From positions 1 through 64,000 of the IMG/VR virus record IMGVR_UViG_3300049491_000083: a stretch of DNA of 64,000 nt. One strand, given 5' to 3'. Below, piece after piece: positions 1 through 64,000 of this stretch (position 1 is its first letter; each line of letters begins with the position of its first letter). The position numbers and the translations under genes were made by a program. The notes below the pieces were generated by a model. It did no database searches. It saw only the letters and a list, made by a program, of their open reading frames with translations, and had not been told where the DNA came from. The DNA comes from a virus.

Positions 1-748
1 GGTTGCCGGTAATGGTCAGGTTGTTACGGACTGTTGTGGTACCCGTTGTTGCTGCAATTGTCAGCGTAGTCGCTGCACGAGCGAAGTTGACGGTCGTAGC
101 AGTTGTGTCAACAAGGTCAAACGATGTTGAAGGAGTTGTCAGGCTGGTAGTAATTGCTGGGCTGGTTGCTGATAGCGTTCCAGTCACGTCGATTGTTGCA
201 CCAGTAATATTTACGTCAGTGCTGGCCCTACCAATGTTGATGGTAGAGGCACCCGAGCCGCCAGCGCCAAGATTCAAGGTACCGGTTGTCAGTGCGTTAC
301 CGATAGATACCGAGCCAGTTGTTACTGTAGACCAAAGAGTTGGGGTGGCCGCTGCACCAGAAGCAACGATGCTGTCAATGACAGGAGTGGTAATGGTGGG
401 ACTACCGGAAAGAACAACACTGGTTGTACCGGTGCTTCCTAGCCATGCTGGGGCTACTGCTGTAGAAGCGACAACGCTTTCAGACAGGAAGTAGATTCCG
501 TTTGTTGCCTGTCCTGCAAGTCGTGTTGCCGCACCCGCTGCTCCACCATAGATTACATCACCAAGGGTGGTCATTGGGTTTGTCAAGAAGCCGGATGACT
601 GGATACCGTTAAGGTATTGAACGTTCAGGTTTGGTACGAATGTAGTCGATGCTACCTGCAAAGGAGCAGTTCCAGTGCTGACAGTAGACTTCAGGACCGG
701 GGCTGTCACCCCGTATCTTGCTGCAAAGTCTCTTGTTTGTGTCGCCAT
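1..748 (-). CDS. Tail fibre-like structural protein (partial, runs off left edge)
   Basis: An open minus-strand frame starts at ATG 748 after an AAGGAGC ribosome site and has no stop before base 1, so the C-terminus is missing. The 249 visible residues begin MATQTRDFAARYGV and then become rich in Thr, Ala, Gly, Ser and Val in short alternating beta-type stretches, as in phage tail-fibre shafts. It is the first gene after the extended -10 promoter at 773-778 and lies downstream of the other tail genes. The exact fibre role is inferred from composition and position. Confidence 0.7.
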   Translation of the reverse strand, partial: MATQTRDFAARYGVTAPVLKSTVSTGTAPLQVASTTFVPNLNVQYLNGIQSSGFLTNPMTTLGDVIYGGAAGAATRLAGQATNGIYFLSESVVASTAVAPAWLGSTGTTSVVLSGSPTITTPVIDSIVASGAAATPTLWSTVTTGSVSIGNALTTGTLNLGAGGSGASTINIGRASTDVNITGATIDVTGTLSATSPAITTSLTTPSTSFDLVDTTATTVNFARAATTLTIAATTGTTTVRNNLTITGN

Positions 749-772
749 GTTGCTCCTTACATATTTTCTTTA

Positions 773-782
773 ATTATATCAC
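773..782 (-). promoter_or_regulatory. Extended -10 late-type promoter for the fibre gene
   Basis: On the minus strand this reads TGATATAAT (-10 hexamer at 778-773) with no recognisable -35. The 17 bases TGATATAATTAAAGAAA recur exactly at 5791-5786 before another tail operon. It sits just at the end of the collagen-like gene and before the fibre ribosome site. Confidence 0.55.
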
Positions 783-784
783 GG

Positions 785-1870
785 TTATGCGTCGTACATG
801 ACCTTGGAGAACTTCAATCCTACCGGTGTGATATTGGCGGTAGGGAACTGAATTGTCAGTTCAAGTTTTGTCAGAACAAATGCTGCATCAAGGTAGTATT
901 CAATGTCAGTGCCAATTGATACATGACCATATTCAGCAACAGCAACATTGGTACCGTCGTGAATAAGCATGACGCGCACGAGAGCATACGATGATCCCTG
1001 ACTGAACTGGAAGGTGTATTCTGCCGACCGGTAGGTAGCGGAAAAGAACTCATCTATCTTGCGTGGCGTTACGGCATTGACTACAAATGTATCTGACGAC
1101 AGTTGTGCGTCTGCTAGGTCAAGGGACGATGTTGCTGTCTGCCCAGAGACATTAAGATCCCCGGCCTTTGTCTGCGTATTTGAGGAAGTGTCAAGGAAAT
1201 AACTACTATCGAATCCATCAAGTGTGCTTGCGTCACCACCCACACCACCGATAACAGTAAGGCCGTCTGGACCGACAGTAAGCGTGGCTGCATCGTATTC
1301 AAGCAGAATAACGCTGGCAGAGTTGATAAACAGTGGAGCAGAAGCGGACTCAATTAGTCCACCCGGCACACCCGGAGGGCCTTGGATTCCCGGCGCACCG
1401 ACAAGCGAGGCCAGCCATTCCTCTTCTGTCCCCATGAATCCATATGAGACAGCAAGTTGATAGGCGGATACACCCTCTGGTCCGTCAGGTCCAGTTGGCC
1501 CCTCTGGACCTAATATTGACACACCAAGAGTTGACCACGTTCCCTGCGTGTACATGGCGTATACTTCGCCGGTAACATTTTCCAAGTACATATCGCCAGC
1601 AGTGCCAAACCATGTACCCGGAGGCCCTGTGCCAGTGTACCAGAGTCCCGTATATCCGTCATTACCCGGTTGCCCAATTAGGCTGTTCAGCCAGTCCTGT
1701 TCTGTGCCGACAAAGCCATTGTTCAAAGCCACTTCATATGCGCTGAACCCATCCTGACCAGCGGCACCGGGCCTGCCAGCATCAGCAACGACGATCTTTA
1801 GTCTCTCATCGTCAGTCTTGACAATGACAAAATCCTCATTGTCTATTACACTCGTCACTTTATACCCCAC
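785..1870 (-). CDS. Collagen-like minor tail/fibre protein
   Basis: This 361-residue protein contains interrupted Gly-X-Y triplets (GPEGPTGPDGPEG, GIQGPPGVPGG) in its first half, as in phage fibre trimerisation stalks. Two copies of a repeat with the pattern SAYxxAxxxGFxGTExxWLxSLxG flank the collagen blocks; this repeat is common in phage fibres. The C-terminal ~90 residues are predicted beta-rich and may be the tip. It overlaps the upstream gene by 16 bp, so it belongs to the tail operon. Host-receptor contact is an inference. Confidence 0.8.
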   Translation of the reverse strand: MGYKVTSVIDNEDFVIVKTDDERLKIVVADAGRPGAAGQDGFSAYEVALNNGFVGTEQDWLNSLIGQPGNDGYTGLWYTGTGPPGTWFGTAGDMYLENVTGEVYAMYTQGTWSTLGVSILGPEGPTGPDGPEGVSAYQLAVSYGFMGTEEEWLASLVGAPGIQGPPGVPGGLIESASAPLFINSASVILLEYDAATLTVGPDGLTVIGGVGGDASTLDGFDSSYFLDTSSNTQTKAGDLNVSGQTATSSLDLADAQLSSDTFVVNAVTPRKIDEFFSATYRSAEYTFQFSQGSSYALVRVMLIHDGTNVAVAEYGHVSIGTDIEYYLDAAFVLTKLELTIQFPTANITPVGLKFSKVMYDA

Positions 1871-2367
1871 AGAGTCGGCAGAAGTTCCTTAACGCGCTTG
1901 CCAAACGATCCAACAGTATTATGGCTGGACATTGGACGATCCCACACCGCAGCAGCAACCTGTGCAGCAGTTGGGCCACCAGAGCCAGATCCTACAGTCA
2001 CGTATGACGCAGCAGAACGCTGGAAGATGAATTGTACTGAATGCGGAGCAACAGTTGTGTCAACAAATGGAGCAAGCGGATCAGTTGGGTACAGATCGCC
2101 AGATATATTGATCTGGTAATCATATGGTGAATGAATGATCTTCCAGCCAAGGTTGTTGTTGATGAAGTAGTATCCTGATAGTGCAGTTCCTCCACCTAGT
2201 TCATTGCCGCCTACGGATTCTGCAAATGCTGGCTCGTATTGGGCGTTCCCCTGCGCCACCCAATCCTTCCAGCGTGAATAGAGTTCCACTGCTGTTACGT
2301 CGGTGATCGGACCATCATAGCCTATGGTAATGATCTTCTGTGCCCCGTCAAATGTTATCGTAGCCAT
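1855..2367 (-). CDS. Putative minor tail protein
   Basis: A 170-residue protein starting MATITFDGAQKIITIGYDGPITDV. An Ala-Ala-Val-Trp segment near residue 140 (TAAQVAAAVWDRPM) resembles those in actinophage and other phage tail-associated proteins. It overlaps both neighbours by 1-16 bp inside the tail operon. Function is assigned by position only. Confidence 0.65.
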   Translation of the reverse strand: MATITFDGAQKIITIGYDGPITDVTAVELYSRWKDWVAQGNAQYEPAFAESVGGNELGGGTALSGYYFINNNLGWKIIHSPYDYQINISGDLYPTDPLAPFVDTTVAPHSVQFIFQRSAASYVTVGSGSGGPTAAQVAAAVWDRPMSSHNTVGSFGKRVKELLPTLWGIK

Positions 2368-3776
2368 TATGGGTTCCCATACTGTCTGTCAACCTGCTGC
2401 TGTACCGGGATGGTAAGGTCGGCAAGCGTCAGGGATTGGGCTAGGAGTCTGATGTTCTGGTACCCAAGCGACATAATAGATATGTCAATGCTGGGATGCT
2501 CTGTTGGGTCGAATACCCACTGGAATGTTCCTGAGTCAATATCTTCACTACCCGCGATTTCTGTCGTTGTACTAGCATCGAAGATTCTGATTTCTGAGTT
2601 TACTTTTAGGCCAGTAATGGATAGAGTTGGCTCAATCTTAGGCTCTACGTCGATCTGGAATCCAAAGTCAAGGCTCATCCATCCAGACATAGGAACGAAC
2701 GTCGCCGCCGTCGCAGTTTCAGCCGCAGACACAAGGGCAATAGCCTCTCCCTCACGAATGGTGATTCCTGCACGCCTACCGAAAAGGTCTGCATAGTGGT
2801 GACTGGTATTTGTGCCCATGGTATCCAGTCCTGTAGCGGCTGCATTCTCTGGGAAATAGACGCGATAGACAGGCCCGAGCAAGTCCTTGGTCTTGAGATA
2901 GTTAACATTCTTTGGGTTCCCTGTTGATGCATCAGATAGGGCATTCTCTGGCATACCGAGCGGCAGGAGTGCAACGTCCTTGTATACCTTGACCCATGAC
3001 GAAGGATCGGGATTATTTGAATCCATCTTTACCGGCGAAATAAGCCTAGTCGCATCAGTCAGGCTACTTGCGTTGATTGAGCCAACGGGTACAAGTTGCA
3101 GATACGGAGTATCAAGTGTTCCAACTTCTTCAACAGCAATGTTTCTCAGGGTCACCACTTCTCCAGAGCCAGAATCATTCTTCAGGGCAAAGGGAACGTC
3201 GTCCATGGATGCAGATTGGTTGGCATAGTAGGTAATGGCAAAAGTTCTATCGGGTGTGCCCGACACAACCACGGTTGCGCTCACCCTTAGCGGTGTTGGT
3301 CGATAGGCAGCCTGAATATCAGCCTTCATAGCGATAGACTCTCCCGCACGAATCACAATTCCTTCGGTATCACCAGCACCAGATCCCACAGCCGTCCTAA
3401 ACAGTTCACCAAATGATCTTGGGGTCTGCATATTAAACCATGACAGGCCTACACCAAGGTTCTTGCTGCCATTGAACCTGCGTAGTGAAATACCGGGAGA
3501 GGTAGACGCTGCACTGGTAAGGATATGCACAGTGCTAGGCCAAGTAGCCGTTGAGTCAAGCGGTGATGGAAACTGCTCTTCCCCGCCAGCAACGGTAGAC
3601 CTGTAGAGGGTATAGTTGGCAACTGTCGCAACAAGTGCAGACTTATTGGTAACCTCACTGGAACGAATAGTTAGTTTCTTTCCCGACCCAGCGGGATTGG
3701 AGATAACAACAAGAGCATTGCCAGAGTTGCTCATCCAATCAAATGACCCAGCATACCTGTACTGGTATCTAGCCAT
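2367..3776 (-). CDS. Putative minor tail / structural protein
   Basis: A 469-residue protein of mainly beta-type composition, with no motif I recognise. Its start overlaps nothing upstream but lies 2 bp from the 174-residue gene, with which it shares a pattern: both contain a phrase of the type 'REGQGISV/RAGESIAM' followed by a hydrophobic beta-strand, suggesting related beta-sandwich folds. A virion role is inferred from the operon. Confidence 0.6.
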   Translation of the reverse strand: MARYQYRYAGSFDWMSNSGNALVVISNPAGSGKKLTIRSSEVTNKSALVATVANYTLYRSTVAGGEEQFPSPLDSTATWPSTVHILTSAASTSPGISLRRFNGSKNLGVGLSWFNMQTPRSFGELFRTAVGSGAGDTEGIVIRAGESIAMKADIQAAYRPTPLRVSATVVVSGTPDRTFAITYYANQSASMDDVPFALKNDSGSGEVVTLRNIAVEEVGTLDTPYLQLVPVGSINASSLTDATRLISPVKMDSNNPDPSSWVKVYKDVALLPLGMPENALSDASTGNPKNVNYLKTKDLLGPVYRVYFPENAAATGLDTMGTNTSHHYADLFGRRAGITIREGEAIALVSAAETATAATFVPMSGWMSLDFGFQIDVEPKIEPTLSITGLKVNSEIRIFDASTTTEIAGSEDIDSGTFQWVFDPTEHPSIDISIMSLGYQNIRLLAQSLTLADLTIPVQQQVDRQYGNP

Positions 3777-3778
3777 GA

Positions 3779-4303
3779 TTAACTCGCAGCGTTAGTGAAT
3801 TCGATAAATACGTCGGCAAGACCCACGGCAGATGAACCAGAGTGATGGACAGAGATTCCCTGACCCTCTCGTAGAACAATTGGCTCAATATTGGAATCGC
3901 CTGTAGAATCCCATACGCAGTTAAGTGGAATAAGAGTCTCAAACTCGTCAGAGGTACCAGTCGAAGCGGCTGGTTCGTCATTTGACCATACCCATGCACG
4001 GTAAGCCACGTCGCTGGTAAGCGTTACAGTGGCACCGGTAGCAGCGGCAATCTGTGCTGCAAGAGTGGCACTGTTTGAATCATGCTTGGTAGGAACAATG
4101 GCCGTACCACCAGTTTGAGCAGAGGTCTTGCGAAGTGTCCATGTAGTAAGAACACCAGTCACACCAGCAGTCTGGTTGTTGAGTACCCACACACGGTAGA
4201 CGCGAAGGACACGACCAGATCCAGAGCCGTTGAACAATCCAGCCATGGACTTGTTGGAAGCGAAGGTCGCACCGATAGCGGCGAGTGTATGTGTTTCAGC
4301 CAT
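3779..4303 (-). CDS. Putative virion structural protein
   Basis: A 174-residue protein (MAETHTLAAIGATFASNKSM) of beta-rich composition, between two larger tail genes with spacings of 2 and 12 bp. The C-terminal half, with its 'LREGQGISVHH' segment, resembles part of the 469-residue neighbour. No catalytic motif is visible. A structural role is inferred from context. Confidence 0.55.
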   Translation of the reverse strand: MAETHTLAAIGATFASNKSMAGLFNGSGSGRVLRVYRVWVLNNQTAGVTGVLTTWTLRKTSAQTGGTAIVPTKHDSNSATLAAQIAAATGATVTLTSDVAYRAWVWSNDEPAASTGTSDEFETLIPLNCVWDSTGDSNIEPIVLREGQGISVHHSGSSAVGLADVFIEFTNAAS

Positions 4304-4315
4304 TAATTATTCTCC

Positions 4316-5749
4316 TTAGGGATTAGTGTAGTTACGCTCAAGAGGAGCAACGAGGGCAACTGCATTTGTCTTTGACCTTTCAATTGTACCAGTTGCGCGA
4401 ACATACTGGCCGGTGTTGAGTCCGATAGCAATGACGGTGATCGCTGCATCGGTAGCGGCTGTTCTGCCACCCTGCACGTTTCCGTCGTAGTCGAATGTAA
4501 ATGTGACCGGTGTAGAAGAAATTGTACCGGTGATATCTGTGCCACTGGCATTCTTGACCAGAACAGCGCCAGACTCTCCCCAGTCATTTCCGGCTCCGGG
4601 TAGCGTAGTGAAGTACACCCAATACTTTGCCGCACCATCAGCAACAAGGTTGGAGTTGAAGGACAGGATCAAGTTCGCAGAATAAGGGTACTGACGCTGA
4701 GTGCCTGTGTTGTCGGTGAAGTATACTGAGTTCTGGTCAGCAATATCAAAGTTGGTGATGAACACACCAGTACCACCGCCAGCAGGGTTAGTCGCTGTAT
4801 CTGTGTACAGTGTATCGCCAACATAGTGCATGAGAGAGTCTGCGGTCTTACCAATGACGCTGACGCTGGCAGAGTTGATGCTGACAGCCTGACGCTCTGC
4901 ATACTGAACAAACTCATACGCTTCCTGCAAGGACTGGCCATTTGCATCGACTGTGATGCCGAAGTTGTACGATCCACCGACAAGACCAGATCTGGACTGC
5001 GGAGAAGCGTGGTAAGTGATGGTCATGCCAGAATATGGTGCTACGTCAGCAGGGTAGCCGGTACCAGAAGCCTTGATTGCTGTATCTGCTGCAACAATCT
5101 TGAGGTCGGCACCAGTAGAAATGGGGAATCGGTATACCTGTGCTGCCATGGTGGTAACACCAATGTCGGCCAGCGTTGACTTGCCGAACAACTGAGCCTG
5201 CTCACGGCCATAGAGTGTAAGCGAAGATCTGAGGTCGAAGTCGGAGCCTTCTGCGTAGATACCGTCGCCGTCGTCGTCGCGGAGGATCTGAATGGCCTGA
5301 TTGACCTGACCCTGCAACTGGAAGTTGATAGGTGACCCGGTGCCTTGGTAGTAGTACAACTGGTCATTGGATTCAATGGCACCCAGACCTACGATACCGG
5401 CCCATTGCTGGGTAACGTTGCCTCCGGTGTTTCTTACGGTCCATCCACCAGTACGAATCAGATAGCGACCGGTATCATTGAAAAAGTCCCATCCGTCAAC
5501 GAGTTCGAATGCCTCGTCCGTAATAGGGACCATTGGGAAGGGGAATGCTGCAAGGTTCTTGGTCAGTGGATCATTCTTCCACTGCTCCTTGAGGAACGAA
5601 TACAAAGCCTTGAGAGTCACACCGTCTGTGCTGAGATTTCCTACGACCACCAACTTGATCTTCTTGGTCGTTGTGTTGATGAAAACTTCCTGAGAGCCGT
5701 CATCTGCGGCAGAATCAGCAAGCAGATCCGGGTCTGTAATCAGGGCCAT
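4316..5749 (-). CDS. Large tail/baseplate structural protein
   Basis: A 477-residue protein starting MALITDPDLLADSAADDGSQEVF. The N-terminal ~120 residues set a pattern (hydrophobic strand, then 'ALYSFLKEQWKND') that I associate with phage virion proteins of unknown detail. The remainder is rich in Thr/Gly beta-strands. It heads a transcription unit behind the extended -10 promoter at 5791-5786 and has a good ribosome site (TTGGAGGAA). I cannot assign the exact virion position. Confidence 0.6.
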   Translation of the reverse strand: MALITDPDLLADSAADDGSQEVFINTTTKKIKLVVVGNLSTDGVTLKALYSFLKEQWKNDPLTKNLAAFPFPMVPITDEAFELVDGWDFFNDTGRYLIRTGGWTVRNTGGNVTQQWAGIVGLGAIESNDQLYYYQGTGSPINFQLQGQVNQAIQILRDDDGDGIYAEGSDFDLRSSLTLYGREQAQLFGKSTLADIGVTTMAAQVYRFPISTGADLKIVAADTAIKASGTGYPADVAPYSGMTITYHASPQSRSGLVGGSYNFGITVDANGQSLQEAYEFVQYAERQAVSINSASVSVIGKTADSLMHYVGDTLYTDTATNPAGGGTGVFITNFDIADQNSVYFTDNTGTQRQYPYSANLILSFNSNLVADGAAKYWVYFTTLPGAGNDWGESGAVLVKNASGTDITGTISSTPVTFTFDYDGNVQGGRTAATDAAITVIAIGLNTGQYVRATGTIERSKTNAVALVAPLERNYTNP

Positions 5750-5785
5750 GCATATTCCTCCAAGTGCCTTGCGGCTATTTCTTTA

Positions 5786-5795
5786 ATTATATCAT
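5786..5795 (-). promoter_or_regulatory. Extended -10 late-type promoter for the main tail operon
   Basis: Minus-strand TGATATAAT with -10 at 5791-5786, followed by TAAAGAAA, identical over 17 bases to the element at 778-773. There is no good -35 at 17 bp. It lies just inside the end of the upstream gene and gives a ~35 nt leader to the 477-residue structural gene. Confidence 0.55.
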
Positions 5796-5796
5796 G

Positions 5797-6138
5797 CTAA
5801 GGACCATAGGTTAACGTCAGATGGTCGTTCCAGACGTGCGTAAATGTTGCTGCTCCACCAGCCCAATCGACCGATGATCCGCCGACTGTCTCGGTGATTT
5901 TCTTCACTCTCCAGAGGGCTTGGCTTGCTGCCGTACCCGGCGCAGCCTCCCCGACGTATGTCACGCCAGAAACCGATGTGTCAATCTCAATATCGTACAC
6001 TTCATCCTCCGCTGCTACTTCTCTGATGATGGACTCGCTGACAGATACATTGACTCCATCACCCTGAACGACTACTCCGTATACTTCATCATATACGCTT
6101 ACTCGTACCGGGGACTCTTCGACAACTACCTTGGTCAT
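5797..6138 (-). CDS. Small putative structural protein
   Basis: A 113-residue, Val-rich beta-type protein (MTKVVVEESPVRVSVYDEVYGVVVQ) whose N-terminal half has repeated short strands. It overlaps the upstream gene by 4 bp (ATGA type). Similar Val-rich modules occur next to collagen-like fibre genes; its role is unknown. Confidence 0.5.
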   Translation of the reverse strand: MTKVVVEESPVRVSVYDEVYGVVVQGDGVNVSVSESIIREVAAEDEVYDIEIDTSVSGVTYVGEAAPGTAASQALWRVKKITETVGGSSVDWAGGAATFTHVWNDHLTLTYGP

Positions 6139-6476
6139 CGTGTGATACCGGGGGTAACAGTGAAAGAGCCTTCCAGCAACCTATCCCGCTTCCCATCCGG
6201 TGCAGTAATCTCAATGTCCCACACGTACTTGCCGGGAGCGAACTGCTCAGTCGTGTCCCATGCGATAACAACAGAAACATCATTACCACTGATAGTGATG
6301 CCAGCACCGTCGATGATATTGAAGAGATAGTCCTCAGATGTGTATGTCTCACGGGCCTGCATATCGGCTGTGTACCCTGTCAGGTCAAGAGCAATGCCGT
6401 CCTTGTCGAACAACTGAAACACCTTGGAAAACGTCGCTCCCTGTGGGCAAACGAGGTTCAACTTACCGGGAATCAT
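6135..6476 (-). CDS. Putative baseplate/tail protein with BppU-like N-terminal pattern
   Basis: I use the ATG at 6476 rather than an upstream one, because it follows a GGAGAC ribosome site and overlaps the upstream gene by only 14 bp. The 113-residue product (MIPGKLNLVCPQGATFSKVFQL) has the pattern of a small beta-sandwich with 'DLTGYTADMQAR' and a 'GKYVWDIEI' strand. That pattern is seen in phage baseplate upper proteins and tail chaperone-side domains. The role is inferred. Confidence 0.55.
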   Translation of the reverse strand: MIPGKLNLVCPQGATFSKVFQLFDKDGIALDLTGYTADMQARETYTSEDYLFNIIDGAGITISGNDVSVVIAWDTTEQFAPGKYVWDIEITAPDGKRDRLLEGSFTVTPGITR

Positions 6477-6861
6477 TCTGCTGTCTCCATTTCTCAAGTA
6501 TACCATTTGGCATGACCTCGCGGACGAGTGCTTGGAGGGTTGCGGTGAGTTCATAGACGCGGCTCTTGAGTTTCACATTCTCTGCGTCAAGTTCCTGCCG
6601 ACCGGCAAGATAGTCGTTGGCAATGGTCTGCAATTCGATAATTCTTTGGGCATTCTGGCCAGCCTTTATCTGTACCTCTACGAGTTCTGCGTGCAAGGTA
6701 TTCATCGTAGCCTGCATGGTCTCCACCGCATTCTGGCTGGACTCTGAGATGCTGCTGTAGATATCTGCGACGTACTTCTTCCTGTTGAAGAACCATGTAA
6801 CAAAAGCCGCTAGGGGTGCCGCTAGCACGGATACGAGAATGGCAATCTGGGCGCTATCCAC
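6463..6861 (-). CDS. Membrane-anchored coiled-coil protein of the lysis region
   Basis: A 132-residue protein with one N-terminal membrane segment (about residues 7-24, ending WFFNRKK) followed by a long predicted coiled coil (about 40-115). It abuts the four-helix membrane protein upstream (1 bp overlap) and a holin-like gene further upstream. Membrane anchor plus coiled coil would suit an inner-membrane lysis accessory; this is inference. Confidence 0.55.
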   Translation of the reverse strand: MDSAQIAILVSVLAAPLAAFVTWFFNRKKYVADIYSSISESSQNAVETMQATMNTLHAELVEVQIKAGQNAQRIIELQTIANDYLAGRQELDAENVKLKSRVYELTATLQALVREVMPNGILEKWRQQNDSR

Positions 6862-7325
6862 TATGAATTATGTCCTCTATGTGTTATTAATATGTCTAAC
6901 GATCTTACTGCTGCGGTAACGAACAGCATCCCCCACACGAATGTCCACAGTGCAGCCTTCCCTAGGTCGCTCCCCTCGGCCACGGCCAGTGCCGGTGCCT
7001 GTATGATGTAAATGATTGTTGTTGCTAGTGCGGCTGCTGCAATGAATAGCCACCCATACATTTCTCCGAATATGGCGACCGCCGGGTGCTTTTTCGCGTC
7101 AATGACAAGGGACGTTATCACCCCTAGTGCAGCAACGGTATAGTACACGCCTACAATGGTAATGAAAAGGTGCATCCATCCGGTTTCTGCCGGAATCTCG
7201 GGACCGTCGAAAATAGCGTAGACACCAAGAGCAAAGACGACTGTCGATACGTAGATGCCGAATGGTCTATTGCGTAGTGCAACAGGGACGAGTCGCCAAA
7301 GTCGATGGGTAATCGAATCCGTCAT
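6861..7325 (-). CDS. Multi-pass membrane protein, lysis cassette
   Basis: A 154-residue protein with four likely membrane helices (about residues 25-42, 50-72, 85-107, 125-142) and short loops. It lies between a holin-like gene and a membrane/coiled-coil gene, all reading the same way. Possible holin partner or antiholin; not proven. Confidence 0.55.
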   Translation of the reverse strand: MTDSITHRLWRLVPVALRNRPFGIYVSTVVFALGVYAIFDGPEIPAETGWMHLFITIVGVYYTVAALGVITSLVIDAKKHPAVAIFGEMYGWLFIAAAALATTIIYIIQAPALAVAEGSDLGKAALWTFVWGMLFVTAAVRSLDILITHRGHNS

Positions 7326-7334
7326 GCATTGTCA

Positions 7335-7553
7335 CTACTCTGGTTGCTTGCCATACTGATCATAACCCTTATCAAAGTAGTTCTTGATAACGGGAAGAAC
7401 GGCAATGACTCCTGAATAGAGAACCGCTTGGAGTGTTACCCAATCAAGTGCGAGAGACTGTGTTGTTACTAGGATCGTTGTTAGTGAGGCCAGAATTGCT
7501 GACATAAATGTATTTACCCAAGTACGTAGCATAGCCTTGTTTGCGTTTGACAT
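7335..7553 (-). CDS. Holin-like small membrane protein
   Basis: A 72-residue protein with two hydrophobic segments (about 15-33 and 38-57) and a charged C-terminal tail (KNYFDKGYDQYGKQPE), the layout typical of phage holins. It is first in the three-gene membrane cassette and has a strong AGGAGG-like ribosome site. Holin activity is inferred. Confidence 0.6.
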   Translation of the reverse strand: MSNANKAMLRTWVNTFMSAILASLTTILVTTQSLALDWVTLQAVLYSGVIAVLPVIKNYFDKGYDQYGKQPE

Positions 7554-7573
7554 ATGATCCCTCCTTTCTTATT

Positions 7574-7582
7574 AGTATAACA
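7574..7582 (-). promoter_or_regulatory. Extended -10 promoter for the membrane/holin cassette
   Basis: Minus-strand TGTTATACT (TGn plus TATACT, hexamer 7579-7574) stands about 20 bp ahead of the holin-like start. There is no good -35. It resembles the other two tail-region promoters in relying on TGn. Confidence 0.4.
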
Positions 7583-7600
7583 TTTCCTTTCAAGGTATAC

Positions 7601-7629
7601 TTGACAGGAGTGCCCGACTCTGGTAGGCT
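7601..7629 (+). promoter_or_regulatory. Promoter TTGACA-N17-TAGGCT
   Basis: -35 TTGACA at 7601-7606, 17-bp spacer, -10 TAGGCT at 7624-7629. It drives the zinc-ribbon gene at 7659 with a leader containing GAGGGA. This is the start of the rightward block, divergent from the holin promoter. Confidence 0.7.
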
Positions 7630-7658
7630 AGGGGCAACTACAACAGACGAGGGACGTT

Positions 7659-7889
7659 ATGGAAACCATGGAAAAGATTGTAGAGATTGAGGCACCGGAA
7701 ATTGTTGAACCCGGCCCTGTTTTGAAGATGACTGATAGATGCGATAGATGCGGTCATCAGGCTTACGTCCTCGCTAAGGGTATCGAAGGGGAACTCATGT
7801 TCTGCGGTCACCACTACCATGATTATGAGTATGGATTGATCCCGTGGGCTTTTGAGATTGTAGACGAGCGGGACAAGATTCCTGCTTGA
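7659..7889 (+). CDS. Zinc-ribbon protein of DUF7455 type
   Basis: A 76-residue protein with an acidic N-terminus, then DRCDRCGHQAYV and later FCGHHYH. This two-half zinc site (CxxC plus CxHH) is typical of a small family frequent in actinobacteria and their phages. The role is unknown, possibly nucleic-acid or protein binding. Its stop overlaps the next promoter's -35. Confidence 0.75.
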   Translation: METMEKIVEIEAPEIVEPGPVLKMTDRCDRCGHQAYVLAKGIEGELMFCGHHYHDYEYGLIPWAFEIVDERDKIPA

Positions 7890-7914
7890 CAAGCCCTTTG
7901 AATAGTGCTACACT
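7886..7914 (+). promoter_or_regulatory. Promoter TTGACA-N17-TACACT
   Basis: -35 at 7886-7891 (overlapping the upstream stop codon), -10 TACACT at 7909-7914, preceded by AGTGC as at 8204-8208. It drives the thioredoxin-like gene. Confidence 0.65.
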
Positions 7915-7938
7915 TACTATTCAACTTAAGGAGGATAC

Positions 7939-8199
7939 ATGGAACTATACGATTTCTACGCAGACTGGTGTGGTCCATGTAAGGTCATGGCTCCTATCAT
8001 TGATCAACTTGAGATTGACAGACCAGACATAACCATCGTTCGGATCGACGTGGACGAGCATCGTGAACTGGCAGCAGAGTACCAAATCCAGTCAATACCT
8101 ACTTACATAATGGTAAATCCGGGCAAAGAGGACATAAGAATCACCGGGGCACTCCCCAAGGCACGATTTCTTGCAGAACTAGGGCTTGACACCGCCTGA
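7939..8199 (+). CDS. Thioredoxin-like protein
   Basis: An 86-residue small thioredoxin fold with the WCGPCK redox site at residues 10-15 and the cis-proline loop 'SIPTYIMV'. It is shorter than cellular thioredoxin (~105 residues) because it starts directly at the first beta-strand. It could reduce ribonucleotide reductase or phage proteins in the cytoplasm; the partner is not identified here. AAGGAGG ribosome site. Confidence 0.9.
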   Translation: MELYDFYADWCGPCKVMAPIIDQLEIDRPDITIVRIDVDEHRELAAEYQIQSIPTYIMVNPGKEDIRITGALPKARFLAELGLDTA

Positions 8200-8214
8200 A
8201 AATAGTGCTACAAT
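8186..8214 (+). promoter_or_regulatory. tRNA-cluster promoter TTGACA-N17-TACAAT
   Basis: -35 at 8186-8191 lies inside the end of the thioredoxin gene; -10 TACAAT at 8209-8214. It should start transcription just before tRNA-Pro at 8225. Confidence 0.7.
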
Positions 8215-8224
8215 GAACAGGTAA

Positions 8225-8296
8225 CGGATTGTAGGGGAATGGTACCCCGTCTGTTTTGGGAACAGAAGGTCGTGAGTTCGATTCTCACCTATCCGA
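8225..8296 (+). tRNA. tRNA-Pro(TGG)
   Basis: Cloverleaf with anticodon loop TTTGGGA and T arm GTGAG-TTCGATT-CTCAC. The acceptor has one T-T mismatch. First tRNA of cluster 1; no encoded CCA. Confidence 0.85.
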
Positions 8297-8306
8297 CGCA
8301 AAGCAC

Positions 8307-8380
8307 GCAAATGTGGTGAAATGGTATCACACTACCTTGCCAAGGTCGTAGCGCGAGTTCGATTCTCGTCATTTGCTCCA
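8307..8380 (+). tRNA. tRNA-Gly(GCC), CCA encoded
   Basis: Acceptor GCAAATG/CATTTGC, anticodon loop TTGCCAA, T arm with TTCGATT loop. The anticodon stem has one mismatch. TCCA is present in the DNA at 8377-8380. Confidence 0.85.
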
Positions 8381-8401
8381 CTAAATACATAAGGATTGAT
8401 T

Positions 8402-8608
8402 ATGACAACTCAGGCACAACAGATCGCAGCACTTCTCGGTGAAGTAACCTTGCAGAACGAGGCCATTGGTACGCTCCAAGAGCGTATCCGGGTACTTGAG
8501 GCGCAAGTTAATCCGCCAGTAGATCCAGAGCAGGAATTGCGTCGGGCAAACAGGGAGGCTGAGCGTGCAGCACGCAGAGCAGCCCGTGAAGCAGGACAGT
8601 CAGTTTAA
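8402..8608 (+). CDS. Small coiled-coil protein, unknown function
   Basis: A 68-residue protein placed between tRNA genes. The ATG at 8402 is chosen over TTG 8396 because AAGG lies 7 bp ahead. Residues ~8-35 form leucine/isoleucine heptads, then an Arg/Ala/Glu-rich helix (REAERAARRAAREA). It may bind RNA through the basic helix, but this is a guess. Confidence 0.6.
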   Translation: MTTQAQQIAALLGEVTLQNEAIGTLQERIRVLEAQVNPPVDPEQELRRANREAERAARRAAREAGQSV

Positions 8609-8610
8609 TT

Positions 8611-8684
8611 TATCTCCGTAGTTCAGAGGAAGAATGCTTCGCTACGAACGAAGTGGTCGCTGGTTCGAATCCAGCCGGGGATAC
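8611..8684 (+). tRNA. tRNA-Arg(ACG)
   Basis: Acceptor TATCTCC/GGGGATA, anticodon stem CTTCG/CGAAG with loop CTACGAA, T arm GCTGG/CCAGC. Confidence 0.88.
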
Positions 8685-8687
8685 AAG

Positions 8688-8816
8688 ATGAATCACTGTC
8701 CAGACTGTCACTCAATCAAGAATAGTTTTCACAAGCGTTCATGCACACGAACATGCCTTGACTGTGGAGCAGTATGGAAAGTTGTTCATGTTCTACCCGC
8801 ACCTATATTTAAATAA
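8688..8816 (+). CDS. Tiny zinc-ribbon protein between two tRNAs
   Basis: A 42-residue ORF from ATG 8688. The longer frame upstream would cross tRNA-Arg, so it is rejected. Four cysteines in two CxxC-type pairs (CPDC and CLDC) predict a zinc ribbon. It starts 3 bp after tRNA-Arg and its stop abuts tRNA-Ser, so it would be translated from a processed tRNA spacer. No clear ribosome site. Confidence 0.5.
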   Translation: MNHCPDCHSIKNSFHKRSCTRTCLDCGAVWKVVHVLPAPIFK

Positions 8817-8901
8817 GGAAGATTGCCAGAGTGGTTATTGGAGCGGTTTGCTAAACCGTGGTGGGGAAGCCTGCCCGTAGGTTCGAATCCTGCATCTTCC
8901 G
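8817..8901 (+). tRNA. tRNA-Ser(GCT)
   Basis: Class II tRNA with long variable arm. Acceptor GGAAGAT/ATCTTCC, anticodon loop TTGCTAA, discriminator G. Confidence 0.92.
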
Positions 8902-8905
8902 CCGC

Positions 8906-8976
8906 GTGCCCTTGTCCGAATGGCAAGGTGACAGGCTGCAACCCTGTTTATGCCGGTTCGAATCCGGCAGGGCACT
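8906..8976 (+). tRNA. tRNA-Cys(GCA)
   Basis: Acceptor GTGCCCT/AGGGCAC, anticodon stem ACAGG/CCTGT with loop CTGCAAC, T arm GCCGG/CCGGC. Confidence 0.92.
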
Positions 8977-8998
8977 CAAAGAAAGTTCCACAAAAGAC

Positions 8999-9027
8999 TT
9001 GACAACTACATAGCACTACAGTATCAT
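8999..9027 (+). promoter_or_regulatory. Promoter of the Y-RNA-like array (TTGACA-N17-TATCAT)
   Basis: -35 TTGACA 8999-9004, exact 17-bp spacer, -10 TATCAT 9022-9027. Elsewhere in this window a 6-bp gap from -10 to the start codon marks many leaderless genes. The same gap here puts the first transcribed base at 9034, exactly the first base of the stem of unit 1. Confidence 0.75.
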
Positions 9028-9033
9028 TGAACT

Positions 9034-9106
9034 TAAGCGAGTCGGATTGAATGGGTTATCCTACATATGAGTAAAATATATCCCATCCATAAAGCATATT
9101 CGCTTA
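9034..9106 (+). ncRNA. Y-RNA-like unit 1 (minimal form)
   Basis: Outer stem TAAGCGA (9034-9040)/TCGCTTA (9100-9106). 5' internal-loop motif GTCGGATTG at 9041-9049. Inner stem GGA...TGGG/CCCATCC. AT-rich terminal loop of ~25 nt without a T arm. At 73 nt it is the shortest and lacks the tRNA-like domain. Confidence 0.72.
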
Positions 9107-9114
9107 CAGACTTT

Positions 9115-9252
9115 TGAACGAGTCGATTGTCAACGATAATCTATGGAGAAGCAGGCCAATAGTTCAAAAAGCGCCTGCACAGCACAGTTACACAACCGGG
9201 TAGTTAGCCAACAAAAGGCCAGCCCGTTCGTTGCCTGCAACATATTCGTTCA
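9115..9252 (+). ncRNA. Y-RNA-like unit 2
   Basis: Outer stem TGAACGA (9115-9121)/TCGTTCA (9246-9252). Motif GTCGATTG. Inner stem CAACG (9131-9135)/CGTTG (9229-9233), plus TTG/CAA. The distal region has a GCAGGC/GCCTGC hairpin (9151-9156/9173-9178). It also has a CGGGTAGTT...CAAAA stretch resembling the D-arm side of unit 5. No clear T arm. Confidence 0.7.
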
Positions 9253-9261
9253 CAAAACTTA

Positions 9262-9362
9262 ATATGGGTCGAATAGGATCACGGTTATCGCGGTAAGCAG
9301 GGCCAACAAATTCCTGCCTCAGGGTTCAATTCCCTACCCGTTCCTAACTTATACATCCATAT
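9262..9362 (+). ncRNA. Y-RNA-like unit 3 with tRNA-like domain
   Basis: Outer stem ATATGGG (9262-9268)/TCCATAT (9356-9362). Motif GTCGAATAG. Inner stems TAGGA/TCCTA (9274-9278/9342-9346) and ACGG/CCGT (9281-9284/9338-9341). Distal arms: GCAGG/CCTGC with an 11-nt loop (9297-9317) and a T arm AGGG-TTCAATT-CCCT (9321-9335). Only this unit has a different outer-stem sequence family. Confidence 0.72.
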
Positions 9363-9367
9363 CAGAC

Positions 9368-9475
9368 TTGACGAGCCGGATTGTTTCGGTTATCATTGCC
9401 AAAATTAATGAGGCAAGGTTCGATTCCTTCCTGTACGGGGTGGCCCCCATCCGATTCACAAAGCATGTTCGTCAA
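9368..9475 (+). ncRNA. Y-RNA-like unit 4 with tRNA-like domain
   Basis: Outer stem TTGACGA (9368-9374)/TCGTCAA (9469-9475). Motif GCCGGATTG. Inner stem CGGAT/ATCCG (9377-9381/9449-9453). Arm TTGCC/GGCAA with an 11-nt loop (9396-9416). T arm AAGG-TTCGATT-CCTT (9415-9429). Arm order and the 11-nt loop match unit 3. Confidence 0.72.
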
Positions 9476-9481
9476 CACAAC

Positions 9482-9619
9482 TTAATACGAGTCGAATTGA
9501 AGTCGATTATCCAATTCAAATGGGGTTATATCGGTTCGAATCCGGTCCCGTCCACCATGGGCGGGTAGTTTAATGGCAAAACACCTAAAATTCGATTTCT
9601 ACTAATATATTCGTGTTAA
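9482..9619 (+). ncRNA. Y-RNA-like unit 5 with circularly permuted tRNA module
   Basis: Outer stem of 9 bp (9482-9490/9611-9619, one G-U). Motif GTCGAATTG. Inner stem CGAATT/AATTCG (9493-9498/9589-9594). Inside, in order: T arm (9530-9546, loop TTCGAAT); acceptor 3' strand CCCGTCC (9547-9553); linker ACCAT ending in what looks like ACCA; acceptor 5' strand GGGCGGG (9559-9565 with one shift); then D arm GTTT-AATGGCA-AAAC (9568-9582). Acceptor strands pair 7/7 if G3-U70 is allowed. Confidence 0.78.
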
Positions 9620-9626
9620 CTACAAT

Positions 9627-9639
9627 GCCCCACAGGGGC
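9627..9639 (+). other. Small GC hairpin between array and Ro60 gene
   Basis: GCCCC-ACA-GGGGC, without a T run, between the last unit and the Ro60 ribosome site. It could be a processing or stability element separating ncRNA from mRNA. Confidence 0.4.
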
Positions 9640-9653
9640 CGAAAGGAAAGAAA

Positions 9654-11255
9654 ATGTCTACTGCACTAAAGAATGTTTCATTCAAGAACACACAGCAGAC
9701 CGTTCAGGCACGTCCTGATCAGGTTAAGAACTCTGCTGGTGGGTACGTATTCCAGACCGCAGACAAGGATCGCCTAGAGCGCTTCCTGATCATCGGTACT
9801 GACGGCGGTACCTACTACGCATCTGAGTCAAAGATCACCAACGACAACACCAAGTTTATCGTTGAACTGATCCGTTGTAATGAGGATCTTGTTCGGGATA
9901 CCCTTGTTGACGTGTCGGTCAATGGTCGTGCGTACAAGAATTCCCCTGCACTCTTCACCCTTGCCCTGCTTTTCGTAGAGGGCACCAACAAGGCTGCCGC
10001 AAAGGATGCTTTGCAGAAGGTTGCTAGGACTTCAACACATCTTTTTGAGTTCGCTCAGTACATTGAGAACCTTGGTGGCTGGGGACGCGCAAAGCGTTCT
10101 GCCGTTGCCGAGTGGTACACGTCTAAGGAAACTGACAATCTGGCCTACCAGTTCGTCAAGTACCGTCAGCGTGACGGCTGGACTCACCGCGACCTTATGC
10201 GACTGTCTCACCCCGTTGGTATCGAAGCCAACACCGCCAACTTTGCCCTAGGCAAGGATCACGGTATTGCGCCTCGTATCATTAGCGGATTTGAGATTGT
10301 CCAGCAGGCTGAGAATGTCCAGCAGGTTCTCAACGCCCTGTCGTCTTTCAAGGATCTGCCATGGGAAGCAATTCCTACCCAGTTCCTTAAGGACCCCAAG
10401 GTGTGGAAGGCCCTGTTCTACAACGATCAGTTGAAGGGTCAGGCCCTTATCCGTAACATCGTCAGGCTCTCACGCAACGGTGCTTTCAATGACCTTGCGT
10501 TTGCGGCTGACTACGCAGCACGCCTTACCGATGTAGAAATGATCCGTAAGACTCGTCTGCACCCCGTTAACTACCTTAACGCTCTTGTGACATACACAGA
10601 GGGTCAGGTACCACGGGACGGTTGGGGCACTGGTTGGGGATACCGGATTTCCCGCAAGATCGATTGGACCCCTCGTGGGCCTCTCGTGGATGCGCTGAAC
10701 GAAGGCTTCCACCAGTCATTCAAGTTCGTAGAGCCTGCTAACAAGCGGACACTCCTAGGAGTTGACGTGTCAGGTTCTATGGCATCAGCAGCAATGGGCA
10801 CCGACCTGTCGTGTGCACAGGTGGCTGGCGCTATGGCAATGACCATTGCCCGAACTGAGCCTGCCTACGAGATTCGTGGATTCGCGGGTACATTTGTTGA
10901 TCTTGGCATCACCGCCAAGACGGGTCTGTCTGATGCAATGAACAAGGTCCAGAGGGCCAACTTCGGAACTACAGACTGCTCGCTGCCTATGCAGTACGCA
11001 CTTCAAAACAAGTTGGAGATTGATACGTTCGTGGTGATCACGGACAACGAGACTTACGCAGGTAGGCCTCATCCGTATCAGGCTCTTAAGAACTACCGTG
11101 ACAGGACTGGCATCGACGCACGGCTTGCCGTGCTTGGTGTTGCCTCAAACGGGTTCACTATCGCTGATCCCAAGGATCGTGGTATGATGGACTTTGTTGG
11201 ATTTGACAGCAATGCACCCAAGGTGCTTGCAGACTTCTCCGCAGGTAGGCTATAA
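9654..11255 (+). CDS. rsr: Ro60-like TROVE/vWA RNA-binding protein
   Basis: A 533-residue protein. Residues ~20-340 fit the TROVE ring of HEAT-like helices (VKYRQRDGWTHRDLMRLSHP is characteristic), and the C-terminal ~170 residues are a von Willebrand A domain. The metal-binding (MIDAS) residues are visible: D371-x-S373-x-S375 (GVDVSGSM), T439/T440, D464 (VVITDNETY). Bacterial Ro60 (Rsr) binds Y RNAs on its outer surface and RNA 3' ends in its central hole, helping RNA quality control or degradation by PNPase. Here it directly follows five Y-RNA-like units. GGAAAG ribosome site. Size equals cellular Ro60 (~530). Confidence 0.95.
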   Translation: MSTALKNVSFKNTQQTVQARPDQVKNSAGGYVFQTADKDRLERFLIIGTDGGTYYASESKITNDNTKFIVELIRCNEDLVRDTLVDVSVNGRAYKNSPALFTLALLFVEGTNKAAAKDALQKVARTSTHLFEFAQYIENLGGWGRAKRSAVAEWYTSKETDNLAYQFVKYRQRDGWTHRDLMRLSHPVGIEANTANFALGKDHGIAPRIISGFEIVQQAENVQQVLNALSSFKDLPWEAIPTQFLKDPKVWKALFYNDQLKGQALIRNIVRLSRNGAFNDLAFAADYAARLTDVEMIRKTRLHPVNYLNALVTYTEGQVPRDGWGTGWGYRISRKIDWTPRGPLVDALNEGFHQSFKFVEPANKRTLLGVDVSGSMASAAMGTDLSCAQVAGAMAMTIARTEPAYEIRGFAGTFVDLGITAKTGLSDAMNKVQRANFGTTDCSLPMQYALQNKLEIDTFVVITDNETYAGRPHPYQALKNYRDRTGIDARLAVLGVASNGFTIADPKDRGMMDFVGFDSNAPKVLADFSAGRL

Positions 11256-11306
11256 TATTCCCATCAGGGAAGCGCACCTGAGCATGTGTTAAAACTGCTC
11301 ACACAA

Positions 11307-11387
11307 GCCCGAGTGGTGAAATGGTAGACACGCTAGTCTTAGGAACTAGTGCCGTCAGGCGTGTCGGTTCGAATCCGACCTTGGGTA
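11307..11387 (+). tRNA. tRNA-Leu(TAG)
   Basis: Class II tRNA; acceptor GCCCGAG/CTTGGGT with G1-U72, anticodon stem CTAGT/ACTAG with loop CTTAGGA, discriminator A. Confidence 0.9.
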
Positions 11388-11390
11388 CAA

Positions 11391-11455
11391 TGGAGTCGCC
11401 GCACAGATATCAGAGTTAATCGCCTGATGAGCAGCGAGAACGGCTAGCCTCTCCA
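11391..11455 (+). ncRNA. Possible sixth Y-RNA-like hairpin
   Basis: Outer stem TGGAG/CTCCA, asymmetric internal loop, inner stem GCCG/CGGC (11398-11401/11441-11444), and a distal hairpin ATCAG/CTGAT around GAGTTAATC. The shape copies the array units but the motif is weaker (GTCGCCG) and there is no T arm. It lies between two tRNA-Leu genes. Confidence 0.3.
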
Positions 11456-11527
11456 GAGATATGAATGATAATCGTATCGTTAGTGGTAAGTGCAGTACGA
11501 ACGGGTTGACTGCAAACTGCCACTCAT

Positions 11528-11608
11528 GGCCTTGTGGTGGAATGGCAGACACGCAAGTTTCAAAAACTTGTGCCTTCGGGCGTGTGGGTTCGACTCCCAC
11601 TAGGGCTA
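11528..11608 (+). tRNA. tRNA-Leu(CAA)
   Basis: Class II; acceptor GGCCTTG/TAGGGCT with G-U pairs, anticodon stem CAAGT/ACTTG with loop TTCAAAA, T arm GTGGG/CCCAC. Confidence 0.9.
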
Positions 11609-11614
11609 CAACTA

Positions 11615-11643
11615 TTGACAATCCCCCTCTTTTGGAGTATGAT
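11615..11643 (+). promoter_or_regulatory. Promoter TTGACA-N17-TATGAT
   Basis: -35 11615-11620, -10 TATGAT 11638-11643, ten bases before tRNA-Leu(TAA). It also reads into the secreted-protein gene. Confidence 0.65.
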
Positions 11644-11652
11644 AGTCCTAGA

Positions 11653-11733
11653 GGCCTAATGGTGAAATGGCAGACACAGCGGATTTAAGTCCCGCCGCCG
11701 AAAGGCATGAGAGTTCGAATCTCTCTTGGGCTA
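11653..11733 (+). tRNA. tRNA-Leu(TAA)
   Basis: Class II; acceptor GGCCTAA/TTGGGCT, anticodon loop TTTAAGT, T arm GAGAG/CTCTC. The anticodon stem has one A-C mismatch. Confidence 0.88.
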
Positions 11734-11758
11734 CGCCAAACGAACAATGGAGGGAAAA

Positions 11759-12592
11759 ATGAAGAGATTTATTAAGATAGGGACTGTCCTCATGGCAGCA
11801 ACCCTCATCTTCGCACCAGCAGCAATGGCAACCGGCGACGGTGGTGGCGGAAATCCGCACCCCATGGTCACCATCTGTCACGTCACACCCGGCAATTCGG
11901 TAACGCTGACTCTGCCTGAGGATCAGGCCAATGGTCACCTTACCGGCAAGTCGGCAGGGCACGATGAGAATGGCCCGGTAAAGGATTATCTTGGCGAATG
12001 CAAGGAAGATCCCAAGCCCCCGGTCGTATCTCCTGTAGCACCTGAGGTAGTAGCATCTACTCAGTGTGAGGTTAATGGATCTGTTACTCCCGCAACTACT
12101 GCTAATGTAGTTTATGTCGTTGGCGGTACCTCGCCCACGGCTATCACGGTAACGGCAACTCCTGCACAGGGATTCAAGTTTTCTGGTGAGTCTCAGCAGG
12201 TAGTCTACGGTCCATACGACGTGAGCGCAAGCAAGTGCCCATCGTCACCCCCAACAGAGCCACCCGCTCCCCCAGCAGGACCCCCTGCACCACCCAAGGA
12301 CTTCTGTCCTGATCTAGAGGGTGTCCAGTGGGAGAACTATGACTGCAATACCGGTCAGGTTGTGCCAGTGGCTCCTGTAGAGACTCCAACAGCGACACCG
12401 GTACCTACTGAGACTCCTGTAGTCGATGTACCCGTTGTTGAGGTTCCTGACAAGCCAGTCATCCCCAGCGAGCAAATTGACGCTGGCGAGCAGCCCGAAG
12501 GCAATCCTTGGCTGCTTGGAATCCTGTACGGAATGATCATCGGTGGCGTAGCCGCTTGCGGAATCGCAGCAGTACGACTCTGGAATAAGTAG
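11759..12592 (+). CDS. Secreted Pro-rich surface protein with C-terminal membrane anchor
   Basis: The ATG at 11759 is used: GGAGGG is 5 bp ahead and the longer frame would enter tRNA-Leu. The 277-residue product has a signal peptide (residues 1-23), then a domain with 'VTICHVTPGN' and paired Cys of the kind found in actinobacterial surface proteins. A Pro/Thr/Glu-rich stalk (~165-245) and a final membrane helix (~250-272, ending RLWNK) follow. There is no LPxTG signal. It may coat the infected cell, for example to block superinfection; this is inference. Its position inside a tRNA cluster is unusual. Confidence 0.75.
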   Translation: MKRFIKIGTVLMAATLIFAPAAMATGDGGGGNPHPMVTICHVTPGNSVTLTLPEDQANGHLTGKSAGHDENGPVKDYLGECKEDPKPPVVSPVAPEVVASTQCEVNGSVTPATTANVVYVVGGTSPTAITVTATPAQGFKFSGESQQVVYGPYDVSASKCPSSPPTEPPAPPAGPPAPPKDFCPDLEGVQWENYDCNTGQVVPVAPVETPTATPVPTETPVVDVPVVEVPDKPVIPSEQIDAGEQPEGNPWLLGILYGMIIGGVAACGIAAVRLWNK

Positions 12593-12637
12593 CATCACGG
12601 TCCTGAGCATGACCCTAAACTGCTCGCTTTCAAATGA

Positions 12638-12643
12638 TACAAT
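12638..12643 (+). promoter_or_regulatory. Extended -10 TGATACAAT for the micro-gene at 12650
   Basis: TACAAT at 12638-12643 preceded by TGA; no good -35. The ATG follows after exactly 6 bp, so the mRNA would be leaderless. Confidence 0.4.
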
Positions 12644-12649
12644 CAGTCT

Positions 12650-12730
12650 ATGTACTGTGACATACATCAAACTAAATACGAACTTGATGAAGATGGTTGG
12701 CCCGATTGCTTGACACGGGTACAGAAATAG
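12650..12730 (+). CDS. Possible leaderless 26-residue Cys/His peptide
   Basis: ATG 12650 lies 6 bp after a TACAAT hexamer. The peptide MYCDIHQTKYELDEDGWPDC... carries C3, H6 and C20, which could bind metal. Its end overlaps the promoter of the next tRNA. Very short, so only moderately supported. Confidence 0.35.
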   Translation: MYCDIHQTKYELDEDGWPDCLTRVQK

Positions 12731-12738
12731 GCTACAAT
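12710..12738 (+). promoter_or_regulatory. tRNA promoter TTGACA-N17-TACAAT
   Basis: -35 12710-12715, -10 12733-12738, with the tRNA-Met 5' end at the expected start site (~12745). Confidence 0.7.
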
Positions 12739-12745
12739 AGTTCTT

Positions 12746-12813
12746 GCGGGATAGTGAAACGGCATCACACCGGCCTCATAAGCCGGAATTAGGGTTCGAC
12801 TCCCTGACCGCTA
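12746..12813 (+). tRNA. tRNA with CAT anticodon (Met type), degenerate acceptor
   Basis: Anticodon stem CCGGC/GCCGG with loop CTCATAA and T loop TTCGACT are clear. The acceptor pairs only GCGG/CCGC with mismatches at positions 5-7. It may be Met, or Ile2 after C34 lysidine modification. Confidence 0.65.
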
Positions 12814-12814
12814 C

Positions 12815-12887
12815 GCCACAATAACTCAGTAGGTAGAGTGTCTCACTTGTAATGAGAATGTCGCGGGTTCGATTCCTGCTTGTGGCT
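12815..12887 (+). tRNA. tRNA-Thr(TGT)
   Basis: Acceptor GCCACAA/TTGTGGC, anticodon stem TCTCA/TGAGA with loop CTTGTAA, T loop TTCGATT. Confidence 0.92.
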
Positions 12888-13072
12888 CAAACGCTGTCTA
12901 TCAGGCAACTAAAGATACTGTCTGGTATAAAGCAAACGGTCCTGCCGATCACAGGAATACGCGCAAAGTCAGACACAGCGGGAGCGGTTGCAAACGCTCT
13001 ACCCTTCGTCCTCTGGACTGCAATCCAGCCACGGAGTTACCGGGAGACAAATTCACAAATCCCCGGTGCCAA
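12888..13072 (+). other. Structured gene-free spacer in tRNA cluster 1
   Basis: There is no convincing ORF. Hairpins: CGCTGT/ACAGCG spanning 12892-12980, GAGCG/CGCTC, CTGGA/TCCAG around a TGCAA loop, and CCGGG/CCCGG. The last three are in tRNA-like order but the T arm is missing, so this may be a decayed tRNA or an unrecognised ncRNA. Confidence 0.35.
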
Positions 13073-13145
13073 GGTCCGTTGGAGTAGCGGTAATCTCGCT
13101 TCCCTCTCAAGGAAGAGAACAAGGGTTCAAATCCCTTACGGACTA
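13073..13145 (+). tRNA. tRNA-Glu(CTC)
   Basis: Acceptor GGTCCGT/ACGGACT, anticodon stem CTTCC/GGAAG with loop CTCTCAA, T loop TTCAAAT. Confidence 0.88.
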
Positions 13146-13221
13146 CAGACCCATCCTCTGGTCACTGTGAGTAAGAATGTCCTTGTATAAGGAATCAGGT
13201 CAGGGGCTTACACAGCGGTAC

Positions 13222-13248
13222 GCGCACTATCGTCGGGGCCAAGTGCGC
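13222..13248 (+). other. Hairpin before tRNA-Gln
   Basis: GCGCACT (13222-13228)/AGTGCGC (13242-13248), 7 bp with a 13-nt loop. No T run; perhaps an RNA-processing site between tRNAs. Confidence 0.35.
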
Positions 13249-13252
13249 ACAA

Positions 13253-13323
13253 TGGAAGTTCGTCTAATGGCAAGACGACTGACTTTGGATCAGTCTATCG
13301 GAGTTCGAATCTCTGACTTCCAG
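13253..13323 (+). tRNA. tRNA-Gln(TTG)
   Basis: Acceptor TGGAAGT/ACTTCCA, anticodon stem ACTGA/TCAGT with loop CTTTGGA, T loop TTCGAAT. Confidence 0.92.
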
Positions 13324-13391
13324 CCAGTTTGTTCATGTTGGTGTGTTATGATGAACGTCACATATACCCCACATGAACGGAGGATGAACAT

Positions 13392-13538
13392 ATGAAAAGA
13401 CTTGTATCCAAGTGGAAGTTCGACAAGGACGGCAAATTATATGCCGACTGGAAGAATCGCAAGGTAAAGAAGCATGTGCGCAGGCATCTGCTTGAACTAG
13501 TAAAGGATGACAGTGCCAACGTACCAGTACAGTTGTGA
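13392..13538 (+). CDS. Small basic protein, unknown function
   Basis: A 48-residue Lys/Arg/Trp-rich peptide (MKRLVSKWKFDKDGKLYADWKNRKV) with a CGGAGG ribosome site 11 bp ahead. It overlaps the FmdB-like gene by 26 bp in another frame. Basic character suggests nucleic-acid contact; nothing more can be said. Confidence 0.5.
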   Translation: MKRLVSKWKFDKDGKLYADWKNRKVKKHVRRHLLELVKDDSANVPVQL

Positions 13539-13692
13539 CTCGTGTGGCAGTCAGGAAATATTTCAGCAAATGTCCGACGATACCTTGCAATCCTGTCCAT
13601 TATGCGGTAGACTAGGCTTCAAGAAAGTGTTCGCAGCGGTCGGGGTATCCTTCAAAGGCTCTGGCTTCTACTCAACAGACAAGGGAAAGTAA
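13513..13692 (+). CDS. FmdB-like zinc-ribbon protein
   Basis: A GTG start at 13513 is preferred because it gives the family-typical N-terminus (M)PTYQYSCDSCG and has AAGG 6 bp ahead. An in-frame ATG lies two codons earlier. C-x2-C pairs at CDSC and CPLC form the ribbon, followed by a Phe/Gly-rich tail. The family occurs across bacteria as a putative regulatory protein of unknown mechanism. Stop and next start overlap. Confidence 0.8.
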   Translation: MPTYQYSCDSCGSQEIFQQMSDDTLQSCPLCGRLGFKKVFAAVGVSFKGSGFYSTDKGK

Positions 13693-13895
13693 TGAATGTT
13701 TGGACAGAGATAGGCCAAAGCCTAGCCAAGTGGTTTACCGGTTTTATCTACGTTGCAGGCATGACCGCCGCAGGATACCTGATTGGCTGGCTCATGGGCA
13801 ACCAATGGACAGTAGAAATGTTTGTTTTCTTTGCATATTTCGTGCTGCTCCCTTACGCCTTCGGGTATATCTTCAGCATTGAGAGGAAGTTGTGA
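13692..13895 (+). CDS. Small two-helix membrane protein
   Basis: 67 residues with two membrane segments (about 15-34 and 42-61) and a short basic C-terminus. It overlaps the FmdB-like gene by 1 bp and the next gene by 4 bp, so it is translationally coupled. Function unknown. Confidence 0.6.
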   Translation: MNVWTEIGQSLAKWFTGFIYVAGMTAAGYLIGWLMGNQWTVEMFVFFAYFVLLPYAFGYIFSIERKL

Positions 13896-14119
13896 CCAAT
13901 ACCAGCAAAGCCAATTTTCATATCAATAACGGCATCGCCTACCTTGAGAATCTTGAAATAGAGATTAGCCGTGCGCTGGATCTTGCCAAGCCGGGATCAT
14001 ATCTCTCTGATATGCTAACCGTCGTGCTTACCAACATTGCTAGTATAAATACCAAGTTGTCGGTAGCAGACGAACTCACCCTTGATACCCCCACAAATAC
14101 CAAGAATTTCATTCGCTAG
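13892..14119 (+). CDS. Hypothetical protein
   Basis: 75 residues, GTG start overlapping the upstream stop (GTGA). Helical, with no recognised motif. Last gene of a four-gene coupled set. Confidence 0.55.
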   Translation: MTNTSKANFHINNGIAYLENLEIEISRALDLAKPGSYLSDMLTVVLTNIASINTKLSVADELTLDTPTNTKNFIR

Positions 14120-14123
14120 GGTA

Positions 14124-14152
14124 TTGACACCCCGCACGCCTCATGATAGGAT
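14124..14152 (+). promoter_or_regulatory. Promoter TTGACA-N17-TAGGAT for a leaderless gene
   Basis: -35 14124-14129, -10 14147-14152; the ATG of the next gene is 6 bp downstream. Confidence 0.75.
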
Positions 14153-14158
14153 GAAGCC

Positions 14159-14491
14159 ATGAGAAACAAGGAAATCTTCGCACCGGTAGAGGAACGACGC
14201 TACATCGAAATCGATATGGCTCACCTTGCCGACATTGAGCATACCTTCAATGATTTTGCTCAGGAAACCGGGGTATCGGTAGAAGATATCACTATGGAAA
14301 TAACCGAAGATGAATACACAATGTCAGAGGTCTACCTTGTTACCATGCGCGAGCCTAACGCCAAGGAAATAGCCGAGCGCAGGAAGGTGGCCGAAAGGTC
14401 AGCAGCCCTGACAAAGAAGTTGAAGGAAGAGCGCGAGGCTAACGAGCGCAAGATGTATGATAAACTCAGTAAGAAGTACGGGCCTCTGTAG
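14159..14491 (+). CDS. Leaderless hypothetical coiled-coil protein
   Basis: 110 residues; ATG exactly 6 bp after the TAGGAT hexamer, so transcription should begin at the start codon. Acidic first half, then a long charged helix (about 65-105, KLKEEREANERK). Its last ten bases, including the TAG stop, are the first bases of tRNA-Arg(TCT). Confidence 0.65.
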   Translation: MRNKEIFAPVEERRYIEIDMAHLADIEHTFNDFAQETGVSVEDITMEITEDEYTMSEVYLVTMREPNAKEIAERRKVAERSAALTKKLKEEREANERKMYDKLSKKYGPL

Positions 14492-14554
14492 TTCAATGGA
14501 TGAACGGCTGGCTTCTATCCAGCGCGTATGAAGGTTCGAATCCTTTCAGGGGCA
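14482..14554 (+). tRNA. tRNA-Arg(TCT)
   Basis: Acceptor GCCTCTG/CAGGGGC, anticodon stem GCTGG/CCAGC with loop CTTCTAT. The 5' ten bases also encode the end of the preceding protein, so RNase P cleavage would remove the mRNA stop codon. Confidence 0.9.
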
Positions 14555-14577
14555 CACCTACGATCTAAGGACAAATA

Positions 14578-14832
14578 ATGGCTGGACGACGTAAGAAAAT
14601 AGAGGATCATACGCCTCAGAAGCGCGGATCTGCCCCCTGTGGATGGTGTATTACGGGCGATCATGCTGATTGCAAGCGATCCTACCTGTACTCCGACTGC
14701 TCATGCGCCTGCGCTGGCCCTGTGGCCAAGCCTCGCACACGAAAGGCACCGGTAGCGTCACCGGTAGCCCCAAAGATTTCTGTAGCCCCAGAGAGGCCCA
14801 GAAAGCCTCTCGTGCCCCGGAAGGGTGGATAG
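14578..14832 (+). CDS. Small Cys-rich basic protein
   Basis: 84 residues. Cysteines at CGWC and, further on, CSCAC suggest metal binding, followed by a Pro/Lys/Arg-rich tail. Good AAGG ribosome site. Function unknown. Confidence 0.55.
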   Translation: MAGRRKKIEDHTPQKRGSAPCGWCITGDHADCKRSYLYSDCSCACAGPVAKPRTRKAPVASPVAPKISVAPERPRKPLVPRKGG

Positions 14833-14833
14833 C

Positions 14834-14977
14834 ATGACCAAGGTAAGCATGGAATTCACTACTGAAGAGTGGGATCTTATCGCTGATGCCCTGAATACAG
14901 CCGGGGAACAATGGAATGGCGACGATGCCGGTATGATTCACGATATAATCATGGATATCTACAGGCATCTACCATGA
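14834..14977 (+). CDS. Hypothetical 47-residue protein
   Basis: ATG 14834, two bases after the upstream stop. Acidic and helical (MTKVSMEFTTEEWDLIADAL). Its TGA overlaps the next ATG, a coupling that supports the reading frame. Confidence 0.55.
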   Translation: MTKVSMEFTTEEWDLIADALNTAGEQWNGDDAGMIHDIIMDIYRHLP

Positions 14978-15126
14978 AGCAATTCCCTAGGGACCATGAC
15001 CCCATCCTCATTGCAGCAGAAACGGCATGGGCAGAAGGCGACAGAGAAGAGTATACTAGACTAGTCAATCGTTGGTGTAAAGAGAACGGCTATACATTCA
15101 ACGGTTGGCGCTGGACGCGGGGATGA
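14974..15126 (+). CDS. Hypothetical 50-residue protein overlapping tmRNA
   Basis: ATG 14974 overlaps the upstream stop (ATGA). Trp/Arg-rich C-terminus (NGYTFNGWRWTRG). The last eight bases lie in the tmRNA 5' end. Confidence 0.55.
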   Translation: MKQFPRDHDPILIAAETAWAEGDREEYTRLVNRWCKENGYTFNGWRWTRG

Positions 15127-15420
15127 AAGGTTTCGACCTTGCGGGAAGGTATCAGCAGTACCACAACACAACAATAAATGCAAACACACAAACCGCATTC
15201 GCCCTAGCAGCATGAGGGCCGTGGGGCCACTCCATAGGAACAGAAAGTGGCATGGAAAGATATCCTTTGCATTAATGTAAAGGGTAAGTTACACCGTCGG
15301 GGATATCCCCCGCAAACGCAACAAACACAAATAGTATGACCGTTGGTTGTGCTTTTTGTGGCTACAAAGACGCTGATATTGGAAGGCAATGGGACCGGGG
15401 TTCGATTCCCCGCATCTCCA
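15119..15420 (+). ncRNA. ssrA: tmRNA (transfer-messenger RNA)
   Basis: The 5' end GGGGATG followed by GGTTTCGACC is the standard tmRNA signature. The 3' end has T arm CGGGG-TTCGATT-CCCCG (15396-15412), then CATCTCC pairing with GGGGATG over 7 bp (one G-U), then discriminator A and CA. The likely tag frame runs 15180-15212 and encodes ANTQTAFALAA, then TGA. tmRNA rescues stalled ribosomes and marks the product for ClpXP; the AFALAA end is a classic tag. At 302 nt it is slightly shorter than typical (~350). The resume codon GCA is inferred. Confidence 0.88.
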
Positions 15421-15437
15421 CAACGAAAGGATAGGCA

Positions 15438-16259
15438 ATGTTCACTACATTCACGAGGGATCGCGCAGGCTTTGCTGGTGACTGGCACGGCAATACCGGC
15501 TGGGCACTCCATTGCCTTGACGTATTCAAGTCTCACGATATCTATACAATCTATCAGGTTGGTGACTTCGGGGTATGGGGTGGTAATGATGGTGCCTCGT
15601 ACCTGCGTAAGATCAATACCAGATTGAACATGAACAATCAGGATTTGATCGTCGTACCCGGCAATCACGAGAACTACGATATGCTTGACAAGTTCCCGAT
15701 CAATGAAGATGGATTCATGCAGCGCCCTGACCTTGACCGCATTCAGTTTGCTCCCCGTGGGCATGTGTGGCATCACAATAGCGCTCGCTTTGCTGCCATG
15801 GGCGGTGCTTTCAGCATCGACAAGAACATGCGCACAGAGGGACGGTCATGGTGGCCTCAGGAGGCCATTACGCCTGAGGACGTAGAGGCTCTCAAGCGCA
15901 ATCTTGACAAGCGTCTATGGCTCAGCGTGGACGTGTTCCTGAGCCACGATATTCCTGCCGGGGTAGATGTAGGACACAAGGCCTTCGGCCTGCCTGCTGA
16001 ATTGGAGTATGAGGCAAATCGCCAGCGTGTACTGCTTCGCCATGCTGTTGACTATGCGCGTCCGCGAACGCTTGTCCATGGACATTGGCACAAGCGCATT
16101 CGTCAGATCCTTATAGGCGACTCGCACACAGACGATTCCTATACGACTCAGATCTATGGCCTTGATATGGACGTGACGCAGGATAATATGATCGTGGCAG
16201 ACGTGGCCCCGTTCATCGGACTGTACAATGTTCAAGTAATCACAGGAGAGCCAGAATGA
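15438..16259 (+). CDS. Calcineurin-like metallophosphoesterase
   Basis: 273 residues with the full motif set: GDWHGN (D15, H17), GDFG (D43), GNHE (N76, H77), SHDIP and GHWHKR near residues 175 and 215. This binuclear-metal fold hydrolyses phosphodiesters or phosphomonoesters; the substrate cannot be read here. It follows the tmRNA and overlaps the next gene by 4 bp. RNA or nucleotide turnover is plausible. Confidence 0.88.
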   Translation: MFTTFTRDRAGFAGDWHGNTGWALHCLDVFKSHDIYTIYQVGDFGVWGGNDGASYLRKINTRLNMNNQDLIVVPGNHENYDMLDKFPINEDGFMQRPDLDRIQFAPRGHVWHHNSARFAAMGGAFSIDKNMRTEGRSWWPQEAITPEDVEALKRNLDKRLWLSVDVFLSHDIPAGVDVGHKAFGLPAELEYEANRQRVLLRHAVDYARPRTLVHGHWHKRIRQILIGDSHTDDSYTTQIYGLDMDVTQDNMIVADVAPFIGLYNVQVITGEPE

Positions 16260-16456
16260 TCAATCAAGGGTGGCAATGCCCGGTATGCAAGAGAGTCTAT
16301 GCACCATCGGTAGCAACATGCTGGAACTGTCCTCAGCAGTATCAGTATGGCTATGGGACCAATGAGCCTAAGACCCCTCGCTGGAATGGCAACGTATCGG
16401 TTCGCTGTGCCGTCCTGCACCCACCCGGCTATGTCTGCAACTACGGTCATGAGTAG
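16256..16456 (+). CDS. Small zinc-ribbon protein
   Basis: 66 residues starting inside the previous stop (ATGA). CPVC near residue 8 and CWNC near 22 form a classic ribbon; two more Cys near the end. Function unknown. Confidence 0.65.
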   Translation: MINQGWQCPVCKRVYAPSVATCWNCPQQYQYGYGTNEPKTPRWNGNVSVRCAVLHPPGYVCNYGHE

Positions 16457-16535
16457 TGGCATAGTCCTAGGATTCATCTATCTGGCATCGGCTTGGATAC
16501 TTGTCGAATCAATCGTACTCTGGAGAAGGAAATGA
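16449..16535 (+). CDS. 28-residue membrane peptide
   Basis: MSSGIVLGFIYLASAWILVE.. forms one membrane helix ending in WRRK. Its stop overlaps the next ATG (ATGA), as in the rest of this coupled chain. It overlaps the previous gene by 8 bp. Weak ribosome site. Confidence 0.45.
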   Translation: MSSGIVLGFIYLASAWILVESIVLWRRK

Positions 16536-16738
16536 ACATATCATACGACGACTGGCTGCAAATCGGCATTTTGGCTGGGTGGGCAGAGGAATTCTGCTAT
16601 ACGCACGAAAAGCGTCCGATGACGGACGACGAGTGGGTAGAGTTCTATGGCTCGGACCCGCATATCCGTGCGCTGGCTATTTGGCCGGGGAGTAAGCCGT
16701 ACCGTATCCCTTTGCCAGCAATTCCTGATTCAGATTAA
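16532..16738 (+). CDS. Hypothetical protein at end of plus-strand block
   Basis: 68 residues from ATG 16532, supported by GGAGAAGG 3-8 bp ahead and coupling to the 28-residue gene. Acidic, Trp-rich. Its last 62 bp overlap the thermonuclease gene on the other strand. Confidence 0.6.
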   Translation: MNISYDDWLQIGILAGWAEEFCYTHEKRPMTDDEWVEFYGSDPHIRALAIWPGSKPYRIPLPAIPDSD

Positions 16739-17003
16739 GACCATCAACAATGACGGTAGCAAGATACCTGCCGTACTTCTCCTGCTTGTCCATCTGGGTA
16801 TTCAGGATGACAGACTGACCGGGCCAGCACAATGACTGAACAAACGCTGTTGCTGCTTGGCCCTCAGGAGTGAATCGCTCGGGTGTATTAATACCCACAA
16901 GCCGAAATCGCATCTTCAGGTAGACGTGGAATCCCACGTCAACGATAGCATCAAGAGTGTCCCCGTCAACAATACGGTCGATTGTGGCATTGTAGGTGTA
17001 CAT
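16677..17003 (-). CDS. Leaderless thermonuclease (SNase-like)
   Basis: Start ATG 17003 gives a 108-residue staphylococcal-nuclease fold. Metal ligand region DGDT (13-16), catalytic Arg in RFRLVGINTPE (R34, E42) and second Arg in KYGR (R79). It cleaves DNA or RNA with Ca2+. There is no signal peptide, so it should act in the cytoplasm. The ATG is 6 bp after a TATAAT hexamer. A longer upstream frame has no support. The 3' end converges over the opposite gene by 62 bp. Confidence 0.85.
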   Translation of the reverse strand: MYTYNATIDRIVDGDTLDAIVDVGFHVYLKMRFRLVGINTPERFTPEGQAATAFVQSLCWPGQSVILNTQMDKQEKYGRYLATVIVDGLNLNQELLAKGYGTAYSPAK

Positions 17004-17009
17004 AGAACT

Positions 17010-17039
17010 ATTATAGCGTATCCGCAACAATAGTGACAA
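17010..17039 (-). promoter_or_regulatory. Promoter TTGTCA-N18-TATAAT for the nuclease
   Basis: -10 at 17015-17010 and -35 at 17039-17034 lie inside the end of the upstream gene. The 6-bp gap to ATG predicts a leaderless mRNA. Confidence 0.65.
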
Positions 17040-17289
17040 GGCGCTGAGACAGGTCTGTCCTGTCATGCTCCTTGTCGGCAAGGGCCTTGGCAATCAGGGG
17101 CCATGCCCCCATGCGCCGTGGGTGCTTCTTCACTACCCCGGACTTTACCCCGCTGATATCGCTGTATGCATAGGCATAGTTGCCCTTGATGTAGTTGCCT
17201 GTTGCGTCATTCGCAATCAGCATGGTCTCTATCATGGTTGCCTTGGACTCATCGCCATGGGGCACGAGTTCTACGGTTATCCTGATCAT
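17011..17289 (-). CDS. Leaderless hypothetical protein
   Basis: 92 residues from ATG 17289, 6 bp after TACAAT. Starts MIRITVELVPHGDES, with beta-strand then 'GVKSGVVKKHPR'. Similar short proteins occur in actinophages, but I cannot name a function. Confidence 0.65.
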   Translation of the reverse strand: MIRITVELVPHGDESKATMIETMLIANDATGNYIKGNYAYAYSDISGVKSGVVKKHPRRMGAWPLIAKALADKEHDRTDLSQRLVTIVADTL

Positions 17290-17295
17290 GCTTTT

Positions 17296-17324
17296 ATTGT
17301 ACCGCGAATTCGGCCAAATGTCAA
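17296..17324 (-). promoter_or_regulatory. Promoter TTGACA-N17-TACAAT
   Basis: -35 at 17324-17319, -10 at 17301-17296, ATG after 6 bp. Confidence 0.75.
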
Positions 17325-17453
17325 AAATTTTTTGCAGACCGAATTTGGGCAAATGTTAAAATTTTGGAAACTAGGACGATACGTAAAAACAGAAAGCAGC
17401 GCCCCGCTCTTTAGTGCGCACATAAGCACCAAAAAGCGTTGGCATTGCTAGGC

Positions 17454-17546
17454 TTACAGCCCTGCCTCTGTGATGAAGTTCAAGTATGCATATGCAATGC
17501 CTATGAGAATGAAGCCTACAATTGCTCCCCGCGTTGTCAGCATCAT
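17454..17546 (-). CDS. 30-residue membrane peptide
   Basis: Two adjacent ATGs at 17546/17543. One membrane helix (GAIVGFILIGIAYAYLNF). TAATG overlap with the upstream stop supports coupling. Tiny, function unknown. Confidence 0.45.
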   Translation of the reverse strand: MMLTTRGAIVGFILIGIAYAYLNFITEAGL

Positions 17547-17695
17547 TAGTAGATCCTCACATTCCAGATCGTGCATTCCTGTGCGTTGTTGATAGCAGAG
17601 GCGAGGTAGTGAAGCAACTGCCTATCACTGTTAGCCTCATACTCAATGGTAGTCGTACCCATCACGCTATCCAGATCGAATACTAGCGTACTCAT
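17546..17695 (-). CDS. Hypothetical 49-residue protein
   Basis: MSTLVFDLDSVMGTTTIEYE..., coupled at both ends (ATGA upstream, TAATG downstream). No known motif. Confidence 0.55.
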   Translation of the reverse strand: MSTLVFDLDSVMGTTTIEYEANSDRQLLHYLASAINNAQECTIWNVRIY

Positions 17696-17862
17696 AGTGA
17701 CTGCTCCATCCTTGTGATGATCGTAAGGCCATGCTTCACAGCCTGTCGTGCAGTGGTATCGAAGCCACGCTCAATAGCAACGTCAGCAGCGAAGTCAAGT
17801 AGTTCTACTATCTGCTCCCACTCATTAGCCCTGAAGGTGATGGTGATAGGGGTAGTGCTCAT
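17692..17862 (-). CDS. Hypothetical helical protein
   Basis: 56 residues from ATG 17862 (TAATG-type junction with upstream). Two amphipathic helices around 'WEQIVELLDFAADVAI'. Function unknown. Confidence 0.55.
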   Translation of the reverse strand: MSTTPITITFRANEWEQIVELLDFAADVAIERGFDTTARQAVKHGLTIITRMEQSL

Positions 17863-18065
17863 TAGTGCCTCACACAGAAGGCGTGACCCTTGCGGCACTC
17901 AAAGAATGCACCGTCATCGGTCACGGTATCGAAGTAAAGAGCGGGAGCCACAGGCTCAGGCATAGGGTAGAGGGAAGAGCAAGCGTCAGCAAGCCAATTC
18001 CACTGAGAGCCGCACTCGCATGACACAAGGCCACGCACATAACGGTGCTGGTACATGTTAGACAT
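17862..18065 (-). CDS. Small zinc-ribbon protein
   Basis: 67 residues from ATG 18065, with CECG near residue 16, a Cys at 29 and CRKGHAFC at the end, a probable zinc ribbon. Overlaps the upstream gene by 8 bp. Confidence 0.6.
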   Translation of the reverse strand: MSNMYQHRYVRGLVSCECGSQWNWLADACSSLYPMPEPVAPALYFDTVTDDGAFFECRKGHAFCVRH

Positions 18066-18288
18066 GAGCATCCATCCAATCCCACACGTCCATGACAATG
18101 TGAGTCTTGCGAGGAAGGTCAGAGACAGTACCCACGTAGGTACCGTCGATCCGATCAGTCTCTTCGATGTGATCCCGGTGGATCTCAACATCGTAGCAGT
18201 CGTTGGAGTAAGGCCCAAAGACAAAGTAGGTGAAGGGCAGCCGACCCTTAGCGGTGTCATGATACACATGGTAGGTGGGGAGAGTCAT
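18058..18288 (-). CDS. Hypothetical protein, first of a coupled operon
   Basis: 76 residues (MTLPTYHVYHDTAKGRLPFTYF) with a GAAGG ribosome site. First gene behind the promoter at 18344-18316 and leader to five coupled small genes. No known motif. Confidence 0.6.
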   Translation of the reverse strand: MTLPTYHVYHDTAKGRLPFTYFVFGPYSNDCYDVEIHRDHIEETDRIDGTYVGTVSDLPRKTHIVMDVWDWMDAHV

Positions 18289-18315
18289 TCTCTTACCTTC
18301 TTTCTATCTAGTCCT

Positions 18316-18344
18316 AGACTACACCCTGTACCCGCGAAAAGCAA
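18316..18344 (-). promoter_or_regulatory. Promoter TTGCTT-N17-TAGTCT
   Basis: -35 at 18344-18339, -10 at 18321-18316. Two TGACYGGTCA operators lie 16-47 bp upstream. Confidence 0.7.
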
Positions 18345-18359
18345 GCCCAAAACGGACAA

Positions 18360-18391
18360 TGACTGGTCATGCAATGGTCAATGACTGGTCA
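18360..18391 (-). promoter_or_regulatory. Operator pair TGACTGGTCA
   Basis: Palindrome-like decamers at 18360-18369 and 18382-18391, with a TGGTCA half-site at 18375-18380. The same decamer family recurs at 19109, 19632 and 19654. Likely binding sites of a dimeric regulator acting on the promoter just downstream. Confidence 0.6.
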
Positions 18392-18405
18392 TGCTGGGCG
18401 CGGGG

Positions 18406-18603
18406 TCACCAACCCCCATCATCAAAGGATTCGTCACCGAAGAAACCATAGTCCTCATCAGTACCCCACCCAGCAGAGGCGAGCGTATCAGCATCAGCCT
18501 CAGCATCACTCATTTGATACCCCTCGTACATGGCATCATCGAACTCTGCTTCCATCTCAGCATGATCCTCAGGCTCAAGGTCATCCCACTCGTACTCATC
18601 CAT
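18406..18603 (-). CDS. Very acidic small protein
   Basis: 65 residues, about 40% Asp/Glu (MDEYEWDDLEPEDHAEMEAEFDD...), TAATG junction with upstream. Such acidic early proteins may mimic DNA, but this is inference. Confidence 0.6.
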   Translation of the reverse strand: MDEYEWDDLEPEDHAEMEAEFDDAMYEGYQMSDAEADADTLASAGWGTDEDYGFFGDESFDDGGW

Positions 18604-18797
18604 TAGATCAGCCTCTCAGGCTCAGGTGCATCGGGTGTGTTGTACAGGTCACCTAGGTAGGCATCCCATTGCTCTTGGGTCATGAGGCCCTTGTACTCAT
18701 GGCATGTGGGGCACACTACCGTACCATGTGCCCACTGGTTGTCACAGAAGCAACAGACAATGTAGTCGTACTCAGTCTCATCTGCATACCCGGTCAT
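18603..18797 (-). CDS. Small zinc-ribbon protein
   Basis: 64 residues. ATG 18797 is chosen because it overlaps the upstream stop (ATGA); an ATG four codons earlier lies inside the upstream gene. CCFC near 15 and CPTC near 29 make a ribbon. Confidence 0.62.
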   Translation of the reverse strand: MTGYADETEYDYIVCCFCDNQWAHGTVVCPTCHEYKGLMTQEQWDAYLGDLYNTPDAPEPERLI

Positions 18798-19048
18798 CGC
18801 ACGTACCATGCCTCATCGCTCACGTTGCTACGGGTGATGGGGGCCAGCATATCGAAGCCCCACAGGGCAGTAGTGCTCTCATGGCACACAGGGCAGGGGC
18901 CATAGGCCACGTTCGTCCACCCATCACCACGGGAATGCGTACCCGCGTAGGGCAGGGGGTTGTGCAGGCCACGGCCCTCATAGGCACACTCTACACAGTC
19001 AATGGTGGCAGGGCTATGCTCTGCCTCGGTCTCTAGAATCTCACTCAT
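18794..19048 (-). CDS. Leaderless zinc-ribbon protein
   Basis: 84 residues with CVEC near 18 and CPVC near 52. ATG is exactly 6 bp after TAGAGT. First of three coupled genes. Confidence 0.65.
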   Translation of the reverse strand: MSEILETEAEHSPATIDCVECAYEGRGLHNPLPYAGTHSRGDGWTNVAYGPCPVCHESTTALWGFDMLAPITRSNVSDEAWYVR

Positions 19049-19054
19049 AGGGCT

Positions 19055-19083
19055 ACTCTAGCACAGGGGGCTGACAGAAGCAA
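19055..19083 (-). promoter_or_regulatory. Promoter TTGCTT-N17-TAGAGT
   Basis: -35 at 19083-19078, -10 at 19060-19055; ATG after 6 bp. The TTGACCGGTCAA operator lies 26 bp upstream. Confidence 0.7.
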
Positions 19084-19094
19084 CCCTGTAGGGC

Positions 19095-19120
19095 GGTCAA
19101 TTCGGTCATTGACCGGTCAA
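19095..19120 (-). promoter_or_regulatory. Operator TTGACCGGTCAA with half-sites
   Basis: A perfect 12-bp palindrome at 19109-19120, preceded by GGTCAA (19095-19100) and GGTCAT (19104-19109). It sits behind the minus-strand promoter at 19083. Confidence 0.6.
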
Positions 19121-19625
19121 AGGTTTGCGGGGCGCGGCAATTTGGTAACCTAGGCTTGCCAAACCTATCTGGGTACTTTGGGCCGTAGCCCTCACCATAT
19201 GTTGAGTGGTCGGGGAGAGGTTGGACTTCACTCTCACCCTTCCAAGTTGAGCGGAGGGTAACGCCTAAGCGATAGACCATAGCGATAACGCAGTCATCCC
19301 TCCGCAAGATTGTGTAGGCTGGGGATCATGGAAAGTCCCGCATTTAATACCCTCCCGGTTCGTTTGGGTAACCTAGGGCTTATGCAGGCATTGGTGGCGA
19401 GAACCTCATTTAACATCGAACGTGTCACTATTTGTACCTGCTGCCATTGGGGTTTCGTAGACTAGGCTAACCCGGCCTTGCCGGAGCGTTCGTTCCATAC
19501 TTCTGAGTTCTTGCTAACCCGGTCTGCACCGGAGCGTACCTCAGTTTTCCCAAGATCTTGGTTGTTCCTCTATGTTCTTATAGTGCTACTCTACAGGAAA
19601 ATCTGGCAAAACACAAGCCAAAAAC
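19121..19625. other. Gene-free regulatory region
   Basis: About 500 bp without a credible gene. It contains GCGGGGCGCGG (19127), two copies of GGTAACCTAGG (19144-19154 and 19367-19377), and two hairpins, CCGGC/GCCGG (19472-19484) and CCGGT/ACCGG (19519-19532). Each hairpin is framed by GCTAACC and GGAGCGT (period 47 bp). It is the largest non-coding gap here and a possible control centre or origin, which is inference. Confidence 0.5.
19466..19537. repeat. Two direct repeats each holding a hairpin
   Basis: Units 19466-19489 and 19513-19537 share GCTAACCCGG and CCGGAGCGT around different loops (CTT versus CTGC). Compensating stem bases (C-G versus T-A) keep the pairing, which suggests a structured role. 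Confidence 0.6.
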
Positions 19626-19663
19626 GGTCATTGACCGGTCAGCCAGTGGTCATTGACCAGTCA
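19626..19663 (+). promoter_or_regulatory. Operator pair TGACCGGTCA / TGACCAGTCA
   Basis: Sites at 19632-19641 and 19654-19663, each preceded by a GGTCAT half-site, so the composite GGTCATTGACC-GTCA occurs twice, 22 bp apart (two helical turns). Confidence 0.6.
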
Positions 19664-19691
19664 TCGCTCGGCGCGGAGCGCCCCGTCCTTC

Positions 19692-19711
19692 GTTATGAAA
19701 CCGTTACCAAA
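19692..19711 (+). promoter_or_regulatory. Paired GTTAYNAAA boxes
   Basis: GTTATGAAA at 19692 and GTTACCAAA at 19703, 11 bp apart, just upstream of the -35. One of seven such sites in the window. Confidence 0.65.
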
Positions 19712-19716
19712 TAGGC

Positions 19717-19758
19717 TTGATTATTCGGTCTGTTTGTGATAGGCTGGCGTTAACGCCA
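19717..19758 (+). promoter_or_regulatory. Promoter TTGATT-N17-TAGGCT with start-site palindrome
   Basis: -35 19717-19722, -10 19740-19745. The perfect 14-bp palindrome TGGCGTTAACGCCA (19745-19758) spans the predicted start site, a good position for a repressor. Confidence 0.65.
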
Positions 19759-19773
19759 ACGAAAGGACACACC

Positions 19774-19881
19774 ATGGCTATCTTCGAATTCTCTGACGGC
19801 TTCGACGCTCAGGGCTGGTACATGGAGCAGATGCGTAAGGGTCACTTTGACGAGGACTTCGACTATGGGGACGAGGGGTAA
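19774..19881 (+). CDS. 35-residue acidic protein
   Basis: MAIFEFSDGFDAQGWYMEQM... with an AAAGGA ribosome site and a strongly controlled promoter. Acidic C-terminus. A single-gene unit facing a minus-strand operon; function unknown. Confidence 0.55.
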   Translation: MAIFEFSDGFDAQGWYMEQMRKGHFDEDFDYGDEG

Positions 19882-19893
19882 CCCTCTCCCGCG

Positions 19894-19905
19894 CCCCTTT
19901 CGGGG
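19894..19905. terminator. Weak hairpin between convergent genes
   Basis: CCCC-TTTC-GGGG between the plus gene ending at 19881 and the minus gene ending at 19910; no T run. Confidence 0.35.
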
Positions 19906-19909
19906 TAGT

Positions 19910-20128
19910 CTACGAATCCCATTCCATATTTCGCAGGGCCACGGAAATATCACGCTTAAGAGTTTCAATTGTCCTGAGTGCTTGTCCCAGAAGGATGAGG
20001 TCATTGTTGGTTGCCTGCACGAATGCATTGTCAAGATAGTTGCTGACATAGTTGGCATGATTCATCGCCAACTTGAGTTCATGCGAGTAGTTGAACTCAC
20101 GCATGGTCATCTGCTTGTTTGACTTCAT
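19910..20128 (-). CDS. Hypothetical helical protein
   Basis: 72 residues from ATG 20128 (overlaps upstream TGA). Helical (HELKLAMNHANYVSNYL). Last gene of a six-gene coupled chain. Confidence 0.6.
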   Translation of the reverse strand: MKSNKQMTMREFNYSHELKLAMNHANYVSNYLDNAFVQATNNDLILLGQALRTIETLKRDISVALRNMEWDS

Positions 20129-20277
20129 TCTACTTCCCATGTTTGCAGTTGATAGAACCTCTGGTACTGTACCGGTTGAGATTCGATGTAGTATTGGGCA
20201 TCCATCGCATCACTGAAGATATGATCAAGGAACTTGGCACCGTCGCCAAGGTAGAATACGCAGAATACGTCCATCAT
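20125..20277 (-). CDS. Hypothetical 50-residue protein
   Basis: ATG 20277 overlaps the upstream TGA; Tyr/Phe/Asp-rich (MDVFCVFYLGDGAKFLDHIF). No motif. Confidence 0.55.
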   Translation of the reverse strand: MMDVFCVFYLGDGAKFLDHIFSDAMDAQYYIESQPVQYQRFYQLQTWEVE

Positions 20278-20453
20278 CGCTTCTTAATCTCGTAGTTGTC
20301 GTAGTCCTTCTCGCCCATTGCTCGCTTGTGACCCTGAACATAGGTGAGTGCACGAGGGTAGTCAGAAAAGAACGAGAGGTATTGGCCCTTGTAGAACACA
20401 GTAAACAGCGGGGGAGGATTCAGGTCATCCTCAGTCAGCATAGGATTAGGCAT
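20274..20453 (-). CDS. Hypothetical 59-residue protein
   Basis: ATG 20453 is taken: a longer frame would overlap the upstream gene by 146 bp. Starts MPNPMLTEDDLNPPPLFTVF. Aromatic; no motif. Confidence 0.55.
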   Translation of the reverse strand: MPNPMLTEDDLNPPPLFTVFYKGQYLSFFSDYPRALTYVQGHKRAMGEKDYDNYEIKKR

Positions 20454-20601
20454 CGACAACCTCCGAGAAGAGATAGATGACGTATGCACGAGAGGCAATG
20501 GAGGGATGCAGATTCCTACCCGCCTCAAACAGCGACTCAGCCTTGACAAGAATCTGACGAGGCTCGTCATCGTGCGAATACTCAACGGCATAGATGTTCA
20601 T
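20446..20601 (-). CDS. Hypothetical 51-residue protein
   Basis: MNIYAVEYSHDDEPRQILVK..., a beta-alpha pattern seen again in other small proteins of this window. Coupled to the upstream gene (ATGA). Confidence 0.55.
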   Translation of the reverse strand: MNIYAVEYSHDDEPRQILVKAESLFEAGRNLHPSIASRAYVIYLFSEVVDA

Positions 20602-20720
20602 TCAGACTTCTCCTTGATAATCTCAGTCCAGTGGACGTAGCAAAGCGGGGTACCCGCCCAATTCTTGAATGCGGGGGTATCACAGTACCCAAACTCACAG
20701 ATCACGGTAAAGGTATCCAT
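20598..20720 (-). CDS. Hypothetical 40-residue protein
   Basis: MDTFTVICEFGYCDTPAFKN..., with three cysteines. TAATG junction with upstream and ATGA with downstream. Confidence 0.55.
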   Translation of the reverse strand: MDTFTVICEFGYCDTPAFKNWAGTPLCYVHWTEIIKEKSE

Positions 20721-20860
20721 TAGAACGGAGCCTTCCAGAACTCTTCACCGTCAACGATGACGCAATCCTCACCTACCCGCAGAACCACGGAGTAGTCAAA
20801 CGCGGCATCGTAGTCCGCGAGCATCCAGTAAACGGACGCCCAATGCTCTGACAGTGACAT
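20720..20860 (-). CDS. Hypothetical 46-residue protein
   Basis: First gene of the coupled minus operon; AAAGG ribosome site. Trp/Asp-rich. A TAGTCT hexamer at 20893-20888 is a likely -10 but the -35 is poor. Confidence 0.55.
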   Translation of the reverse strand: MSLSEHWASVYWMLADYDAAFDYSVVLRVGEDCVIVDGEEFWKAPF

Positions 20861-20988
20861 TTCGTACCTTTCTGATCTGGTAGTCTCAGACTAACATGGG
20901 GGTCTGACACTCCCTGTCTGGATATTGGGGCAAAACGGACACCAAATATAACAGAATGGTAACGGTTTGCGGGGCGCTCGGTAGAAAC

Positions 20989-21009
20989 GTTATCAAACTG
21001 TTACATAAA
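20989..21009 (+). promoter_or_regulatory. Paired GTTAYNAAA boxes
   Basis: GTTATCAAA at 20989 and GTTACATAAA at 21000, 11 bp apart, ahead of the leaderless gene at 21060. GGTCG/CGACC (21011-21026) forms an inverted repeat next to it. Confidence 0.6.
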
Positions 21010-21047
21010 TGGTCGCTCAAACGACCATAAATGTCAGACCCCTCTGC

Positions 21048-21053
21048 TACAGT
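21048..21053 (+). promoter_or_regulatory. -10 TACAGT of a leaderless gene
   Basis: ATG follows after 6 bp. No consensus -35 at 17 bp; the inverted repeat 21011-21026 ends where one would be, so an activator may be needed. Confidence 0.55.
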
Positions 21054-21059
21054 GTTCCT

Positions 21060-21317
21060 ATGAGTACACAGGTGAGCATTCAGAGTGCGTGTGGCAGGAT
21101 CACTACGAGCATCGACCTCTTCGATCTTGAATTGAATCCTCATGGGGTGGTCTGCTGCCCCGAGTGCGAACTCATCATTGAGTCTCGTGATGCGTGGCTG
21201 GGTGTCTGCTATGAATGCGGAACTGATGTTCACCTGTACCCCGACACTCTCTGCCCTGAGTGTGCCTCGCAGTATATGTCCGACTACACGAAAGAGAAGT
21301 GGGGAGGTAGGTGGTAG
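21060..21317 (+). CDS. Leaderless zinc-ribbon protein
   Basis: 85 residues from ATG 21060. Three CxxC motifs (CPEC near 38, CYEC near 54, CPEC near 68) predict one or two zinc sites. Function unknown. Confidence 0.65.
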   Translation: MSTQVSIQSACGRITTSIDLFDLELNPHGVVCCPECELIIESRDAWLGVCYECGTDVHLYPDTLCPECASQYMSDYTKEKWGGRW

Positions 21318-21544
21318 TGAGCAGGGTTGAATTCCATCGGGTTGATCATCCCTTCGTAGACGAGATTGGTGTCTATGACGTAGATGGTGATATTGCTGCG
21401 TCTGTTATTGGATTCCGGGGCAATCGTGCTGTCACTGAGCCGATCCTTGAATTCTCAGACTACGCAAAGGCGTACAGCATCATGACGGCATATGGCAATG
21501 TGCCTCTCTATGTTATTAGTGCGTTCGTCAGGGATCACTCCTGA
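21317..21544 (+). CDS. Hypothetical protein
   Basis: 75 residues from GTG 21317, which overlaps the upstream TAG by one base. MSRVEFHRVDHPFVDEIGVY; no motif. Confidence 0.55.
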   Translation: MSRVEFHRVDHPFVDEIGVYDVDGDIAASVIGFRGNRAVTEPILEFSDYAKAYSIMTAYGNVPLYVISAFVRDHS

Positions 21545-21567
21545 CGTTCCGCGCCCCGTTTTAGATC

Positions 21568-21633
21568 GTTACGAGATTGTTACAAATCCCCAATGCAACG
21601 TGTTACAAAGTATGTTATCATATTGTTACCTAA
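21568..21633 (+). promoter_or_regulatory. Cluster of five GTTAY boxes before tRNA cluster 2
   Basis: Boxes start at 21568, 21579, 21602, 21614 and 21625 (spacings 11, 23, 12, 11), just after CGCGCCCCG at 21550. The densest array of this box in the window. Confidence 0.6.
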
Positions 21634-21649
21634 AAAGACCCCATTTCGC

Positions 21650-21678
21650 TTGCATCACTGGCTGATCTATGGTACCTT
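21650..21678 (+). promoter_or_regulatory. tRNA cluster 2 promoter TTGCAT-N17-TACCTT
   Basis: -35 21650-21655, -10 21673-21678; leader of ~75 nt before tRNA-Trp. It would transcribe 19 tRNAs. Confidence 0.55.
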
Positions 21679-21757
21679 TAGGTTACTGGATCGGAGGAAG
21701 CGAGAGCCAAATCTGATCCCGGTCGGTTTCTTAAAAACTACACAGTGGAAATAGCAA

Positions 21758-21829
21758 GCACTCTTGGTGTAACGGTAGCACAGCGGATTCCAAACCCGCT
21801 AGGTGTGGGTTCGAATCCTACGGAGTGTG
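21758..21829 (+). tRNA. tRNA-Trp(CCA)
   Basis: Acceptor GCACTCT/GGAGTGT, anticodon loop TTCCAAA, T loop TTCGAAT. Confidence 0.88.
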
Positions 21830-21833
21830 CCAT

Positions 21834-21906
21834 GGTCCTATAGAGCAGCGGAGTGCTCGTCACCCTGTCACGGTGAAGGTCACGGGTTCGAATCCCGTTA
21901 GGATCG
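21834..21906 (+). tRNA. tRNA-Asp(GTC)
   Basis: Acceptor GGTCCTA/TAGGATC, anticodon loop CTGTCAC, T arm ACGGG/CCCGT. Confidence 0.9.
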
Positions 21907-21951
21907 CGTTTGGCTAGGTACCTTATTAAAACAGGAGGCTAGCCACACCAT

Positions 21952-22033
21952 GTATGAGTTGAGCAGGCGGTGTGCTCAGCAGGCTGTAACCCTGTAGCCT
22001 TTGGGCATGGAGGTTCGATTCCTCTCTCATACA
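21952..22033 (+). tRNA. tRNA-Tyr(GTA)
   Basis: Class II with variable arm; acceptor GTATGAG/CTCATAC, anticodon loop CTGTAAC. Confidence 0.88.
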
Positions 22034-22037
22034 CTCT

Positions 22038-22109
22038 GGCCCTATCGTCTATTGGTTAGGATGTGACCCTTTCAAGGTTGCGGAGAGAGTTCGATCCTCT
22101 CTAGGGCTA
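22038..22109 (+). tRNA. tRNA-Glu(TTC)
   Basis: Acceptor GGCCCTA/TAGGGCT, anticodon loop CTTTCAA, T arm GAGAG/CTCTC (loop TTCGATC). Confidence 0.9.
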
Positions 22110-22203
22110 CGGTCGGTGGCAGCACCGAGGCTGGTCAAGGACTCCCCCAATACCAGTCAAAGCGGAACCAGTGACGGGAGATTGCTGGGAATGTGGCTGC
22201 TTC
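22110..22203 (+). other. Spacer with a hairpin inside tRNA cluster 2
   Basis: 94 bp with hairpin CGGTG-GCAG-CACCG (22114-22127). No cloverleaf is recognisable; the only notable gap in an otherwise packed cluster. Confidence 0.3.
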
Positions 22204-22277
22204 GCCTCTGTAGTTTAATGGCAAAACAACTGTTTAGTAATCAGTTGACGAGGGTTCGATTCCTTCTAGAGGCTCCA
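22204..22277 (+). tRNA. tRNA-Thr(AGT)-like, CCA encoded
   Basis: Acceptor GCCTCTG/TAGAGGC and T loop TTCGATT are clear. Anticodon stem ACTGT/TCAGT has a closing T-T mismatch, so the loop TTAGTAA (anticodon AGT) is the best reading. Confidence 0.7.
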
Positions 22278-22278
22278 T

Positions 22279-22350
22279 TCTCCACTCGCCCAACGGCAGG
22301 GCAGCAGACTGTTAATCTGTACGGTCTTGGTTCGAATCCAAGGTGGAGAG
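22279..22350 (+). tRNA. tRNA-Asn(GTT)
   Basis: Acceptor TCTCCAC/GTGGAGA, anticodon stem CAGA/TCTG with loop CTGTTAA, T arm CTTGG/CCAAG. Confidence 0.9.
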
Positions 22351-22356
22351 CGTCAA

Positions 22357-22430
22357 TGCGAGGTCATCTAATGGCAAGATGCAAGGCTCTGAACCTTGTC
22401 ACCGGAGTTCGACCCTCTGCCTCGCAGCCA
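22357..22430 (+). tRNA. tRNA-Gln(CTG), CCA encoded
   Basis: Acceptor TGCGAGG/CCTCGCA, anticodon stem CAAGG/CCTTG with loop CTCTGAA; GCCA at the end. Confidence 0.9.
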
Positions 22431-22431
22431 A

Positions 22432-22506
22432 GGGGGTGTAGTAGTAACGGTAACACAACTGTCTTGCACACAGTTATTCGGGGTTCGAATCCCCGCACTT
22501 CCACCA
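22432..22506 (+). tRNA. tRNA-Ala(TGC), CCA encoded
   Basis: Acceptor GGGGGTG/CACTTCC (two G-U), anticodon loop CTTGCAC, T arm CGGGG/CCCCG, ACCA at the end. Confidence 0.9.
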
Positions 22507-22507
22507 C

Positions 22508-22579
22508 GGGATTGAAGCATTAATGGTGATGCTCTAGACTCTTAATCTTGAGATGAAGGTTCAAGTCCTTCCAGTCCCA
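22508..22579 (+). tRNA. tRNA-Lys(CTT)
   Basis: Acceptor GGGATTG/CAGTCCC, anticodon loop CTCTTAA, T arm GAAGG/CCTTC. Confidence 0.88.
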
Positions 22580-22581
22580 CT

Positions 22582-22651
22582 GAGTCATGGTGAAACGGTT
22601 ATCACAGGATTCTGATACAGTCCTATTCCGGGTTCGATTCCCGGTGACTCT
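22582..22651 (+). tRNA. tRNA-Ile(GAT)
   Basis: Acceptor GAGTCAT/GTGACTC, anticodon stem GGATT/AGTCC with loop CTGATAC, T arm CCGGG/CCCGG. Confidence 0.85.
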
Positions 22652-22653
22652 AC

Positions 22654-22724
22654 GCGAATGTTGCATAATGGTAGTGCCTCTGCCTTCCAAGCAGACGGTG
22701 CGGGTTCGATTCCCGCTATTCGCT
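22654..22724 (+). tRNA. tRNA-Gly(TCC)
   Basis: Acceptor GCGAATG/TATTCGC, anticodon stem TCTGC/GCAGA with loop CTTCCAA. Confidence 0.92.
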
Positions 22725-22729
22725 CGCCT

Positions 22730-22805
22730 GCCTCTCTAGTTTAATGGCAAAACCGCGTGCTTTTACCACGTCAGACTGGGGGTTCGAATCCCTCGGGGGG
22801 CACCA
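22730..22805 (+). tRNA. tRNA-Lys(TTT), CCA encoded
   Basis: Acceptor GCCTCTC/GGGGGGC (G-U pairs), anticodon loop CTTTTAC, ACCA at the end. Confidence 0.88.
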
Positions 22806-22806
22806 A

Positions 22807-22881
22807 GCAAGATTAACTCAACGGTAGAGTTCCTGTCTTACACACAGGCGGTTGGGGGTTCGAATCCCTCATCTTGCACCA
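22807..22881 (+). tRNA. tRNA-Val(TAC), CCA encoded
   Basis: Acceptor GCAAGAT/ATCTTGC, anticodon stem CCTGT/ACAGG with loop CTTACAC, ACCA at the end. Confidence 0.92.
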
Positions 22882-22882
22882 C

Positions 22883-22955
22883 GCCTCTATAGTTCAATGG
22901 ATAGAGCATCTGGCTTCGAACCAGAATGTTGGGAGTTCGAATCTCTCTAGGGGCA
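22883..22955 (+). tRNA. tRNA-Arg(TCG)
   Basis: Acceptor GCCTCTA/TAGGGGC, anticodon stem TCTGG/CCAGA with loop CTTCGAA. Confidence 0.92.
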
Positions 22956-22957
22956 CT

Positions 22958-23028
22958 GTGACTATGGTGTAATGGCAACATGATTGGTTGTGTCCCAATC
23001 GTTGAGGGTTCAAATCCCTCTAGTCACC
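22958..23028 (+). tRNA. tRNA-His(GTG)
   Basis: Acceptor GTGACTA/TAGTCAC, anticodon loop TTGTGTC, discriminator C as usual for tRNA-His. Confidence 0.9.
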
Positions 23029-23031
23029 CCA

Positions 23032-23103
23032 CGCGAGGTAGCATAAAGGTAGTGCGTCGGTCTCATAAACCGAAGAGTGATGGTTCAATTCCATCCCCCG
23101 CGA
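23032..23103 (+). tRNA. tRNA-Met(CAT) type
   Basis: Acceptor CGCGAGG/CCCCGCG with one A-C mismatch, anticodon loop CTCATAA, T arm GATGG/CCATC. Could instead be Ile2. Confidence 0.82.
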
Positions 23104-23107
23104 CTCA

Positions 23108-23178
23108 GGGTTATTAGCACAGTGGAAGTGCATCCGGTTGAAGCCCGGAGGACGGTGGTTCGATTCCATCATTTCCCA
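23108..23178 (+). tRNA. tRNA-Phe(GAA)
   Basis: Anticodon stem TCCGG/CCGGA with loop TTGAAGC and T loop TTCGATT are clear; the acceptor GGGTTAT/ATTTCCC carries two T-T mismatches. Confidence 0.75.
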
Positions 23179-23182
23179 CTCT

Positions 23183-23268
23183 GGAAGGGCTGCCATTGGT
23201 GAGGTAAACTGTCTTGAAAACAGCCGTGGGTAATTCTGCTTGATTGGGTTCGATTCCCTCCCCTTCCG
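23183..23268 (+). tRNA. tRNA-Ser(TGA)
   Basis: Class II; acceptor GGAAGGG/CCCTTCC, anticodon loop CTTGAAA, discriminator G. Confidence 0.92.
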
Positions 23269-23272
23269 CCAT

Positions 23273-23344
23273 GCCCCTATAGTAGAATGGATAGTGCATC
23301 CCTCTCCTAAAGGGAAGATTCAGGTTCGACTCCTGATAGGGGCA
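23273..23344 (+). tRNA. tRNA-Arg(CCT)
   Basis: Acceptor GCCCCTA/TAGGGGC, anticodon stem TCCCT/AGGGA with loop CTCCTAA. Last of cluster 2. Confidence 0.92.
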
Positions 23345-23364
23345 CTCCGCGCCACGCGATGATC

Positions 23365-23428
23365 GTTATACGATTGTTACCAAAATCCGCTGTTTCCACT
23401 TGTGTTTCCAATCCATCTATGATAGGCT
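23365..23428 (+). promoter_or_regulatory. GTTAY box pair and promoter TTGTGT-N17-TAGGCT
   Basis: Boxes start at 23365 and 23376 (11 bp). -35 23400-23405, -10 23423-23428; ATG after 6 bp (leaderless). Confidence 0.68.
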
Positions 23429-23434
23429 CATCAC

Positions 23435-23782
23435 ATGAGCAGGACAGATGCACACCGCCCCTTCAAGGCACAGGTCCCCGATGCCCCTCGTGCGTGGCAT
23501 GATCACTCCAATGGCGTATGCGACCTTCCCTCGTTGGAAGAGTGGCAGCGTATGAACCGGCGTATGTGGTGGACCCGTACCCGCTGCACTTGGCAGCCTG
23601 CCAACTGGCACACCTACAAGGGCTTCAAGCGTAACAAGGGTGAGGGCCAGTGGATCGCTGATCAGCGGTACAGGAAGTACGCTGATCATCCTGACAACTA
23701 TGATCTTGACATTGAAGAAGAAGAGCCGGAAGAAATCATCGAAGGCTGTATGTGGTGCTGTGGAGGATATGATGTACGTTAG
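23435..23782 (+). CDS. Leaderless hypothetical protein
   Basis: 115 residues, Trp/Arg-rich first half (RRMWWTRTRCTW) and an acidic stretch before a CMWCC cluster at the C-terminus. No known family recognised. Confidence 0.65.
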   Translation: MSRTDAHRPFKAQVPDAPRAWHDHSNGVCDLPSLEEWQRMNRRMWWTRTRCTWQPANWHTYKGFKRNKGEGQWIADQRYRKYADHPDNYDLDIEEEEPEEIIEGCMWCCGGYDVR

Positions 23783-23960
23783 CGATACCGTTCTGAACGT
23801 GGTCTATGAAGAGACCCTCATTCTGCTCATTGAGCGAATGTCTGTTCATCCTCTGTTTGATCCTGAGTGTGATTGCATGATGCACTACTGCCAGTGTGAA
23901 CATCAGGGATGGATTCAGGCTGTGGCCTACATCGAAGATTGTCTGACGGGAGCCAAATGA
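23772..23960 (+). CDS. Small Cys-rich protein
   Basis: 62 residues. ATG 23772 has GGAGG 5 bp ahead (a second ATG lies just before). Late CDC and CQC motifs may bind metal. Coupled to both neighbours. Confidence 0.58.
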   Translation: MYVSDTVLNVVYEETLILLIERMSVHPLFDPECDCMMHYCQCEHQGWIQAVAYIEDCLTGAK

Positions 23961-24115
23961 GAGACATTGATTCCATACCCCAGAAAGAGTGGGAACTGAT
24001 TGGTGATGCCGTGGTCATGGCGATTGACATAGCAGACCAGTTGGGTCTGGCCATTGCAACAGACTTCTCCAATGCACTATTCGAACTAGAGAGCCGAAGG
24101 CCATTCCAAACATGA
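23957..24115 (+). CDS. Hypothetical helical protein
   Basis: 52 residues from ATG 23957 (ATGA overlap). MRDIDSIPQKEWELIGDAVV; no motif. Its stop overlaps the phosphatase start. Confidence 0.55.
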   Translation: MRDIDSIPQKEWELIGDAVVMAIDIADQLGLAIATDFSNALFELESRRPFQT

Positions 24116-24570
24116 ACACCGCTTTTATCGTTGATATGGATGGGACGCTCGCTGACGTGCGTACCATTCGTCATCATGTTCGGCAACGTCCGAAGAACTT
24201 CGATGCCTTCCATGCTGAATCAGTCAATGTTCCTCCGCATGATCATGTAGTTGAACAGGTACGTCAGGCCAAGGCTGATGGTCACGATATCATTATCGTT
24301 ACCGCTCGCAATGCCAAGTGGCGTAACCATACTGCCATGTGGCTTGCCCTGCACGACATTCCCAATGATGCCCTGTTCATGCGTAAGAACAAGGATCAGC
24401 GGGTAGATGTTGAGGTCAAGCGTGACATTCTCAATGTAATCCGAGAGTCTTGGACTGTTGTCCATGCCATTGATGACAACCCTTCGATCATCGAACTCTG
24501 GGAATCCGAGGGTATCCCGACTACTCACGTAGAAGGTTGGGAAGTGGGTATTGACAGCAACACCCGCTGA
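24112..24570 (+). CDS. HAD-type polynucleotide 3'-phosphatase-like protein
   Basis: 152 residues with HAD motif I VDMDGTLAD (D8, D10), motif II VTAR, motif III Lys in 'KRDIL' and motif IV IDDNPSI. The order and the 'HAIDDNPSIIELWESEGI' ending match the phosphatase half of T4 Pnkp; the kinase half is absent. Such enzymes remove 3'-phosphates or 2',3'-cyclic phosphates from cut nucleic acid. With Ro60, Y-like RNAs and many tRNAs it hints at RNA repair or turnover (inference). Confidence 0.82.
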   Translation: MNTAFIVDMDGTLADVRTIRHHVRQRPKNFDAFHAESVNVPPHDHVVEQVRQAKADGHDIIIVTARNAKWRNHTAMWLALHDIPNDALFMRKNKDQRVDVEVKRDILNVIRESWTVVHAIDDNPSIIELWESEGIPTTHVEGWEVGIDSNTR

Positions 24571-24579
24571 TGCTATACT
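24551..24579 (+). promoter_or_regulatory. Promoter TTGACA-N17-TATACT
   Basis: -35 24551-24556 inside the phosphatase end, -10 24574-24579; drives the 45-residue gene. Confidence 0.7.
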
Positions 24580-24603
24580 TGAGACCTACACAAAGGAGAA
24601 CAT

Positions 24604-24741
24604 ATGGCAACAGTTGGCCAGTCCTTCACCACTGCACAGTCAGGCGTGACAGGCATTATCAAGGAAGTTCATCCCCGCTCTAATGGCGAGGTTCTGCTTC
24701 TGGACGTGAATGGTTCCGAGCGTTGGACCACTGCACGCTGA
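24604..24741 (+). CDS. Hypothetical 45-residue protein
   Basis: MATVGQSFTTAQSGVTGIIK..., AAAGGAG ribosome site. Looks like one small beta-barrel domain with 'GIIKEVHP' and 'EVLLLDVNG'; function unknown. Confidence 0.6.
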   Translation: MATVGQSFTTAQSGVTGIIKEVHPRSNGEVLLLDVNGSERWTTAR

Positions 24742-24750
24742 AAACAGTGC

Positions 24751-24934
24751 TACAATAACAGAATAACTTAGGGAATGTGACCGCGAATACTGGGTTCGCA
24801 TCGACTCACTCCCCAAAGAGGGTGGTACTGAACAGAGCACGGCTCCACCATCCTTCAATAGCCTGAAAAAGACAGCATAGACAGGCACTCTACTTCCCCC
24901 TTGGGACTGGACCTAGATCCTCCCTTGGGGGAGT
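24751..24934 (+). ncRNA. Candidate structured small RNA
   Basis: TACAAT at 24751-24756 (preceded by AGTGC as at other promoters). Then a stem GGGA/TCCC plus GTGA/TCAC (24771-24780/24806-24813) capped by GCGAA/TTCGC with a 7-nt loop. Next GGTGG/CCACC (24821-24849) and GCCTG/CAGGC (24861-24886). Last a terminator. No ORF in ~170 nt. Confidence 0.5.
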
Positions 24935-24942
24935 TTCATTTT
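24893..24942 (+). terminator. Terminator of the candidate RNA
   Basis: TTCCCCC (24894-24900) pairs with GGGGGAG (24927-24933), followed by TTTCATTTT. Confidence 0.6.
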
Positions 24943-24963
24943 CCGCGCCCCGCCCTTCGAATC

Positions 24964-25028
24964 GTTACGAAGCCGTTACCAAATCCCCCGCCTCCGGGCT
25001 TGACTTTCCAGCCAATATAGACTAGGGT
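24964..25028 (+). promoter_or_regulatory. GTTAY box pair and promoter TTGACT-N17-TAGGGT
   Basis: GTTACGAAG at 24964 and GTTACCAAA at 24975 after CGCGCCCCG. -35 25000-25005, -10 25023-25028; ATG after 6 bp. Confidence 0.7.
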
Positions 25029-25034
25029 GGGTCT

Positions 25035-25175
25035 ATGACCATCCACCGACGCAAGCGGACCCGCGAAGAAATCCAGTATTGGCAGGATATTCGCCGGTCT
25101 AATGCGGCTCAGCCGCACCGTAATAAGTCTAAGTATTCACGCAAGGCTAAGCACAAGGGAAAAGAATATGTATGA
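25035..25175 (+). CDS. Leaderless basic 46-residue protein
   Basis: MTIHRRKRTREEIQYWQDIR..., about one third Lys/Arg. Probably binds nucleic acid. ATG 6 bp after the -10. Confidence 0.6.
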   Translation: MTIHRRKRTREEIQYWQDIRRSNAAQPHRNKSKYSRKAKHKGKEYV

Positions 25176-25242
25176 GTTTCTATGGTTTATTGGCATGGTA
25201 GTATTCGGTGCCCTCCTAATCGCCTTCGTCCTAGATCGGTAA
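25168..25242 (+). CDS. 24-residue membrane peptide
   Basis: MYEFLWFIGMVVFGALLIAF.. is one membrane helix ending LDR. GGGAAAAG ribosome site; overlaps the upstream gene by 8 bp. Confidence 0.45.
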   Translation: MYEFLWFIGMVVFGALLIAFVLDR

Positions 25243-25246
25243 TAAA

Positions 25247-25993
25247 TTGACTACTGCACTTGCTACCCGCTCCCTTATCGCATCCAAGGATCGTAAGGTG
25301 GCTTCCGCTACTAATGCTGCCGGTACTCAGGCTGCCTTTGAGAATACCTTTGGCCTTGCTAATGGCAAGGCTAATTCTTGTGTAGAGGCAACCGACTACT
25401 GCGAACTTATCTGCTATGCGGGTAAACTGGAAAACCTGTTTACTGCCGTTGGCGTTAATATGCTGCACAATTGGAATCTGCTAAAGGATGCCAACCTCAT
25501 TGACACGTTCGATATGCTCAATGAGATTATCTATGTATTCGATACTAAGTCGGATAAGCGTGGGTCAGAGAAGATTTATCGTATCCATTGGGACGGTGAC
25601 TTTTTCTCCCCCGAGTATATCGAAGCGTGGGCATGTATCATCATGCTCTACCCTCAGATTCAGTTTTGGGTTTACACCCGTAATGCTGCGGCTGCCGTTG
25701 CCCTGCATAAGATGACGCTTACTAACCTGTCGCTCTACTTTTCTGGCGACCCGTCGAATAAGCCTATCGCAGAAATGCTGCACCGTACCTACGGTATCCG
25801 AATTGCTTTCGTAGCCGAGACTTTCGCAGACTCGCAGGCAGCACTAAAGGATATCACCGGAAAGCCGGGAGCAAGGTGCCCCGAGCAGACTAAGCAAATT
25901 AAACTTATCTCTGAGGCAGGGTCGGCATGTTCCGTGTGCGGCCTTTGCGTTTGGAATAAGGCCAACATCGCATTCTCTAGGAGCAAGAAATAA
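25247..25993 (+). CDS. Phage gp88-like Cys-rich protein
   Basis: 248 residues with a TTG start at 25247. Features: 'SCVEATDYCELICYAGK' near 45, 'HWDGDFFSPEY' near 117, 'TRNAAAA', and C-terminal CSVCGLC. These are the conserved blocks of the family named after mycobacteriophage gene product 88. The Cys set suggests an iron-sulfur or zinc site. Activity is not established to my knowledge. Confidence 0.72.
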   Translation: MTTALATRSLIASKDRKVASATNAAGTQAAFENTFGLANGKANSCVEATDYCELICYAGKLENLFTAVGVNMLHNWNLLKDANLIDTFDMLNEIIYVFDTKSDKRGSEKIYRIHWDGDFFSPEYIEAWACIIMLYPQIQFWVYTRNAAAAVALHKMTLTNLSLYFSGDPSNKPIAEMLHRTYGIRIAFVAETFADSQAALKDITGKPGARCPEQTKQIKLISEAGSACSVCGLCVWNKANIAFSRSKK

Positions 25994-26136
25994 TGCCCAA
26001 GGTTGAAATGCCGCGTGCATCATGGGAAAGTCTATTGGCTATGCTATCCATGCTGGATTCATGGCACGTTGATCCTACTCAGGTTGATATCATGTACCGC
26101 GAAATCTCCGAGCAGGTTTATAGTCAGGAGTATTAG
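25993..26136 (+). CDS. Hypothetical 47-residue protein
   Basis: TAATG overlap with the gp88-like gene. MPKVEMPRASWESLLAMLSM; acidic helix. Function unknown. Confidence 0.55.
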   Translation: MPKVEMPRASWESLLAMLSMLDSWHVDPTQVDIMYREISEQVYSQEY

Positions 26137-26170
26137 CAGGCCCTTCGGGGTCCGCGCCCAGCAAGACCTT

Positions 26171-26235
26171 GTTACGAAATCGTTATTAAATCCCCAGTTC
26201 TAGGGCTTGACATGGGCCGGGTATGGGTGTAGAGT
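26171..26235 (+). promoter_or_regulatory. GTTAY box pair and promoter TTGACA-N17-TAGAGT
   Basis: GTTACGAAA 26171 and GTTATTAAA 26182. -35 26207-26212, -10 26230-26235; leader with AAGGAG before ATG 26261. Confidence 0.7.
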
Positions 26236-26260
26236 AAGCATTACCAACTAAGGAGACAAC

Positions 26261-26584
26261 ATGGCTGATACCGCTGACTACCTCATTCGTCAGATTGACG
26301 ACTTCATTGCCGAACTCAAGCGTGACGTAAAGAACTCTGACATTGACGCTTCAATGGCTCAGAACTATGCTGAGTTCTTCAACCGTTCAATTTCTACCCG
26401 CGTGACTGGCACGATCACGGTGACCTTTGAGGTCGCTATGGATCTTGAGCCGGGTACTGACAAGGGCGATCTTGACCCTTCGGACTTCGACGCTTCCATC
26501 GAAACCGGATGGGCAACTGAGGGTATCTGCATCGACTCTGCCGATGTGACCGACTTCGACTTCGATCTGGAGTATGACGACTGA
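26261..26584 (+). CDS. Acidic hypothetical protein
   Basis: 107 residues, helical N-terminus then beta-strands 'TRVTGTITVTFEVAM' and a very acidic end (FDFDLEYDD). First of five coupled genes. Confidence 0.62.
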   Translation: MADTADYLIRQIDDFIAELKRDVKNSDIDASMAQNYAEFFNRSISTRVTGTITVTFEVAMDLEPGTDKGDLDPSDFDASIETGWATEGICIDSADVTDFDFDLEYDD

Positions 26585-26772
26585 TGAGCACCATGATTGA
26601 CTATCCCGATGAGTGGGATACCGAAGCCCTTACCCGCGATTTCGAAGTGGAGTCATTCTTCTATGATATCTGCTTCGTTAAGCGGAGGGCTGACGGTGTG
26701 AAGGGGAGCCTTACCTTCCACCGGGACCCTGAAAGGAACACCCGTATCTATACCAATTGGAGTGCAGAGTGA
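26584..26772 (+). CDS. Hypothetical protein
   Basis: 62 residues. Starts at the base where the previous stop ends. Acidic/aromatic, no motif. Confidence 0.55.
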   Translation: MSTMIDYPDEWDTEALTRDFEVESFFYDICFVKRRADGVKGSLTFHRDPERNTRIYTNWSAE

Positions 26773-26960
26773 AGTCTGTCGTTTATCAGGTAGAGGTTCT
26801 TGCCGAGCAGCCCTTCGAATCCATGGACTTTGAGTTCGTGGCTGAGATTGAGGATGACGACGATCCTACCGACGTTCTCAATCCTGATCTGTATACTCAG
26901 ATTCTCAACAATCTGTCGATCAACTGCGACTTCCTGTATGTGGAGGATGAAGATGCCTAA
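26769..26960 (+). CDS. Acidic hypothetical protein
   Basis: 63 residues from GTG 26769 (GTGA overlap). 'VAEIEDDDDPTDVL' and an acidic C-terminus. Function unknown. Confidence 0.55.
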   Translation: MKSVVYQVEVLAEQPFESMDFEFVAEIEDDDDPTDVLNPDLYTQILNNLSINCDFLYVEDEDA

Positions 26961-27147
26961 GTATGACGTGGCGGTACAACTGTCGGGCAACGACGGCAAT
27001 GCCTATGCGATCATGGGATCAGTGTCCAAGGCACTCAAGCGAGCGGGGGCACCGAAGGAAGATGTTGATGCCTACCTCGCAGAGTCTATGTCTGGTGACT
27101 ATGACCATCTTCTCCAGACTGCTATCGAATGGGTGGAGGTTCACTAA
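26953..27147 (+). CDS. Hypothetical protein
   Basis: 64 residues from ATG 26953, GGAGGATGAAG ahead. MPKYDVAVQLSGNDGNAYAI then a helical pair; a family of small phage proteins with this 'LxGxDGNAFxI' start is known, function unclear. Confidence 0.6.
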   Translation: MPKYDVAVQLSGNDGNAYAIMGSVSKALKRAGAPKEDVDAYLAESMSGDYDHLLQTAIEWVEVH

Positions 27148-27269
27148 TGCCTACCTATGAGAGCACCTACGTTGTACGCATGATCACCGATGCTGATTCG
27201 GAAGATGAGGCATTGGAAATTCAGGCAGAGGCACTTTCCGATATTGCCTATGACTGGGATTTCGCCTAG
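27147..27269 (+). CDS. Hypothetical 40-residue protein
   Basis: TAATG overlap; MPTYESTYVVRMITDADSED. Shares the 'beta-strand then acidic D/E-A helix' plan with several small genes at 29333-29895 and 41955. Confidence 0.55.
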   Translation: MPTYESTYVVRMITDADSEDEALEIQAEALSDIAYDWDFA

Positions 27270-27270
27270 T

Positions 27271-27299
27271 CTGGAATGTCCCTTTTGGGGCATCTCCAG
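27271..27299 (+). terminator. Hairpin after the five-gene operon
   Basis: CTGGA/TCCAG outer and ATGTCCC/GGGGCAT inner stems; no T run, followed by GCGCCCCGCG. Confidence 0.5.
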
Positions 27300-27312
27300 C
27301 GCCCCGCGAACC

Positions 27313-27377
27313 GTTATCAAAACGTTATCTAAATGTCCTATTTGAGTATTGACTCATGACCCGTACTAGTGTAGTCT
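27313..27377 (+). promoter_or_regulatory. GTTAY box pair and promoter TTGACT-N17-TAGTCT
   Basis: GTTATCAAA 27313 and GTTATCTAAA 27324. -35 27349-27354, -10 27372-27377; leader with AAGGAG. Confidence 0.7.
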
Positions 27378-27407
27378 AGGACTACCAACGAATGAAGGAG
27401 ATTGAAC

Positions 27408-28418
27408 ATGGCTCATGCGGTAGAGGTCTTTGAGGATGGGTCGGCTGCCTTCGCATCCCTCCGTGTCCCCGCGTGGCACGCTCTCGGGACGGTATTCACC
27501 AAGCCCGTAACGACTGCTGAGATGCTGAAACTGGCACACCTGAACCACTGGAATGTTCACCTTGAGGAAATGGAACTCCCCTACGATTGCTACCGTGATT
27601 ATTTCGCGGTTGTGCGTTCGAATCCTGTTGATCGGGACGAGAATGGTCGCAAGGTCAAGGAGATTCTTGGTCTCGTGGGTGCACGTTACAAGGTTGTCCA
27701 GAACGAGGAACTTTTCCAGTTTGGTGATGACCTGCTTTCCGATGGTCGGTGGGAAACTGCTGGCTCTATCAAGAATGGGACGACCGTTTTCGGTACCCTC
27801 GCTCTTGACCGTAAGGTCGTTCTTGACCCCACTGGTGTATCGGACACGATCAACACCTACCTTCTGATCCACACTTCCCATGACGGTTCGGTCGCTGTTC
27901 AGGCTTCCGTTACTCCCGTTCGTGTCGTGTGCCAGAACACTCTGAACATGGCCCTTAAGGGTGCAAAGCAGACTTTCAAGGTTCGCCACACGCAGACTGT
28001 TGCCGACAAGGTGCAGGCTGCCAAGGAAGCCCTTGGTCTGGCTAACAAGTTCATCGACAAGTTCGAAGTTGAGTCTAAGACTCTCTTTGAGACCAAGGTG
28101 AACGCCAAGGTGTTCAACGATATCATCACCACTCTCTACCCCAAGCCCGAAGGTAACGCCAAGGGTGCAATGACCAAGTGGGAGAACAAGGTCGATGCTA
28201 TCAACACCATCTACACTGGTGACACTAACGGTATGATCGCTGGTACCGCTTGGGGTGCACTCAACGCCCTTACTGAGCGTCTTGACTGGTACCGTAACGG
28301 TCGTGGAGAGAATGCAGACGTGAACGCGGCTGCTGCGGCTTCCGGCTTCGACGTTGCTACCAACGCTCAGAAGGCTACCATCCTGTCCACTGTCAAGACT
28401 CTGGCGGGAGTCAAGTAG
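27408..28418 (+). CDS. DUF932 family protein
   Basis: 336 residues from ATG 27408. The start 'VEVFEDGSAAFASLRVPAWHALG' and 'VVCQNTLNMAL' near 175 are the hallmarks of the phage/plasmid DUF932 family (~310-340 residues). Its molecular role is unknown. Monocistronic unit with its own promoter and terminator, suggesting strong regulated expression. Confidence 0.85.
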   Translation: MAHAVEVFEDGSAAFASLRVPAWHALGTVFTKPVTTAEMLKLAHLNHWNVHLEEMELPYDCYRDYFAVVRSNPVDRDENGRKVKEILGLVGARYKVVQNEELFQFGDDLLSDGRWETAGSIKNGTTVFGTLALDRKVVLDPTGVSDTINTYLLIHTSHDGSVAVQASVTPVRVVCQNTLNMALKGAKQTFKVRHTQTVADKVQAAKEALGLANKFIDKFEVESKTLFETKVNAKVFNDIITTLYPKPEGNAKGAMTKWENKVDAINTIYTGDTNGMIAGTAWGALNALTERLDWYRNGRGENADVNAAAAASGFDVATNAQKATILSTVKTLAGVK

Positions 28419-28430
28419 CAAAATGGCTGG

Positions 28431-28457
28431 CCCCCACTGCTCACGAGGCGGTGGGGG
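28431..28457 (+). terminator. Hairpin terminator after DUF932 gene
   Basis: CCCCCAC/GTGGGGG with additional GC/GC pairs; followed by TCTTGCC rather than a clean T run. Confidence 0.55.
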
Positions 28458-28501
28458 TCTTGCCATTCCCGCGCCCCGCAAAATTACCCCTTACGAAGGA
28501 C

Positions 28502-28530
28502 TTGACATTTCACCGGGAATCTGGTAGGCT
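28502..28530 (+). promoter_or_regulatory. Promoter TTGACA-N17-TAGGCT for a leaderless gene
   Basis: -35 28502-28507, -10 28525-28530; ATG after 6 bp. TTACGAAGGA just upstream and TTTCACCGGGA in the spacer recur at 31261-31288. Confidence 0.75.
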
Positions 28531-28536
28531 CCGAGT

Positions 28537-28815
28537 ATGGAGCAGATAATAGAGCATGAGGGCCAAGTCTACCTGCGAGCAGAGGGGCTTATTGACTTAC
28601 TTATTGACAGGGTTGAGGCTCTGGCTATGGAACTTGACGTGTACCGCGACGGCTGGATCGAAGAGGATGTTACTGCATTCTCTAATCAGTTGAAGGGTTT
28701 CGCCAAGTGTATCAAAGTCATAACGATTGAGTATACCTCCTTGACTACCGACGAGAATCGTGCTAAGGTGTACCTAGACCTAGCCGACAAGATGCAAAGG
28801 ATCATTGACGCATGA
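28537..28815 (+). CDS. Leaderless hypothetical protein
   Basis: 92 residues, starting MEQIIEHEGQVYLRAEGLID. Helical throughout. The start resembles the DNA-contact strand of small phage regulators but no fold is certain. Confidence 0.62.
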   Translation: MEQIIEHEGQVYLRAEGLIDLLIDRVEALAMELDVYRDGWIEEDVTAFSNQLKGFAKCIKVITIEYTSLTTDENRAKVYLDLADKMQRIIDA

Positions 28816-29024
28816 ACAAGTTCCAGTATCATTATGTGATCTGCTATGACGCGGAGACTCAGAAGTGGCATGTAGAGGATGAGACTAAGTACCTAGACGG
28901 TAACGTGTGGGATGACGTGCATGAGGAATGGTTCTGGCCCGTGGATGACACCGAAGAGGACTACCAGAATACCAAGTGCTACAACATGATCCAAGCCCTC
29001 GTTCCCATTTGGCCGGTGCCCTAA
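28812..29024 (+). CDS. Hypothetical aromatic acidic protein
   Basis: 70 residues, ATGA overlap upstream and TAATG downstream. Tyr/Trp/Asp-rich (EWFWPVDDTEEDYQ). Confidence 0.58.
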   Translation: MNKFQYHYVICYDAETQKWHVEDETKYLDGNVWDDVHEEWFWPVDDTEEDYQNTKCYNMIQALVPIWPVP

Positions 29025-29230
29025 TGTGGACTGAATACGACAAGACGATGGTAGACTTCGTTGAGCCTAATGATATTGTCAAGTACCGGGGCAAGATCAT
29101 CACGGTTACCGAGGTAGATGATTCTGACAGTGACCGGGTAGCACTATTCGGGCTGGACTGGATGGACTACTATGTTGAGGTCCGTGTCCCTTGCGGAACC
29201 TACGTCCCGCTGGTATACTGGCAGGACTAA
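29024..29230 (+). CDS. Hypothetical small beta-barrel protein
   Basis: 68 residues from ATG 29024. 'NDIVKYRGKIITVTEVDDSD' resembles an SH3-like/KOW strand pattern. Function unknown. Confidence 0.58.
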   Translation: MWTEYDKTMVDFVEPNDIVKYRGKIITVTEVDDSDSDRVALFGLDWMDYYVEVRVPCGTYVPLVYWQD

Positions 29231-29235
29231 CCCAC

Positions 29236-29309
29236 GGGGGACGGCTGGCTGGTGGTCAGATGGTGTCTTATATACATCCTAGAGTAGGGTTCAATCCCCT
29301 AGTCCCCTA
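29236..29309 (+). tRNA. tRNA-Ile(TAT), isolated
   Basis: Acceptor GGGGGAC/GTCCCCT, anticodon stem GGTGT/ACATC with loop CTTATAT, T arm TAGGG/CCCTA. It reads ATA codons. Embedded between protein genes, 6 kb from cluster 2. Confidence 0.85.
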
Positions 29310-29332
29310 CAACAACAATGAAAGGATAGACA

Positions 29333-29524
29333 ATGCCCACTTATACCGTTCATTTCTCGGCCTACTTCTCTGACTCCACTGAGGTAGAGGCAGACACCGA
29401 GGAAGAGGCGTGGAACATTGCAGGCCCCGTTATCTCTGATGACTGGTCGGCCTACTCCGCACAGGGCGGGTACACTGTACCGTTCGATGACATTCAGATT
29501 GAGGAAGTGCAGGAAGATGAATAG
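29333..29524 (+). CDS. Hypothetical small acidic protein
   Basis: 63 residues: MPTYTVHFSAYFSDSTEVEA then 'DTEEEAW', the strand-then-acidic-helix plan also seen at 29698 and 41955. AAAGGAT ribosome site. Confidence 0.58.
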   Translation: MPTYTVHFSAYFSDSTEVEADTEEEAWNIAGPVISDDWSAYSAQGGYTVPFDDIQIEEVQEDE

Positions 29525-29717
29525 CAACCTGCCCGACTACATTAACGCTACGCAGACGTTCACCTATGACGTTGAGGCTGTCCGCGAATACCTGCGGGAG
29601 TGTGACATTCGCCCCACCGACGATGCTGTTATTCAGACTATCGAAACATGGGCGGCAGAAGAGTTTGGATGGGGAGACTACATCCTCATAGGACCGGATG
29701 GAGAAGAAATTGCCTAA
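29517..29717 (+). CDS. Hypothetical protein
   Basis: 66 residues from ATG 29517 (8-bp overlap). 'EAVREYLRECDIRPTDDAV' helix, acidic end. No motif. Confidence 0.55.
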   Translation: MNSNLPDYINATQTFTYDVEAVREYLRECDIRPTDDAVIQTIETWAAEEFGWGDYILIGPDGEEIA

Positions 29718-29895
29718 GTACCTTGTTCGTTATCAGTCCCGCGAGTTCTACGAGATTGCGGTAGAGGCAGATTCGCCCGAGGATGCCGAAGAGAGGTTCT
29801 GGCTGGAGGATAAGATATGGGAGGGTCACCCCTATGACTCAGACACCAGCGTTATTGAAATTGAAGATGAGGATGGGGTTGTAACCTATGAATAG
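29698..29895 (+). CDS. Hypothetical protein, paralogue-like to 29333
   Basis: 65 residues, 'YLVRYQSREFYEIAVEADSPEDAEERF' followed by an acidic tail; same plan as the 63-residue gene upstream, so probably a duplicated domain. Confidence 0.58.
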   Translation: MEKKLPKYLVRYQSREFYEIAVEADSPEDAEERFWLEDKIWEGHPYDSDTSVIEIEDEDGVVTYE

Positions 29896-30193
29896 CAACG
29901 AATACTATGACAACTTTGTTGTCCCCGTTCTGACTGGGCAGATGGACGAGTACCTAGAGGGTATGATCGACACCATTCGCCTTCGCCAGAAGGACAAGGC
30001 TCCCAAGATTTGGGAGTTCAAGGTTGGCGATGCTGTCAAGTACGGCAACAACGTCAGGCCCAAGTACCTTGCCGGTGTCAAGGGCAAGATCGTGGAGATT
30101 CGTCGGACCAAGGTTACTGTTGGTCTGGAGAAGCCCGTTGGTCGATTCGGTACCCGGATCGTGACTCCTATTAACCTGATTGAGAAGGTGTAA
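29888..30193 (+). CDS. Hypothetical protein with SH3/KOW-like end
   Basis: 101 residues; C-terminal 'FKVGDAVKYGNNVRPKYLAGVKGKI' and 'RTKVTVGL' look like a small nucleic-acid-binding barrel. Overlaps the upstream gene by 8 bp. Confidence 0.58.
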   Translation: MNSNEYYDNFVVPVLTGQMDEYLEGMIDTIRLRQKDKAPKIWEFKVGDAVKYGNNVRPKYLAGVKGKIVEIRRTKVTVGLEKPVGRFGTRIVTPINLIEKV

Positions 30194-30194
30194 C

Positions 30195-30701
30195 ATGGGT
30201 AACCGTGCAGCATTTGGATTCCGCGACTATGAGGGACGCATCCTCTGGCTCTATGCCCACGAGGGCGGCTATGACATGTTCAAGAAACTTGCAGATGCCA
30301 TTGCCCATGCCGAGCCTAGGTGGGATGGGGAAGAGTGTACCTACGGTACCCGGATGATGATTAGTCATATGATCGGTGAGAAGTGGGATAGCGAGTACGG
30401 CTTCGGGATCGGCTTTGACCTTCCTGATACCGCCCACTCTGTACCCGTTGTTGACTTTGGCACTAACGAGGTATGGCTGTACCCCTACCCCGGCTACAAC
30501 CCCAATGCCTCAGGCAACAAGAATTGGGCACTTTCTGACCTTCCCAAGTACCGCATCGGCTTCGAACTCTTCTGCAAGAAATATGGTTCGTGGACGGTGA
30601 GCAACCGGTTTGCCCATGCCCAGCCCAAGTCTCTTAAGACTGAGACTGAGGAACCCCGGTACACGAAGGCTGAGTGGCTTGAACTACTCCGCACCCTCTA
30701 A
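30195..30701 (+). CDS. Hypothetical protein
   Basis: 168 residues from ATG 30195. 'MGNRAAFGFRDYEGRILWLYAHEGGYDMF' suggests a globular alpha/beta fold often seen as a phage early protein; I know no function. Confidence 0.6.
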   Translation: MGNRAAFGFRDYEGRILWLYAHEGGYDMFKKLADAIAHAEPRWDGEECTYGTRMMISHMIGEKWDSEYGFGIGFDLPDTAHSVPVVDFGTNEVWLYPYPGYNPNASGNKNWALSDLPKYRIGFELFCKKYGSWTVSNRFAHAQPKSLKTETEEPRYTKAEWLELLRTL

Positions 30702-30704
30702 CCC

Positions 30705-30733
30705 TTGACATTGGAGGCCCCACCCGGTAGAAT
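30705..30733 (+). promoter_or_regulatory. Promoter TTGACA-N17-TAGAAT
   Basis: -35 30705-30710, -10 30728-30733; leader with AGGAGG before ATG 30752. Confidence 0.75.
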
Positions 30734-30751
30734 TGCTATAGGAGGTACATC

Positions 30752-31003
30752 ATGACGTGGATCAACTCAGAGTCCATTGCTAATAAGATAACCAAGATTC
30801 TGGGGGACAATGCTCCTACTCCTTCGGAGTGGAAGTATGCGATCCCTGTTCATCTGGTCCAGTCACCCCTGCCTGTCGTTATCAACGCAAAGAATCTGGC
30901 AGACGGTATCAACGAAGCCATTGAGAAGTACCATCCTGATTTCAAGGATGAGTGGCTGGCATTCGACGCACGCTCGGAGAAGTATCACATGGAGGATCAG
31001 TGA
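30752..31003 (+). CDS. Hypothetical protein
   Basis: 83 residues (MTWINSESIANKITKILGDN). Own promoter and strong ribosome site; no motif. Confidence 0.6.
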   Translation: MTWINSESIANKITKILGDNAPTPSEWKYAIPVHLVQSPLPVVINAKNLADGINEAIEKYHPDFKDEWLAFDARSEKYHMEDQ

Positions 31004-31125
31004 TAGTCTGGATTGAAACAGATGAGTGGTCTGCACGCTGGGGAGATGTGCCTGAGGCTGATGCCGACTGGCTATTCAACCTAGCAGAGATTGCCCTTGG
31101 CCCTGCTGACACCATAGCAACGTGA
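31000..31125 (+). CDS. Hypothetical 41-residue protein
   Basis: GTG 31000 overlaps the upstream stop. Acidic, Trp-rich (WIETDEWSARWGDVPEADAD). Confidence 0.5.
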   Translation: MIVWIETDEWSARWGDVPEADADWLFNLAEIALGPADTIAT

Positions 31126-31132
31126 TCCTGTA

Positions 31133-31158
31133 CCCCGCCCCGTATGAGGGTGCGGGGT
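31133..31158 (+). terminator. Hairpin after 31125
   Basis: ACCCCGC pairs with GCGGGGT; no T run, followed by GGGCGCGG. Confidence 0.45.
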
Positions 31159-31183
31159 CCGGGCGCGGAAGCCAAAACTCATA

Positions 31184-31288
31184 TTACGAAGGATCAAAAT
31201 TTTCACCGAGTTTTCGAAAACTGGCATTACGAATGGAGGGAATTTTCACATGAATTCATATTACGAAGGAATGAAAATTTCACCGGGA
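31184..31288 (+). repeat. Three TTACGAA...TTTCAC direct repeats
   Basis: TTACGAAGGA at 31184, TTACGAATGG at 31227 and TTACGAAGGA at 31261, each followed about 14 bp later by (A)TTTTCAC or ATTTCACCGGG. The third copy matches the promoter region at 28493-28518. Located before the Ntn-hydrolase gene. Confidence 0.65.
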
Positions 31289-31298
31289 TGGAGTATGC

Positions 31299-31805
31299 AT
31301 GACCTGTATAGTAGCAGTAACACATGGAGATAAGGTATTCATGGCCGGGGACAGAGGTATGTCTGATGGTAATACCATAGTCAGTAGTAAGGAACCTAAG
31401 ATATTCGATACCGGTGAATATTTATTTGGCTGGGCAGGCAACATAGGCCTAGGCCAATCCATCATTCATGGCTTCGACTTCCCACTGATACAGGATGACG
31501 AGGAGATCTTTACCGTGTTCATCCCACATCTGAAGAAATACATTACGAAGCGCTTTGATATTTCCCCGGATGACCACAGTCACTTCATCCTAGGATACAA
31601 TGGCCGGGTATATGAGATTAGCACTGATGGTTATGGCTGTATAGAGTATGACAACATAGCAATAGGCTCGGGTAAGGAATTTGCCATGGGTTCCCTATAC
31701 AGCACAGTAGAGGAAGCACCATTGGTACGTGTCACCCTTGCTGTAGAGGCTGCCATTACCCTGAGTCCCGGCTGCGCCGGTCCTATTGACTGGGCAGAGA
31801 TGTAA
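31299..31805 (+). CDS. Proteasome beta/HslV-like Ntn hydrolase
   Basis: 168 residues. After removal of Met1, Thr becomes residue 1 (TCIVAV), Asp17 is in MAGDRG and Lys33 in EPKIF, the exact spacing of the T1/D17/K33 catalytic set of HslV and proteasome beta subunits. 'AIGSGKEFAMG' near 125 matches the family's SG loop. Length equals HslV (~175). No HslU/Mpa-like ATPase is in this window, so it could act alone or borrow a host ATPase. An active peptidase is likely but unproven. Confidence 0.85.
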   Translation: MTCIVAVTHGDKVFMAGDRGMSDGNTIVSSKEPKIFDTGEYLFGWAGNIGLGQSIIHGFDFPLIQDDEEIFTVFIPHLKKYITKRFDISPDDHSHFILGYNGRVYEISTDGYGCIEYDNIAIGSGKEFAMGSLYSTVEEAPLVRVTLAVEAAITLSPGCAGPIDWAEM

Positions 31806-31829
31806 AAATCAAACTTTTCAAGCATTTTA

Positions 31830-31851
31830 CCCCCACTTTTGGGGGTTTTTT
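31830..31851 (+). terminator. Strong Rho-independent terminator
   Basis: CCCCC-ACTTTT-GGGGG followed by TTTTTT. It ends the rightward block just before the 30-kb leftward block. Confidence 0.9.
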
Positions 31852-32029
31852 GCTGTTTGGGGGCATGTTTCTGCAAATAATTTGGGATGGGGGCGACATT
31901 ACGAAAGATTAATAGTCTCGACAATCACCCAAATCCTTATTGAAAATCATTATCAGAACAGAATATGCACTCTGGGAAATTTTTATGCATGTTTTATGCA
32001 TGATCGTGCATATATTCATGGCCCTATGG
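31852..32029. other. AT-rich junction between rightward and leftward blocks
   Basis: 178 bp without a supported gene. Contains a fourth ATTACGAAAG (31907) and repeated ATGCAT words (31986-31998). The only long plus frame here runs through the minus gene and is rejected. Confidence 0.4.
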
Positions 32030-32179
32030 CTAGAGCAAGGCCGCTCTGTATCTCGTGTTCAGGCCCCTATGGTCAAGCGATACCTCTACGATGGTTCCGT
32101 CTATGGTTACTGCATATATTGTGTCTTTGTCGTCTATGGGGAAGCCTTCTGATTGCAGTACCCGGACGATTTCAGCCAT
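32030..32179 (-). CDS. Hypothetical 49-residue protein
   Basis: ATG 32179, 13 bp after the upstream stop. MAEIVRVLQSEGFPIDDKDT; last gene of the long minus block. Confidence 0.5.
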   Translation of the reverse strand: MAEIVRVLQSEGFPIDDKDTIYAVTIDGTIVEVSLDHRGLNTRYRAALL

Positions 32180-32192
32180 GAAGGGCTTGCGC

Positions 32193-32402
32193 TTAATAGC
32201 CACGATAGCCCTCACGCTTGGCCCTGTATACGAAGCCGTTCTTGACCCATTCGATTTCAAGGTCACCCATGGAGCCATAGGAATACTCTGTTATGACTGC
32301 ATCCCGGCCTATGACGATCCTGTACTTGCGTGCTATCTTGCGGACGGCTGCCTCCATTGCATCATACCCGCCCCGCTCTTCTACCCGTTGTATCTTAGGC
32401 AT
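32193..32402 (-). CDS. Hypothetical basic protein
   Basis: 69 residues from ATG 32402. 'AAVRKIARKYRIVIGRDAVI' helix; no motif. Confidence 0.55.
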   Translation of the reverse strand: MPKIQRVEERGGYDAMEAAVRKIARKYRIVIGRDAVITEYSYGSMGDLEIEWVKNGFVYRAKREGYRGY

Positions 32403-32623
32403 AGTTCCTCTATCTCCTTTACTAGTTCTGGGTCGTTCCCATTGATCTTGACGCTGACATACCATTGACTGGTACCCGGCGAAAGGCTGTCGATCTTGAC
32501 ATAGTGGGGCTTGAGGAAGCGTATCTCCAGCCTGTCAATGATCAGTCCGACGAGGGCATATGCCTGACTCAGCCGAAGATTAGCCTTGCTGTTGCGCCAT
32601 ACGATTTCAGTTTCAGTGTTCAT
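32381..32623 (-). CDS. Hypothetical protein
   Basis: 80 residues (MNTETEIVWRNSKANLRLSQ); helix then beta-strands ending 'VSVKINGNDPELVKEIEELC'. Overlaps neighbours by 4-22 bp. Confidence 0.55.
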   Translation of the reverse strand: MNTETEIVWRNSKANLRLSQAYALVGLIIDRLEIRFLKPHYVKIDSLSPGTSQWYVSVKINGNDPELVKEIEELCLRYNG

Positions 32624-32829
32624 TTGAGGTGTCCTAGGTTTTCGATTTTGATATAACTGTCGCCGTTGATTTTCAAAATTGGCTCATCCACGCGAATGAC
32701 GAACTTTTTGTTCTTGGTTTCAATTTTGATTTTTGACAGGTTGGGCCAGTCATCGTTGTTGATATGGATATCTACGGTGTCCTGTTCCTTCCACTCCATG
32801 AGTTTGTACCTCCCCTGAATGCTGGTCAT
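32620..32829 (-). CDS. Hypothetical protein
   Basis: 69 residues, Lys/Ile/Asp beta-strands; coupled at both ends (ATGA). Confidence 0.55.
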   Translation of the reverse strand: MTSIQGRYKLMEWKEQDTVDIHINNDDWPNLSKIKIETKNKKFVIRVDEPILKINGDSYIKIENLGHLK

Positions 32830-33056
32830 ATGCTGTAGTCCACTCTGCTCGTATCACGGGCATCTTCAATTCTCCCCCGCAGATTTGAGATTTCAGCATC
32901 GCGTTCCGCGATTATATCTTTTAGATCATGTATCATATCCAACCGATTGTCAAGTTGGAAGATGATAGCCCCTAGTGCTCTGCGGGTAATCATTATCTGC
33001 ATATCCTCAGGAACCATGATGAGTTCATTGGCTTCGTCTATGTCTATGTAACTCAT
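32826..33056 (-). CDS. Hypothetical coiled-coil protein
   Basis: 76 residues; coiled coil at ~35-68 (DLKDIIAERDAEISNLRGRI). Coupled to both neighbours. Confidence 0.58.
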   Translation of the reverse strand: MSYIDIDEANELIMVPEDMQIMITRRALGAIIFQLDNRLDMIHDLKDIIAERDAEISNLRGRIEDARDTSRVDYSI

Positions 33057-33226
33057 GATTGCTCCTTGATTGAGTACCCGCCCAATGGACGGAACATTTC
33101 GTAGTGCTCATCGCATGTGCGAATCACTACGTCAGTACCCACGTCGTCAACAAATCCAAACTTGGCCTTTATCTCATGGGTTGCAGGCACGGTTGCATAC
33201 TCGCATACCATACAGTATTCAGTCAT
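33053..33226 (-). CDS. Small Cys/His protein
   Basis: 57 residues from ATG 33226. CMVC near 5 and TCDEHYE near 40 recall the DUF7455-like zinc site at 7659. Confidence 0.58.
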   Translation of the reverse strand: MTEYCMVCEYATVPATHEIKAKFGFVDDVGTDVVIRTCDEHYEMFRPLGGYSIKEQS

Positions 33227-33524
33227 TGGAGTACCCTTCTGGATATTCAAACACTACCCGGCTTACCACCGGCAGGATCATGCTGTCCTTGTCATAGTTG
33301 GTGTTCATAAGGAACTTGATCTGGCTCTCTGTCACTCGCTGATTGCAGGCCCGGTAAATTTCCTGACTGATGAAACTGTATGGTGCATCGACTTCCCGCA
33401 TGAACTCAGTTGATACCCATAGGAACATCTCAGGATCATCCTTAACGGGAAATCCCCACATCCTATGCCGCCTGTCGTAGGCCACCGTCAGGGTTTCAAA
33501 GTTGACTTCTGGTATGTCAGACAT
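33219..33524 (-). CDS. Hypothetical protein
   Basis: 101 residues from ATG 33524; a 162-residue frame is rejected because it would overlap the upstream gene by 190 bp. MSDIPEVNFETLTVAYDRRH; no motif. Confidence 0.58.
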   Translation of the reverse strand: MSDIPEVNFETLTVAYDRRHRMWGFPVKDDPEMFLWVSTEFMREVDAPYSFISQEIYRACNQRVTESQIKFLMNTNYDKDSMILPVVSRVVFEYPEGYSND

Positions 33525-33858
33525 TGTTTGTCCAATTAGAATGTGCTGTCGTGCCATACATGGAGTCCATGCAATTGATATGCGGAACACCAGTAAATTG
33601 CTTCCCACACAATATACAGGTGTTTGCTTGATCTTTCCTGCCTTGCTCGTAGCCTTCTCTATACGCAAGTTCTGGTGTAGGGATTTCTGAACACGGGTTT
33701 GAGTCATTCCTAATTACTGAGATGCAGGAGTCGCGGGAGAACCAGTACGGCAGAGCCTTAACCTTTTGTACGACCCTTTCCCTTTCGGACGCACGGATCA
33801 AATCGACCGCAGCATCGGGAACGTCGATCCACTCACCGTCATGTAGGAACTGCATCAC
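33517..33858 (-). CDS. Hypothetical protein with one CxxC
   Basis: 113 residues. 'YREGYEQGRKDQANTCILCGKQF' combines the recurring GYxxG(R/Q)xD helix with a half zinc site and a later Cys. Confidence 0.58.
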   Translation of the reverse strand: MMQFLHDGEWIDVPDAAVDLIRASERERVVQKVKALPYWFSRDSCISVIRNDSNPCSEIPTPELAYREGYEQGRKDQANTCILCGKQFTGVPHINCMDSMYGTTAHSNWTNNV

Positions 33859-34222
33859 TGCCTCCCTTGACGTTGAGGATCATGCCCATGACGACAGCCA
33901 GAGCCTCTTTCCATTCGGGCGATGCTCCTGCCATGACTGCCTTGACCTCACGGTCAATGCGTTCCCGCTCGTCCCGCTGGCCCTGCTCGTAGCCGATTCC
34001 CTGCGCTACGTGCGCCGCCTCGGCAAAGTCCTGCCATTCACTATTTGCCTGCTCCCGACCACGCTGCTCGCCACGCTGAAAGGCATCTGATGCTCGCTCG
34101 CTCATGCTGCGATACTGTAAGGCAAAAAACTTGCCCTGCTCCCGCATTCCTCTTTCGGTGGCATGATCACAGCCACACGGGCAGCCACCTTCACACCACG
34201 TCGATGTTCCGCAGCCACACAT
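33839..34222 (-). CDS. Cys-rich hypothetical protein
   Basis: 127 residues. Six Cys in the first 18 residues, then a charged helix with two GxEQGxRxE-type repeats. Confidence 0.58.
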   Translation of the reverse strand: MCGCGTSTWCEGGCPCGCDHATERGMREQGKFFALQYRSMSERASDAFQRGEQRGREQANSEWQDFAEAAHVAQGIGYEQGQRDERERIDREVKAVMAGASPEWKEALAVVMGMILNVKGGSDAVPT

Positions 34223-34226
34223 TATG

Positions 34227-34406
34227 TCACCACCACCTGTCTACCCAGAATCTTTTCATTGCATATGTCCCGGCAGCGAGGGCAGCAATAATGGCGATAC
34301 CAGCCCAGCCAGTGGAAAGAATGATAAAGGCAATGAGTCCGAGAATCGCAATCACACCCATAAGACCGCAGAATGCTACACCATACTTATCAATATTATC
34401 TGCCAT
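34227..34406 (-). CDS. Small two-helix membrane protein
   Basis: 59 residues from ATG 34406 with hydrophobic segments ~9-28 and ~31-47. TAATG junction with the lipoprotein gene. Confidence 0.55.
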   Translation of the reverse strand: MADNIDKYGVAFCGLMGVIAILGLIAFIILSTGWAGIAIIAALAAGTYAMKRFWVDRWW

Positions 34407-34822
34407 TAGTTGGTCACCTGAGTCTCAAGGTCGATGTTGGGAACTATCACGTCAGGCTTGAAGATAACCCGGTAGTTGTAGGTGGAAACATTGGATGCCT
34501 CTACCTGCTCAACAAGATAGGATACGTTGTCGGACAGGCCAAGGAAATGCTTCTTGAATTCCGTGGGTCCTGTCTTGCAGGTAACCTCTAGACTACCGCC
34601 CAACTTTGAGTCGGAAGTCTCAACTGAGCAGTACCCCTGAATTTCAAGGATGTACTTGTCGGTGATGCCATTGATGAACACGATGCGACGGTTGACCTCA
34701 AACATCTCAGCAGCCTGCGACAAATTTGACGATGCAACGTCAGCATCGGTGGCACAGCCAGCCAGCAGGGTCGCACCCATGACGCCAGCAGCAGCGAGAG
34801 CAATAATCTTCTTATTCTTCAT
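34406..34822 (-). CDS. Predicted lipoprotein
   Basis: 138 residues. Basic start, hydrophobic core and lipobox LLAGC with Cys23 as the lipidation site. The mature part is beta-rich. Phage lipoproteins often block superinfection at the cell surface; here that is only a possibility. Confidence 0.75.
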   Translation of the reverse strand: MKNKKIIALAAAGVMGATLLAGCATDADVASSNLSQAAEMFEVNRRIVFINGITDKYILEIQGYCSVETSDSKLGGSLEVTCKTGPTEFKKHFLGLSDNVSYLVEQVEASNVSTYNYRVIFKPDVIVPNIDLETQVTN

Positions 34823-35385
34823 GATTCATCCTTAGGGGTTCCGGGGGTAGTTGCGGTGTCTTGCATTTCTGACCAGACTGCGTTAGTTCTCCACATCCAC
34901 TGAGTCAGAGAGAAGTAGTAGTTGGGCGGGGATTCTTGGGGGCGTGCCCACCATTCTCCATTCCAGAAAATCGGGGTACCCGGCTCTGGCTCTGGCTTGT
35001 CGGGAACAAGGACAAGGTGCTCTGGATCGTAGTAGAGAGTGGTGGCGAACTGTGGAGTCTGCAAGCCAACCTGCCAGCCTACGCCCTTATCAAATCTTAG
35101 TTCCATTACTTTGTAGGCCTTGGCCCAATCACGTTCCTTGTTCGTGACCCTATCGCCCAACTTGAATGGTGCATCGGGCTTGGGCCGGAAGATGAATTCA
35201 ACCTTGCTAATATAATTAGCCCTTCGCCCATCGGCATAGCGGACGAGATTCGCGGGGCCGATCATGAGGGCATCGCCTTTCTTGGCTGCCTTGTACAACT
35301 TGCCAGTCTCCACAGACTCATGGCCCTTGCCGTCGTACCAGTACACCTTTACGATATCCCCGGCACGCATATCCTTGATTTCCAT
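34819..35385 (-). CDS. Hypothetical protein
   Basis: 188 residues. Two SH3-like segments ('DMRAGDIVKVYWYDGKG', 'FKLGDRVTNKERDWAKAYKV') and a Trp-rich C-terminus. Unknown function. Confidence 0.58.
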   Translation of the reverse strand: MEIKDMRAGDIVKVYWYDGKGHESVETGKLYKAAKKGDALMIGPANLVRYADGRRANYISKVEFIFRPKPDAPFKLGDRVTNKERDWAKAYKVMELRFDKGVGWQVGLQTPQFATTLYYDPEHLVLVPDKPEPEPGTPIFWNGEWWARPQESPPNYYFSLTQWMWRTNAVWSEMQDTATTPGTPKDES

Positions 35386-35639
35386 TAGTTCTCCAAAAGG
35401 TATTGGTTATAGTATCTTTCAAAGTCGCTTGTGGCGGCAATGTAGCCTTCATCAAATCCCCGGCTATGGCCACGCCACCATTCTCCCCACAGGTCGTCCA
35501 TGACCTTGCAGGAGGGGCAGGAGGGGGTACATTCGCCCTGTCCCCACACACACTGGGGATTAACGTGCAGGGCACGCTCTGCGTTCATCCCAGCGTTGTA
35601 GCCACTCAGCCAGTATTCATTATTGATAAGGATTGTCAT
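35385..35639 (-). CDS. Cys-rich hypothetical protein
   Basis: 84 residues; WLSGYNAGMNAE then four Cys ending CPSC, and a GFDEGYIAA helix. One of several 'GYxxG' proteins in this block. Confidence 0.58.
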   Translation of the reverse strand: MTILINNEYWLSGYNAGMNAERALHVNPQCVWGQGECTPSCPSCKVMDDLWGEWWRGHSRGFDEGYIAATSDFERYYNQYLLEN

Positions 35640-35830
35640 TTCTGGCTCACTCCATGGGTATCTTCGAAGTCAAAGCAGTCGCACAGCCACGACTTGCAAT
35701 CAGGGATTGTCTCTCCTGAGAAGGGGCACCTGTCATTGGCTACCTGTTGGTTGTAGAAGATTGCCCACTCTACCTGCTGGAAGTCATCCATATCTACCGG
35801 GCCATAATAGGCTTCGTATGCGTTGCTCAT
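35636..35830 (-). CDS. Hypothetical protein
   Basis: 64 residues, aromatic and acidic with Cys at the end; ATGA coupling. Confidence 0.55.
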   Translation of the reverse strand: MSNAYEAYYGPVDMDDFQQVEWAIFYNQQVANDRCPFSGETIPDCKSWLCDCFDFEDTHGVSQK

Positions 35831-36036
35831 CGGTTTCTCTTGTCCCTATCCTTGGAACGCTTTGCCGTGGTAGCAGCCTGATCCGCTGCCTGTGCCCAAT
35901 GGCGAATCTGCAACCAGATACTCTTTACGGACTGGAATTCCTCTTCGGTCATGTTGGATGATATTGCCCCCATTTCCCTCTCCACGTTCCTGAGGGCATC
36001 GGCATAGCCGACCATGTACTCGTACCCGATCTTCAC
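35827..36036 (-). CDS. Hypothetical helical protein
   Basis: 69 residues; GYADALRNVEREMG helix and a basic end (KRSKDRDKRNR). Confidence 0.55.
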   Translation of the reverse strand: MKIGYEYMVGYADALRNVEREMGAISSNMTEEEFQSVKSIWLQIRHWAQAADQAATTAKRSKDRDKRNR

Positions 36037-36167
36037 TGTGCCCCCAGCCAGTTGATACCGGCAATGATGAGGGCAATGATGGCTACTGTCATGGCAATGC
36101 CCAACACTGCACAGATGCTAAACCAGATTACGAACATCCTGTCGATAGCCTTGTCATCCATTATCAT
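36033..36167 (-). CDS. 44-residue membrane protein
   Basis: One membrane helix (~13-37). Start overlaps the upstream TGA. Confidence 0.5.
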   Translation of the reverse strand: MIMDDKAIDRMFVIWFSICAVLGIAMTVAIIALIIAGINWLGAQ

Positions 36168-36334
36168 CGTCGCTCCCAAAGTACGTCATAGATTATGTCT
36201 CTAATGTCAGACTCAAATGCCACATTGAATGACTCCTGAGTCACCGGCTCTCCGCGACTAACAAATCCCTTGGTAATGAACCTGTTGGCAAACAGAGCCG
36301 CTATAGATGGTTCCCAGTGATGCTCGCTATCCAT
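36164..36334 (-). CDS. Hypothetical protein
   Basis: 56 residues: MDSEHHWEPSIAALFANRFI. Coupled to both neighbours. A common phage/host pattern 'ESFNVAFESDI'; function unknown. Confidence 0.55.
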   Translation of the reverse strand: MDSEHHWEPSIAALFANRFITKGFVSRGEPVTQESFNVAFESDIRDIIYDVLWERR

Positions 36335-36552
36335 CAGACACCGTACCTATTCTTTGCGTAGTTGATGCAGTCAGCGTACTGACCTTCGAATTGAATCTCT
36401 CCGAACTCACCCTGAATCTCGTTCACGGCCCACCATGTATGCTTGTTGATGATGCAATGCTGGTCATAGCATCCTTCTCCAAATACTGTTCCACCACACT
36501 TGTTCTTTTCAATATGGTAGAGAGGGGTGGACTTGGTAGTTGAGATGTACAT
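36334..36552 (-). CDS. Hypothetical protein
   Basis: 72 residues behind its own promoter; Cys at 19, 28 and 33; GGAGA ribosome site. Confidence 0.58.
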   Translation of the reverse strand: MYISTTKSTPLYHIEKNKCGGTVFGEGCYDQHCIINKHTWWAVNEIQGEFGEIQFEGQYADCINYAKNRYGV

Positions 36553-36581
36553 GCTGTCTCCTATGTCTGGATGATGGTACC

Positions 36582-36610
36582 ATCCTATCAGGGATACCCG
36601 GCAAAGTCAA
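36582..36610 (-). promoter_or_regulatory. Promoter TTGACT-N17-TAGGAT
   Basis: -35 at 36610-36605, -10 at 36587-36582. Confidence 0.72.
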
Positions 36611-36615
36611 GGGTT

Positions 36616-36867
36616 TTAACGGAGAACTGGACGCTTTTTCTTGTCCTTGCGACCAGTCACCAGATACCAGATACCATAGACAATGGCAATGATTATCAGA
36701 ATTGCGAAGAAGATTGCGAATGGAATCCAGAACGGTGCGAGGACCCACAGCCATGCCCAATCGATGACACCAGTCAACTTAAGAGTGATGAACACTATCC
36801 CCAGAATCCCCAGAATTGGGAAGGCGGGTCCAGAAACATAAACAGTCTTGCTAGTATTAGTAGTCAC
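36616..36867 (-). CDS. Two-helix membrane protein
   Basis: 83 residues with hydrophobic stretches ~12-33 and ~42-70 and a basic tail (GRKDKKKRPVLR). Confidence 0.62.
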   Translation of the reverse strand: MTTNTSKTVYVSGPAFPILGILGIVFITLKLTGVIDWAWLWVLAPFWIPFAIFFAILIIIAIVYGIWYLVTGRKDKKKRPVLR

Positions 36868-37162
36868 TTTTCTCCTTGAATTTTGCTGCCTGTATGTATA
36901 GGATCTGCTGGTCGAATACCTGTCTCAGAATGGTGCTGGTTGTAGCATAGTCTCCAACGATAGTTCTAACGTTGTAGGCATCCTTGCCGGGATCATATTG
37001 TATCTGTCGTTGTGGCAGATCGGGGTTGCACTTGAGGCACCGATCCCAACTACAGGGATTATCATTCACCCTGAGTTCATGCTCAAGCCTAGAAATTCTC
37101 TCGTCATCACCCCAGCGGGTATCCAGAAGTTGATCAGCACTTGCTGTCCAGTTATACCCCAC
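36857..37162 (-). CDS. Hypothetical protein
   Basis: 101 residues; helical, with CxxxxCxxC near 37-45. 11-bp overlaps at both ends. Confidence 0.55.
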   Translation of the reverse strand: MGYNWTASADQLLDTRWGDDERISRLEHELRVNDNPCSWDRCLKCNPDLPQRQIQYDPGKDAYNVRTIVGDYATTSTILRQVFDQQILYIQAAKFKEKSDY

Positions 37163-37370
37163 GGACTACCTCTTCAAGGCACTCCCGGCACTTGCAGGCA
37201 TCAGACTCAAGAGCATCATCGAAGGCTACTGCGGCATCGTCACGACCGCCAGAGTATCCCTTTCGGTACCCGGCATCGAAGCCCTCGGCATAGCCCTTCT
37301 GATGAGAGTCCTTGATTATCTTGGTAATGGTATCAACGTAATACTTTGCGATTACCTCGTCCATGTTCAT
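37152..37370 (-). CDS. Hypothetical protein with glycine-repeat helix
   Basis: 72 residues from ATG 37370. 'GYAEGFDAGYRKGYSGGRDD' is a repeated GYxxG helix; CKCREC near the end may bind zinc. Confidence 0.58.
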   Translation of the reverse strand: MNMDEVIAKYYVDTITKIIKDSHQKGYAEGFDAGYRKGYSGGRDDAAVAFDDALESDACKCRECLEEVVRGV

Positions 37371-37681
37371 TAGTTGCACTCCCACACTAGATCTGGATAC
37401 TTGATAGCGGCTACAGAAAGCCGCCTGAGCAGATCCCTACCACCATCAGCACTTCCCCATCCATTGGATGGGTTCATCTTACGATACACGTCGATGTAGT
37501 CATTCATGGTGGTATAGCCTGTAACAAGATCAACAAGTGTATCCCCGGCTCGCTGGCCTTCGATCAGATCCCGCAGGCTCTCCCCGAATATGCTATGAAA
37601 CATAGGACCAATGTTGTAGGTGTAGTTGTCCTGAAATACTTCGTCACCATCTTGGTCGTAGAGGTTGATATCGACGCTCAC
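37370..37681 (-). CDS. Hypothetical protein
   Basis: 103 residues: MSVDINLYDQDGDEVFQDNY. Resembles small phage proteins of this start but function unknown. Confidence 0.6.
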   Translation of the reverse strand: MSVDINLYDQDGDEVFQDNYTYNIGPMFHSIFGESLRDLIEGQRAGDTLVDLVTGYTTMNDYIDVYRKMNPSNGWGSADGGRDLLRRLSVAAIKYPDLVWECN

Positions 37682-37920
37682 ATCAGGCTCCTGACCGCAT
37701 CCATGGCATCCTGCAAGGCCTGCTCTCGGATATCGTCAGGATTATCCATGCCCCACTCGGCCTCCTGATACCCGTCGTCATAGGCCTCTGCCTTGATCTT
37801 CTCAATCTCTTCGAATGAGTAGATGCCCTCAGTATCAATAAGTTCTACAATGATCTTGCACTCGGGGCATTCATATGGATGGAAACTCGCCCACGACTTG
37901 CACATATCTTCGTGTTGCAT
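37678..37920 (-). CDS. Hypothetical protein with CxxC
   Basis: 80 residues from ATG 37920 (TAATG junction). CPEC near 19 and an acidic helix 'EAYDDGYQEAEWG'. Confidence 0.58.
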   Translation of the reverse strand: MQHEDMCKSWASFHPYECPECKIIVELIDTEGIYSFEEIEKIKAEAYDDGYQEAEWGMDNPDDIREQALQDAMDAVRSLM

Positions 37921-38117
37921 TACGACTCCGACTCTATGATTGATAGGATTTCGTCTATTGGGATGATGACATTGGAGTTGTCCCACTTCTGGAACCTAAG
38001 ATACTTGGTACCCGGTGGAAGTTTTTCCATGGTGTCCCACACAGCATCAAAGGTGTAGTGATTAGCCAAAAGAAAGGCGGTGTGATGCGTAGTATCCTTG
38101 ACATACAGCCTGATCAC
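37920..38117 (-). CDS. Hypothetical protein
   Basis: 65 residues, 'YVKDTTHHTAFLLANHYTF', coupled at both ends. Confidence 0.55.
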   Translation of the reverse strand: MIRLYVKDTTHHTAFLLANHYTFDAVWDTMEKLPPGTKYLRFQKWDNSNVIIPIDEILSIIESES

Positions 38118-38251
38118 AGTATCTCCACACTATAAATGATCTGCTCTGGATCGCCCTTGTCAAGGCTGATCATGAGCATGTTGTATACCTCGCCCATGTT
38201 GCGGGGTTCGGTCAACTTGATATGAATGTCCCAGTCAGTCTTTGTATACAT
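38114..38251 (-). CDS. Hypothetical 45-residue protein
   Basis: ATG 38251 (TAATG). MYTKTDWDIHIKLTEPRNMG; no motif. Confidence 0.55.
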   Translation of the reverse strand: MYTKTDWDIHIKLTEPRNMGEVYNMLMISLDKGDPEQIIYSVEIL

Positions 38252-38733
38252 TACATCTTCCCCCAATATACGACTGAATCTTCTGTTACCCCGAAATTGA
38301 GTACGAGTAGTTCCCAATTCCACAGGGTACCATCGTTTGCCTGAGACCACGCATCCTTGCCATTATCGGTCTGTCCATCCCACCACCTCATGCGCTGGAA
38401 GGCAAAGCCAGCCTGATCGACAACGACGCTGCCCATGGGCGGCTCTGCCGGGACGGGGAAATGCTCTAGAGATGTGGAAAGGTAGGAGTTTCCCGGCCCA
38501 CCGTTATCAAGTTCAACAAACGTGCGGCCCTCATCGAAGTCACGACCGGGATAGATCTTGGTCACGATGCCAGAAATGTGATGATGATTGGTCTGTCGTA
38601 CTCGCTCTCCAACTTCGAAAGTATTATCAAGTGCCGCATGGAGCATGATCCGCTCAGCACCGGGAGGGAAGGTAAAAGTCACCAGCCCATCGCCCTCAAC
38701 CCATGTGATGGTGCTATCCTTGTCAATCTTCAT
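38251..38733 (-). CDS. Hypothetical protein, promoter-proximal
   Basis: 160 residues with 'EVGERVRQTNHHHISGIVTKIYPG', an SH3-like strand set. First gene behind a strong promoter. Unknown function. Confidence 0.6.
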   Translation of the reverse strand: MKIDKDSTITWVEGDGLVTFTFPPGAERIMLHAALDNTFEVGERVRQTNHHHISGIVTKIYPGRDFDEGRTFVELDNGGPGNSYLSTSLEHFPVPAEPPMGSVVVDQAGFAFQRMRWWDGQTDNGKDAWSQANDGTLWNWELLVLNFGVTEDSVVYWGKM

Positions 38734-38765
38734 TGATTGTGCCTCTCTGCTTGGCTTATGGCCCT

Positions 38766-38794
38766 AGTCTACTACGACTAGTCCCAAGTGTCAA
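38766..38794 (-). promoter_or_regulatory. Promoter TTGACA-N17-TAGACT
   Basis: -35 at 38794-38789, -10 at 38771-38766. Confidence 0.75.
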
Positions 38795-39014
38795 GCCTTT
38801 TCCCGGCGAATTCTCGCTGCATATCACGCAATGTCAGAACTGCTATTAGATCATACATTGGTGCCTTGTCCATCCATTGCTGGGTCACCGAGAGGCCACC
38901 CACCATGGTCATCCACTTGTGAGACACCATATATTCTGCGTCGGCTAGGCCAGCACGATAGCCGTCTACCCATACTTCGGTTTCTCTACCGATATTGCTC
39001 TTCTTTTTGCCCAT
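38778..39014 (-). CDS. Hypothetical protein
   Basis: 78 residues; its last bases hold the next promoter's -35. 'WVDGYRAGLADAEYMV' is again the GYxxG helix. Confidence 0.58.
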   Translation of the reverse strand: MGKKKSNIGRETEVWVDGYRAGLADAEYMVSHKWMTMVGGLSVTQQWMDKAPMYDLIAVLTLRDMQREFAGKRLDTWD

Positions 39015-39052
39015 TATTCACACCTTATCCACAGGATACAAAAGGATATTTA

Positions 39053-39274
39053 TTAGACTACGGTCTTTCGGGCAATCATTCGTGCCCTTTCTGAACGCTT
39101 CTCGCTCTCAGTACGCTTACGCTTGATGATTCTGTCACGCCTGTTCTTTCCATTGGCCCACGCTCCACGCTCAGACAGGGCTAGGCCATAGGCCACCGGC
39201 TCACCATCGCGGAAGAGGACGTAATGCCAGAGGACCCAGCCCTTGCTTACTGCAATGATCCAGTCGTTCTTCAT
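39053..39274 (-). CDS. Very basic hypothetical protein
   Basis: 73 residues with 'RRDRIIKRKRTESEKRSERARMI' at the C-terminus. Possible RNA or DNA binder. Confidence 0.6.
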   Translation of the reverse strand: MKNDWIIAVSKGWVLWHYVLFRDGEPVAYGLALSERGAWANGKNRRDRIIKRKRTESEKRSERARMIARKTVV

Positions 39275-39456
39275 GTTACCGCCTTAATGGTTAGTTCTTC
39301 GATGTTCTCTACCCCGGTGAATTCGCGGCCTAGAAACGTGACGCTCTCAATACTATCAAGGTTATAGAAGGTATCAAGTGCGTCTGCATAGTCTATTGCG
39401 TCAACGTCGATAGCCATTTTGACTGTCTCCGTCCATGTAAATCTAAATGTACTCAT
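39271..39456 (-). CDS. Hypothetical protein
   Basis: 61 residues, acidic; coupled between ThyX and the basic protein. Confidence 0.55.
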   Translation of the reverse strand: MSTFRFTWTETVKMAIDVDAIDYADALDTFYNLDSIESVTFLGREFTGVENIEELTIKAVT

Positions 39457-40136
39457 GGGGCTACCCTTCCGTTGTTCACGAACGCAGCGTGGGTAAGCGG
39501 CATTCGATCTTCGAATATATCTTCATACTTCTCTGCCACCATCTCAATTTCCCGCTGAGGGAAGGATGGGAAGCGTGATTCCGGTGCCTTACGACGAAGG
39601 CTCAGGAAGTTCATCAGTGCCCGTGGATTCATGGTGACGTAAGCACTTGAATAGATGTTGACGGGCAAGACCATTCGGGCTACCTCTCGTGCGATACCAA
39701 GGTCAAGCATGGACTGGTACTCTGCGTAGCAATTGGTGGACATTCGCTTGATTGCGGCTACCATTGCTAGATACTGAGGCTCGTTGCCCGGAACGAAACT
39801 GTATGCACCCGGCTTGCCTACTTGAACAAGGTTACGATCAGGTCCGGGGATATAGAAGTCAGGCTTCAACTGGGTGTATCTGCCTGACTCTTCGTTGTAG
39901 TTTGCCATGCGGTGACGCATATGCTCTCGCCATACGAAGATGGGAGCCTCTACCCGGAAGGTAATAATGCCATGCTCAAAGGGGGAGCCATGCCTGTCAC
40001 GCATTAGATAGTTAATCAAGCCCTCTGGATCGGCTGAACTATGGTCTGTACCGGTCGATACCCGTGCTGCCTTGGCAACCATTTCATCGCTGACGCACGA
40101 TTCGATTAGTTCGACGTGCATATCAGATCTAAACAT
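39453..40136 (-). CDS. thyX: Flavin-dependent thymidylate synthase
   Basis: 227 residues. The ThyX motif is present as R74-H-R76...ESGRY (S85, R87), with RHGSPFEH near 49 and 'FLSLR' near 195. ThyX makes dTMP from dUMP using methylene-tetrahydrofolate and FAD. It supplies dTMP for phage DNA. Family length ~220-250 matches. Common in actinobacteria and their phages. Confidence 0.95.
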   Translation of the reverse strand: MFRSDMHVELIESCVSDEMVAKAARVSTGTDHSSADPEGLINYLMRDRHGSPFEHGIITFRVEAPIFVWREHMRHRMANYNEESGRYTQLKPDFYIPGPDRNLVQVGKPGAYSFVPGNEPQYLAMVAAIKRMSTNCYAEYQSMLDLGIAREVARMVLPVNIYSSAYVTMNPRALMNFLSLRRKAPESRFPSFPQREIEMVAEKYEDIFEDRMPLTHAAFVNNGRVAP

Positions 40137-40608
40137 ACCCTTGGCTCTCTTCTGTCATGTGCGTAGGCCACATGACCTCGCAGTCGGTGTGGCACAGCAC
40201 AGGAGGCTCTATAGCGTCCCATGCGAAGGTCGGGTAGGCAACCGGGTCAAGTTCGAAGAGCCGCTGCCTATGGGACATATGGATAAGTTCATTGTCCAAC
40301 CAGTCAGGCTCTACAATGCCGCCATTGGGGAAGGCGTAGAAGATCTTAAGAGCATTGTCCCACTCGCTGTCAAGATAGATACGGCGGTAGTCACACTCAT
40401 CCTTGATAGTGAGCATGAACTCAAACAGGCAATCTCCATAGCCTCGCCATGCCTCTACCGCTGGATCATTATAGAGTATATTATTAGTGTCGTCTACCGC
40501 TAGAATTTTCAAAATTGTTTGCATATTGTGGAACTGCTGTTCCAAATCCTTGTCGCTCAAATCCTTGGCTGTCTGCTCAAAGGTTGAGTCTGTCATGTAG
40601 ATTATCAT
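40129..40608 (-). CDS. Pyrimidine-dimer glycosylase-like (Pyr_excise) protein
   Basis: 159 residues. 'NDPAVEAWRGYGDCLFEFML' and 'HMSHRQRLFELDPVAYPTF' with a final 'VMWPTH' match a phage protein family annotated with the T4 endonuclease V-like fold. Catalysis is not certain because the usual N-terminal Thr is not obvious. TAATG start. Confidence 0.62.
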   Translation of the reverse strand: MIIYMTDSTFEQTAKDLSDKDLEQQFHNMQTILKILAVDDTNNILYNDPAVEAWRGYGDCLFEFMLTIKDECDYRRIYLDSEWDNALKIFYAFPNGGIVEPDWLDNELIHMSHRQRLFELDPVAYPTFAWDAIEPPVLCHTDCEVMWPTHMTEESQGYV

Positions 40609-40925
40609 TACTGCCCTTCAAACTTGGCCTTTAGTCGTTCGTACTCAGCACGTTCACGCTCTAGACTGCGGCGATTATAGACGCTCTTCCACTTCTCATT
40701 CTTCTCAAGGTTCTTAGCCACAACACCTAGACGGTGCTGCTGCTCAGCAGGGGACAGTGGCCTATCAACCTTGATATGGACAAATCCTCCCAGTTCGGCA
40801 CTCTCCATGACATTGCACGCAAGATCATCAAATAGTTCTTCTATGTCATGATCGGTTGCCTTTGCGGCATCGAATCTGACTACATCGATAACCTTGTGGC
40901 TGTAGACCGTCGTTCGGATCTTCAT
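40608..40925 (-). CDS. Hypothetical protein
   Basis: 105 residues from ATG 40925. Strand-helix start (MKIRTTVYSHKVIDVVRF) and a charged C-terminal helix. No motif. Confidence 0.58.
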   Translation of the reverse strand: MKIRTTVYSHKVIDVVRFDAAKATDHDIEELFDDLACNVMESAELGGFVHIKVDRPLSPAEQQHRLGVVAKNLEKNEKWKSVYNRRSLERERAEYERLKAKFEGQ

Positions 40926-40929
40926 TGTC

Positions 40930-41070
40930 TCACCAATTCTCAACTGTATAGATAGACTCATCATAGGGCAGGCCGTCTAGGTACTTGTTCTGCTCTCGCA
41001 CATACGCCTGATGCCTGCGGTATGCCCGTGGATGCAAGGCGGCATTGATCCAATAAATAAGAAACATCAT
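40930..41070 (-). CDS. Hypothetical 46-residue protein
   Basis: MMFLIYWINAALHPRAYRRH...; short hydrophobic start, basic middle. ATGA overlap with upstream. Confidence 0.5.
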   Translation of the reverse strand: MMFLIYWINAALHPRAYRRHQAYVREQNKYLDGLPYDESIYTVENW

Positions 41071-41195
41071 TCGTCTATCTCCGTAATAGTGAAGGCGTTA
41101 CCGAACTGCTCGCACCATTCCTCAGCATGTTCCCGCGTGAGGAAACTCCACGCGGGGGAGTCATCTACGTTTAGGGTGACTCTGTATCTAATCAT
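41067..41195 (-). CDS. Hypothetical 42-residue protein
   Basis: MIRYRVTLNVDDSPAWSFLT..., strand then helix; coupled at both ends. Confidence 0.52.
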   Translation of the reverse strand: MIRYRVTLNVDDSPAWSFLTREHAEEWCEQFGNAFTITEIDE

Positions 41196-41368
41196 TTCTT
41201 GTCCTCCCAATACACAGTAAGAATGGTCGCATCAGTCCTATAGTCGCTACGGATATTGAACTCGCTAGAACCCGGTACTCCGTAACTGGCTGCTGCATCA
41301 AGGAACGATTGCATGATGTTAAGAGTCATCCTACCACCGGGGACTTCCTCTGTCAAGGAGTGTCTCAT
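41192..41368 (-). CDS. Hypothetical 58-residue protein
   Basis: MRHSLTEEVPGGRMTLNIMQ; no motif. Coupled at both ends. Confidence 0.52.
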   Translation of the reverse strand: MRHSLTEEVPGGRMTLNIMQSFLDAAASYGVPGSSEFNIRSDYRTDATILTVYWEDKK

Positions 41369-41955
41369 TATTCTTCCAATGACTTGTAGAGTGCCCTGAT
41401 CCAGTCGTTGGATTCATCTACGTTATTCTGCTCCCGCTCTTTTGCCTGAGTGTAATACTCAAGGTCACGCTCCGCAGCCTTTATTTCCTGCTCTGCATAT
41501 TCCTTTGGGGTGATGCGAGCGGGAGAGGGATAGATCTTGCAGTCCCATTCAATGGACGATTCCAACTGATCAATCATGAATTTCTTAAGTTCTTCGTGCT
41601 TGGGAGTGGGTGGCTTCCATGCGGTTACATCAGAAAGCATCTGCTCGTACTTTACCCGGCGAGCAAGAGCCTTGGACGCACCCTCGCTCCATGCCTTGAA
41701 GTCTCGCTGATATGCCAACTCAGCCTCTTCAGCGATAGTCTGCTCAGACCAGTAGGAGACAAACCATATCCTTTCCTTGGCCCGTGCTATGTTCTTATCA
41801 GTATAGTCATTAGTTGACCGCAAGGTTGGGGGATTGCTCAATGGTTCGTCACGCTGCTCAATAGTGGCACCAAATGCTCGTGCGCATTGCAGGATGAACT
41901 CGTTACGGGTGATGGGCTTAAGATCGTATAGGTCGGCGGTATATCCAGTAGGCAT
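41368..41955 (-). CDS. Hypothetical helical protein
   Basis: 195 residues from ATG 41955 (TAATG). Long charged helices, e.g. 'YAEQEIKAAERDLEYYTQAK'. Function unknown. Confidence 0.6.
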   Translation of the reverse strand: MPTGYTADLYDLKPITRNEFILQCARAFGATIEQRDEPLSNPPTLRSTNDYTDKNIARAKERIWFVSYWSEQTIAEEAELAYQRDFKAWSEGASKALARRVKYEQMLSDVTAWKPPTPKHEELKKFMIDQLESSIEWDCKIYPSPARITPKEYAEQEIKAAERDLEYYTQAKEREQNNVDESNDWIRALYKSLEE

Positions 41956-42119
41956 TAGACTTCCTCTATCCATGCATCTTCGTAGGATGACTCAAGTTCT
42001 ACCCCGTCCTTGCGGGGATTAAGAGTGTCAAACAGTTCCTCGGCATCCTCTTCGTTGTCTGCTACTACGGTGAGCGTATACCATACCCTGTATAGGGTTG
42101 TCTGTTCATATGTTGGCAT
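41955..42119 (-). CDS. Hypothetical small acidic protein
   Basis: 54 residues from ATG 42119: MPTYEQTTLYRVWYTLTVVA then 'DNEEDAEELF', the same plan as 27147, 29333 and 29698. Confidence 0.58.
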   Translation of the reverse strand: MPTYEQTTLYRVWYTLTVVADNEEDAEELFDTLNPRKDGVELESSYEDAWIEEV

Positions 42120-42358
42120 TATGCCTCCACTAGGTCTAGGGGTGTAGGTGCAGTTAGTTTGGCATGGCAGTAGGCACACTCAGCATTCATGAGGTACCCG
42201 GCGATTTCATATCCTTCATCAAACGTTGCCTGAATTGTGAAAAGATCGCTCCCGCAGATACACTCCCGCGTAGGTATCCCTCTTAGACTTAACTGAGGGC
42301 GTGGGGCCATGCACCGAACAATCCATAGTCCAAACGATAGAACTATTAGTAAGGTCAT
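42119..42358 (-). CDS. Membrane-anchored zinc-site protein
   Basis: 79 residues from ATG 42358 (AGGAGAG ahead). Hydrophobic N-terminus (1-18), then CICG and CAYC. An overlapping leader ORF in another frame starts 7 bp after the -10 and is considered less likely. Confidence 0.5.
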   Translation of the reverse strand: MTLLIVLSFGLWIVRCMAPRPQLSLRGIPTRECICGSDLFTIQATFDEGYEIAGYLMNAECAYCHAKLTAPTPLDLVEA

Positions 42359-42396
42359 ATCTCTCCTGCCAAATGAAATTTCCCGCCATGACTTCA

Positions 42397-42424
42397 ATTA
42401 TATCGGTCATGACGGGAAAAGTCA
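42397..42424 (-). promoter_or_regulatory. Promoter TTGACT-N16/17-TATAAT
   Basis: -10 at 42402-42397, TTGACT on the minus strand just upstream (around 42420-42425). Confidence 0.65.
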
Positions 42425-42434
42425 ATGGCTGTGG

Positions 42435-42584
42435 TCAGATACTTCTACCGAAAATGGCATCTATCTCTGACAGTTCATTCGGTGATATGGCACGCGAACG
42501 CTGCCTATCCCACTCCCTCTGGATGCTCGTAGTGCTTGTGGCACCGTCGAAGATCTTAGAGAAGAATTGTCCAATGGATCGCAT
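42435..42584 (-). CDS. Hypothetical 49-residue protein
   Basis: MRSIGQFFSKIFDGATSTTS..., AGGAGG ribosome site and own promoter. No motif. Confidence 0.58.
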   Translation of the reverse strand: MRSIGQFFSKIFDGATSTTSIQREWDRQRSRAISPNELSEIDAIFGRSI

Positions 42585-42614
42585 TGTAGTTCCTCCTTGT
42601 TTGTTGATACTTCA

Positions 42615-42643
42615 ATTGTATCAACTCTTTGCAGGAAATGCAA
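42615..42643 (-). promoter_or_regulatory. Promoter TTGCAT-N17-TACAAT
   Basis: -35 at 42643-42638, -10 at 42620-42615. Confidence 0.7.
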
Positions 42644-42664
42644 GCGGTTGCAGTGTGACGTTGG

Positions 42665-43147
42665 TTACTCAGGGACAGGCTTGTTCTGATTGTAACTAAA
42701 TCTCACTGGAGGATCTGGACGATATGTTGGATCTGGTGCATCGCCTCTTAGACCTGATCGGCCACGGTTGAACGACGCTACTTGCTGTGCAGCACCGCTG
42801 CTTATTTCTGGATCGTTCTTGAGAATGGCATGGATATGACTACCCCAATACCCCGGAATCTCTGGCCTGAACCATGCAGCAAAGCCACTATCCTTGAGAG
42901 CACGAACAACCTTTTTGCGATCTTCGTCTGTGAGATTGGAGTCAGAAATGTCTACTGCCCCTCCACCATCATGCGTACCAGCACTCTGAGAAACGCCGCC
43001 ACGATTATACGAGCCTTGAGCGATTACATAGAGTTGCTTGATGCCGTCGATCTTCTCCGCGTACTTAAGCGCAGCAATAGTTCGCCGGTTCAGTTTCTTT
43101 GAGCGGAAATACACTCGCTCCTGTGGGTCTTTTAGTGTTGTTGTCAT
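42665..43147 (-). CDS. Leaderless M15-like peptidase
   Basis: 160 residues. 'SAGTHDGGGAVDI' (H59, D66) and 'WGSHIHAI' (H104, H106) match the zinc site of VanY/M15 D,D-peptidases or L-Ala-D-Glu peptidases. It may cut peptidoglycan, either as an endolysin domain or in a virion. It lies far from the holin gene. The ATG is 6 bp after TGGTATAAT. Confidence 0.72.
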   Translation of the reverse strand: MTTTLKDPQERVYFRSKKLNRRTIAALKYAEKIDGIKQLYVIAQGSYNRGGVSQSAGTHDGGGAVDISDSNLTDEDRKKVVRALKDSGFAAWFRPEIPGYWGSHIHAILKNDPEISSGAAQQVASFNRGRSGLRGDAPDPTYRPDPPVRFSYNQNKPVPE

Positions 43148-43153
43148 GCAACA

Positions 43154-43162
43154 ATTATACCA
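43154..43162 (-). promoter_or_regulatory. Extended -10 TGGTATAAT
   Basis: -10 at 43159-43154; no clear -35. ATG of the peptidase follows after 6 bp. Confidence 0.55.
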
Positions 43163-43720
43163 CTATGAAGCGATCCAGATTCCGTAGAGGTAAGGCTCCC
43201 CGTAGGTGCGAGAGTCAACAAAGTCAAACGCCTTGACTGTCCATCCTGCTCCTGTCATCAGGCCCTCTACGCCTTCACGATCCCACGCCCAGTAATGCTC
43301 AGCGTTAGTGTCGCCCCAGCATTCCAGCGGGGTAGACAGGACAAGATAGGATGACTTATCTCTGATCAGTGCAAGCACAAGGTCAGGATCATCAACATGC
43401 TCAAGAGTCTCACTGAGGATATAGGCATCCACATTGGGAATAAGGGCGAGGTTATCCTCTAGTCTGCCCGTGTACTGATACCCCGGAGCATAGTCCCCAA
43501 GGATCATCGTGGGGCACGCAAGAGCCTTGGCAATGTATGCGTTGCCACAGGACAGGTCGGCAATGGATAGCGTCTGCGCTGGCAGATGCTTGCGAGCCAA
43601 CTTAACTGTAGCCGCTACCCGCTCACCATGACCACGACCATAGATAAGATGGTTGTGTGGTGTAGCATATATGCTACCAAGTTCCTCGTCTGTCCACTTG
43701 GGTCGTACCCGCTCTATCAT
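43163..43720 (-). CDS. SAM-dependent methyltransferase-like protein
   Basis: 185 residues. 'IADLSCGNAYIAKAL' is a motif-I-like nucleotide loop, 'LSETLEHVDDPD' the post-II region. Resembles class I methyltransferases on sugars or small molecules. Directly after a glycosyltransferase and epimerase, so a sugar substrate is plausible. Confidence 0.72.
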   Translation of the reverse strand: MIERVRPKWTDEELGSIYATPHNHLIYGRGHGERVAATVKLARKHLPAQTLSIADLSCGNAYIAKALACPTMILGDYAPGYQYTGRLEDNLALIPNVDAYILSETLEHVDDPDLVLALIRDKSSYLVLSTPLECWGDTNAEHYWAWDREGVEGLMTGAGWTVKAFDFVDSRTYGEPYLYGIWIAS

Positions 43721-44406
43721 CGTACCACTCGCATATCGTGTCCTCGTGTCTCAATGGCCCCGACAGCCTCGGGGTAGTGCTTGGCGAACACGTCCTTGCG
43801 AACGTATGTCTTGATGCCCAATAGATCAATGGCATCCTTGTGGTAGCAGGGATCGTCCGACCCGTCAACCGGGTCCCAACGCCAGCGGATCTTGCGGAAC
43901 ACGTCACGATGAATCATGATACATGCTGCCGATGCCATAACGTCCATGACGGGGAAGGGGAAGTCCGGTACGTCAGGGCCGATCAGGCAGTAGGTCCGAA
44001 TGTAGGGAGCCACCAGAGGGTGATTCATCTCAAGCATTCTCGGGACGATATCATCGGGAGGCATACAGTCAGCAGCCATGAACAGCAACCAGTCAGCACC
44101 AGTAGAGACAGCGTAGTCTGTTACTAGGTTCTGTCCATTGGTGATGTGTCGCAGTCTATTCGCTGTGGTTACCTGTACCCGCCCATCATCAAGGCTGTAT
44201 GTCCAGTAGTCCCCGCCAATCTCTTCCAACTTCTGGAGCAGCGGAGCGAAAGGCTCAAGGCCCCGTGCGTCTACCTCAATGGCAGCGAATGGCTTGACAG
44301 TTTCGTTTGTGTTGGCACGAACCTGATCGATGTTCCTGACCCACGCTTCCCATGTATCCTTCTGATCCATGACAAAGGCTGCCAGTGTTGTTCCAATGAC
44401 AATCAT
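43717..44406 (-). CDS. Glycosyltransferase-like (GT-A) protein
   Basis: 229 residues. 'GADWLLFMAADCMPPDDIV' resembles the nucleotide-sugar metal site and 'SDDPCYHKDAI' the acceptor loop of GT-A enzymes. Overlaps the methyltransferase by 4 bp. It may decorate phage DNA or a surface structure; target unknown. Confidence 0.65.
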   Translation of the reverse strand: MIVIGTTLAAFVMDQKDTWEAWVRNIDQVRANTNETVKPFAAIEVDARGLEPFAPLLQKLEEIGGDYWTYSLDDGRVQVTTANRLRHITNGQNLVTDYAVSTGADWLLFMAADCMPPDDIVPRMLEMNHPLVAPYIRTYCLIGPDVPDFPFPVMDVMASAACIMIHRDVFRKIRWRWDPVDGSDDPCYHKDAIDLLGIKTYVRKDVFAKHYPEAVGAIETRGHDMRVVR

Positions 44407-45284
44407 GACTTCCCCTTAAGTGCCCTAGCAATACCCTCTTCAATGGTAATCTTGGGCTTGTAGATAGTATTCAAAAACGTTGGGTCGCCTACTCTGTAGG
44501 AGCATCCCCGTGGAGCATCCTTGCTGTATTCGATGGGCCTGACGTTACCTGCTGCCGTCATGAACATATTGGCAAGTCTGGTGAAGTCCACGCCACGCCC
44601 GGTAGAAAGATTGACAGGCTCTTCTATGTCAGCCTCAAAGATAGCCATGCACGCTCGCATGATATCATCGACGTGAATCCAGTCACGGGTCTGAGTACCG
44701 TCGCTCCACACTTCGAATGTCTTGGTACGAGCCTTGGCTTTCTTGAGGAACGAACCGAATGGATAGTCTGGAGACTGAGTGGTGCCATAGCCACTGAAAG
44801 GCCTGACAACATGGACTCTGGCCCCATGCTCGCGTGCTACGCTAGCCATGAACTCTCCGGTCAACTTAGACCACCCGTAGGTGTTGTCCGGGGTACCGTG
44901 AAGTTTCTTTAACTTGATATCGTTCTCTCGCAGGGCAATGTTGTACTCACCCTCCTGCAAGTAGGTGGGATACGCAGCGGAACTAGAGAAGTACAGGACG
45001 GGAGTCTTAGTCCTGACAGCCCAATTGAACATCGCCTGATCGATAGCCATGTTGCGTGCTACCCATAGCGGTGCCTTATCAATGGCTGCACGACCGCCCA
45101 CATTGGCTGCCGCATGAATCAGCAGATCAAACTTGGAGTCGGCGTTCTCAAAATACTTTACCGCATCGTAGCGGTTGCCGTTGGCAATGTCGAACCCGAA
45201 TGTTGACCACTTGTTCTTCTTCAAATACTTAGTGAAGTTACTCCCGATGAAACCAGCATTGCCGGTGATCATTACGCTCTTCAT
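44403..45284 (-). CDS. NAD-dependent epimerase/dehydratase
   Basis: 293 residues from ATG 45284. Rossmann motif GNAGFIG near 8, 'YGWSK' active Tyr/Lys near 145, 'SSAAY' catalytic Ser. Extended short-chain dehydrogenase acting on nucleotide sugars (GalE/RmlB/Gmer type). Supplies or alters an activated sugar for the neighbouring transferase (inference). Confidence 0.85.
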   Translation of the reverse strand: MKSVMITGNAGFIGSNFTKYLKKNKWSTFGFDIANGNRYDAVKYFENADSKFDLLIHAAANVGGRAAIDKAPLWVARNMAIDQAMFNWAVRTKTPVLYFSSSAAYPTYLQEGEYNIALRENDIKLKKLHGTPDNTYGWSKLTGEFMASVAREHGARVHVVRPFSGYGTTQSPDYPFGSFLKKAKARTKTFEVWSDGTQTRDWIHVDDIMRACMAIFEADIEEPVNLSTGRGVDFTRLANMFMTAAGNVRPIEYSKDAPRGCSYRVGDPTFLNTIYKPKITIEEGIARALKGKS

Positions 45285-45553
45285 TGCCGTGCCTTCCTGA
45301 CACAATCGTCATAGTCATCATAGTCACCATCAGCAGGTATACCGAGAAGTTCACAGAAGTTCTTCCATGTTTCCTCTACCCGTGAGTCACCCTCATCTGT
45401 CAGGATGACTAGATTATAGGCCACCGCCTGAGCCATGGGGATACCGAAGTCGTTGTAACTCACAAACGCCGTAAGTTTGTCAGCGGGATAGAATACGCGG
45501 TTATCCCGCATGAACTCCTCAATGATATTGCACTTGGTTTCTAGACTGGTCAT
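45281..45553 (-). CDS. Hypothetical protein
   Basis: 90 residues, 'DKLTAFVSYNDFGIPMAQAV' and a very acidic C-terminus. Upstream of the sugar cassette. Confidence 0.58.
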   Translation of the reverse strand: MTSLETKCNIIEEFMRDNRVFYPADKLTAFVSYNDFGIPMAQAVAYNLVILTDEGDSRVEETWKNFCELLGIPADGDYDDYDDCVRKARQ

Positions 45554-45723
45554 CGATACCGCTTCTTCAATGGTCGGCGCAGTCCATGACGGACCAGTTC
45601 TGTAAATGCCTGTCCGTACTTCTTCTCTGCTCCCTCGCCAGACTTACCAGCGGTCTTGCGAACGTTGTCACCAGCAGCGGCAAAGGCACGCTCAAGCCTA
45701 TCGGCCTGATCCTTGTCGATCAT
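45550..45723 (-). CDS. Hypothetical basic protein
   Basis: 57 residues from ATG 45723, which overlaps the ssb stop. MIDKDQADRLERAFAAAGDN, basic C-terminus (RRPLKKRYR). Confidence 0.58.
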   Translation of the reverse strand: MIDKDQADRLERAFAAAGDNVRKTAGKSGEGAEKKYGQAFTELVRHGLRRPLKKRYR

Positions 45724-46133
45724 GCCGCCTCATCTTCCCAAGGGTTGTCAAGGTCAGGCTCTACGGCTGCCACTGGCTTTGCTGCGGCCTCTTCTACGAC
45801 CTTGGGGCTAGAGAAGAGGATAGAGATACCAATGTCTGTTGCATCAATCTCATACCCGTAGCCGTCACGACCATCGGTGTGCTTGAATGCGCGGCCCTTC
45901 AACTTGCCGGTCACGATGACCTTCTGGCCCTTCTGCAACCCGGCTGCTGCCGTGCCCAACTTCCGCCATGCGGAAACATCGATGTAGGTGGACTCACCAT
46001 CTGTCCACTGTCCATCCTTATTTACTCGTTCATTGGTGGCCAGTCTCAATTTTGTGAGATTTGAGGTACCAAAGTCCTTGGCCTCGGCATCCCTAACAAG
46101 GTTGCCCACGATAGTAATTGTATTAGAACTCAT
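45720..46133 (-). CDS. ssb: Single-stranded DNA-binding protein
   Basis: 137 residues with the OB-fold start 'NTITIVGNLVRDAEAKDF' and 'YIDVSAWRKLG', then a short linker and acidic tip DNPWEDEAA. Coats ssDNA in replication. Overlaps neighbours by 4 bp. Confidence 0.92.
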   Translation of the reverse strand: MSSNTITIVGNLVRDAEAKDFGTSNLTKLRLATNERVNKDGQWTDGESTYIDVSAWRKLGTAAAGLQKGQKVIVTGKLKGRAFKHTDGRDGYGYEIDATDIGISILFSSPKVVEEAAAKPVAAVEPDLDNPWEDEAA

Positions 46134-46423
46134 TGCATTCTCCTGTACGCATTCTTTAGATGCTCCGGTAGTGTTTCGCCTGTGTCTATCACTGGCTCAA
46201 GTGTAACAGGATTCCCGTTACTTGTCAAGATCTTTCGTATCTTTGCTAGGTACTTTACGCAGTCAAGTCGCTCTTTCTCAGTGAAGTAGTTCCACTGTGA
46301 TTCGTATATCCGTACAGACATAAAGCGTGGTGCGTAGTTCTCGTATTCGACAACCTCAATGATGAAGCCATGAGGCGGCTTGATTTCGTGAATGGCCCTA
46401 CGCATGGCCGGGGTGTACATCAT
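46130..46423 (-). CDS. Hypothetical protein
   Basis: 97 residues, 'HGFIIEVVEYENYAPRFMSV' then a helix. Coupled to WhiB and ssb. No motif. Confidence 0.58.
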   Translation of the reverse strand: MMYTPAMRRAIHEIKPPHGFIIEVVEYENYAPRFMSVRIYESQWNYFTEKERLDCVKYLAKIRKILTSNGNPVTLEPVIDTGETLPEHLKNAYRRMQ

Positions 46424-46743
46424 TTCGACTCCATAAGTGCTGCCTGCCAGATATTGAACCAGTCCTGAGAAGTCTTGTGCGAGTTGAATTCCTTGGATAT
46501 CTTGCCCTTCTCAAGGTAGACACCGCCCCATACTCCTGACTCCTGCTTGCTTACCCCGGTTGCTAGGCATTGACTCTGGACGGGGCACAACTGGCAGAAC
46601 TGATCGATGTTTGCTCTGTACTCTGGATCTTCAACACTGTCAGGATCATTGATATCCCTGCCAAAGTTCTCATAGAGGTCAAAGAATTCTGCCGTGTCCC
46701 TTCCAAGGCACAGGGCATCCTCTGACCACTTATACATGCTCAT
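46420..46743 (-). CDS. WhiB-like iron-sulfur regulator
   Basis: 107 residues with four conserved Cys (C12, C50, C53, C59 in CQLCPVQSQC) and the G70-VWGG turn followed by a basic tail. WhiB proteins bind [4Fe-4S] and act on sigma-A promoters in actinobacteria. A phage copy could redirect host transcription. Strong marker of an actinobacterial host. Confidence 0.9.
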   Translation of the reverse strand: MSMYKWSEDALCLGRDTAEFFDLYENFGRDINDPDSVEDPEYRANIDQFCQLCPVQSQCLATGVSKQESGVWGGVYLEKGKISKEFNSHKTSQDWFNIWQAALMESK

Positions 46744-46958
46744 CCCCTAATCACCTTGTCTGGAATGATCCAGCCGTCAGGGGTAAGTTCATATGAGATG
46801 CGACGGTACCACTTGTTGGTGTCCTTGTTGTAGACTCCGTTGGGCAGGTACTCAGCATAGTCATCCTCAATGAGTTGAACAATGTCCCAACCTTCCCATC
46901 CAAGCGTCTTGGTATTCTCAACAATCTCCTGAGCCTCTTCAAGGTTGCTAACTATCAT
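46740..46958 (-). CDS. Hypothetical protein
   Basis: 72 residues, MIVSNLEEAQEIVENTKTLGWEG. Coupled upstream of whiB. No motif. Confidence 0.55.
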   Translation of the reverse strand: MIVSNLEEAQEIVENTKTLGWEGWDIVQLIEDDYAEYLPNGVYNKDTNKWYRRISYELTPDGWIIPDKVIRG

Positions 46959-47205
46959 TGGATGACCTCTCTGTTGTTATGAGTACCGCCATTGCTAGTG
47001 CTATTGTGGATAGGAAAATGAAGATGAATCCTACCTGACGTGTAGCAATTCCGTACACGAGGTTCATACCCACGGTCAACAGCCATGTGCAAATGAGGAT
47101 GATATAGTTGAGCATATTGGGTCGCCTGAATACCGTCCAATAGAGCATGGCATAGTACAGGCCAGTAACGCCGAACATCACGAGCGACCAGTCGTTGAGA
47201 CTCAT
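46948..47205 (-). CDS. Multi-pass membrane protein
   Basis: 85 residues with three membrane segments (~8-25, ~32-50, ~58-76). Confidence 0.6.
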   Translation of the reverse strand: MSLNDWSLVMFGVTGLYYAMLYWTVFRRPNMLNYIILICTWLLTVGMNLVYGIATRQVGFIFIFLSTIALAMAVLITTERSSNDS

Positions 47206-47549
47206 ACCCGGAAAATCCCTACTTCGCGGTCAAGGAGTTCTGCCGCCGCGACAAGGCGGGATACAGGCTCACGCTTCTGACTAAAGTACGCCAGATAGTC
47301 AACTGTTTGAAGGCGATTCTCAATAGTCTTAGGCGGGTACATTCTGAATGTTACCCGGTGTCCCTTGGACTTTAGATAGTTTTCTGTAGAGTTGCAGAAC
47401 GATGCCGTGAAGTTATTGATTTTGTGTGGACCGGCAGACCACACTTCGATAGGGGCACCGTCCGGTGCCTGCGATAGTGCGACTCCCATGGCACGCATGA
47501 AAGTCTCGTAGTCCGAGAACGTTTTTGTTCCCTCAACTGCAATAATCAT
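47202..47549 (-). CDS. SLOG-like nucleotide-binding protein
   Basis: 115 residues. 'MIIAVEGTKTFSDYETFMRAM' and 'APIEVWSAGPHKINNF' resemble the YspA/DprA-type SLOG fold. It probably binds a nucleotide or derivative. Function unknown. Confidence 0.6.
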   Translation of the reverse strand: MIIAVEGTKTFSDYETFMRAMGVALSQAPDGAPIEVWSAGPHKINNFTASFCNSTENYLKSKGHRVTFRMYPPKTIENRLQTVDYLAYFSQKREPVSRLVAAAELLDREVGIFRV

Positions 47550-47553
47550 TGTC

Positions 47554-47814
47554 TTATCCTAAGCCGTCTAGCACCTTCAACAGTTTGTGCATTTCCTCTT
47601 CGGGTAATGCGTATGCATCTATTGGCTGTGCTGAGCCATGTACAACATGGCCGTCGATGAAGTCGCCTTGATAGAATACGTTGTCCTTGACCCAGTAGGC
47701 CTTGTCTCCGTGAATGGAGACTCGCAGGAGATTCTCTTTCCGCGTTTGGCCTATCTGGGACAAGGGCAGCGGTTCACTTGGCTGGCTTGGCTGCTCCGGT
47801 GTCGGGAACAGCAT
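47554..47814 (-). CDS. Hypothetical protein
   Basis: 86 residues from ATG 47814, overlapping the upstream gene by 41 bp. Pro-rich start then 'LLRVSIHGDKAYWVKDNVFY'. Confidence 0.5.
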   Translation of the reverse strand: MLFPTPEQPSQPSEPLPLSQIGQTRKENLLRVSIHGDKAYWVKDNVFYQGDFIDGHVVHGSAQPIDAYALPEEEMHKLLKVLDGLG

Positions 47815-47956
47815 TTCCTTCAAGTTGTGCCTTAAGATCATTAATGGTAGCCGTAGCCGAGATCTGATATTGAACGAAATCAAACTCAAGTTGACTGGAC
47901 TTATTGCGGTAATAGTCCACCAAAGTCTGAAGATCCGCCGTTGGTTGGTCATTCAT
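47774..47956 (-). CDS. Small coiled-coil protein
   Basis: 60 residues; AAGGAG lies 9 bp from ATG 47956 (another ATG is one codon before). Helical 'LQTLVDYYRNKSSQLEFDFV'. Confidence 0.58.
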   Translation of the reverse strand: MNDQPTADLQTLVDYYRNKSSQLEFDFVQYQISATATINDLKAQLEGNAVPDTGAAKPAK

Positions 47957-47981
47957 CATGTACTCCTTCTTGTAGGATTCA

Positions 47982-48010
47982 ATTGTATCAAATCGATAAC
48001 GGCTTGTCAA
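47982..48010 (-). promoter_or_regulatory. Promoter TTGACA-N17-TACAAT
   Basis: -35 at 48010-48005, -10 at 47987-47982. Confidence 0.75.
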
Positions 48011-48551
48011 GTGCACTGGAAGAAATAATTGTTCCAGTTGCATTCTTTTGTAGGCTTGCCACGCCAGCGGCGTGAGCCTTGCGAACAAGTTCCTCTTCGG
48101 ATGCTCCGATGCTCTTGTTCAGACCCCACTCTACGGGAATCTTGTCCTGCATATTAAGATCAACTGCTCGCTGCATTATGTGTCGCATAGCACGGCTGCC
48201 CGGATGAGCCTGCGCCTTTGTGAACAGGCCGATAGCCTTGTCCATATCCTCTGCGTCAAGGATCGGGAACGAGCCACTTTGCATGGCTTGACCACGATTG
48301 GCCATAATTCTTAGGTCCCTATCTGAATACTTCTCTGTCATCTGCATATCTCCCATATCTTCGGTATTGTCTGCTGCCATGGCCGCTTCGGCTGCTGCTT
48401 GTGTTGCATAACACCCCTGAAGTTCGCCGTCGCCATTGACAATTGCGTACCCGTCGCATCCGGGTACCCCTGTCTTGATAGAATCTCCATCCTTTCGGAC
48501 TTCGTTCTTCCTCTTGCCGGTTGATTCCTTAGTCTCATCCTTAACAGCCAT
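47988..48551 (-). CDS. Head-region protein with DUF6582-like pattern
   Basis: 187 residues. 'GCYATQAAAEAAMAA' and 'GSFPILDAEDMDKAIGLFTKAQ' followed by 'RHIMQRAVDL' are a phrase often found beside phage portal/capsid genes. Function not known. Next to the terminase genes. Confidence 0.6.
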   Translation of the reverse strand: MAVKDETKESTGKRKNEVRKDGDSIKTGVPGCDGYAIVNGDGELQGCYATQAAAEAAMAADNTEDMGDMQMTEKYSDRDLRIMANRGQAMQSGSFPILDAEDMDKAIGLFTKAQAHPGSRAMRHIMQRAVDLNMQDKIPVEWGLNKSIGASEEELVRKAHAAGVASLQKNATGTIISSSALDKPLSI

Positions 48552-48552
48552 G

Positions 48553-48681
48553 TTATCCCTTTGCTCCAGACTTTATGTTCTTGGGGTAGGGCTGGGTAAC
48601 CTTGTCGCTCGTGATGACGTTAGGGTCAACCTCTTCGACGTGTGGCTCCACAGCCATCTTATTGAAAGTGTTTTCTAGCAT
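48553..48681 (-). CDS. Leaderless 42-residue protein
   Basis: ATG 48681 lies 5 bp after TATAAT. MLENTFNKMAVEPHVEEVDP; it covers the whole gap between TerL and the next gene and ends two bases before the next ATG. Confidence 0.55.
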   Translation of the reverse strand: MLENTFNKMAVEPHVEEVDPNVITSDKVTQPYPKNIKSGAKG

Positions 48682-48686
48682 ACCTA

Positions 48687-48695
48687 ATTATACCA
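48687..48695 (-). promoter_or_regulatory. Extended -10 TGGTATAAT
   Basis: -10 at 48692-48687 preceded by TGG; no clear -35. Confidence 0.5.
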
Positions 48696-48698
48696 CCC

Positions 48699-50477
48699 TT
48701 AGATGAGTTGGAAGCCCTTGAGGTAGTTGGCAATGTCATCGGGCATCTCAATTACCTTGGCCTCTTGCTCGTCCAGTCGCTCCTGCCTTGCCATAGTGGA
48801 TGGGGTATGAATCTCAACCTCACCGAACTGGTCACTCTTGCCCAGCCGAATGGCATTGGTCACCGATCCGGCGAGGGCATCGGACAAGTCCTTTGATTTC
48901 TTGCGAGGGTGGTCAATCTTGCCATTAGGCAGGATGCGCAACTCAAGCAATTCATCAAGCAGAATATCATTATGGGGACCAGCCAGTCGCTCGTCGTAGA
49001 ACAGCATAGCCAGATCCTCGTAGTGCTTCTTCGCTACGGATACAGTCTCAGTCTTGATACCGATGGACTGCAACTCCCGCTGGATATCGAATGAGTTCCA
49101 ACGGTCAAAGGATACGAGTCCTAGGTTGAATCCCATACGCCTGAGGTTGACGATGAAGTCACGCACGTCTGAAATGTCTACCGGGCCTTCCTTGTGTGGC
49201 TCCCACCATGCAATGGCATCGACAACGACGAACGGGACTACCTGCTGGTAGTCATTGAACATCTGCATCTTGACCCACTTGTCCACATGGCTGATAGCCA
49301 CGGCACACTTGTCATGCTGCTGGGCGAGGTCGGCGTGGACGTAGTAAGTAGTTTCTGGATTCGGTCTAAAGTTAGGGTCAAAGACGCGCTTGCTGTCCAC
49401 GGGGTTGTGCAACTTGAGGCAGGTTTCGATCTTCTCCCGTGACTTGAAGAATGTATCTGTTCCCTTACCCGGCATACAGGCAAAGCGCATAAGGCTGTCC
49501 TGAGGATCACGGAAGAATGCACCAGCGAACTCATCAATGTGCCGGGTAGGATTGACCTCCCATGTTGGCCTGCATAGAGCAAACACCCTAGGTATCTCAT
49601 ACCTAATGATATGATCTTCCTCCCATTCAATGTCGAATGAATTACCCGGTGCCTCTGGTGGAAGGCTGGGGTCAAGGACGAAGGTGTGCGACCGAATAAT
49701 AACATCCTTCTCCGCTACCACTGAGTCATAGATCTGAGAGATGTAGTCCTTGTCATACCGGGGGAAGGAGAGCAGAACAACCTTGCCATAGTCGGGGAAG
49801 CGGGAGTCCACAGAGCCTCGGAAGGCCTTGTAGATGTTGTCAGAAGTCTTAGCCTGATCGTTGCTGCTGGCAGCACTGGTCATGGCGAAGCCAGAAATCT
49901 CGTCAAGAATGGCAATGAGCAGGTTGAGTCCCTCGTGAGACTCACGCTCGGAGTGACCGGAGTACACCGTGACCGACTTGTCGAACTTGACATTGTTCAC
50001 CTTGTCGTCGTACTTGCCGACGAACCATGGACTGTTGCGAATTTTCTTGACGAAGTTATCGAAGAACACGTTCTTGGCCTGCTCGGCATTGACGGCGATA
50101 TTGATGATATCGATTGCGTCACCCGGAGGCTTGCCGAAGTACATGGCTGGGTCCCTGAGGCACAGTAACTTGTAGACGACGTAGGCTACGCCGATGGTAC
50201 TAGTGTGGTCCTTGCCTGATCCCTTGCCCAGTTTAAGGATGACCTCTGTCTTGGTGTACTTCTCGAAATGGTCACGACCTTCGTCACCCCAAATACGAAT
50301 AAGGTCAGCCTCACGGTAGATCTGGCTCATGCACTCGGCAAGAATGTATTGATACTCAGACAGTGGTGGCTGATTAAGGTAGTCCGGGGATGTGACAAAT
50401 GTCCGTATGTCTACCGGGATTTCTTCGAACGGGCTATCGTCCAGTGCTTCGAATAGATCGTTAAGATCAACTGTCAA
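48699..50477 (-). CDS. terL: Terminase large subunit
   Basis: 592 residues. Walker A GKGSGKD (84-90), Walker B LLIAILDE (D192, E193), then a C-terminal RNase H-like nuclease with 'YVHADLAQQHDKC' and 'IDHPRKKSKDLSDALA'. It packages DNA into the capsid and cuts it. Normal length for TerL. Confidence 0.9.
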   Translation of the reverse strand: MTVDLNDLFEALDDSPFEEIPVDIRTFVTSPDYLNQPPLSEYQYILAECMSQIYREADLIRIWGDEGRDHFEKYTKTEVILKLGKGSGKDHTSTIGVAYVVYKLLCLRDPAMYFGKPPGDAIDIINIAVNAEQAKNVFFDNFVKKIRNSPWFVGKYDDKVNNVKFDKSVTVYSGHSERESHEGLNLLIAILDEISGFAMTSAASSNDQAKTSDNIYKAFRGSVDSRFPDYGKVVLLSFPRYDKDYISQIYDSVVAEKDVIIRSHTFVLDPSLPPEAPGNSFDIEWEEDHIIRYEIPRVFALCRPTWEVNPTRHIDEFAGAFFRDPQDSLMRFACMPGKGTDTFFKSREKIETCLKLHNPVDSKRVFDPNFRPNPETTYYVHADLAQQHDKCAVAISHVDKWVKMQMFNDYQQVVPFVVVDAIAWWEPHKEGPVDISDVRDFIVNLRRMGFNLGLVSFDRWNSFDIQRELQSIGIKTETVSVAKKHYEDLAMLFYDERLAGPHNDILLDELLELRILPNGKIDHPRKKSKDLSDALAGSVTNAIRLGKSDQFGEVEIHTPSTMARQERLDEQEAKVIEMPDDIANYLKGFQLI

Positions 50478-50994
50478 TTACGATCACTCCCGAAGATACT
50501 TCAGATAGTCTAGAAAGTATTTCAGTTCGGATTTGAGGATGCTTAGTCGCAATCTCTTTAAGAATATTGATAATGATTTCATGCTTACGCTCCATGTTTG
50601 CAAGTTCTTCTGCAATTTCTTTGTTATCCAGCAAGCCTGCACGGTGGAGTTGGTCTAGTCGCTTTGCTTCAATGTCAGCGATCAACTTAATAGCGGCCAA
50701 CTTGTTCTTGAGGTCGCTGTTAAGATCGGCTTCCTCAACGACTTCGTATGTACGATTGATCAGTTTGGAGTAATGAACGTCTGCTCCTGCTAGGGCTTCG
50801 CGTGCCCGTGCATGGATAGCCTCATTGCTACCGATCATTTCCCGCCAGTCGCTCAGCAAGGACACGACGCGGGTACGGGGAATGGAAAGTTCAGTAGCAA
50901 TCTCTGACGGACCAAGCCCCTCTAGGTACTTGGTTGCTACAGCATTGACTTGATCAAGATGCTTTACTAGTTGCTCTTCGGGCAGTTGTGCCAT
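50467..50994 (-). CDS. Putative terminase small subunit
   Basis: 175 residues with a helix-turn-helix at ~27-50 ('GPSEIATELSIPRTRVVSLL') and coiled-coil C-terminus, directly upstream of TerL with an 11-bp overlap. Likely DNA-recognition partner. Confidence 0.65.
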   Translation of the reverse strand: MAQLPEEQLVKHLDQVNAVATKYLEGLGPSEIATELSIPRTRVVSLLSDWREMIGSNEAIHARAREALAGADVHYSKLINRTYEVVEEADLNSDLKNKLAAIKLIADIEAKRLDQLHRAGLLDNKEIAEELANMERKHEIIINILKEIATKHPQIRTEILSRLSEVSSGVIVIDS

Positions 50995-51274
50995 TCCGCT
51001 TCTTCCTCACTGGTATATGCTTGACTCGCTCGGGGTAGAAGGATCGCCATGCACACGCAATGTAGACCCCTCCTGTACCCTTCTGCATTTCAAAGCAGTC
51101 TATCCATTGTACCCCATTTGCCGGGTTGGTGACGTGATTCAGGAACCTGAACCGCCTACCATGCTCTCCCGTGATCTTGATAACCTCGCCCTGCACGATG
51201 GTAATACCGGGGGATAGGACGAAGTGATCCTTCCGAAGGAAGGGGTCCTGAGACTTGATCTTTCGTCTGCGCAT
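50954..51274 (-). CDS. Hypothetical SH3-like protein
   Basis: 106 residues; 'GEVIKITGEHGRRFRFLNHV' and a very basic C-terminus. A pattern conserved in tRNA-rich actinophages; role unknown. Overlaps the small terminase by 41 bp. Confidence 0.58.
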   Translation of the reverse strand: MRRRKIKSQDPFLRKDHFVLSPGITIVQGEVIKITGEHGRRFRFLNHVTNPANGVQWIDCFEMQKGTGGVYIACAWRSFYPERVKHIPVRKKRNGTTARRATSKAS

Positions 51275-51507
51275 CAGAATGGGGGCAACAGTTGTGGCTT
51301 GTCGAATGCTTCGATGCGAGCAATCTCACGGTTGACATACCATGCCGCTTTCTTAAGATCCTCAATCTGCTTCCCCTTGAGGTCGGCACGCATGATGTAC
51401 TTGATAGCATTGCCAAGGTTGAAATTCATATGCTCAGTAATCTGAATGACTTCTACCCCGCTTGGGTGGCTTGTGTAGTGCACCGGATGGTTGACTGGAT
51501 CGCTCAT
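51274..51507 (-). CDS. DUF3310 family protein
   Basis: 77 residues: 'VNHPVHYTSHPSGVEVIQITEHMNFNLGNAIKYIMRA' is the family signature. Phage members are sometimes called nucleotide-kinase-related; the activity is unproven. Confidence 0.85.
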   Translation of the reverse strand: MSDPVNHPVHYTSHPSGVEVIQITEHMNFNLGNAIKYIMRADLKGKQIEDLKKAAWYVNREIARIEAFDKPQLLPPF

Positions 51508-51656
51508 CTGTTTCCTCTCAGTTTGTACTTACGTATGTATCGGTAGACTTGCTGCAATGATGTGCCGCACTCGTCGGCTATCTGCTGCGGTGACTTGCGA
51601 TCCTCATGGAGTCGCTTGCGCAGCCAATGCTCATTCTGGTAGAGGGTGCTAGCCAT
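51504..51656 (-). CDS. Small helix-turn-helix protein
   Basis: 50 residues from ATG 51656. 'SPQQIADECGTSLQQVYRYI' is a clear helix-turn-helix, with a basic tail. Overlaps the resolvase gene by 8 bp. Confidence 0.68.
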   Translation of the reverse strand: MASTLYQNEHWLRKRLHEDRKSPQQIADECGTSLQQVYRYIRKYKLRGNR

Positions 51657-52230
51657 TGAAGATCAACTTCTGATTCTCGGCTGCATACCACCCAATGCCA
51701 ATGGCATCCGTAATATCGTTGTCCGTAAGGCTAAGTAAATACTTATTGTTAACGGAGTCGATAGTCATTTTTTTTCTTGTCTCTCGCTGCTTGGCCTTGT
51801 ACCATGATCGTGTGTGACCGGGGTACTCTGCAACTATAGCAGCCTTCTGCTTCGGTGTCAATAGTCCAGTGCCGATGTAGGTCTGCCACTGGATAGGTGC
51901 TACCGCCTTAATGATCGGAATGCCAGAAACCTGTGCCGCAGAGATGATTGCGCCTTGCACAAGTGACAATTGCATGGCTGTCTTTGGGCTATTACTGTAT
52001 ATCGTTCCTTCAATGACGATTGCGTCAGCCACAACTTCCCTAAAGAAAGGGAGGGACTTTTTGCAGGCATCCCCGGCCTTGTAGAATGCATCTGTACCGG
52101 TGAAGTTGATCTTTCCATATCTAACCAGCCTTTCATCATCGAACACGGAGAACGCAAGGGAATTGGTGGAGGCATCAATACCGATGAATGACTTCGGCCT
52201 GCCAATGTCTGACAGTTTACTCAACATCAA
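51649..52230 (-). CDS. RuvC-like Holliday-junction resolvase
   Basis: 193 residues. Acidic residues in RNase H-fold order: D19 (FIGIDAS), E74 (AIVIEG), D172/D175 (NDITDAIGIG). RuvC family resolvases cut four-way junctions and may help packaging. Length close to RuvC (~170-190). Confidence 0.8.
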   Translation of the reverse strand: MMLSKLSDIGRPKSFIGIDASTNSLAFSVFDDERLVRYGKINFTGTDAFYKAGDACKKSLPFFREVVADAIVIEGTIYSNSPKTAMQLSLVQGAIISAAQVSGIPIIKAVAPIQWQTYIGTGLLTPKQKAAIVAEYPGHTRSWYKAKQRETRKKMTIDSVNNKYLLSLTDNDITDAIGIGWYAAENQKLIFNG

Positions 52231-52504
52231 AGTAGTCTTTCAAGTCCTTCATGAATGACTTCATCTTTTTCTTATGGATGATACAGTTGTCACACTTCCC
52301 GGTATCGTTGTAGATACTCAGGGCGGTGCCGCAGCCTCCTGCGCATAGCCTTACCTTGCCCACTCTTTTCTTGCGCTTCTCCAGATGGTATCGCTCAAGA
52401 ATCTTACCCTTGCTTGCTAGTTGACGGCACTCTGCACCACAGTAGATCTGCTTGGACGACTTGCGTTCAAACTCATCATCACACCAGACGCAGAATGCCT
52501 TCAC
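52217..52504 (-). CDS. Zinc-finger protein
   Basis: 95 residues with two zinc sites: CVWC...CGAEC near 5-27 and CAGGC...CDNC near 54-73. Overlaps RuvC by 14 bp. Confidence 0.72.
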   Translation of the reverse strand: MKAFCVWCDDEFERKSSKQIYCGAECRQLASKGKILERYHLEKRKKRVGKVRLCAGGCGTALSIYNDTGKCDNCIIHKKKMKSFMKDLKDYFDVE

Positions 52505-53335
52505 CTAGAACTCTCCCTTTTCTTCCTTGCGCCGTTCGATCTTGACGACACCTTCCGGTGCAGCCTGACACGCCTGTTGCAGGGGGCAGTTGTTGCAGAT
52601 CTTCACAGTGTTGCTACGGAAGGGAACCTCGGGGATCGTCTTGTCCTCCCAAGCCTTCCATACCCGGCGCATCCAGTCGAACAAGTAGTTGGTAAAGTCT
52701 ACGTGCTTCTGATTGATGTTGACCGGGATTGCAAGCAACTCATGAGTATTCTTATTCTCATAGAGAAGGATACCATTCTTTTTCTTGTAGATCTTCATGT
52801 AGATCAGGAGTTGTAGAATCTGGTAGTTGCTTGCCGTCATGGTCCGCTTGTGCCTGTTGAATGCATCATCATTGCACGTCTTGATTTCTACAATGTACTC
52901 CTGACCCTTCCAGTTGATGAAACTATCGACATAGCCAAAGATTGGGGGATCGTCAAAGCGTGTCGCTCGCTCATTATCAATGAGAACCCCTGAGTCGGCA
53001 AGAGCCTTCTGGATTCTTGCGTGCCTGTCAGAGCCAGCATCCATGTTGGTAATGGCCTTGCCGGTCTTGTACTCATAGAAGGTGTTGCCCTCAAACGCGA
53101 GGTACCAATACCGGGGGCAGATGCCATGATTCCATACCAGCGACGACGGTGCAAAGGACTTCTTCCTTGTGTCCCTTGGCAGGTTGTCTACCCGGTATCC
53201 CTCTTCAATAGCCTCTACCAGTCCAGCCAGCGGACCATCGTCTACTGGCTGTGGCGGTGGGCCTGCGTTGTCCTGCTCGTACTGGTCTACGACAGCGAAA
53301 ACGCTGCCCAATTTCTTAAGTGGGTTATCACCCAT
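52505..53335 (-). CDS. Cas4/RecB-like PD-(D/E)xK nuclease
   Basis: 276 residues. 'GYVDSFINWKGQEYIVEIKTCN' is the D...ExK nuclease core. One Cys near 90 (GICPRYWY) and three at the C-terminus (CNNCPLQQAC) form the likely [4Fe-4S] site typical of Cas4/AddB. DNA-end processing in recombination; no CRISPR genes are present. Confidence 0.8.
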   Translation of the reverse strand: MGDNPLKKLGSVFAVVDQYEQDNAGPPPQPVDDGPLAGLVEAIEEGYRVDNLPRDTRKKSFAPSSLVWNHGICPRYWYLAFEGNTFYEYKTGKAITNMDAGSDRHARIQKALADSGVLIDNERATRFDDPPIFGYVDSFINWKGQEYIVEIKTCNDDAFNRHKRTMTASNYQILQLLIYMKIYKKKNGILLYENKNTHELLAIPVNINQKHVDFTNYLFDWMRRVWKAWEDKTIPEVPFRSNTVKICNNCPLQQACQAAPEGVVKIERRKEEKGEF

Positions 53336-53648
53336 AGTGACTCCTTGCCACGTATTTTAGAGCATCCGATAACTTATCCAATGCCTCTCGTGCTGAATAG
53401 TACACGTTCTTTTTGGCTGTGTTGCCTTTCTTGACGTTGGCATAGTAAGCAGCCATCATCGCGCACTTTGCACTGTATACCTGCAACTGCACAATCAACT
53501 TAGCAGCAGCGGCAGGCGGAATGTCAGGCTTTGCTATCATCTTTGCCACCATGACAAGTGCCTGAGTAAACTCTTCGTCATCCATGAACTCCGCAAGTTC
53601 GGTGAACTCGCTTACCTTGTTCAGGTAGTCGATGGTTGTCTCATCCAT
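53328..53648 (-). CDS. Hypothetical helical protein
   Basis: 106 residues, helical, coupled in the recombination block. Similar proteins of unknown role appear beside phage nucleases. Confidence 0.58.
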   Translation of the reverse strand: MDETTIDYLNKVSEFTELAEFMDDEEFTQALVMVAKMIAKPDIPPAAAAKLIVQLQVYSAKCAMMAAYYANVKKGNTAKKNVYYSAREALDKLSDALKYVARSHYG

Positions 53649-53968
53649 TACTCTAACCCTTCATACATCGCACGATACTCTCGTAGTTCTTCAAACTCGT
53701 CCCAACTAATTATAGCAAGTCTTGTCTTTGCGTGCTTTCCCAGCACGATGCAGAGGACTGGTTCCTTGCTATTGTCAACCTTGATGGTATCCATACAGAT
53801 CTTGGCCCACACATCGCGGGATACAGAGAAACTGTTCTCGTATTCCTTCACGTCAACGACATAGTGATCCATGCTGCCGTCACCCTTGACCATGCCCCGA
53901 CCAGAGTTCTTGTGAGCCTTGGCACCGATGCGCTTCAGTTCATTGAGTTCAGTCTGTTTCGTTGCCAC
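53648..53968 (-). CDS. Hjc-type nuclease-like protein
   Basis: 106 residues. 'MDHYVVDVKEYENSFSVSRDVWAKIC' fits the D...(D/E)xK strand of a small nuclease fold. 'GRGMVKGDG' precedes it. Resolvase or endonuclease activity is inferred. Confidence 0.55.
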   Translation of the reverse strand: MATKQTELNELKRIGAKAHKNSGRGMVKGDGSMDHYVVDVKEYENSFSVSRDVWAKICMDTIKVDNSKEPVLCIVLGKHAKTRLAIISWDEFEELREYRAMYEGLE

Positions 53969-54263
53969 GCCTGTCCTTCAGTTTGATGATCGACGTGAGT
54001 TCGCTATACTTGAATGCGACCATTTCCTCGTCGTACCCAACGACATTGACGGCAATGATACAGTCGTCAAAGTCAAGCGGGAACTTCTCCCAGAGCATCT
54101 TGATATGGTCGGAGAACTCCTCGAATGTATTATCGATGTACCAGTACCCGCCGTCGCGCAACTTGATGATAGTCTTGGACGGCGGCTCGTACCTGCCGAC
54201 CATGGCGACTGAATCCATTGGCTGGCAATCCTTCGGCATTTCCTTGGTCTTTCTCTTGAACAT
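53949..54263 (-). CDS. Hypothetical protein
   Basis: 104 residues from ATG 54263, which overlaps the upstream TGA. 'YWYIDNTFEEFSDHIKMLWE'; no motif. Confidence 0.58.
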   Translation of the reverse strand: MFKRKTKEMPKDCQPMDSVAMVGRYEPPSKTIIKLRDGGYWYIDNTFEEFSDHIKMLWEKFPLDFDDCIIAVNVVGYDEEMVAFKYSELTSIIKLKDRRGNETD

Positions 54264-54406
54264 CAGTATCCTCTTTCCTTGTTTATACTTACATGAGATA
54301 CATGACCGCATGGACACTTCCATGTAAGGTCAAGGCTTGCCGGGTAGAAGCGTGAACTCATTACATCAGAGTCACACGACTGGCAGGCGAATGTTCCCCT
54401 GATCAC
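54263..54406 (-). CDS. Small zinc-ribbon protein
   Basis: 47 residues with GTG start at 54406. CQSC near 9 and CPCGH near 32 form a ribbon; TGATG junction with downstream. Start lies 8 bp after the RecA-like stop. Confidence 0.58.
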   Translation of the reverse strand: MIRGTFACQSCDSDVMSSRFYPASLDLTWKCPCGHVSHVSINKERGY

Positions 54407-54413
54407 ATCGTAC

Positions 54414-55415
54414 TTACCGGCAAAGGTCTGCAAGGCTCTTCAACTCCTCATGATTGTTGCGTAGGTACTCCACGGCCTTAGGACGGCCATTGAAGCGCTC
54501 TCCGTTTGGCATGGTGAACCATGCCCCACCCTTGGCTATTAAGCCCTTGGCGACCCCTACATCGAACACCTCGGCAGGGTAATCGATACCCACGAAGTCA
54601 CCATCGAAGTAAAAGTCATACTGTCCATTGATGAATGCAGGACCGGTCTTGTTGAAGTCGATAGTCCATGTAACCTCACGACCAATGTCCTTCTCAAGGA
54701 TCTTGTCACCGACCTCAAACTTGGCACTGATAGCCTTCTTCTCAGATTCGCTTGACCACAACTTGATGATGGTGCTGCTAAAGAACTGGACAGCCTTCCC
54801 ACCGGTAGGAATATGGCTGACGAACATGGAGCCAAGGCTGTTACGCTGCTGGCTGATGAAAATGAGCAGGGTATTCTCATTGGCATAGTTGAGCATCTTG
54901 ACAGCGTTTGTCATATCGCGTGCCTCAGCACCGATCTGCTTGGTGTTCTCCAACTGCTTAAGGTCATCGCTGTCCTTCTCAAAGTAGATAGCAGGAAGCA
55001 GGGCACTGATGGAGTCAACGACTACAATGTCTACCCCGGCCTTCATGAACTGCACACCATCATCGACCATTTCATTGATCGTCTTGGATGCTACATAGAT
55101 AAGCCTATCCGTGTCAACTCCAAGGCGTGCGGCCCACTCAGGATCAAACGATGCTTCCGCATCAATCCATGCACAGACCTTGCCGTCCTGCTGAGCCTCT
55201 GCTACCAACTGCTGACAGAAACTAGACTTGCCGCTTGACTTGTTACCCCAGATCAAGACCTGACGACCATAGCCAAGGCCACCCCTGAGTGCTGAGTTAA
55301 GCCCCACGCTGGGGACAGGTTGCTTGGTGACAACCACGTCAGAGCCATGCTGGACTCGCTTGCGCAACTTGGGATCAAGTTGGGCGAAGATCTCTTCAAT
55401 GTCTATTTCGCTCAT
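54414..55415 (-). CDS. RecA-like recombinase
   Basis: 333 residues. Walker A GNKSSGKSS (57-65), Walker B VDIVVVDSISAL near 130, and a RecA-type 'ISQQRNSLGSM' L1/L2 region near 190. Strand exchange on ssDNA; family length ~340. Placed among other recombination genes. Confidence 0.9.
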   Translation of the reverse strand: MSEIDIEEIFAQLDPKLRKRVQHGSDVVVTKQPVPSVGLNSALRGGLGYGRQVLIWGNKSSGKSSFCQQLVAEAQQDGKVCAWIDAEASFDPEWAARLGVDTDRLIYVASKTINEMVDDGVQFMKAGVDIVVVDSISALLPAIYFEKDSDDLKQLENTKQIGAEARDMTNAVKMLNYANENTLLIFISQQRNSLGSMFVSHIPTGGKAVQFFSSTIIKLWSSESEKKAISAKFEVGDKILEKDIGREVTWTIDFNKTGPAFINGQYDFYFDGDFVGIDYPAEVFDVGVAKGLIAKGGAWFTMPNGERFNGRPKAVEYLRNNHEELKSLADLCR

Positions 55416-55747
55416 GCTGGCACCAACGCTCCGTCGAATGTAATACTATCGAATACCACGAATTTTCCGTTCTGAAGTTTAGCAATGTAAGTTACGAACG
55501 TTGCCTCCTGCTCGTCCTTGTAGAAGTCAAGCCTGTTATTGGCTCCACGCTCACCGAAGTCTGGATCGTATGTAAAGAGGTACATAGTTACCTCAGTCCT
55601 ATTACCCTTGACAACTTCTTCTATGTACGAGGCCTTGCACCACTTGCCAACCTCCCTGAAGTTGAAACCATTAAGGATTCTTATTTCAACAATCGGGCTG
55701 ACAAGCATGAAACTTGTAGGCTCCTTGGTGTACTTGGTCATGCTCAT
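55412..55747 (-). CDS. Hypothetical protein
   Basis: 111 residues, beta-rich, coupled at both ends. No motif. Confidence 0.58.
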   Translation of the reverse strand: MSMTKYTKEPTSFMLVSPIVEIRILNGFNFREVGKWCKASYIEEVVKGNRTEVTMYLFTYDPDFGERGANNRLDFYKDEQEATFVTYIAKLQNGKFVVFDSITFDGALVPA

Positions 55748-56079
55748 GCCAATACTCCATGCATCGGGTCGCGTGTCTTGTTGTACTCTGTCTTACGAAC
55801 GAGCATCTGGCTGATGGATTCTTTTGTGTACCCGCGTTGGCTCATACCAGCCCACAGGTCAAGCACCCGAATGATGATATCCGCGAACTCTTCCACAACC
55901 TTGTCGTCGCCATGCTCCTTGCGGATAGACTCCAAGGCTTCCGATGCCTCGCTGTGGATCATGGCAATCTGCTTGAGATAGAAGATAGTATCATTCCCAT
56001 CATAACAAGCGTCCCAAAAGCCCTTGTCTACTGCGTTGCTATGAATGGCAAACGCAAGTTCATCCAAATCTGTGTTCAC
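55744..56079 (-). CDS. MazG-like nucleotide pyrophosphohydrolase
   Basis: 111 residues. 'HSEASEALESIRKE' (ExxE) and 'VVEEFADIIIRVLD' (ExxD) are the Mg site of the all-alpha NTP-PPase fold. It may clear modified dNTPs or alter the (p)ppGpp pool. Confidence 0.8.
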   Translation of the reverse strand: MNTDLDELAFAIHSNAVDKGFWDACYDGNDTIFYLKQIAMIHSEASEALESIRKEHGDDKVVEEFADIIIRVLDLWAGMSQRGYTKESISQMLVRKTEYNKTRDPMHGVLA

Positions 56080-59000
56080 TGTGACTCCCTTTTCAATATA
56101 GATTGCAATGCTATTGTCCCATCCTTCAGTTCATTTGTCAACAACTTGACGACCTTACCCGGCTCGCACTTCATGTAGCCCTGAGAGAACATGGACGGGA
56201 ACACGACTACTGGAATGATGTTCTTATTCCAGTCTGCGAGAACCATGTGTGCCATTTTCTTCCCGGCCTTTGTGTTGCGTGCCCGGAAGGACAGCACGAG
56301 GTACTCGTCCTTGCCGTATGGCGGTGTGTCATAGTTGAGGAAGGTCACGATGGGATGGTTCTTGTGACTCTCCAATTCCTCTACGTTTATGTAGGATGCG
56401 ATCCTGTTATTACCCGCGAGGATGATGTAGGTCTTACCCTGTTCAATCTTTGAGTCTGCCTCATCGAAGATGCCGACGACACCAGTCTTGTCCAAGAACT
56501 CAATCCTGCACCAGCCCTTGCCTCTCTTAATCTTCTTTGAGATTCCCATGAGGATATGAGCCTTGGCCTCGTCGTAGTCCTCATTCTCATCAATCTGAGA
56601 ATAGAAGTTGGCAGGCAGGGTGAAGTTGAACTCAGGAAGGTTGAGAACATCGTAGAGATTCTTGCGAACCTCCGTATCATTCCTAGGGTTATCTGGCAGT
56701 GCAAGGGCACCAATGGAATTGAGGGCTGTTACTGCTCTGCTATTGATACCGCTTTTCTTCTCCAAGGACTTTTCCTTGAAGTCTGCATACGAAGCCCACG
56801 GACGATCCTTGATGATCCGCTGAGCCACGGCAGGAGAGACATACTTCGCTGCTGACAGGCCGAACCTGATCGACTTGTCCTCAATCTCAAAGTCGATACC
56901 AGACGTATTGACGTGAGGAAGTTTCAGACTAATGCCCATGCGCTTGCACTCAATCAGATATTCTGTGCGCTTGTCCTTATCAGACTCAGACTTGAGAGTG
57001 GCGAACATGAACTCAAGCGGGTAGTAGAACTTGAGCCAAGCCGTCCAGTAACTAATGATGGAGTAGGCTACCGCGTGAGACTTGTTGAATGAATACTCAG
57101 CGTGTGCTTCGAAGTCATGCCACAGGGACTCGGCAATGAAGGGGCTGACGTATGCCGATGCGTTCTGGACGAACTTCGCCTTGAACTCATCGAACTCCAT
57201 CACGTCCTTTTTCTTACCAATGATCTTACGAACCTTGTTGGCCTCGGACATTGACATACCGCCAAGCGTGGTGCAGGCAAGCATAACCTGCTCCTGATAG
57301 AGGATCATGCCGTAGGTATCCTTGAGATGCTCAGTCATGACAGGATGGATGTAGTCAACGATAGACTTACCATGCTTGCGATTCATGTACTCTGCACCGA
57401 TGGTATTCATTGCTCCCGGTCGCACAAGGGCGTTGGAGGCTACCAGTTCATCGAAGTTGCGCACGCCCATCTTGACAATGAGCCGGGTATACGGAGTCGC
57501 CTCACACTGGAACACGCCCTTGGTATTGCCAGACGATAGCATCTGATAGATCCTAGGATCATCCAGCGACAGTTCGTGCAAGTCAATGTCAATGTCGTGG
57601 CGAGCCTTGATACTCTTTATCGTATCATCGATAACCGTCAGGGTGTTGAGGCCCAGCGCATCGATCTTGACGAAGCCAATGTCTGCTACCTCGTTCATAT
57701 CAATAGCGACTACGGGAATACGCTGCTTGACACCGTTGATTTCCTTGTCGCGTGTCTCCATTGGGGCATACTTGAAGATGGGTTCCTTGGACGTGATCAC
57801 GCCTGCTGCGTGGACACCCGTGCTACGGATGCGACCAAGCAACTGATTGCCGTAGAACTCAACCTCCGGGTACATATCCCTGAACCACTTGGCATTGGGG
57901 AACTTGCAGTAGTCGCTCCACGTATCAATCTGCTTAGATACCCGGTTGGCATCTGCCAGAGGAATGTTCAGGACGCGAGAGATATCCTTGACGATACCCT
58001 TGCCATTGAACTTGGTGAACGTGGCAATGCTGCTGACGTTCTTGTACTCATCTTCAAGATCCTGCTTGACCTCTTCACGACGATTATCCTGAAAGTCAGT
58101 GTCAATGTCGGGGAAGTCGTCACGCTCAATGTCAATGAAGCGGAAGAACAGCAGACCGTACTTGATAGGATCAACGTCTGTGATGCCCAAGGCATAGCAG
58201 ATGAGCGACCCTGCCGACGAGCCACGACCGGGACCAACACGAATACCCTTAGCCTTGGCCTTGGAGATAGTGTTGTACATGATGAGAAAGTATGCTGCGA
58301 AGTTCTTAACCTTAACAATGTCAAGTTCCTCCATGAGCCTGTCTACATACTCAGGATTATCGAAGAGGCCACGGGCCTTAAGCCCATCGATAGCCAGACG
58401 GCGAAGAGTGTCCTGAGGGTGCTTGGCCTTGGAGGGCAGGAGGTTAAGGTTTGACTTAAGATTGTAGTCCTCTACCTTGTCGGCAATCTCCAGAGTGTTT
58501 GTATAGATAGAGTCATCGAAGTTGCCGTGCGTGTTCATGGCGGTAGACATTTCATCATAGTCCAGCATATGAATGTCCAACTTGGTAAAGGACAACTTAC
58601 GATCCGGGTACAGATAGTCCAGTCTCTCAAGCATGTTCTTGTATGACTTTGACTTCTCGTAGGTCGCATCCTTGTTCTTCTCAGGATGAGTATTCAGCAG
58701 GAGCATGAACTCCTGCATCTCCTTCTGTTCCTTTACACAGTGATGACAGTCAGGAGTAACAATGCACTTGAGACTCATGGCATTGGCAATGTCGTAGAGT
58801 TCCTGATTCATACCCGGCGTGTTGTGGGGCATCAGTTCGACATAGAAGTCATCGCCAAAGCGGTCGCTGAACCACGCCAGATGATTCTTGGCCTGAGCGT
58901 ACTCGCCCTGCTCAATAGCCTGATTGATCAGTCCACCCATGCAGGCGGTACTCACAATGAGGTCATCGCCGTACTTGTCCAGAATGTCGAAGTCCATGCG

Positions 59001-59366
59001 AGGCTTGTTGTAGAAGCCCTCTGTCCATGCAACCTCGTTCAACTTGTTAAGGTTCTCTAGCCCCTTCGCATTCTTGGCGAGGACGATAAGGTGATTGAAG
59101 ATAACGTCCAGAGGATCTGTCCGCAGTTTCTTCTCACGCTTGTCAAATCTATCCTTGGCTAGGTATGCCTCTATGCCAAGGATGGGCTTGATGCCTTGTT
59201 CCTTGGCTGCTCTGTACATGGGACGATGACCGGATAGGCCACCGTGATCGGTGACGGCGATTGCAGGCATCTCAAGAGCCTTAGCCCGAAATGCATACTC
59301 TTCTGGAGTGGCAACGCCGTCCATGAGACTGAAATGGGTATGGACGTGAAGGGGTACGTAATTCAT
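56076..59366 (-). CDS. dnaE: DNA polymerase III alpha-type polymerase
   Basis: 1096 residues. N-terminal PHP domain (PLHVHTHFSLMDG, H7-x-H9-x-H11), catalytic core with PDIDTDF around residue 420, thumb/helix-hairpin region and a C-terminal OB-like module. C-family polymerases replicate DNA. Slightly shorter than cellular DnaE (~1160). Long hydrolase-like PHP motif suggests a metal site, perhaps proofreading. Confidence 0.95.
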   Translation of the reverse strand: MNYVPLHVHTHFSLMDGVATPEEYAFRAKALEMPAIAVTDHGGLSGHRPMYRAAKEQGIKPILGIEAYLAKDRFDKREKKLRTDPLDVIFNHLIVLAKNAKGLENLNKLNEVAWTEGFYNKPRMDFDILDKYGDDLIVSTACMGGLINQAIEQGEYAQAKNHLAWFSDRFGDDFYVELMPHNTPGMNQELYDIANAMSLKCIVTPDCHHCVKEQKEMQEFMLLLNTHPEKNKDATYEKSKSYKNMLERLDYLYPDRKLSFTKLDIHMLDYDEMSTAMNTHGNFDDSIYTNTLEIADKVEDYNLKSNLNLLPSKAKHPQDTLRRLAIDGLKARGLFDNPEYVDRLMEELDIVKVKNFAAYFLIMYNTISKAKAKGIRVGPGRGSSAGSLICYALGITDVDPIKYGLLFFRFIDIERDDFPDIDTDFQDNRREEVKQDLEDEYKNVSSIATFTKFNGKGIVKDISRVLNIPLADANRVSKQIDTWSDYCKFPNAKWFRDMYPEVEFYGNQLLGRIRSTGVHAAGVITSKEPIFKYAPMETRDKEINGVKQRIPVVAIDMNEVADIGFVKIDALGLNTLTVIDDTIKSIKARHDIDIDLHELSLDDPRIYQMLSSGNTKGVFQCEATPYTRLIVKMGVRNFDELVASNALVRPGAMNTIGAEYMNRKHGKSIVDYIHPVMTEHLKDTYGMILYQEQVMLACTTLGGMSMSEANKVRKIIGKKKDVMEFDEFKAKFVQNASAYVSPFIAESLWHDFEAHAEYSFNKSHAVAYSIISYWTAWLKFYYPLEFMFATLKSESDKDKRTEYLIECKRMGISLKLPHVNTSGIDFEIEDKSIRFGLSAAKYVSPAVAQRIIKDRPWASYADFKEKSLEKKSGINSRAVTALNSIGALALPDNPRNDTEVRKNLYDVLNLPEFNFTLPANFYSQIDENEDYDEAKAHILMGISKKIKRGKGWCRIEFLDKTGVVGIFDEADSKIEQGKTYIILAGNNRIASYINVEELESHKNHPIVTFLNYDTPPYGKDEYLVLSFRARNTKAGKKMAHMVLADWNKNIIPVVVFPSMFSQGYMKCEPGKVVKLLTNELKDGTIALQSILKRESQ

Positions 59367-59425
59367 AATTGTCTCCTAGGTGAGGGGCAGGGCCGGATTG
59401 CGACCCCACCCCCCACGCCTAGAGT

Positions 59426-60088
59426 CTACCACTCGCCAGAGTCAGTCGATGCAATATCGGCTGCCGTGCCTGTGTTGTTGCCAGTGTAGTAGGCTTCCTG
59501 CTGGTCGTAAGGAACCTTGTTAATCGCAAGGTCCAGATCGAACAGGGTGTAGGGAGACCAGTCGAATGGCTCCGTATCTGTTGGTCCGGGGAGCAAAGAG
59601 TAAGTAGTCTCTGTTGACTCGCCGCTGCGCTTGACCTTCCAAACATTCTGGGTCAGCGTTCCGTACTCTTCCGCATAGTCGCGGATCGTGCTGAAGGTGT
59701 TGGACTTGAAAGTGCCCATTCCCCATACAGCAATGTGGGGGTCCTTACCATCATCGATGAGGACGTTGGTGTAGAACCTCAACTTGGAACCCCACTTGGC
59801 CTTGAAGTCTCGCTTGTGCAGTTCGCAGGCGAAGCACTTGCCCTCATCATCCATGGTGCATTCCGCACGAATGGAGAAGTTGTTTGGACCCGGCTTTACA
59901 TGCTCCTTGACAAGGAGGACGAGACCCCGCTCGGGGTCGTATCCCGATGACTCATCGGTTGTCTCATTGGCAAACCGTACCTTGACGGCCTTACCATCTT
60001 CGAACTTTACCCAGCGGACGTTGCCACCAGATCCTTCTGACTTGCGCTCTTGCAACTCATTGAGTTGCCCTAATCCCTTATATGACAT
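59426..60088 (-). CDS. gp32-like ssDNA-binding protein (putative)
   Basis: 220 residues. A middle part with 'ECTMDDEGKCFACELHKRDF' (Cys cluster) and beta-strands, and an acidic C-terminus. The pattern recalls T4 gp32 and related zinc-containing ssDNA-binding proteins, between polymerase and primase. It would be a second SSB beside the one at 45720. Confidence 0.55.
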   Translation of the reverse strand: MSYKGLGQLNELQERKSEGSGGNVRWVKFEDGKAVKVRFANETTDESSGYDPERGLVLLVKEHVKPGPNNFSIRAECTMDDEGKCFACELHKRDFKAKWGSKLRFYTNVLIDDGKDPHIAVWGMGTFKSNTFSTIRDYAEEYGTLTQNVWKVKRSGESTETTYSLLPGPTDTEPFDWSPYTLFDLDLAINKVPYDQQEAYYTGNNTGTAADIASTDSGEW

Positions 60089-60091
60089 CTT

Positions 60092-61063
60092 TTATCTCTT
60101 TTCTTTATCAGTAATTTGTAATATGTAATCTAGTTCGTTATCAAATTGTGCTAGAAAGGATTCCAACTGCACGTCGTCCATATCGCCTATGTCCTTCATG
60201 CCTGCTGGTGGCTTTGCCGCAATCACTGTTGAACCTAGGTACTGCTTCAACTTTGTTCGCATTGCCAGACCAGCGTCGTCGTCGTCCTGTACTAATATTA
60301 TACTATTGAAATACCTTTTTAGCAAGTCGATCTGAGCAGAACTTACGGAAGCCCCCAAGGTTGCTGCCGCATGGCGACCAGTCTGTTCAATCCGCATGGC
60401 ATCGAAGGATGCCTCAACAACGAATATCTTATCGTATCGCTTGATACGATGGAGATTGAACATCGTCCGACTACGAGGTAGCCCTGTGCTGTTCTTGAAC
60501 TCCTTGCCGACGATTGATCTGCCGACAAAGCCCACGCACATTCCATCAGGAGAGTGCACGGGGATGGTAACCATTCCCTGCTTTTCACTATACCCAAGCA
60601 AGTATCTGTCTATGGATGCGTCGGTAATGCCACGCTTATGTAGATAATCCTTGCCCTTACCCGGCTGCTTAGCCGCATCGTTCAGCCGATAGATAACATC
60701 CATATCGTACTGTTCGAATTCTTTCTTCGCATTGAGGATCTTTTGAACCTCATCAACGATGCTTTGATCACTGCCCTTGGCTTCGATCAGCCGTAGTGCC
60801 TCAAAGAAATTCCTGTCTGACGTGAACATTACCAGTCCCGGCAGACTCTCCGAGTGCTGGCACCCGAAGCAATAGAACTGTCCTGTCTCTTTCGCTACCT
60901 CGCCAGCCGGGGTACGGAAGTTGCTGTGCCAAGGGCAGAAGATAAGATAGTCAGTATCGACTTCGCCCTCAATGCTTATCCCACAGGAGATAAGGACTTT
61001 TCGGACCTGACCCTCTGAGTAGGTTTCGAAATCATTCTGTTTTTGTCTACTCCCTCTAGACAC
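60092..61063 (-). CDS. DnaG-type primase
   Basis: 323 residues. CHC2 zinc finger (CPWH...CFGC, ~50-75) and a TOPRIM segment 'KIFVVEASFDAMRI' (Glu) with 'ILVQDDDDAG' (DxD) near 205-270. Makes RNA primers. Shorter than cellular DnaG (~600) because the helicase-binding tail is missing. Overlaps the upstream gene by 88 bp. Confidence 0.9.
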   Translation of the reverse strand: MSRGSRQKQNDFETYSEGQVRKVLISCGISIEGEVDTDYLIFCPWHSNFRTPAGEVAKETGQFYCFGCQHSESLPGLVMFTSDRNFFEALRLIEAKGSDQSIVDEVQKILNAKKEFEQYDMDVIYRLNDAAKQPGKGKDYLHKRGITDASIDRYLLGYSEKQGMVTIPVHSPDGMCVGFVGRSIVGKEFKNSTGLPRSRTMFNLHRIKRYDKIFVVEASFDAMRIEQTGRHAAATLGASVSSAQIDLLKRYFNSIILVQDDDDAGLAMRTKLKQYLGSTVIAAKPPAGMKDIGDMDDVQLESFLAQFDNELDYILQITDKEKR

Positions 61064-61299
61064 TGGGCCTGCCTCTTTCCAACATAGACACCGTACACGG
61101 ATAAGCGAAAGTCGAACGAACTACCATTGTACAGGACTGTGAAGTCCGGGTCAATATCGTAACGTCGTGCGTATCCATCTTTTTCCATGAGACTTCCGAG
61201 GACAGCAATGTGCTGATCCTTGAGCCTAGGAATATGGGCTTCATCGCCTATACTTCCTTCCAGATAGAAGCGCTTGATGTTCTTGTGGACAGGTACCAT
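60976..61299 (-). CDS. Leaderless hypothetical protein
   Basis: 107 residues from ATG 61299, 6 bp after TATAAT. Beta-rich 'DPDFTVLYNGSSFDFRLSVY'. Its 3' 88 bp overlap the primase N-terminus in another frame. Confidence 0.58.
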   Translation of the reverse strand: MVPVHKNIKRFYLEGSIGDEAHIPRLKDQHIAVLGSLMEKDGYARRYDIDPDFTVLYNGSSFDFRLSVYGVYVGKRQAQCLEGVDKNRMISKPTQRVRSEKSLSPVG

Positions 61300-61305
61300 G
61301 TATCC

Positions 61306-61311
61306 ATTATA
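61306..61311 (-). promoter_or_regulatory. -10 TATAAT of a leaderless gene
   Basis: -10 at 61311-61306, ATG after 6 bp. No good -35. Confidence 0.5.
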
Positions 61312-61321
61312 CTATCTTTCC

Positions 61322-61714
61322 CTATCCCATGTTGCAGCGGGATACACTCGCAAGATCAATACTCGTGATGGAGTTACCGGTCACGTCATCGTTCATGATG
61401 CTTGTCTCATCAGGGTTGTGCTGCGCTCCTAGGGAGTGCCCAATCTCATGAGTGATGATCTTTCTTAGCATCCTACCCGGTTTTAGATCTTGGTTCAGAT
61501 AAATCCAGTCACCTTGTCGTGCGCCTTGCGTATACTGACCGAATTTTTCTTCGGTATCTGTCATGACGATATGAAACGTACCGTTATCAGTTTCAATGAA
61601 GTCCCTACCGGTGACATTCTCCCACATCTGTACCGCTGCATACAGGGGCTTTCGCCAAGGCTCAGGCCATGATGGATCGACCGTGTACAGGTACGGCAAG
61701 CATAGGTCTATCAT
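61322..61714 (-). CDS. Matrixin-like zinc metalloprotease
   Basis: 130 residues. HEIGHSLGAQH (H89, E90, H93, H99) is the long metzincin zinc motif, followed by a Met-turn SIM (M107). Catalytic domain only, without a signal peptide or propeptide. Substrate unknown; virion or cytoplasmic processing are possible. Confidence 0.82.
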   Translation of the reverse strand: MIDLCLPYLYTVDPSWPEPWRKPLYAAVQMWENVTGRDFIETDNGTFHIVMTDTEEKFGQYTQGARQGDWIYLNQDLKPGRMLRKIITHEIGHSLGAQHNPDETSIMNDDVTGNSITSIDLASVSRCNMG

Positions 61715-61919
61715 CTTCGCCTCCTAGTTCTGCTACTGCTGGTCGATTCCAACGCTTGTGCTGCTGGTACTTGCCAGTGGCATACTCTCCGGTAAATCCG
61801 AATCCTGACGACGTGTGGAGCCTCACAGAGCCAGTATGGTGCATCCTAGCGTGAATCTCCCAGCCCTTGGGACCACCTATGCCATGCGTAGGGCAGAGTT
61901 TGCATACCCACCTACTCAT
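61662..61919 (-). CDS. Zinc-finger protein (C2H2-like)
   Basis: 85 residues; CKLCPTHGIGGPKGWEIHARMHH near 6-28 is a C2H2-like finger with an enlarged loop. Overlaps the metalloprotease by 53 bp. Confidence 0.65.
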   Translation of the reverse strand: MSRWVCKLCPTHGIGGPKGWEIHARMHHTGSVRLHTSSGFGFTGEYATGKYQQHKRWNRPAVAELGGEDDRPMLAVPVHGRSIMA

Positions 61920-63145
61920 GAGTTATCCTCAAAGTCCTTGTACCGGAACATTCCTAGATCGAAGTTTGTCTCAATCATGAACTCTCCTAGGAACCCGTGT
62001 CGATTCTTGCGGAAGCAGGCTTCGATCACGTCGCTGGTTGGCTCACGACCTAGGGCCAGAACCCAGTCAGCGTCATAGGCAAGTTGCTTCGACCATGCGA
62101 CCTGACCTAAGGCGGGTACGGTGGTCATGTTCGTTGCATCGTCAGGAGTCGCTGAGGCGATAGCCACGATGGGCACCTGAGCAGACCCGGCAAGCATCTT
62201 CAATTCACGACTGATGTTCTTGATCTTGACAGTCTCATTGTCCTGCGGGGTATTGGATTGCATCAACTGGATATAGTCAACGAATACAATGTCCGGTGCG
62301 TACTGGTCGATCTTTCCTCTCAGTACCGCTGGTGTTACCTCGCCGTCGCCATCGTTGCTGATGACGGGGAAGGACGGCTTGCCCTCCAAGTATGCCTTAG
62401 CCCACTTGGTAAAGGACTCCACATCGAAGTCCCCGCTGCTGATCTTCCTGTGCGAGAACAGGCCACCGCCCATGATAGTATACGCACGGTTACGGACCTC
62501 TGCCTCAGACATTTCCAGACTGAGGATGAGAGGAACCTTGTTGTGCTTCCATGCTTGGATAGCCATGTAGAGCATGAGCCACGACTTGCCGATCTGAGGA
62601 TAGGCCAATAGGATGCCAAAGTGACCCGGCATGATACCGGCAGGAAGGTAGTTGTCGAATCCAGCCAGACCAGTCTTGATACCCTGACCAAGCCCAAGCC
62701 TGTTGAGTTCTTCCTGTCTCTCGTAATACTGAGTAGCATCCTCGTGATCGACCATATCAAGGTCACGGATGCTGGCGGTGTCCCGCTTGAGTTCCGCAGT
62801 CTTGTTAATGAGAAGATTGAGTGCTGCTACCGGGTCCTTTTGGGCCAACTTGACAGCACTTTCCTTGATGATATCGTTGACACGACTATCTACATAGTGA
62901 GTCTGCAATTCCTCTAGGTGATACTTGGTCGCCCCTACTTTTGGGACGGCATCGAAGTCACTGAAGTTTTCTTCAATTAGATGGACAGGAGGGACGGTCT
63001 TGTTCTTCTCGTGGTAATCTCGGATGAACTCCCAGATATCCAGATGGGTCTTGAATAGTTTGTCAGGGTTAGCCGACAGCAGGACGTGAATTTGCTTGTC
63101 CTCTAGCAAGGCCGATAATACCTTGGCCTCTGCATTGTCTGTCAT
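61916..63145 (-). CDS. DnaB-type replicative helicase
   Basis: 409 residues. N-terminal domain with 'EAKVLSALLEDKQIHVLL', RecA-type motor with Walker A-like AYPQIGKSW near 185, 'ILSLEMSEAEVRNR' and 'VFVDYIQLM'. Slightly shorter than cellular DnaB (~450). Unwinds DNA for the primase/polymerase. Confidence 0.92.
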   Translation of the reverse strand: MTDNAEAKVLSALLEDKQIHVLLSANPDKLFKTHLDIWEFIRDYHEKNKTVPPVHLIEENFSDFDAVPKVGATKYHLEELQTHYVDSRVNDIIKESAVKLAQKDPVAALNLLINKTAELKRDTASIRDLDMVDHEDATQYYERQEELNRLGLGQGIKTGLAGFDNYLPAGIMPGHFGILLAYPQIGKSWLMLYMAIQAWKHNKVPLILSLEMSEAEVRNRAYTIMGGGLFSHRKISSGDFDVESFTKWAKAYLEGKPSFPVISNDGDGEVTPAVLRGKIDQYAPDIVFVDYIQLMQSNTPQDNETVKIKNISRELKMLAGSAQVPIVAIASATPDDATNMTTVPALGQVAWSKQLAYDADWVLALGREPTSDVIEACFRKNRHGFLGEFMIETNFDLGMFRYKDFEDNS

Positions 63146-63444
63146 TTAAGCCACTCCCTCGCTCTCGCTCTGTTCACAGCACGAATGCGCTGATCCTCTT
63201 CCTCTAGTTTCATTGCTTGCAGGACTTTCTCCATATTGTAGGAGAGCCACGTCCAGTCCGGGGACGAATTGATCTTGAAGTAGTAGTTGATGCCTTCTAC
63301 GCACTCATCATAGCCGAAGGATTCAATAAGAGCATCTGCCGCCCATTGCTGAGCGAACATATTAATATATGAGGACTTGCCTCGGGCTGACAGATGCTTC
63401 TTGAATTGGGTAAGAAGTGCGAAGCGCAACTTCTTGTCAGCCAT
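63142..63444 (-). CDS. Possible helicase partner/loader
   Basis: 100 residues, helical and basic, coupled upstream of the helicase (4-bp overlap). 'YINMFAQQWAADALIESFGYDE' resembles small loader-type proteins such as T4 gp59-like ones only in length and position; inferred. Confidence 0.5.
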   Translation of the reverse strand: MADKKLRFALLTQFKKHLSARGKSSYINMFAQQWAADALIESFGYDECVEGINYYFKINSSPDWTWLSYNMEKVLQAMKLEEEDQRIRAVNRARAREWLK

Positions 63445-63644
63445 TATCCAACCAGATCCTTCTTCGCCTGCGTTACCTTCGCCACCAACTGCTCTGCGAT
63501 CACAGTGTACAGGCTATCGATGCCCTCGTCAACCGTGGTGGTCGGGAGCAAGTCCTGAGTGGCCCCTACGTCAATCCGAATGTTCTGGAAGTTCCCTGTA
63601 TTGAGGGTGTATCCCAAGGATACTGTAACAGAATTATTACTCAT
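63444..63644 (-). CDS. Hypothetical protein
   Basis: 66 residues: 'VTVSLGYTLNTGNFQNIRID' beta-strands then helix. A recurrent actinophage small protein; function unknown. Confidence 0.58.
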   Translation of the reverse strand: MSNNSVTVSLGYTLNTGNFQNIRIDVGATQDLLPTTTVDEGIDSLYTVIAEQLVAKVTQAKKDLVG

Positions 63645-63654
63645 TGATAATCTC

Positions 63655-64000
63655 CTAATATGTTTTCTCTTGCCACGTTGGTATGAACTCTCCCGCTGGT
63701 GTTCTGGTGTACATTATCAGCGCATCCCCCATTTTAGCACGTAGTTCGTTCTCTGTCAATACCCCGGAAGTTGTGGTCAGTCCATCCTTGCGGGGCCTGC
63801 CACGATGCTTGGTAGCCATGTTAGATCTGATAGTGAAGAGGTCATCCTCTGAGTAGTAGGCTCTCCGCTGCCACTGTCTCTGTCCATCCTGAGATAGACC
63901 GACAGGCGGGGGAACCTCACCAGCCATGGCGTAGTTCTTGATCATCTTGGGGCTGCGTCCTAGGATTCTGCCTGCGCTCTCTAGGCTGTAGGCTCGCCTG
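63655..64000 (-). CDS. DNA-binding protein with HTH and AT-hook-like segment (partial)
   Basis: The frame stays open to the right edge, so the true start lies beyond 64000; the in-window ATG at 63945 is not the start. Visible: 'YSLESAGRILGRSPKMIKNY' (helix-turn-helix, MerR-like) and 'KHRGRPRKDG' (AT-hook-like). Probable transcription or chromosome-binding factor. Confidence 0.68.
   Translation of the reverse strand, partial: RRAYSLESAGRILGRSPKMIKNYAMAGEVPPPVGLSQDGQRQWQRRAYYSEDDLFTIRSNMATKHRGRPRKDGLTTTSGVLTENELRAKMGDALIMYTRTPAGEFIPTWQEKTY

What the first reader, a model, noticed from the sequence alone, without database searches (positions are those of the whole stretch)
9034..9619. Five tandem Y-RNA-like units directly upstream of a phage Ro60 gene
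Each unit has a 7-9 bp terminal stem built from different bases (so pairing is conserved while sequence is not), then a shared asymmetric internal loop with GTCGRATTG on one side and an ATTCG-type strand on the other, and an inner helix. Stem partners: 9034-9040/9100-9106, 9115-9121/9246-9252, 9262-9268/9356-9362, 9368-9374/9469-9475, 9482-9490/9611-9619. Linkers are only 5-9 nt. Single bacterial Y RNAs beside Rsr genes are established, and I recall reports of Y RNAs in mycobacteriophages; a five-unit polycistronic array with one promoter would be new to me. It may load several Ro60 rings or give Ro60 different RNA partners.
Basis: partly seen in the sequence, partly recalled or inferred. Interest (0 to 1): 0.95.

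Follow-up and report, generated by a model that had tools for sequence, protein, structure and literature searches.

The report
Tandem phage Y RNA gene array
Just upstream of its Ro60 gene this bacterial virus carries five small-RNA genes in a row, a real array of "Y RNAs" (the RNA partners of the Ro60 protein); such arrays turn out to be common next to Ro60 genes in other phages and in bacteria, so this is a good new example rather than a new kind of system.

Summary
The five units at 9034-9619 are real. A covariance model built from 62 units of other phages, with no window sequence in that alignment, finds all five (E 9e-11 to 2e-5); the next best site in 64 kb has E=0.32. Unit 5 matches Rfam YrlA (30.9 bits, E=1e-4, below the curated cut-off of 69) and contains a circularly permuted tRNA-like domain. 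The neighbouring gene is a genuine Ro60. The Y RNA interpretation is supported. The array form is not exceptional: the model finds several units beside Ro60 in most phage and bacterial loci examined (Trina has 12 in its genome; 13 of 73 bacterial-collection loci have tandem runs of 4-5), none annotated as Y RNA in the phage records I opened. Phage YrlA RNAs are already reported. A by-product: compact units beside bacterial Ro60 genes pass the curated threshold of the nematode sbRNA family (animal Y RNA homologues), although a review calls bacterial and vertebrate Y RNAs non-homologous. Expression, Ro60 binding and processing remain untested.

The parts
8999..9027 (+). sigma-70-like promoter TTGACA-N17-TATCAT; predicted start about 9034, the first base of unit 1
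   Evidence: 11 of 12 matches; chance rate not negligible
9034..9106 (+). Y RNA unit 1, minimal type: P1 9034-9042/9098-9106, P2 9049-9055/9082-9088, UUAUC loop, no tRNA-like part
   Evidence: R2 49.3 bits, E 8.8e-11
9115..9252 (+). Y RNA unit 2: P1 9115-9123/9244-9252, P2 9131-9136/9228-9233, large two-hairpin top; AUAAUC in place of UUAUC
   Evidence: R2 35.6 bits, E 4.2e-7
9262..9362 (+). Y RNA unit 3: P1 9262-9269/9355-9362, bulged P2 9274-9284/9338-9346, T-arm-like hairpin 9321-9335
   Evidence: R2 29.2 bits, E 2.1e-5; T-arm rule
9368..9475 (+). Y RNA unit 4: P1 9368-9376/9467-9475, short P2 9386-9389/9451-9454, T-arm-like hairpin 9415-9429
   Evidence: R2 40.5 bits, E 2.0e-8; T-arm rule
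9482..9619 (+). Y RNA unit 5, YrlA type: P1 9482-9492/9609-9619, P2 9499-9506/9592-9599, T-arm 9530-9546, acceptor-like stem 9547-9565 closed by a loop, D-arm-like 9568-9582
   Evidence: R2 42.7 bits, E 5.0e-9; Rfam RF02553 30.9 bits, E 1.1e-4, below GA 69
9654..11255 (+). Ro60 (Rsr) protein, 533 aa, TROVE plus vWA_Ro60
   Evidence: Pfam; D. radiodurans Rsr 2NVO E 2.9e-101 and vertebrate Ro60 1YVP E 1.3e-94

Best explanation
The array is a phage Ro60/Y RNA operon. One transcript starting near 9034 carries five Y RNAs followed by the Ro60 message. Each unit folds locally; P1 and the G[U/C]CGRAUG/AACAUA asymmetric loop form the Ro60-binding handle, and the tops differ: unit 1 is a bare handle, units 3 and 4 carry a tRNA T-arm mimic, unit 5 the full permuted-tRNA YrlA domain. 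The RNAs are cut apart in the AU-rich linkers and each is held by a Ro60 ring. They then gate the ring or couple it to other RNA machinery (host PNPase in the D. radiodurans model, tRNA-handling enzymes through the tRNA mimic), helping the phage handle or degrade structured and damaged RNA, tRNAs in particular, during infection. Shown by computation: the five units, their shared covarying core, the YrlA-type top of unit 5, the Ro60 gene and the recurrence of such arrays. Inferred: transcription, processing, Ro60 binding, PNPase coupling and the benefit to the phage. The stated confidence is for the five units being Y RNAs that serve the adjacent Ro60; for the PNPase/RNA-decay role in particular it is about 0.5.
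For: Covariation across 13 compact units: score 0.597 against 0.240 in shuffles, 0/500, at most 0.15 when slid; 62 units: 0.693 against 0.262, 0/500. Independent model hits on all five units. Matches in Ro60 loci lie on the Ro60 strand: 117 of 117 and 244 of 245, although both strands were searched. Model hits in 16 of 16 Ro60-carrying phage records, none at E<1 in 917 kb of six comparison phages, T4 and KVP40 among them. YrlA matches in most relatives' loci scanned. T-arm mimic in 163 of 323 units against 0.05% of shuffled ones. Units also lie downstream of Ro60 or far from it (BlueNGold, Phabba, Atu_ph07), which fits RNAs acting in trans. RYPER model: Y RNA tethers Rsr to PNPase (PMC4726728).
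Against: No expression or binding data. Unit 5's YrlA score is below Rfam's gathering score, and Rfam places no other window unit. The free minimum-energy fold of the whole precursor does not form P1 in units 1-4. The seed units were chosen by a pairing descriptor, so covariation counts are somewhat inflated by selection. No PNPase search was made; host PNPase is assumed.
Confidence: 0.85

Rival explanations
1. Anti-defence decoys: the tRNA-like tops chiefly serve as bait or competitive inhibitors of host anticodon nucleases, Ro60 stabilising the bait, in a phage with 32 tRNA genes and a tmRNA.
For: T-arm mimics in units 3-5; 32 tRNAs and a tmRNA in the window; competitive inhibition of the nuclease by YrlA was proposed for Salmonella (PMC7790460); phage tRNAs are proposed to evade tRNA-targeting host defences (PMC10264068, title and abstract).
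Against: Units 1 and 2 have no T-arm mimic; the tRNA-like domain has no anticodon arm (its place is taken by the Y stem), so it is a poor anticodon-nuclease substrate; bacterial genomes outside phages carry the same arrays.
Confidence: 0.2
2. Cis-acting leader: the five structures regulate expression of the downstream Ro60 gene rather than acting as free RNAs.
For: Position directly upstream of Ro60 with no + strand terminator-like site between.
Against: Same units occur downstream of Ro60 (BlueNGold L047, Chloroflexi loci) and tens of kilobases away (Phabba 91-94 kb, Atu_ph07); Ro60 binding of such RNAs is established in bacteria (PMC4726728).
Confidence: 0.07
3. Decayed tRNA genes of the phage tRNA cluster.
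For: T-arm-like and acceptor-like sequences in units 3-5; tRNA genes end at 8977 just upstream.
Against: ARAGORN calls none there; P1/P2 covary across phages; units 1 and 2 have no T-arm; the tRNA parts of unit 5 are in permuted order.
Confidence: 0.02

Closest known systems
YrlA, bacterial Y RNA-like RNA (RF02553)
   Same: Unit 5: lower Y stem, then T-arm, closed acceptor-like stem and D-arm, next to Ro60; phages with YrlA are mentioned in the literature (PMC7765460 citing Sim and Wolin 2018)
   Different: 30.9 bits against a gathering score of 69; carries UUAUC; preceded by four units that lack the full tRNA mimic
Deinococcus radiodurans Y RNA (RF01053) and the Rsr/Y RNA/PNPase complex RYPER
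   Same: Ro60 gene next to Y RNA; similar GGYCGAAG...CGGUUA core in the model consensus
   Different: Only a chance-level score for unit 4 (15.1 bits, E 9.2); PNPase coupling unknown here
Nematode sbRNAs (RF01656) and vertebrate Y RNAs (RF00019)
   Same: Same two-stem plan, GGUCCGGA/CAACUUGACC asymmetric loop and UUAUC at the 5' end of the loop (alignment; UUAUC motif described in PMC4450293); related bacterial units pass the RF01656 gathering score
   Different: The window's own five units do not match these models at E<=10
Y RNA arrays of other phages and bacteria
   Same: Trina 12 units, Gilson record 6, BlueNGold 7, L052 five in tandem just before a 66%-identical Ro60, Arachnia and Nocardia four in tandem
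   Different: Unit number, order and tops differ; many phages interleave units with tRNA genes and small ORFs

Membership tests
Bacterial/phage Y RNA | Encoded next to a Ro60 (Rsr) gene | tested here: met
   Ro60 at 9654-11255: TROVE plus vWA_Ro60, 2NVO E 2.9e-101
Bacterial/phage Y RNA | Conserved lower stem with asymmetric internal loop, shared across relatives by covariation | tested here: met
Bacterial/phage Y RNA | Expressed as a discrete RNA of about 70-140 nt | not testable with these tools
   needs RNA from infected cells
Bacterial/phage Y RNA | Bound by Ro60 through the lower stem | not testable with these tools
   needs pull-down or gel shift
YrlA (RF02553), unit 5 | Rfam covariance model score at or above gathering (69 bits) | tested here: not met
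   30.9 bits, E 1.1e-4 in 691 bases; the relatives' YrlA-type units scanned also fall short, best 52.1
YrlA (RF02553), unit 5 | T-arm, acceptor-like stem and D-arm in permuted order on top of the Y stem | tested here: met
   full-length model alignment 1-114; T-arm and acceptor-like stem predicted with high pairing probability, D-arm only about 0.25
Deinococcus Y RNA (RF01053) | Significant Rfam match | tested here: not met
   unit 4, 15.1 bits, E 9.2
Animal Y RNA / sbRNA (RF00019, RF01656) | Significant Rfam match by the window units | tested here: not met
   no match at E<=10 in 8970-9660; relatives do match
RYPER-type complex | Y RNA tethers Ro60 to PNPase | not testable with these tools
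   needs co-purification

The most novel reading that the evidence does not exclude
Phage and bacterial Y RNA units, these five among them, are true homologues of animal Y RNAs and nematode sbRNAs (same stems, asymmetric loop and UUAUC motif), so Ro60 and its RNA share one ancestry across bacteria, phages and animals; the array gives one Ro60 a set of RNA adaptors with interchangeable tops.
Probability: 0.35. Interest if true: 0.75.

Novelty: new member of a known kind. Interest (0 to 1): 0.5.

Why it matters
It gives Ro60-carrying phages, many of them cultured on laboratory strains of Streptomyces and Mycobacterium smegmatis, a precise, unannotated set of Y RNA genes, and a covariance model that finds them where Rfam's curated thresholds do not. 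Varied tops on one Ro60 handle let one test whether Y RNAs act as exchangeable adaptors. The shared core with nematode sbRNAs bears on the published view that bacterial Y RNAs are not homologous to vertebrate ones.

Tried and rejected
A strict GTCGRATTG-like plus TTATC pattern within 14 nt missed most relatives and was replaced by a stem-aware descriptor and covariance models. RtcB was sought because Salmonella pairs it with Rsr and Y RNA: absent from the window's record and from nine other Ro60 phage records (the only match is elsewhere in the bacterial assembly that holds L052). ACUU/AACUUAA before units as a processing signal: ACUU enriched in phages (32% against 4% background) but weak in bacteria (8% against 2%), left open. 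The second promoter-like site at 9368-9396 lies inside unit 4 and is made by its own stem and UUAUC, so it is disregarded. Coding potential of the array: the one listed ORF, 9368-9568 (66 aa), overlaps units 4 and 5 and is regarded as spurious. Chen et al. 2014 (RNA), the key paper on widespread bacterial Y RNAs, is not held, so its phage examples could not be checked; that multiple Y RNAs per species were already noted there is recalled, not read. No near DNA relative of the phage at 30000-54000 in the phage collection.

Full report
What is there. The window is part of a 76,008-base virus record from IMG/VR. Its Ro60 is closest to those of Streptomyces phages (60-64% identity in the best phage records and viral contigs) and 66% identical to one on a contig binned with a cyanobacterial MAG (L052), which looks like a misbinned phage contig because it carries about twenty tRNA genes in 9.6 kb. 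The gene at 9654-11255 is a complete Ro60 with TROVE and vWA domains. Upstream lie five tRNA genes (8225-8977), a promoter-like site (8999-9027) and the five units (9034-9619).

Checking the stems. Each 5' strand pairs best with its own partner. Single-sequence statistics are modest: unit z-scores -1.0 to -2.4, and unit 3's stem is not significant on its own. Free folding of the whole precursor breaks units 1-4, but with pairing limited to 150 nt all five outer stems form, at a cost of under 4 kcal/mol.

Comparative evidence. A descriptor found units of the same plan beside Ro60 in phages of Streptomyces, Rhodococcus, Gordonia and Mycobacterium. Thirteen compact units aligned with plain MAFFT show strong covariation in P1 and P2. 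Model R1 from these found more units; R2 was built from 62 of them, without window sequence, and recovered all five window units with nothing else below E 0.3. Three controls do not depend on how seeds were chosen: matches in Ro60 loci lie on the Ro60 strand (117 of 117 and 244 of 245); none at E<1 in 917 kb of six comparison phages; and 16 of 16 Ro60 phage records have matches. Two limits: seeds were selected for pairing, and R1 contained unit 1.

Anatomy. Common core: P1 ending in G-rich base pairs; 5' loop strand CGRAUG; P2; UUAUC; variable top; P2'; AACAUA or AACAUG; P1'. Tops: unit 1 none; unit 2 two hairpins; units 3 and 4 a T-arm-like hairpin (AGGG-TTCAATT-CCCT; AAGG-TTCGATT-CCTT); unit 5 T-arm, a 7-bp acceptor-like stem closed by ACCAU, and a weakly predicted D-arm, in permuted order with the Y stem in place of the anticodon arm. 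Rfam's YrlA model aligns over its full length to unit 5 (30.9 bits, E 1.1e-4; gathering 69). By a simple stem-loop rule, 163 of 323 units in all have a T-arm mimic, against 0.05% of shuffled ones.

Not a rare arrangement. At E<=0.01, 25 of 39 phage loci have two or more units near Ro60; at a looser cut-off whole genomes hold up to 12 (Trina). Of 80 loci from the bacterial genome collection, 73 have units and 59 have two or more; 13 have tandem runs of four or five with gaps of at most 40 nt, among them Arachnia, Nocardia, Micropruina and L052 (five in tandem just before Ro60, like the window). None is annotated as a Y RNA in the phage records opened; Trina's array overlaps a pseudo 'tRNA-OTHER'. 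Of 15 such bacterial-collection loci scanned at Rfam's gathering thresholds, none reached the YrlA or Deinococcus Y RNA threshold and one reached a nematode sbRNA family.

Animal-type similarity. Units in Chloroflexi loci (L120 42.9 bits, L086 43.5) and four units of an unclassified bacterial MAG (L076, 39.6-50.8 bits) pass the gathering score (38) of RF01656, nematode sbRNA. L076's other long ORFs appear bacterial by eye. A viral contig (L030) reaches 33.2 bits with RF01656 and 31.7 with RF00019, vertebrate Y RNA, both just below threshold. The aligned sequence includes GGGCCGGAGU...AUGGGUUAUC and CAACUUGCCC, and UUAUC at the 5' end of the loop is the motif described for sbRNAs (PMC4450293). 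A review calls bacterial Y RNAs not homologous to vertebrate ones (PMC4726728). Convergence on what Ro60 binds is an alternative I cannot exclude. The window's own units do not match these models.

Mechanism. In D. radiodurans, Y RNA tethers Rsr to PNPase and gates RNA entry (PMC4726728). In Salmonella, Rsr and Y RNAs have been suggested to act in tRNA decay, or YrlA to inhibit an anticodon nuclease (PMC7790460). I favour a phage Ro60 supplied with several exchangeable adaptors for RNA quality control or decay in infected cells; the decoy idea is the main rival. Transcription, processing, binding and benefit are inferred.

Novelty. Y RNAs beside Ro60, YrlA's tRNA mimicry and YrlA in phages are known. 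The general array pattern and the animal-type similarity raise the interest to moderate.

Noticed in passing
L076:3729-3885 and 5719-5864; L086:5679-5744; L120:5644-5709: Compact Y RNA units beside bacterial Ro60 genes pass the Rfam gathering score of the nematode sbRNA family RF01656 (39.6-50.8 bits against 38).
   Followed up: partly
L030:2503-2614: Unit in a viral contig scores 31.7 bits with vertebrate Y_RNA (RF00019) and 33.2 with RF01656, both just below the gathering score of 38.
   Followed up: partly
L045 (Rhodococcus phage Trina) 1518-2944: Nine Y RNA units in this stretch (12 in the genome); an annotated pseudo tRNA-OTHER at 2676-2884 overlaps two of them and is probably a misannotated Y RNA.
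   Followed up: partly
Phabba NC_054714 91376-93973; Atu_ph07 NC_042013 446654-446720 and 467020-467087: Y RNA units far from the Ro60 gene, in Phabba inside the tRNA cluster.
   Followed up: no
window linkers before 9034, 9115, 9262, 9368, 9482: ACTT, or AACTTAA before units 1, 3 and 5, recurs just 5' of or at the start of each unit; ACTT enriched about 8-fold before phage units, possibly a processing site.
   Followed up: partly
window 15119-15421 and 8225-29310: The phage carries a tmRNA (tag ANTQTAFALAA) and 32 tRNA genes, two of them with an A-starting anticodon (Arg acg, Thr agt).
   Followed up: no
L052 (contig CAINGU010000031.1): Contig in a cyanobacterial MAG with about twenty tRNA genes, a 66% identical Ro60 and a five-unit array: probably a misbinned phage contig, closest Ro60 relative seen.
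   Followed up: no
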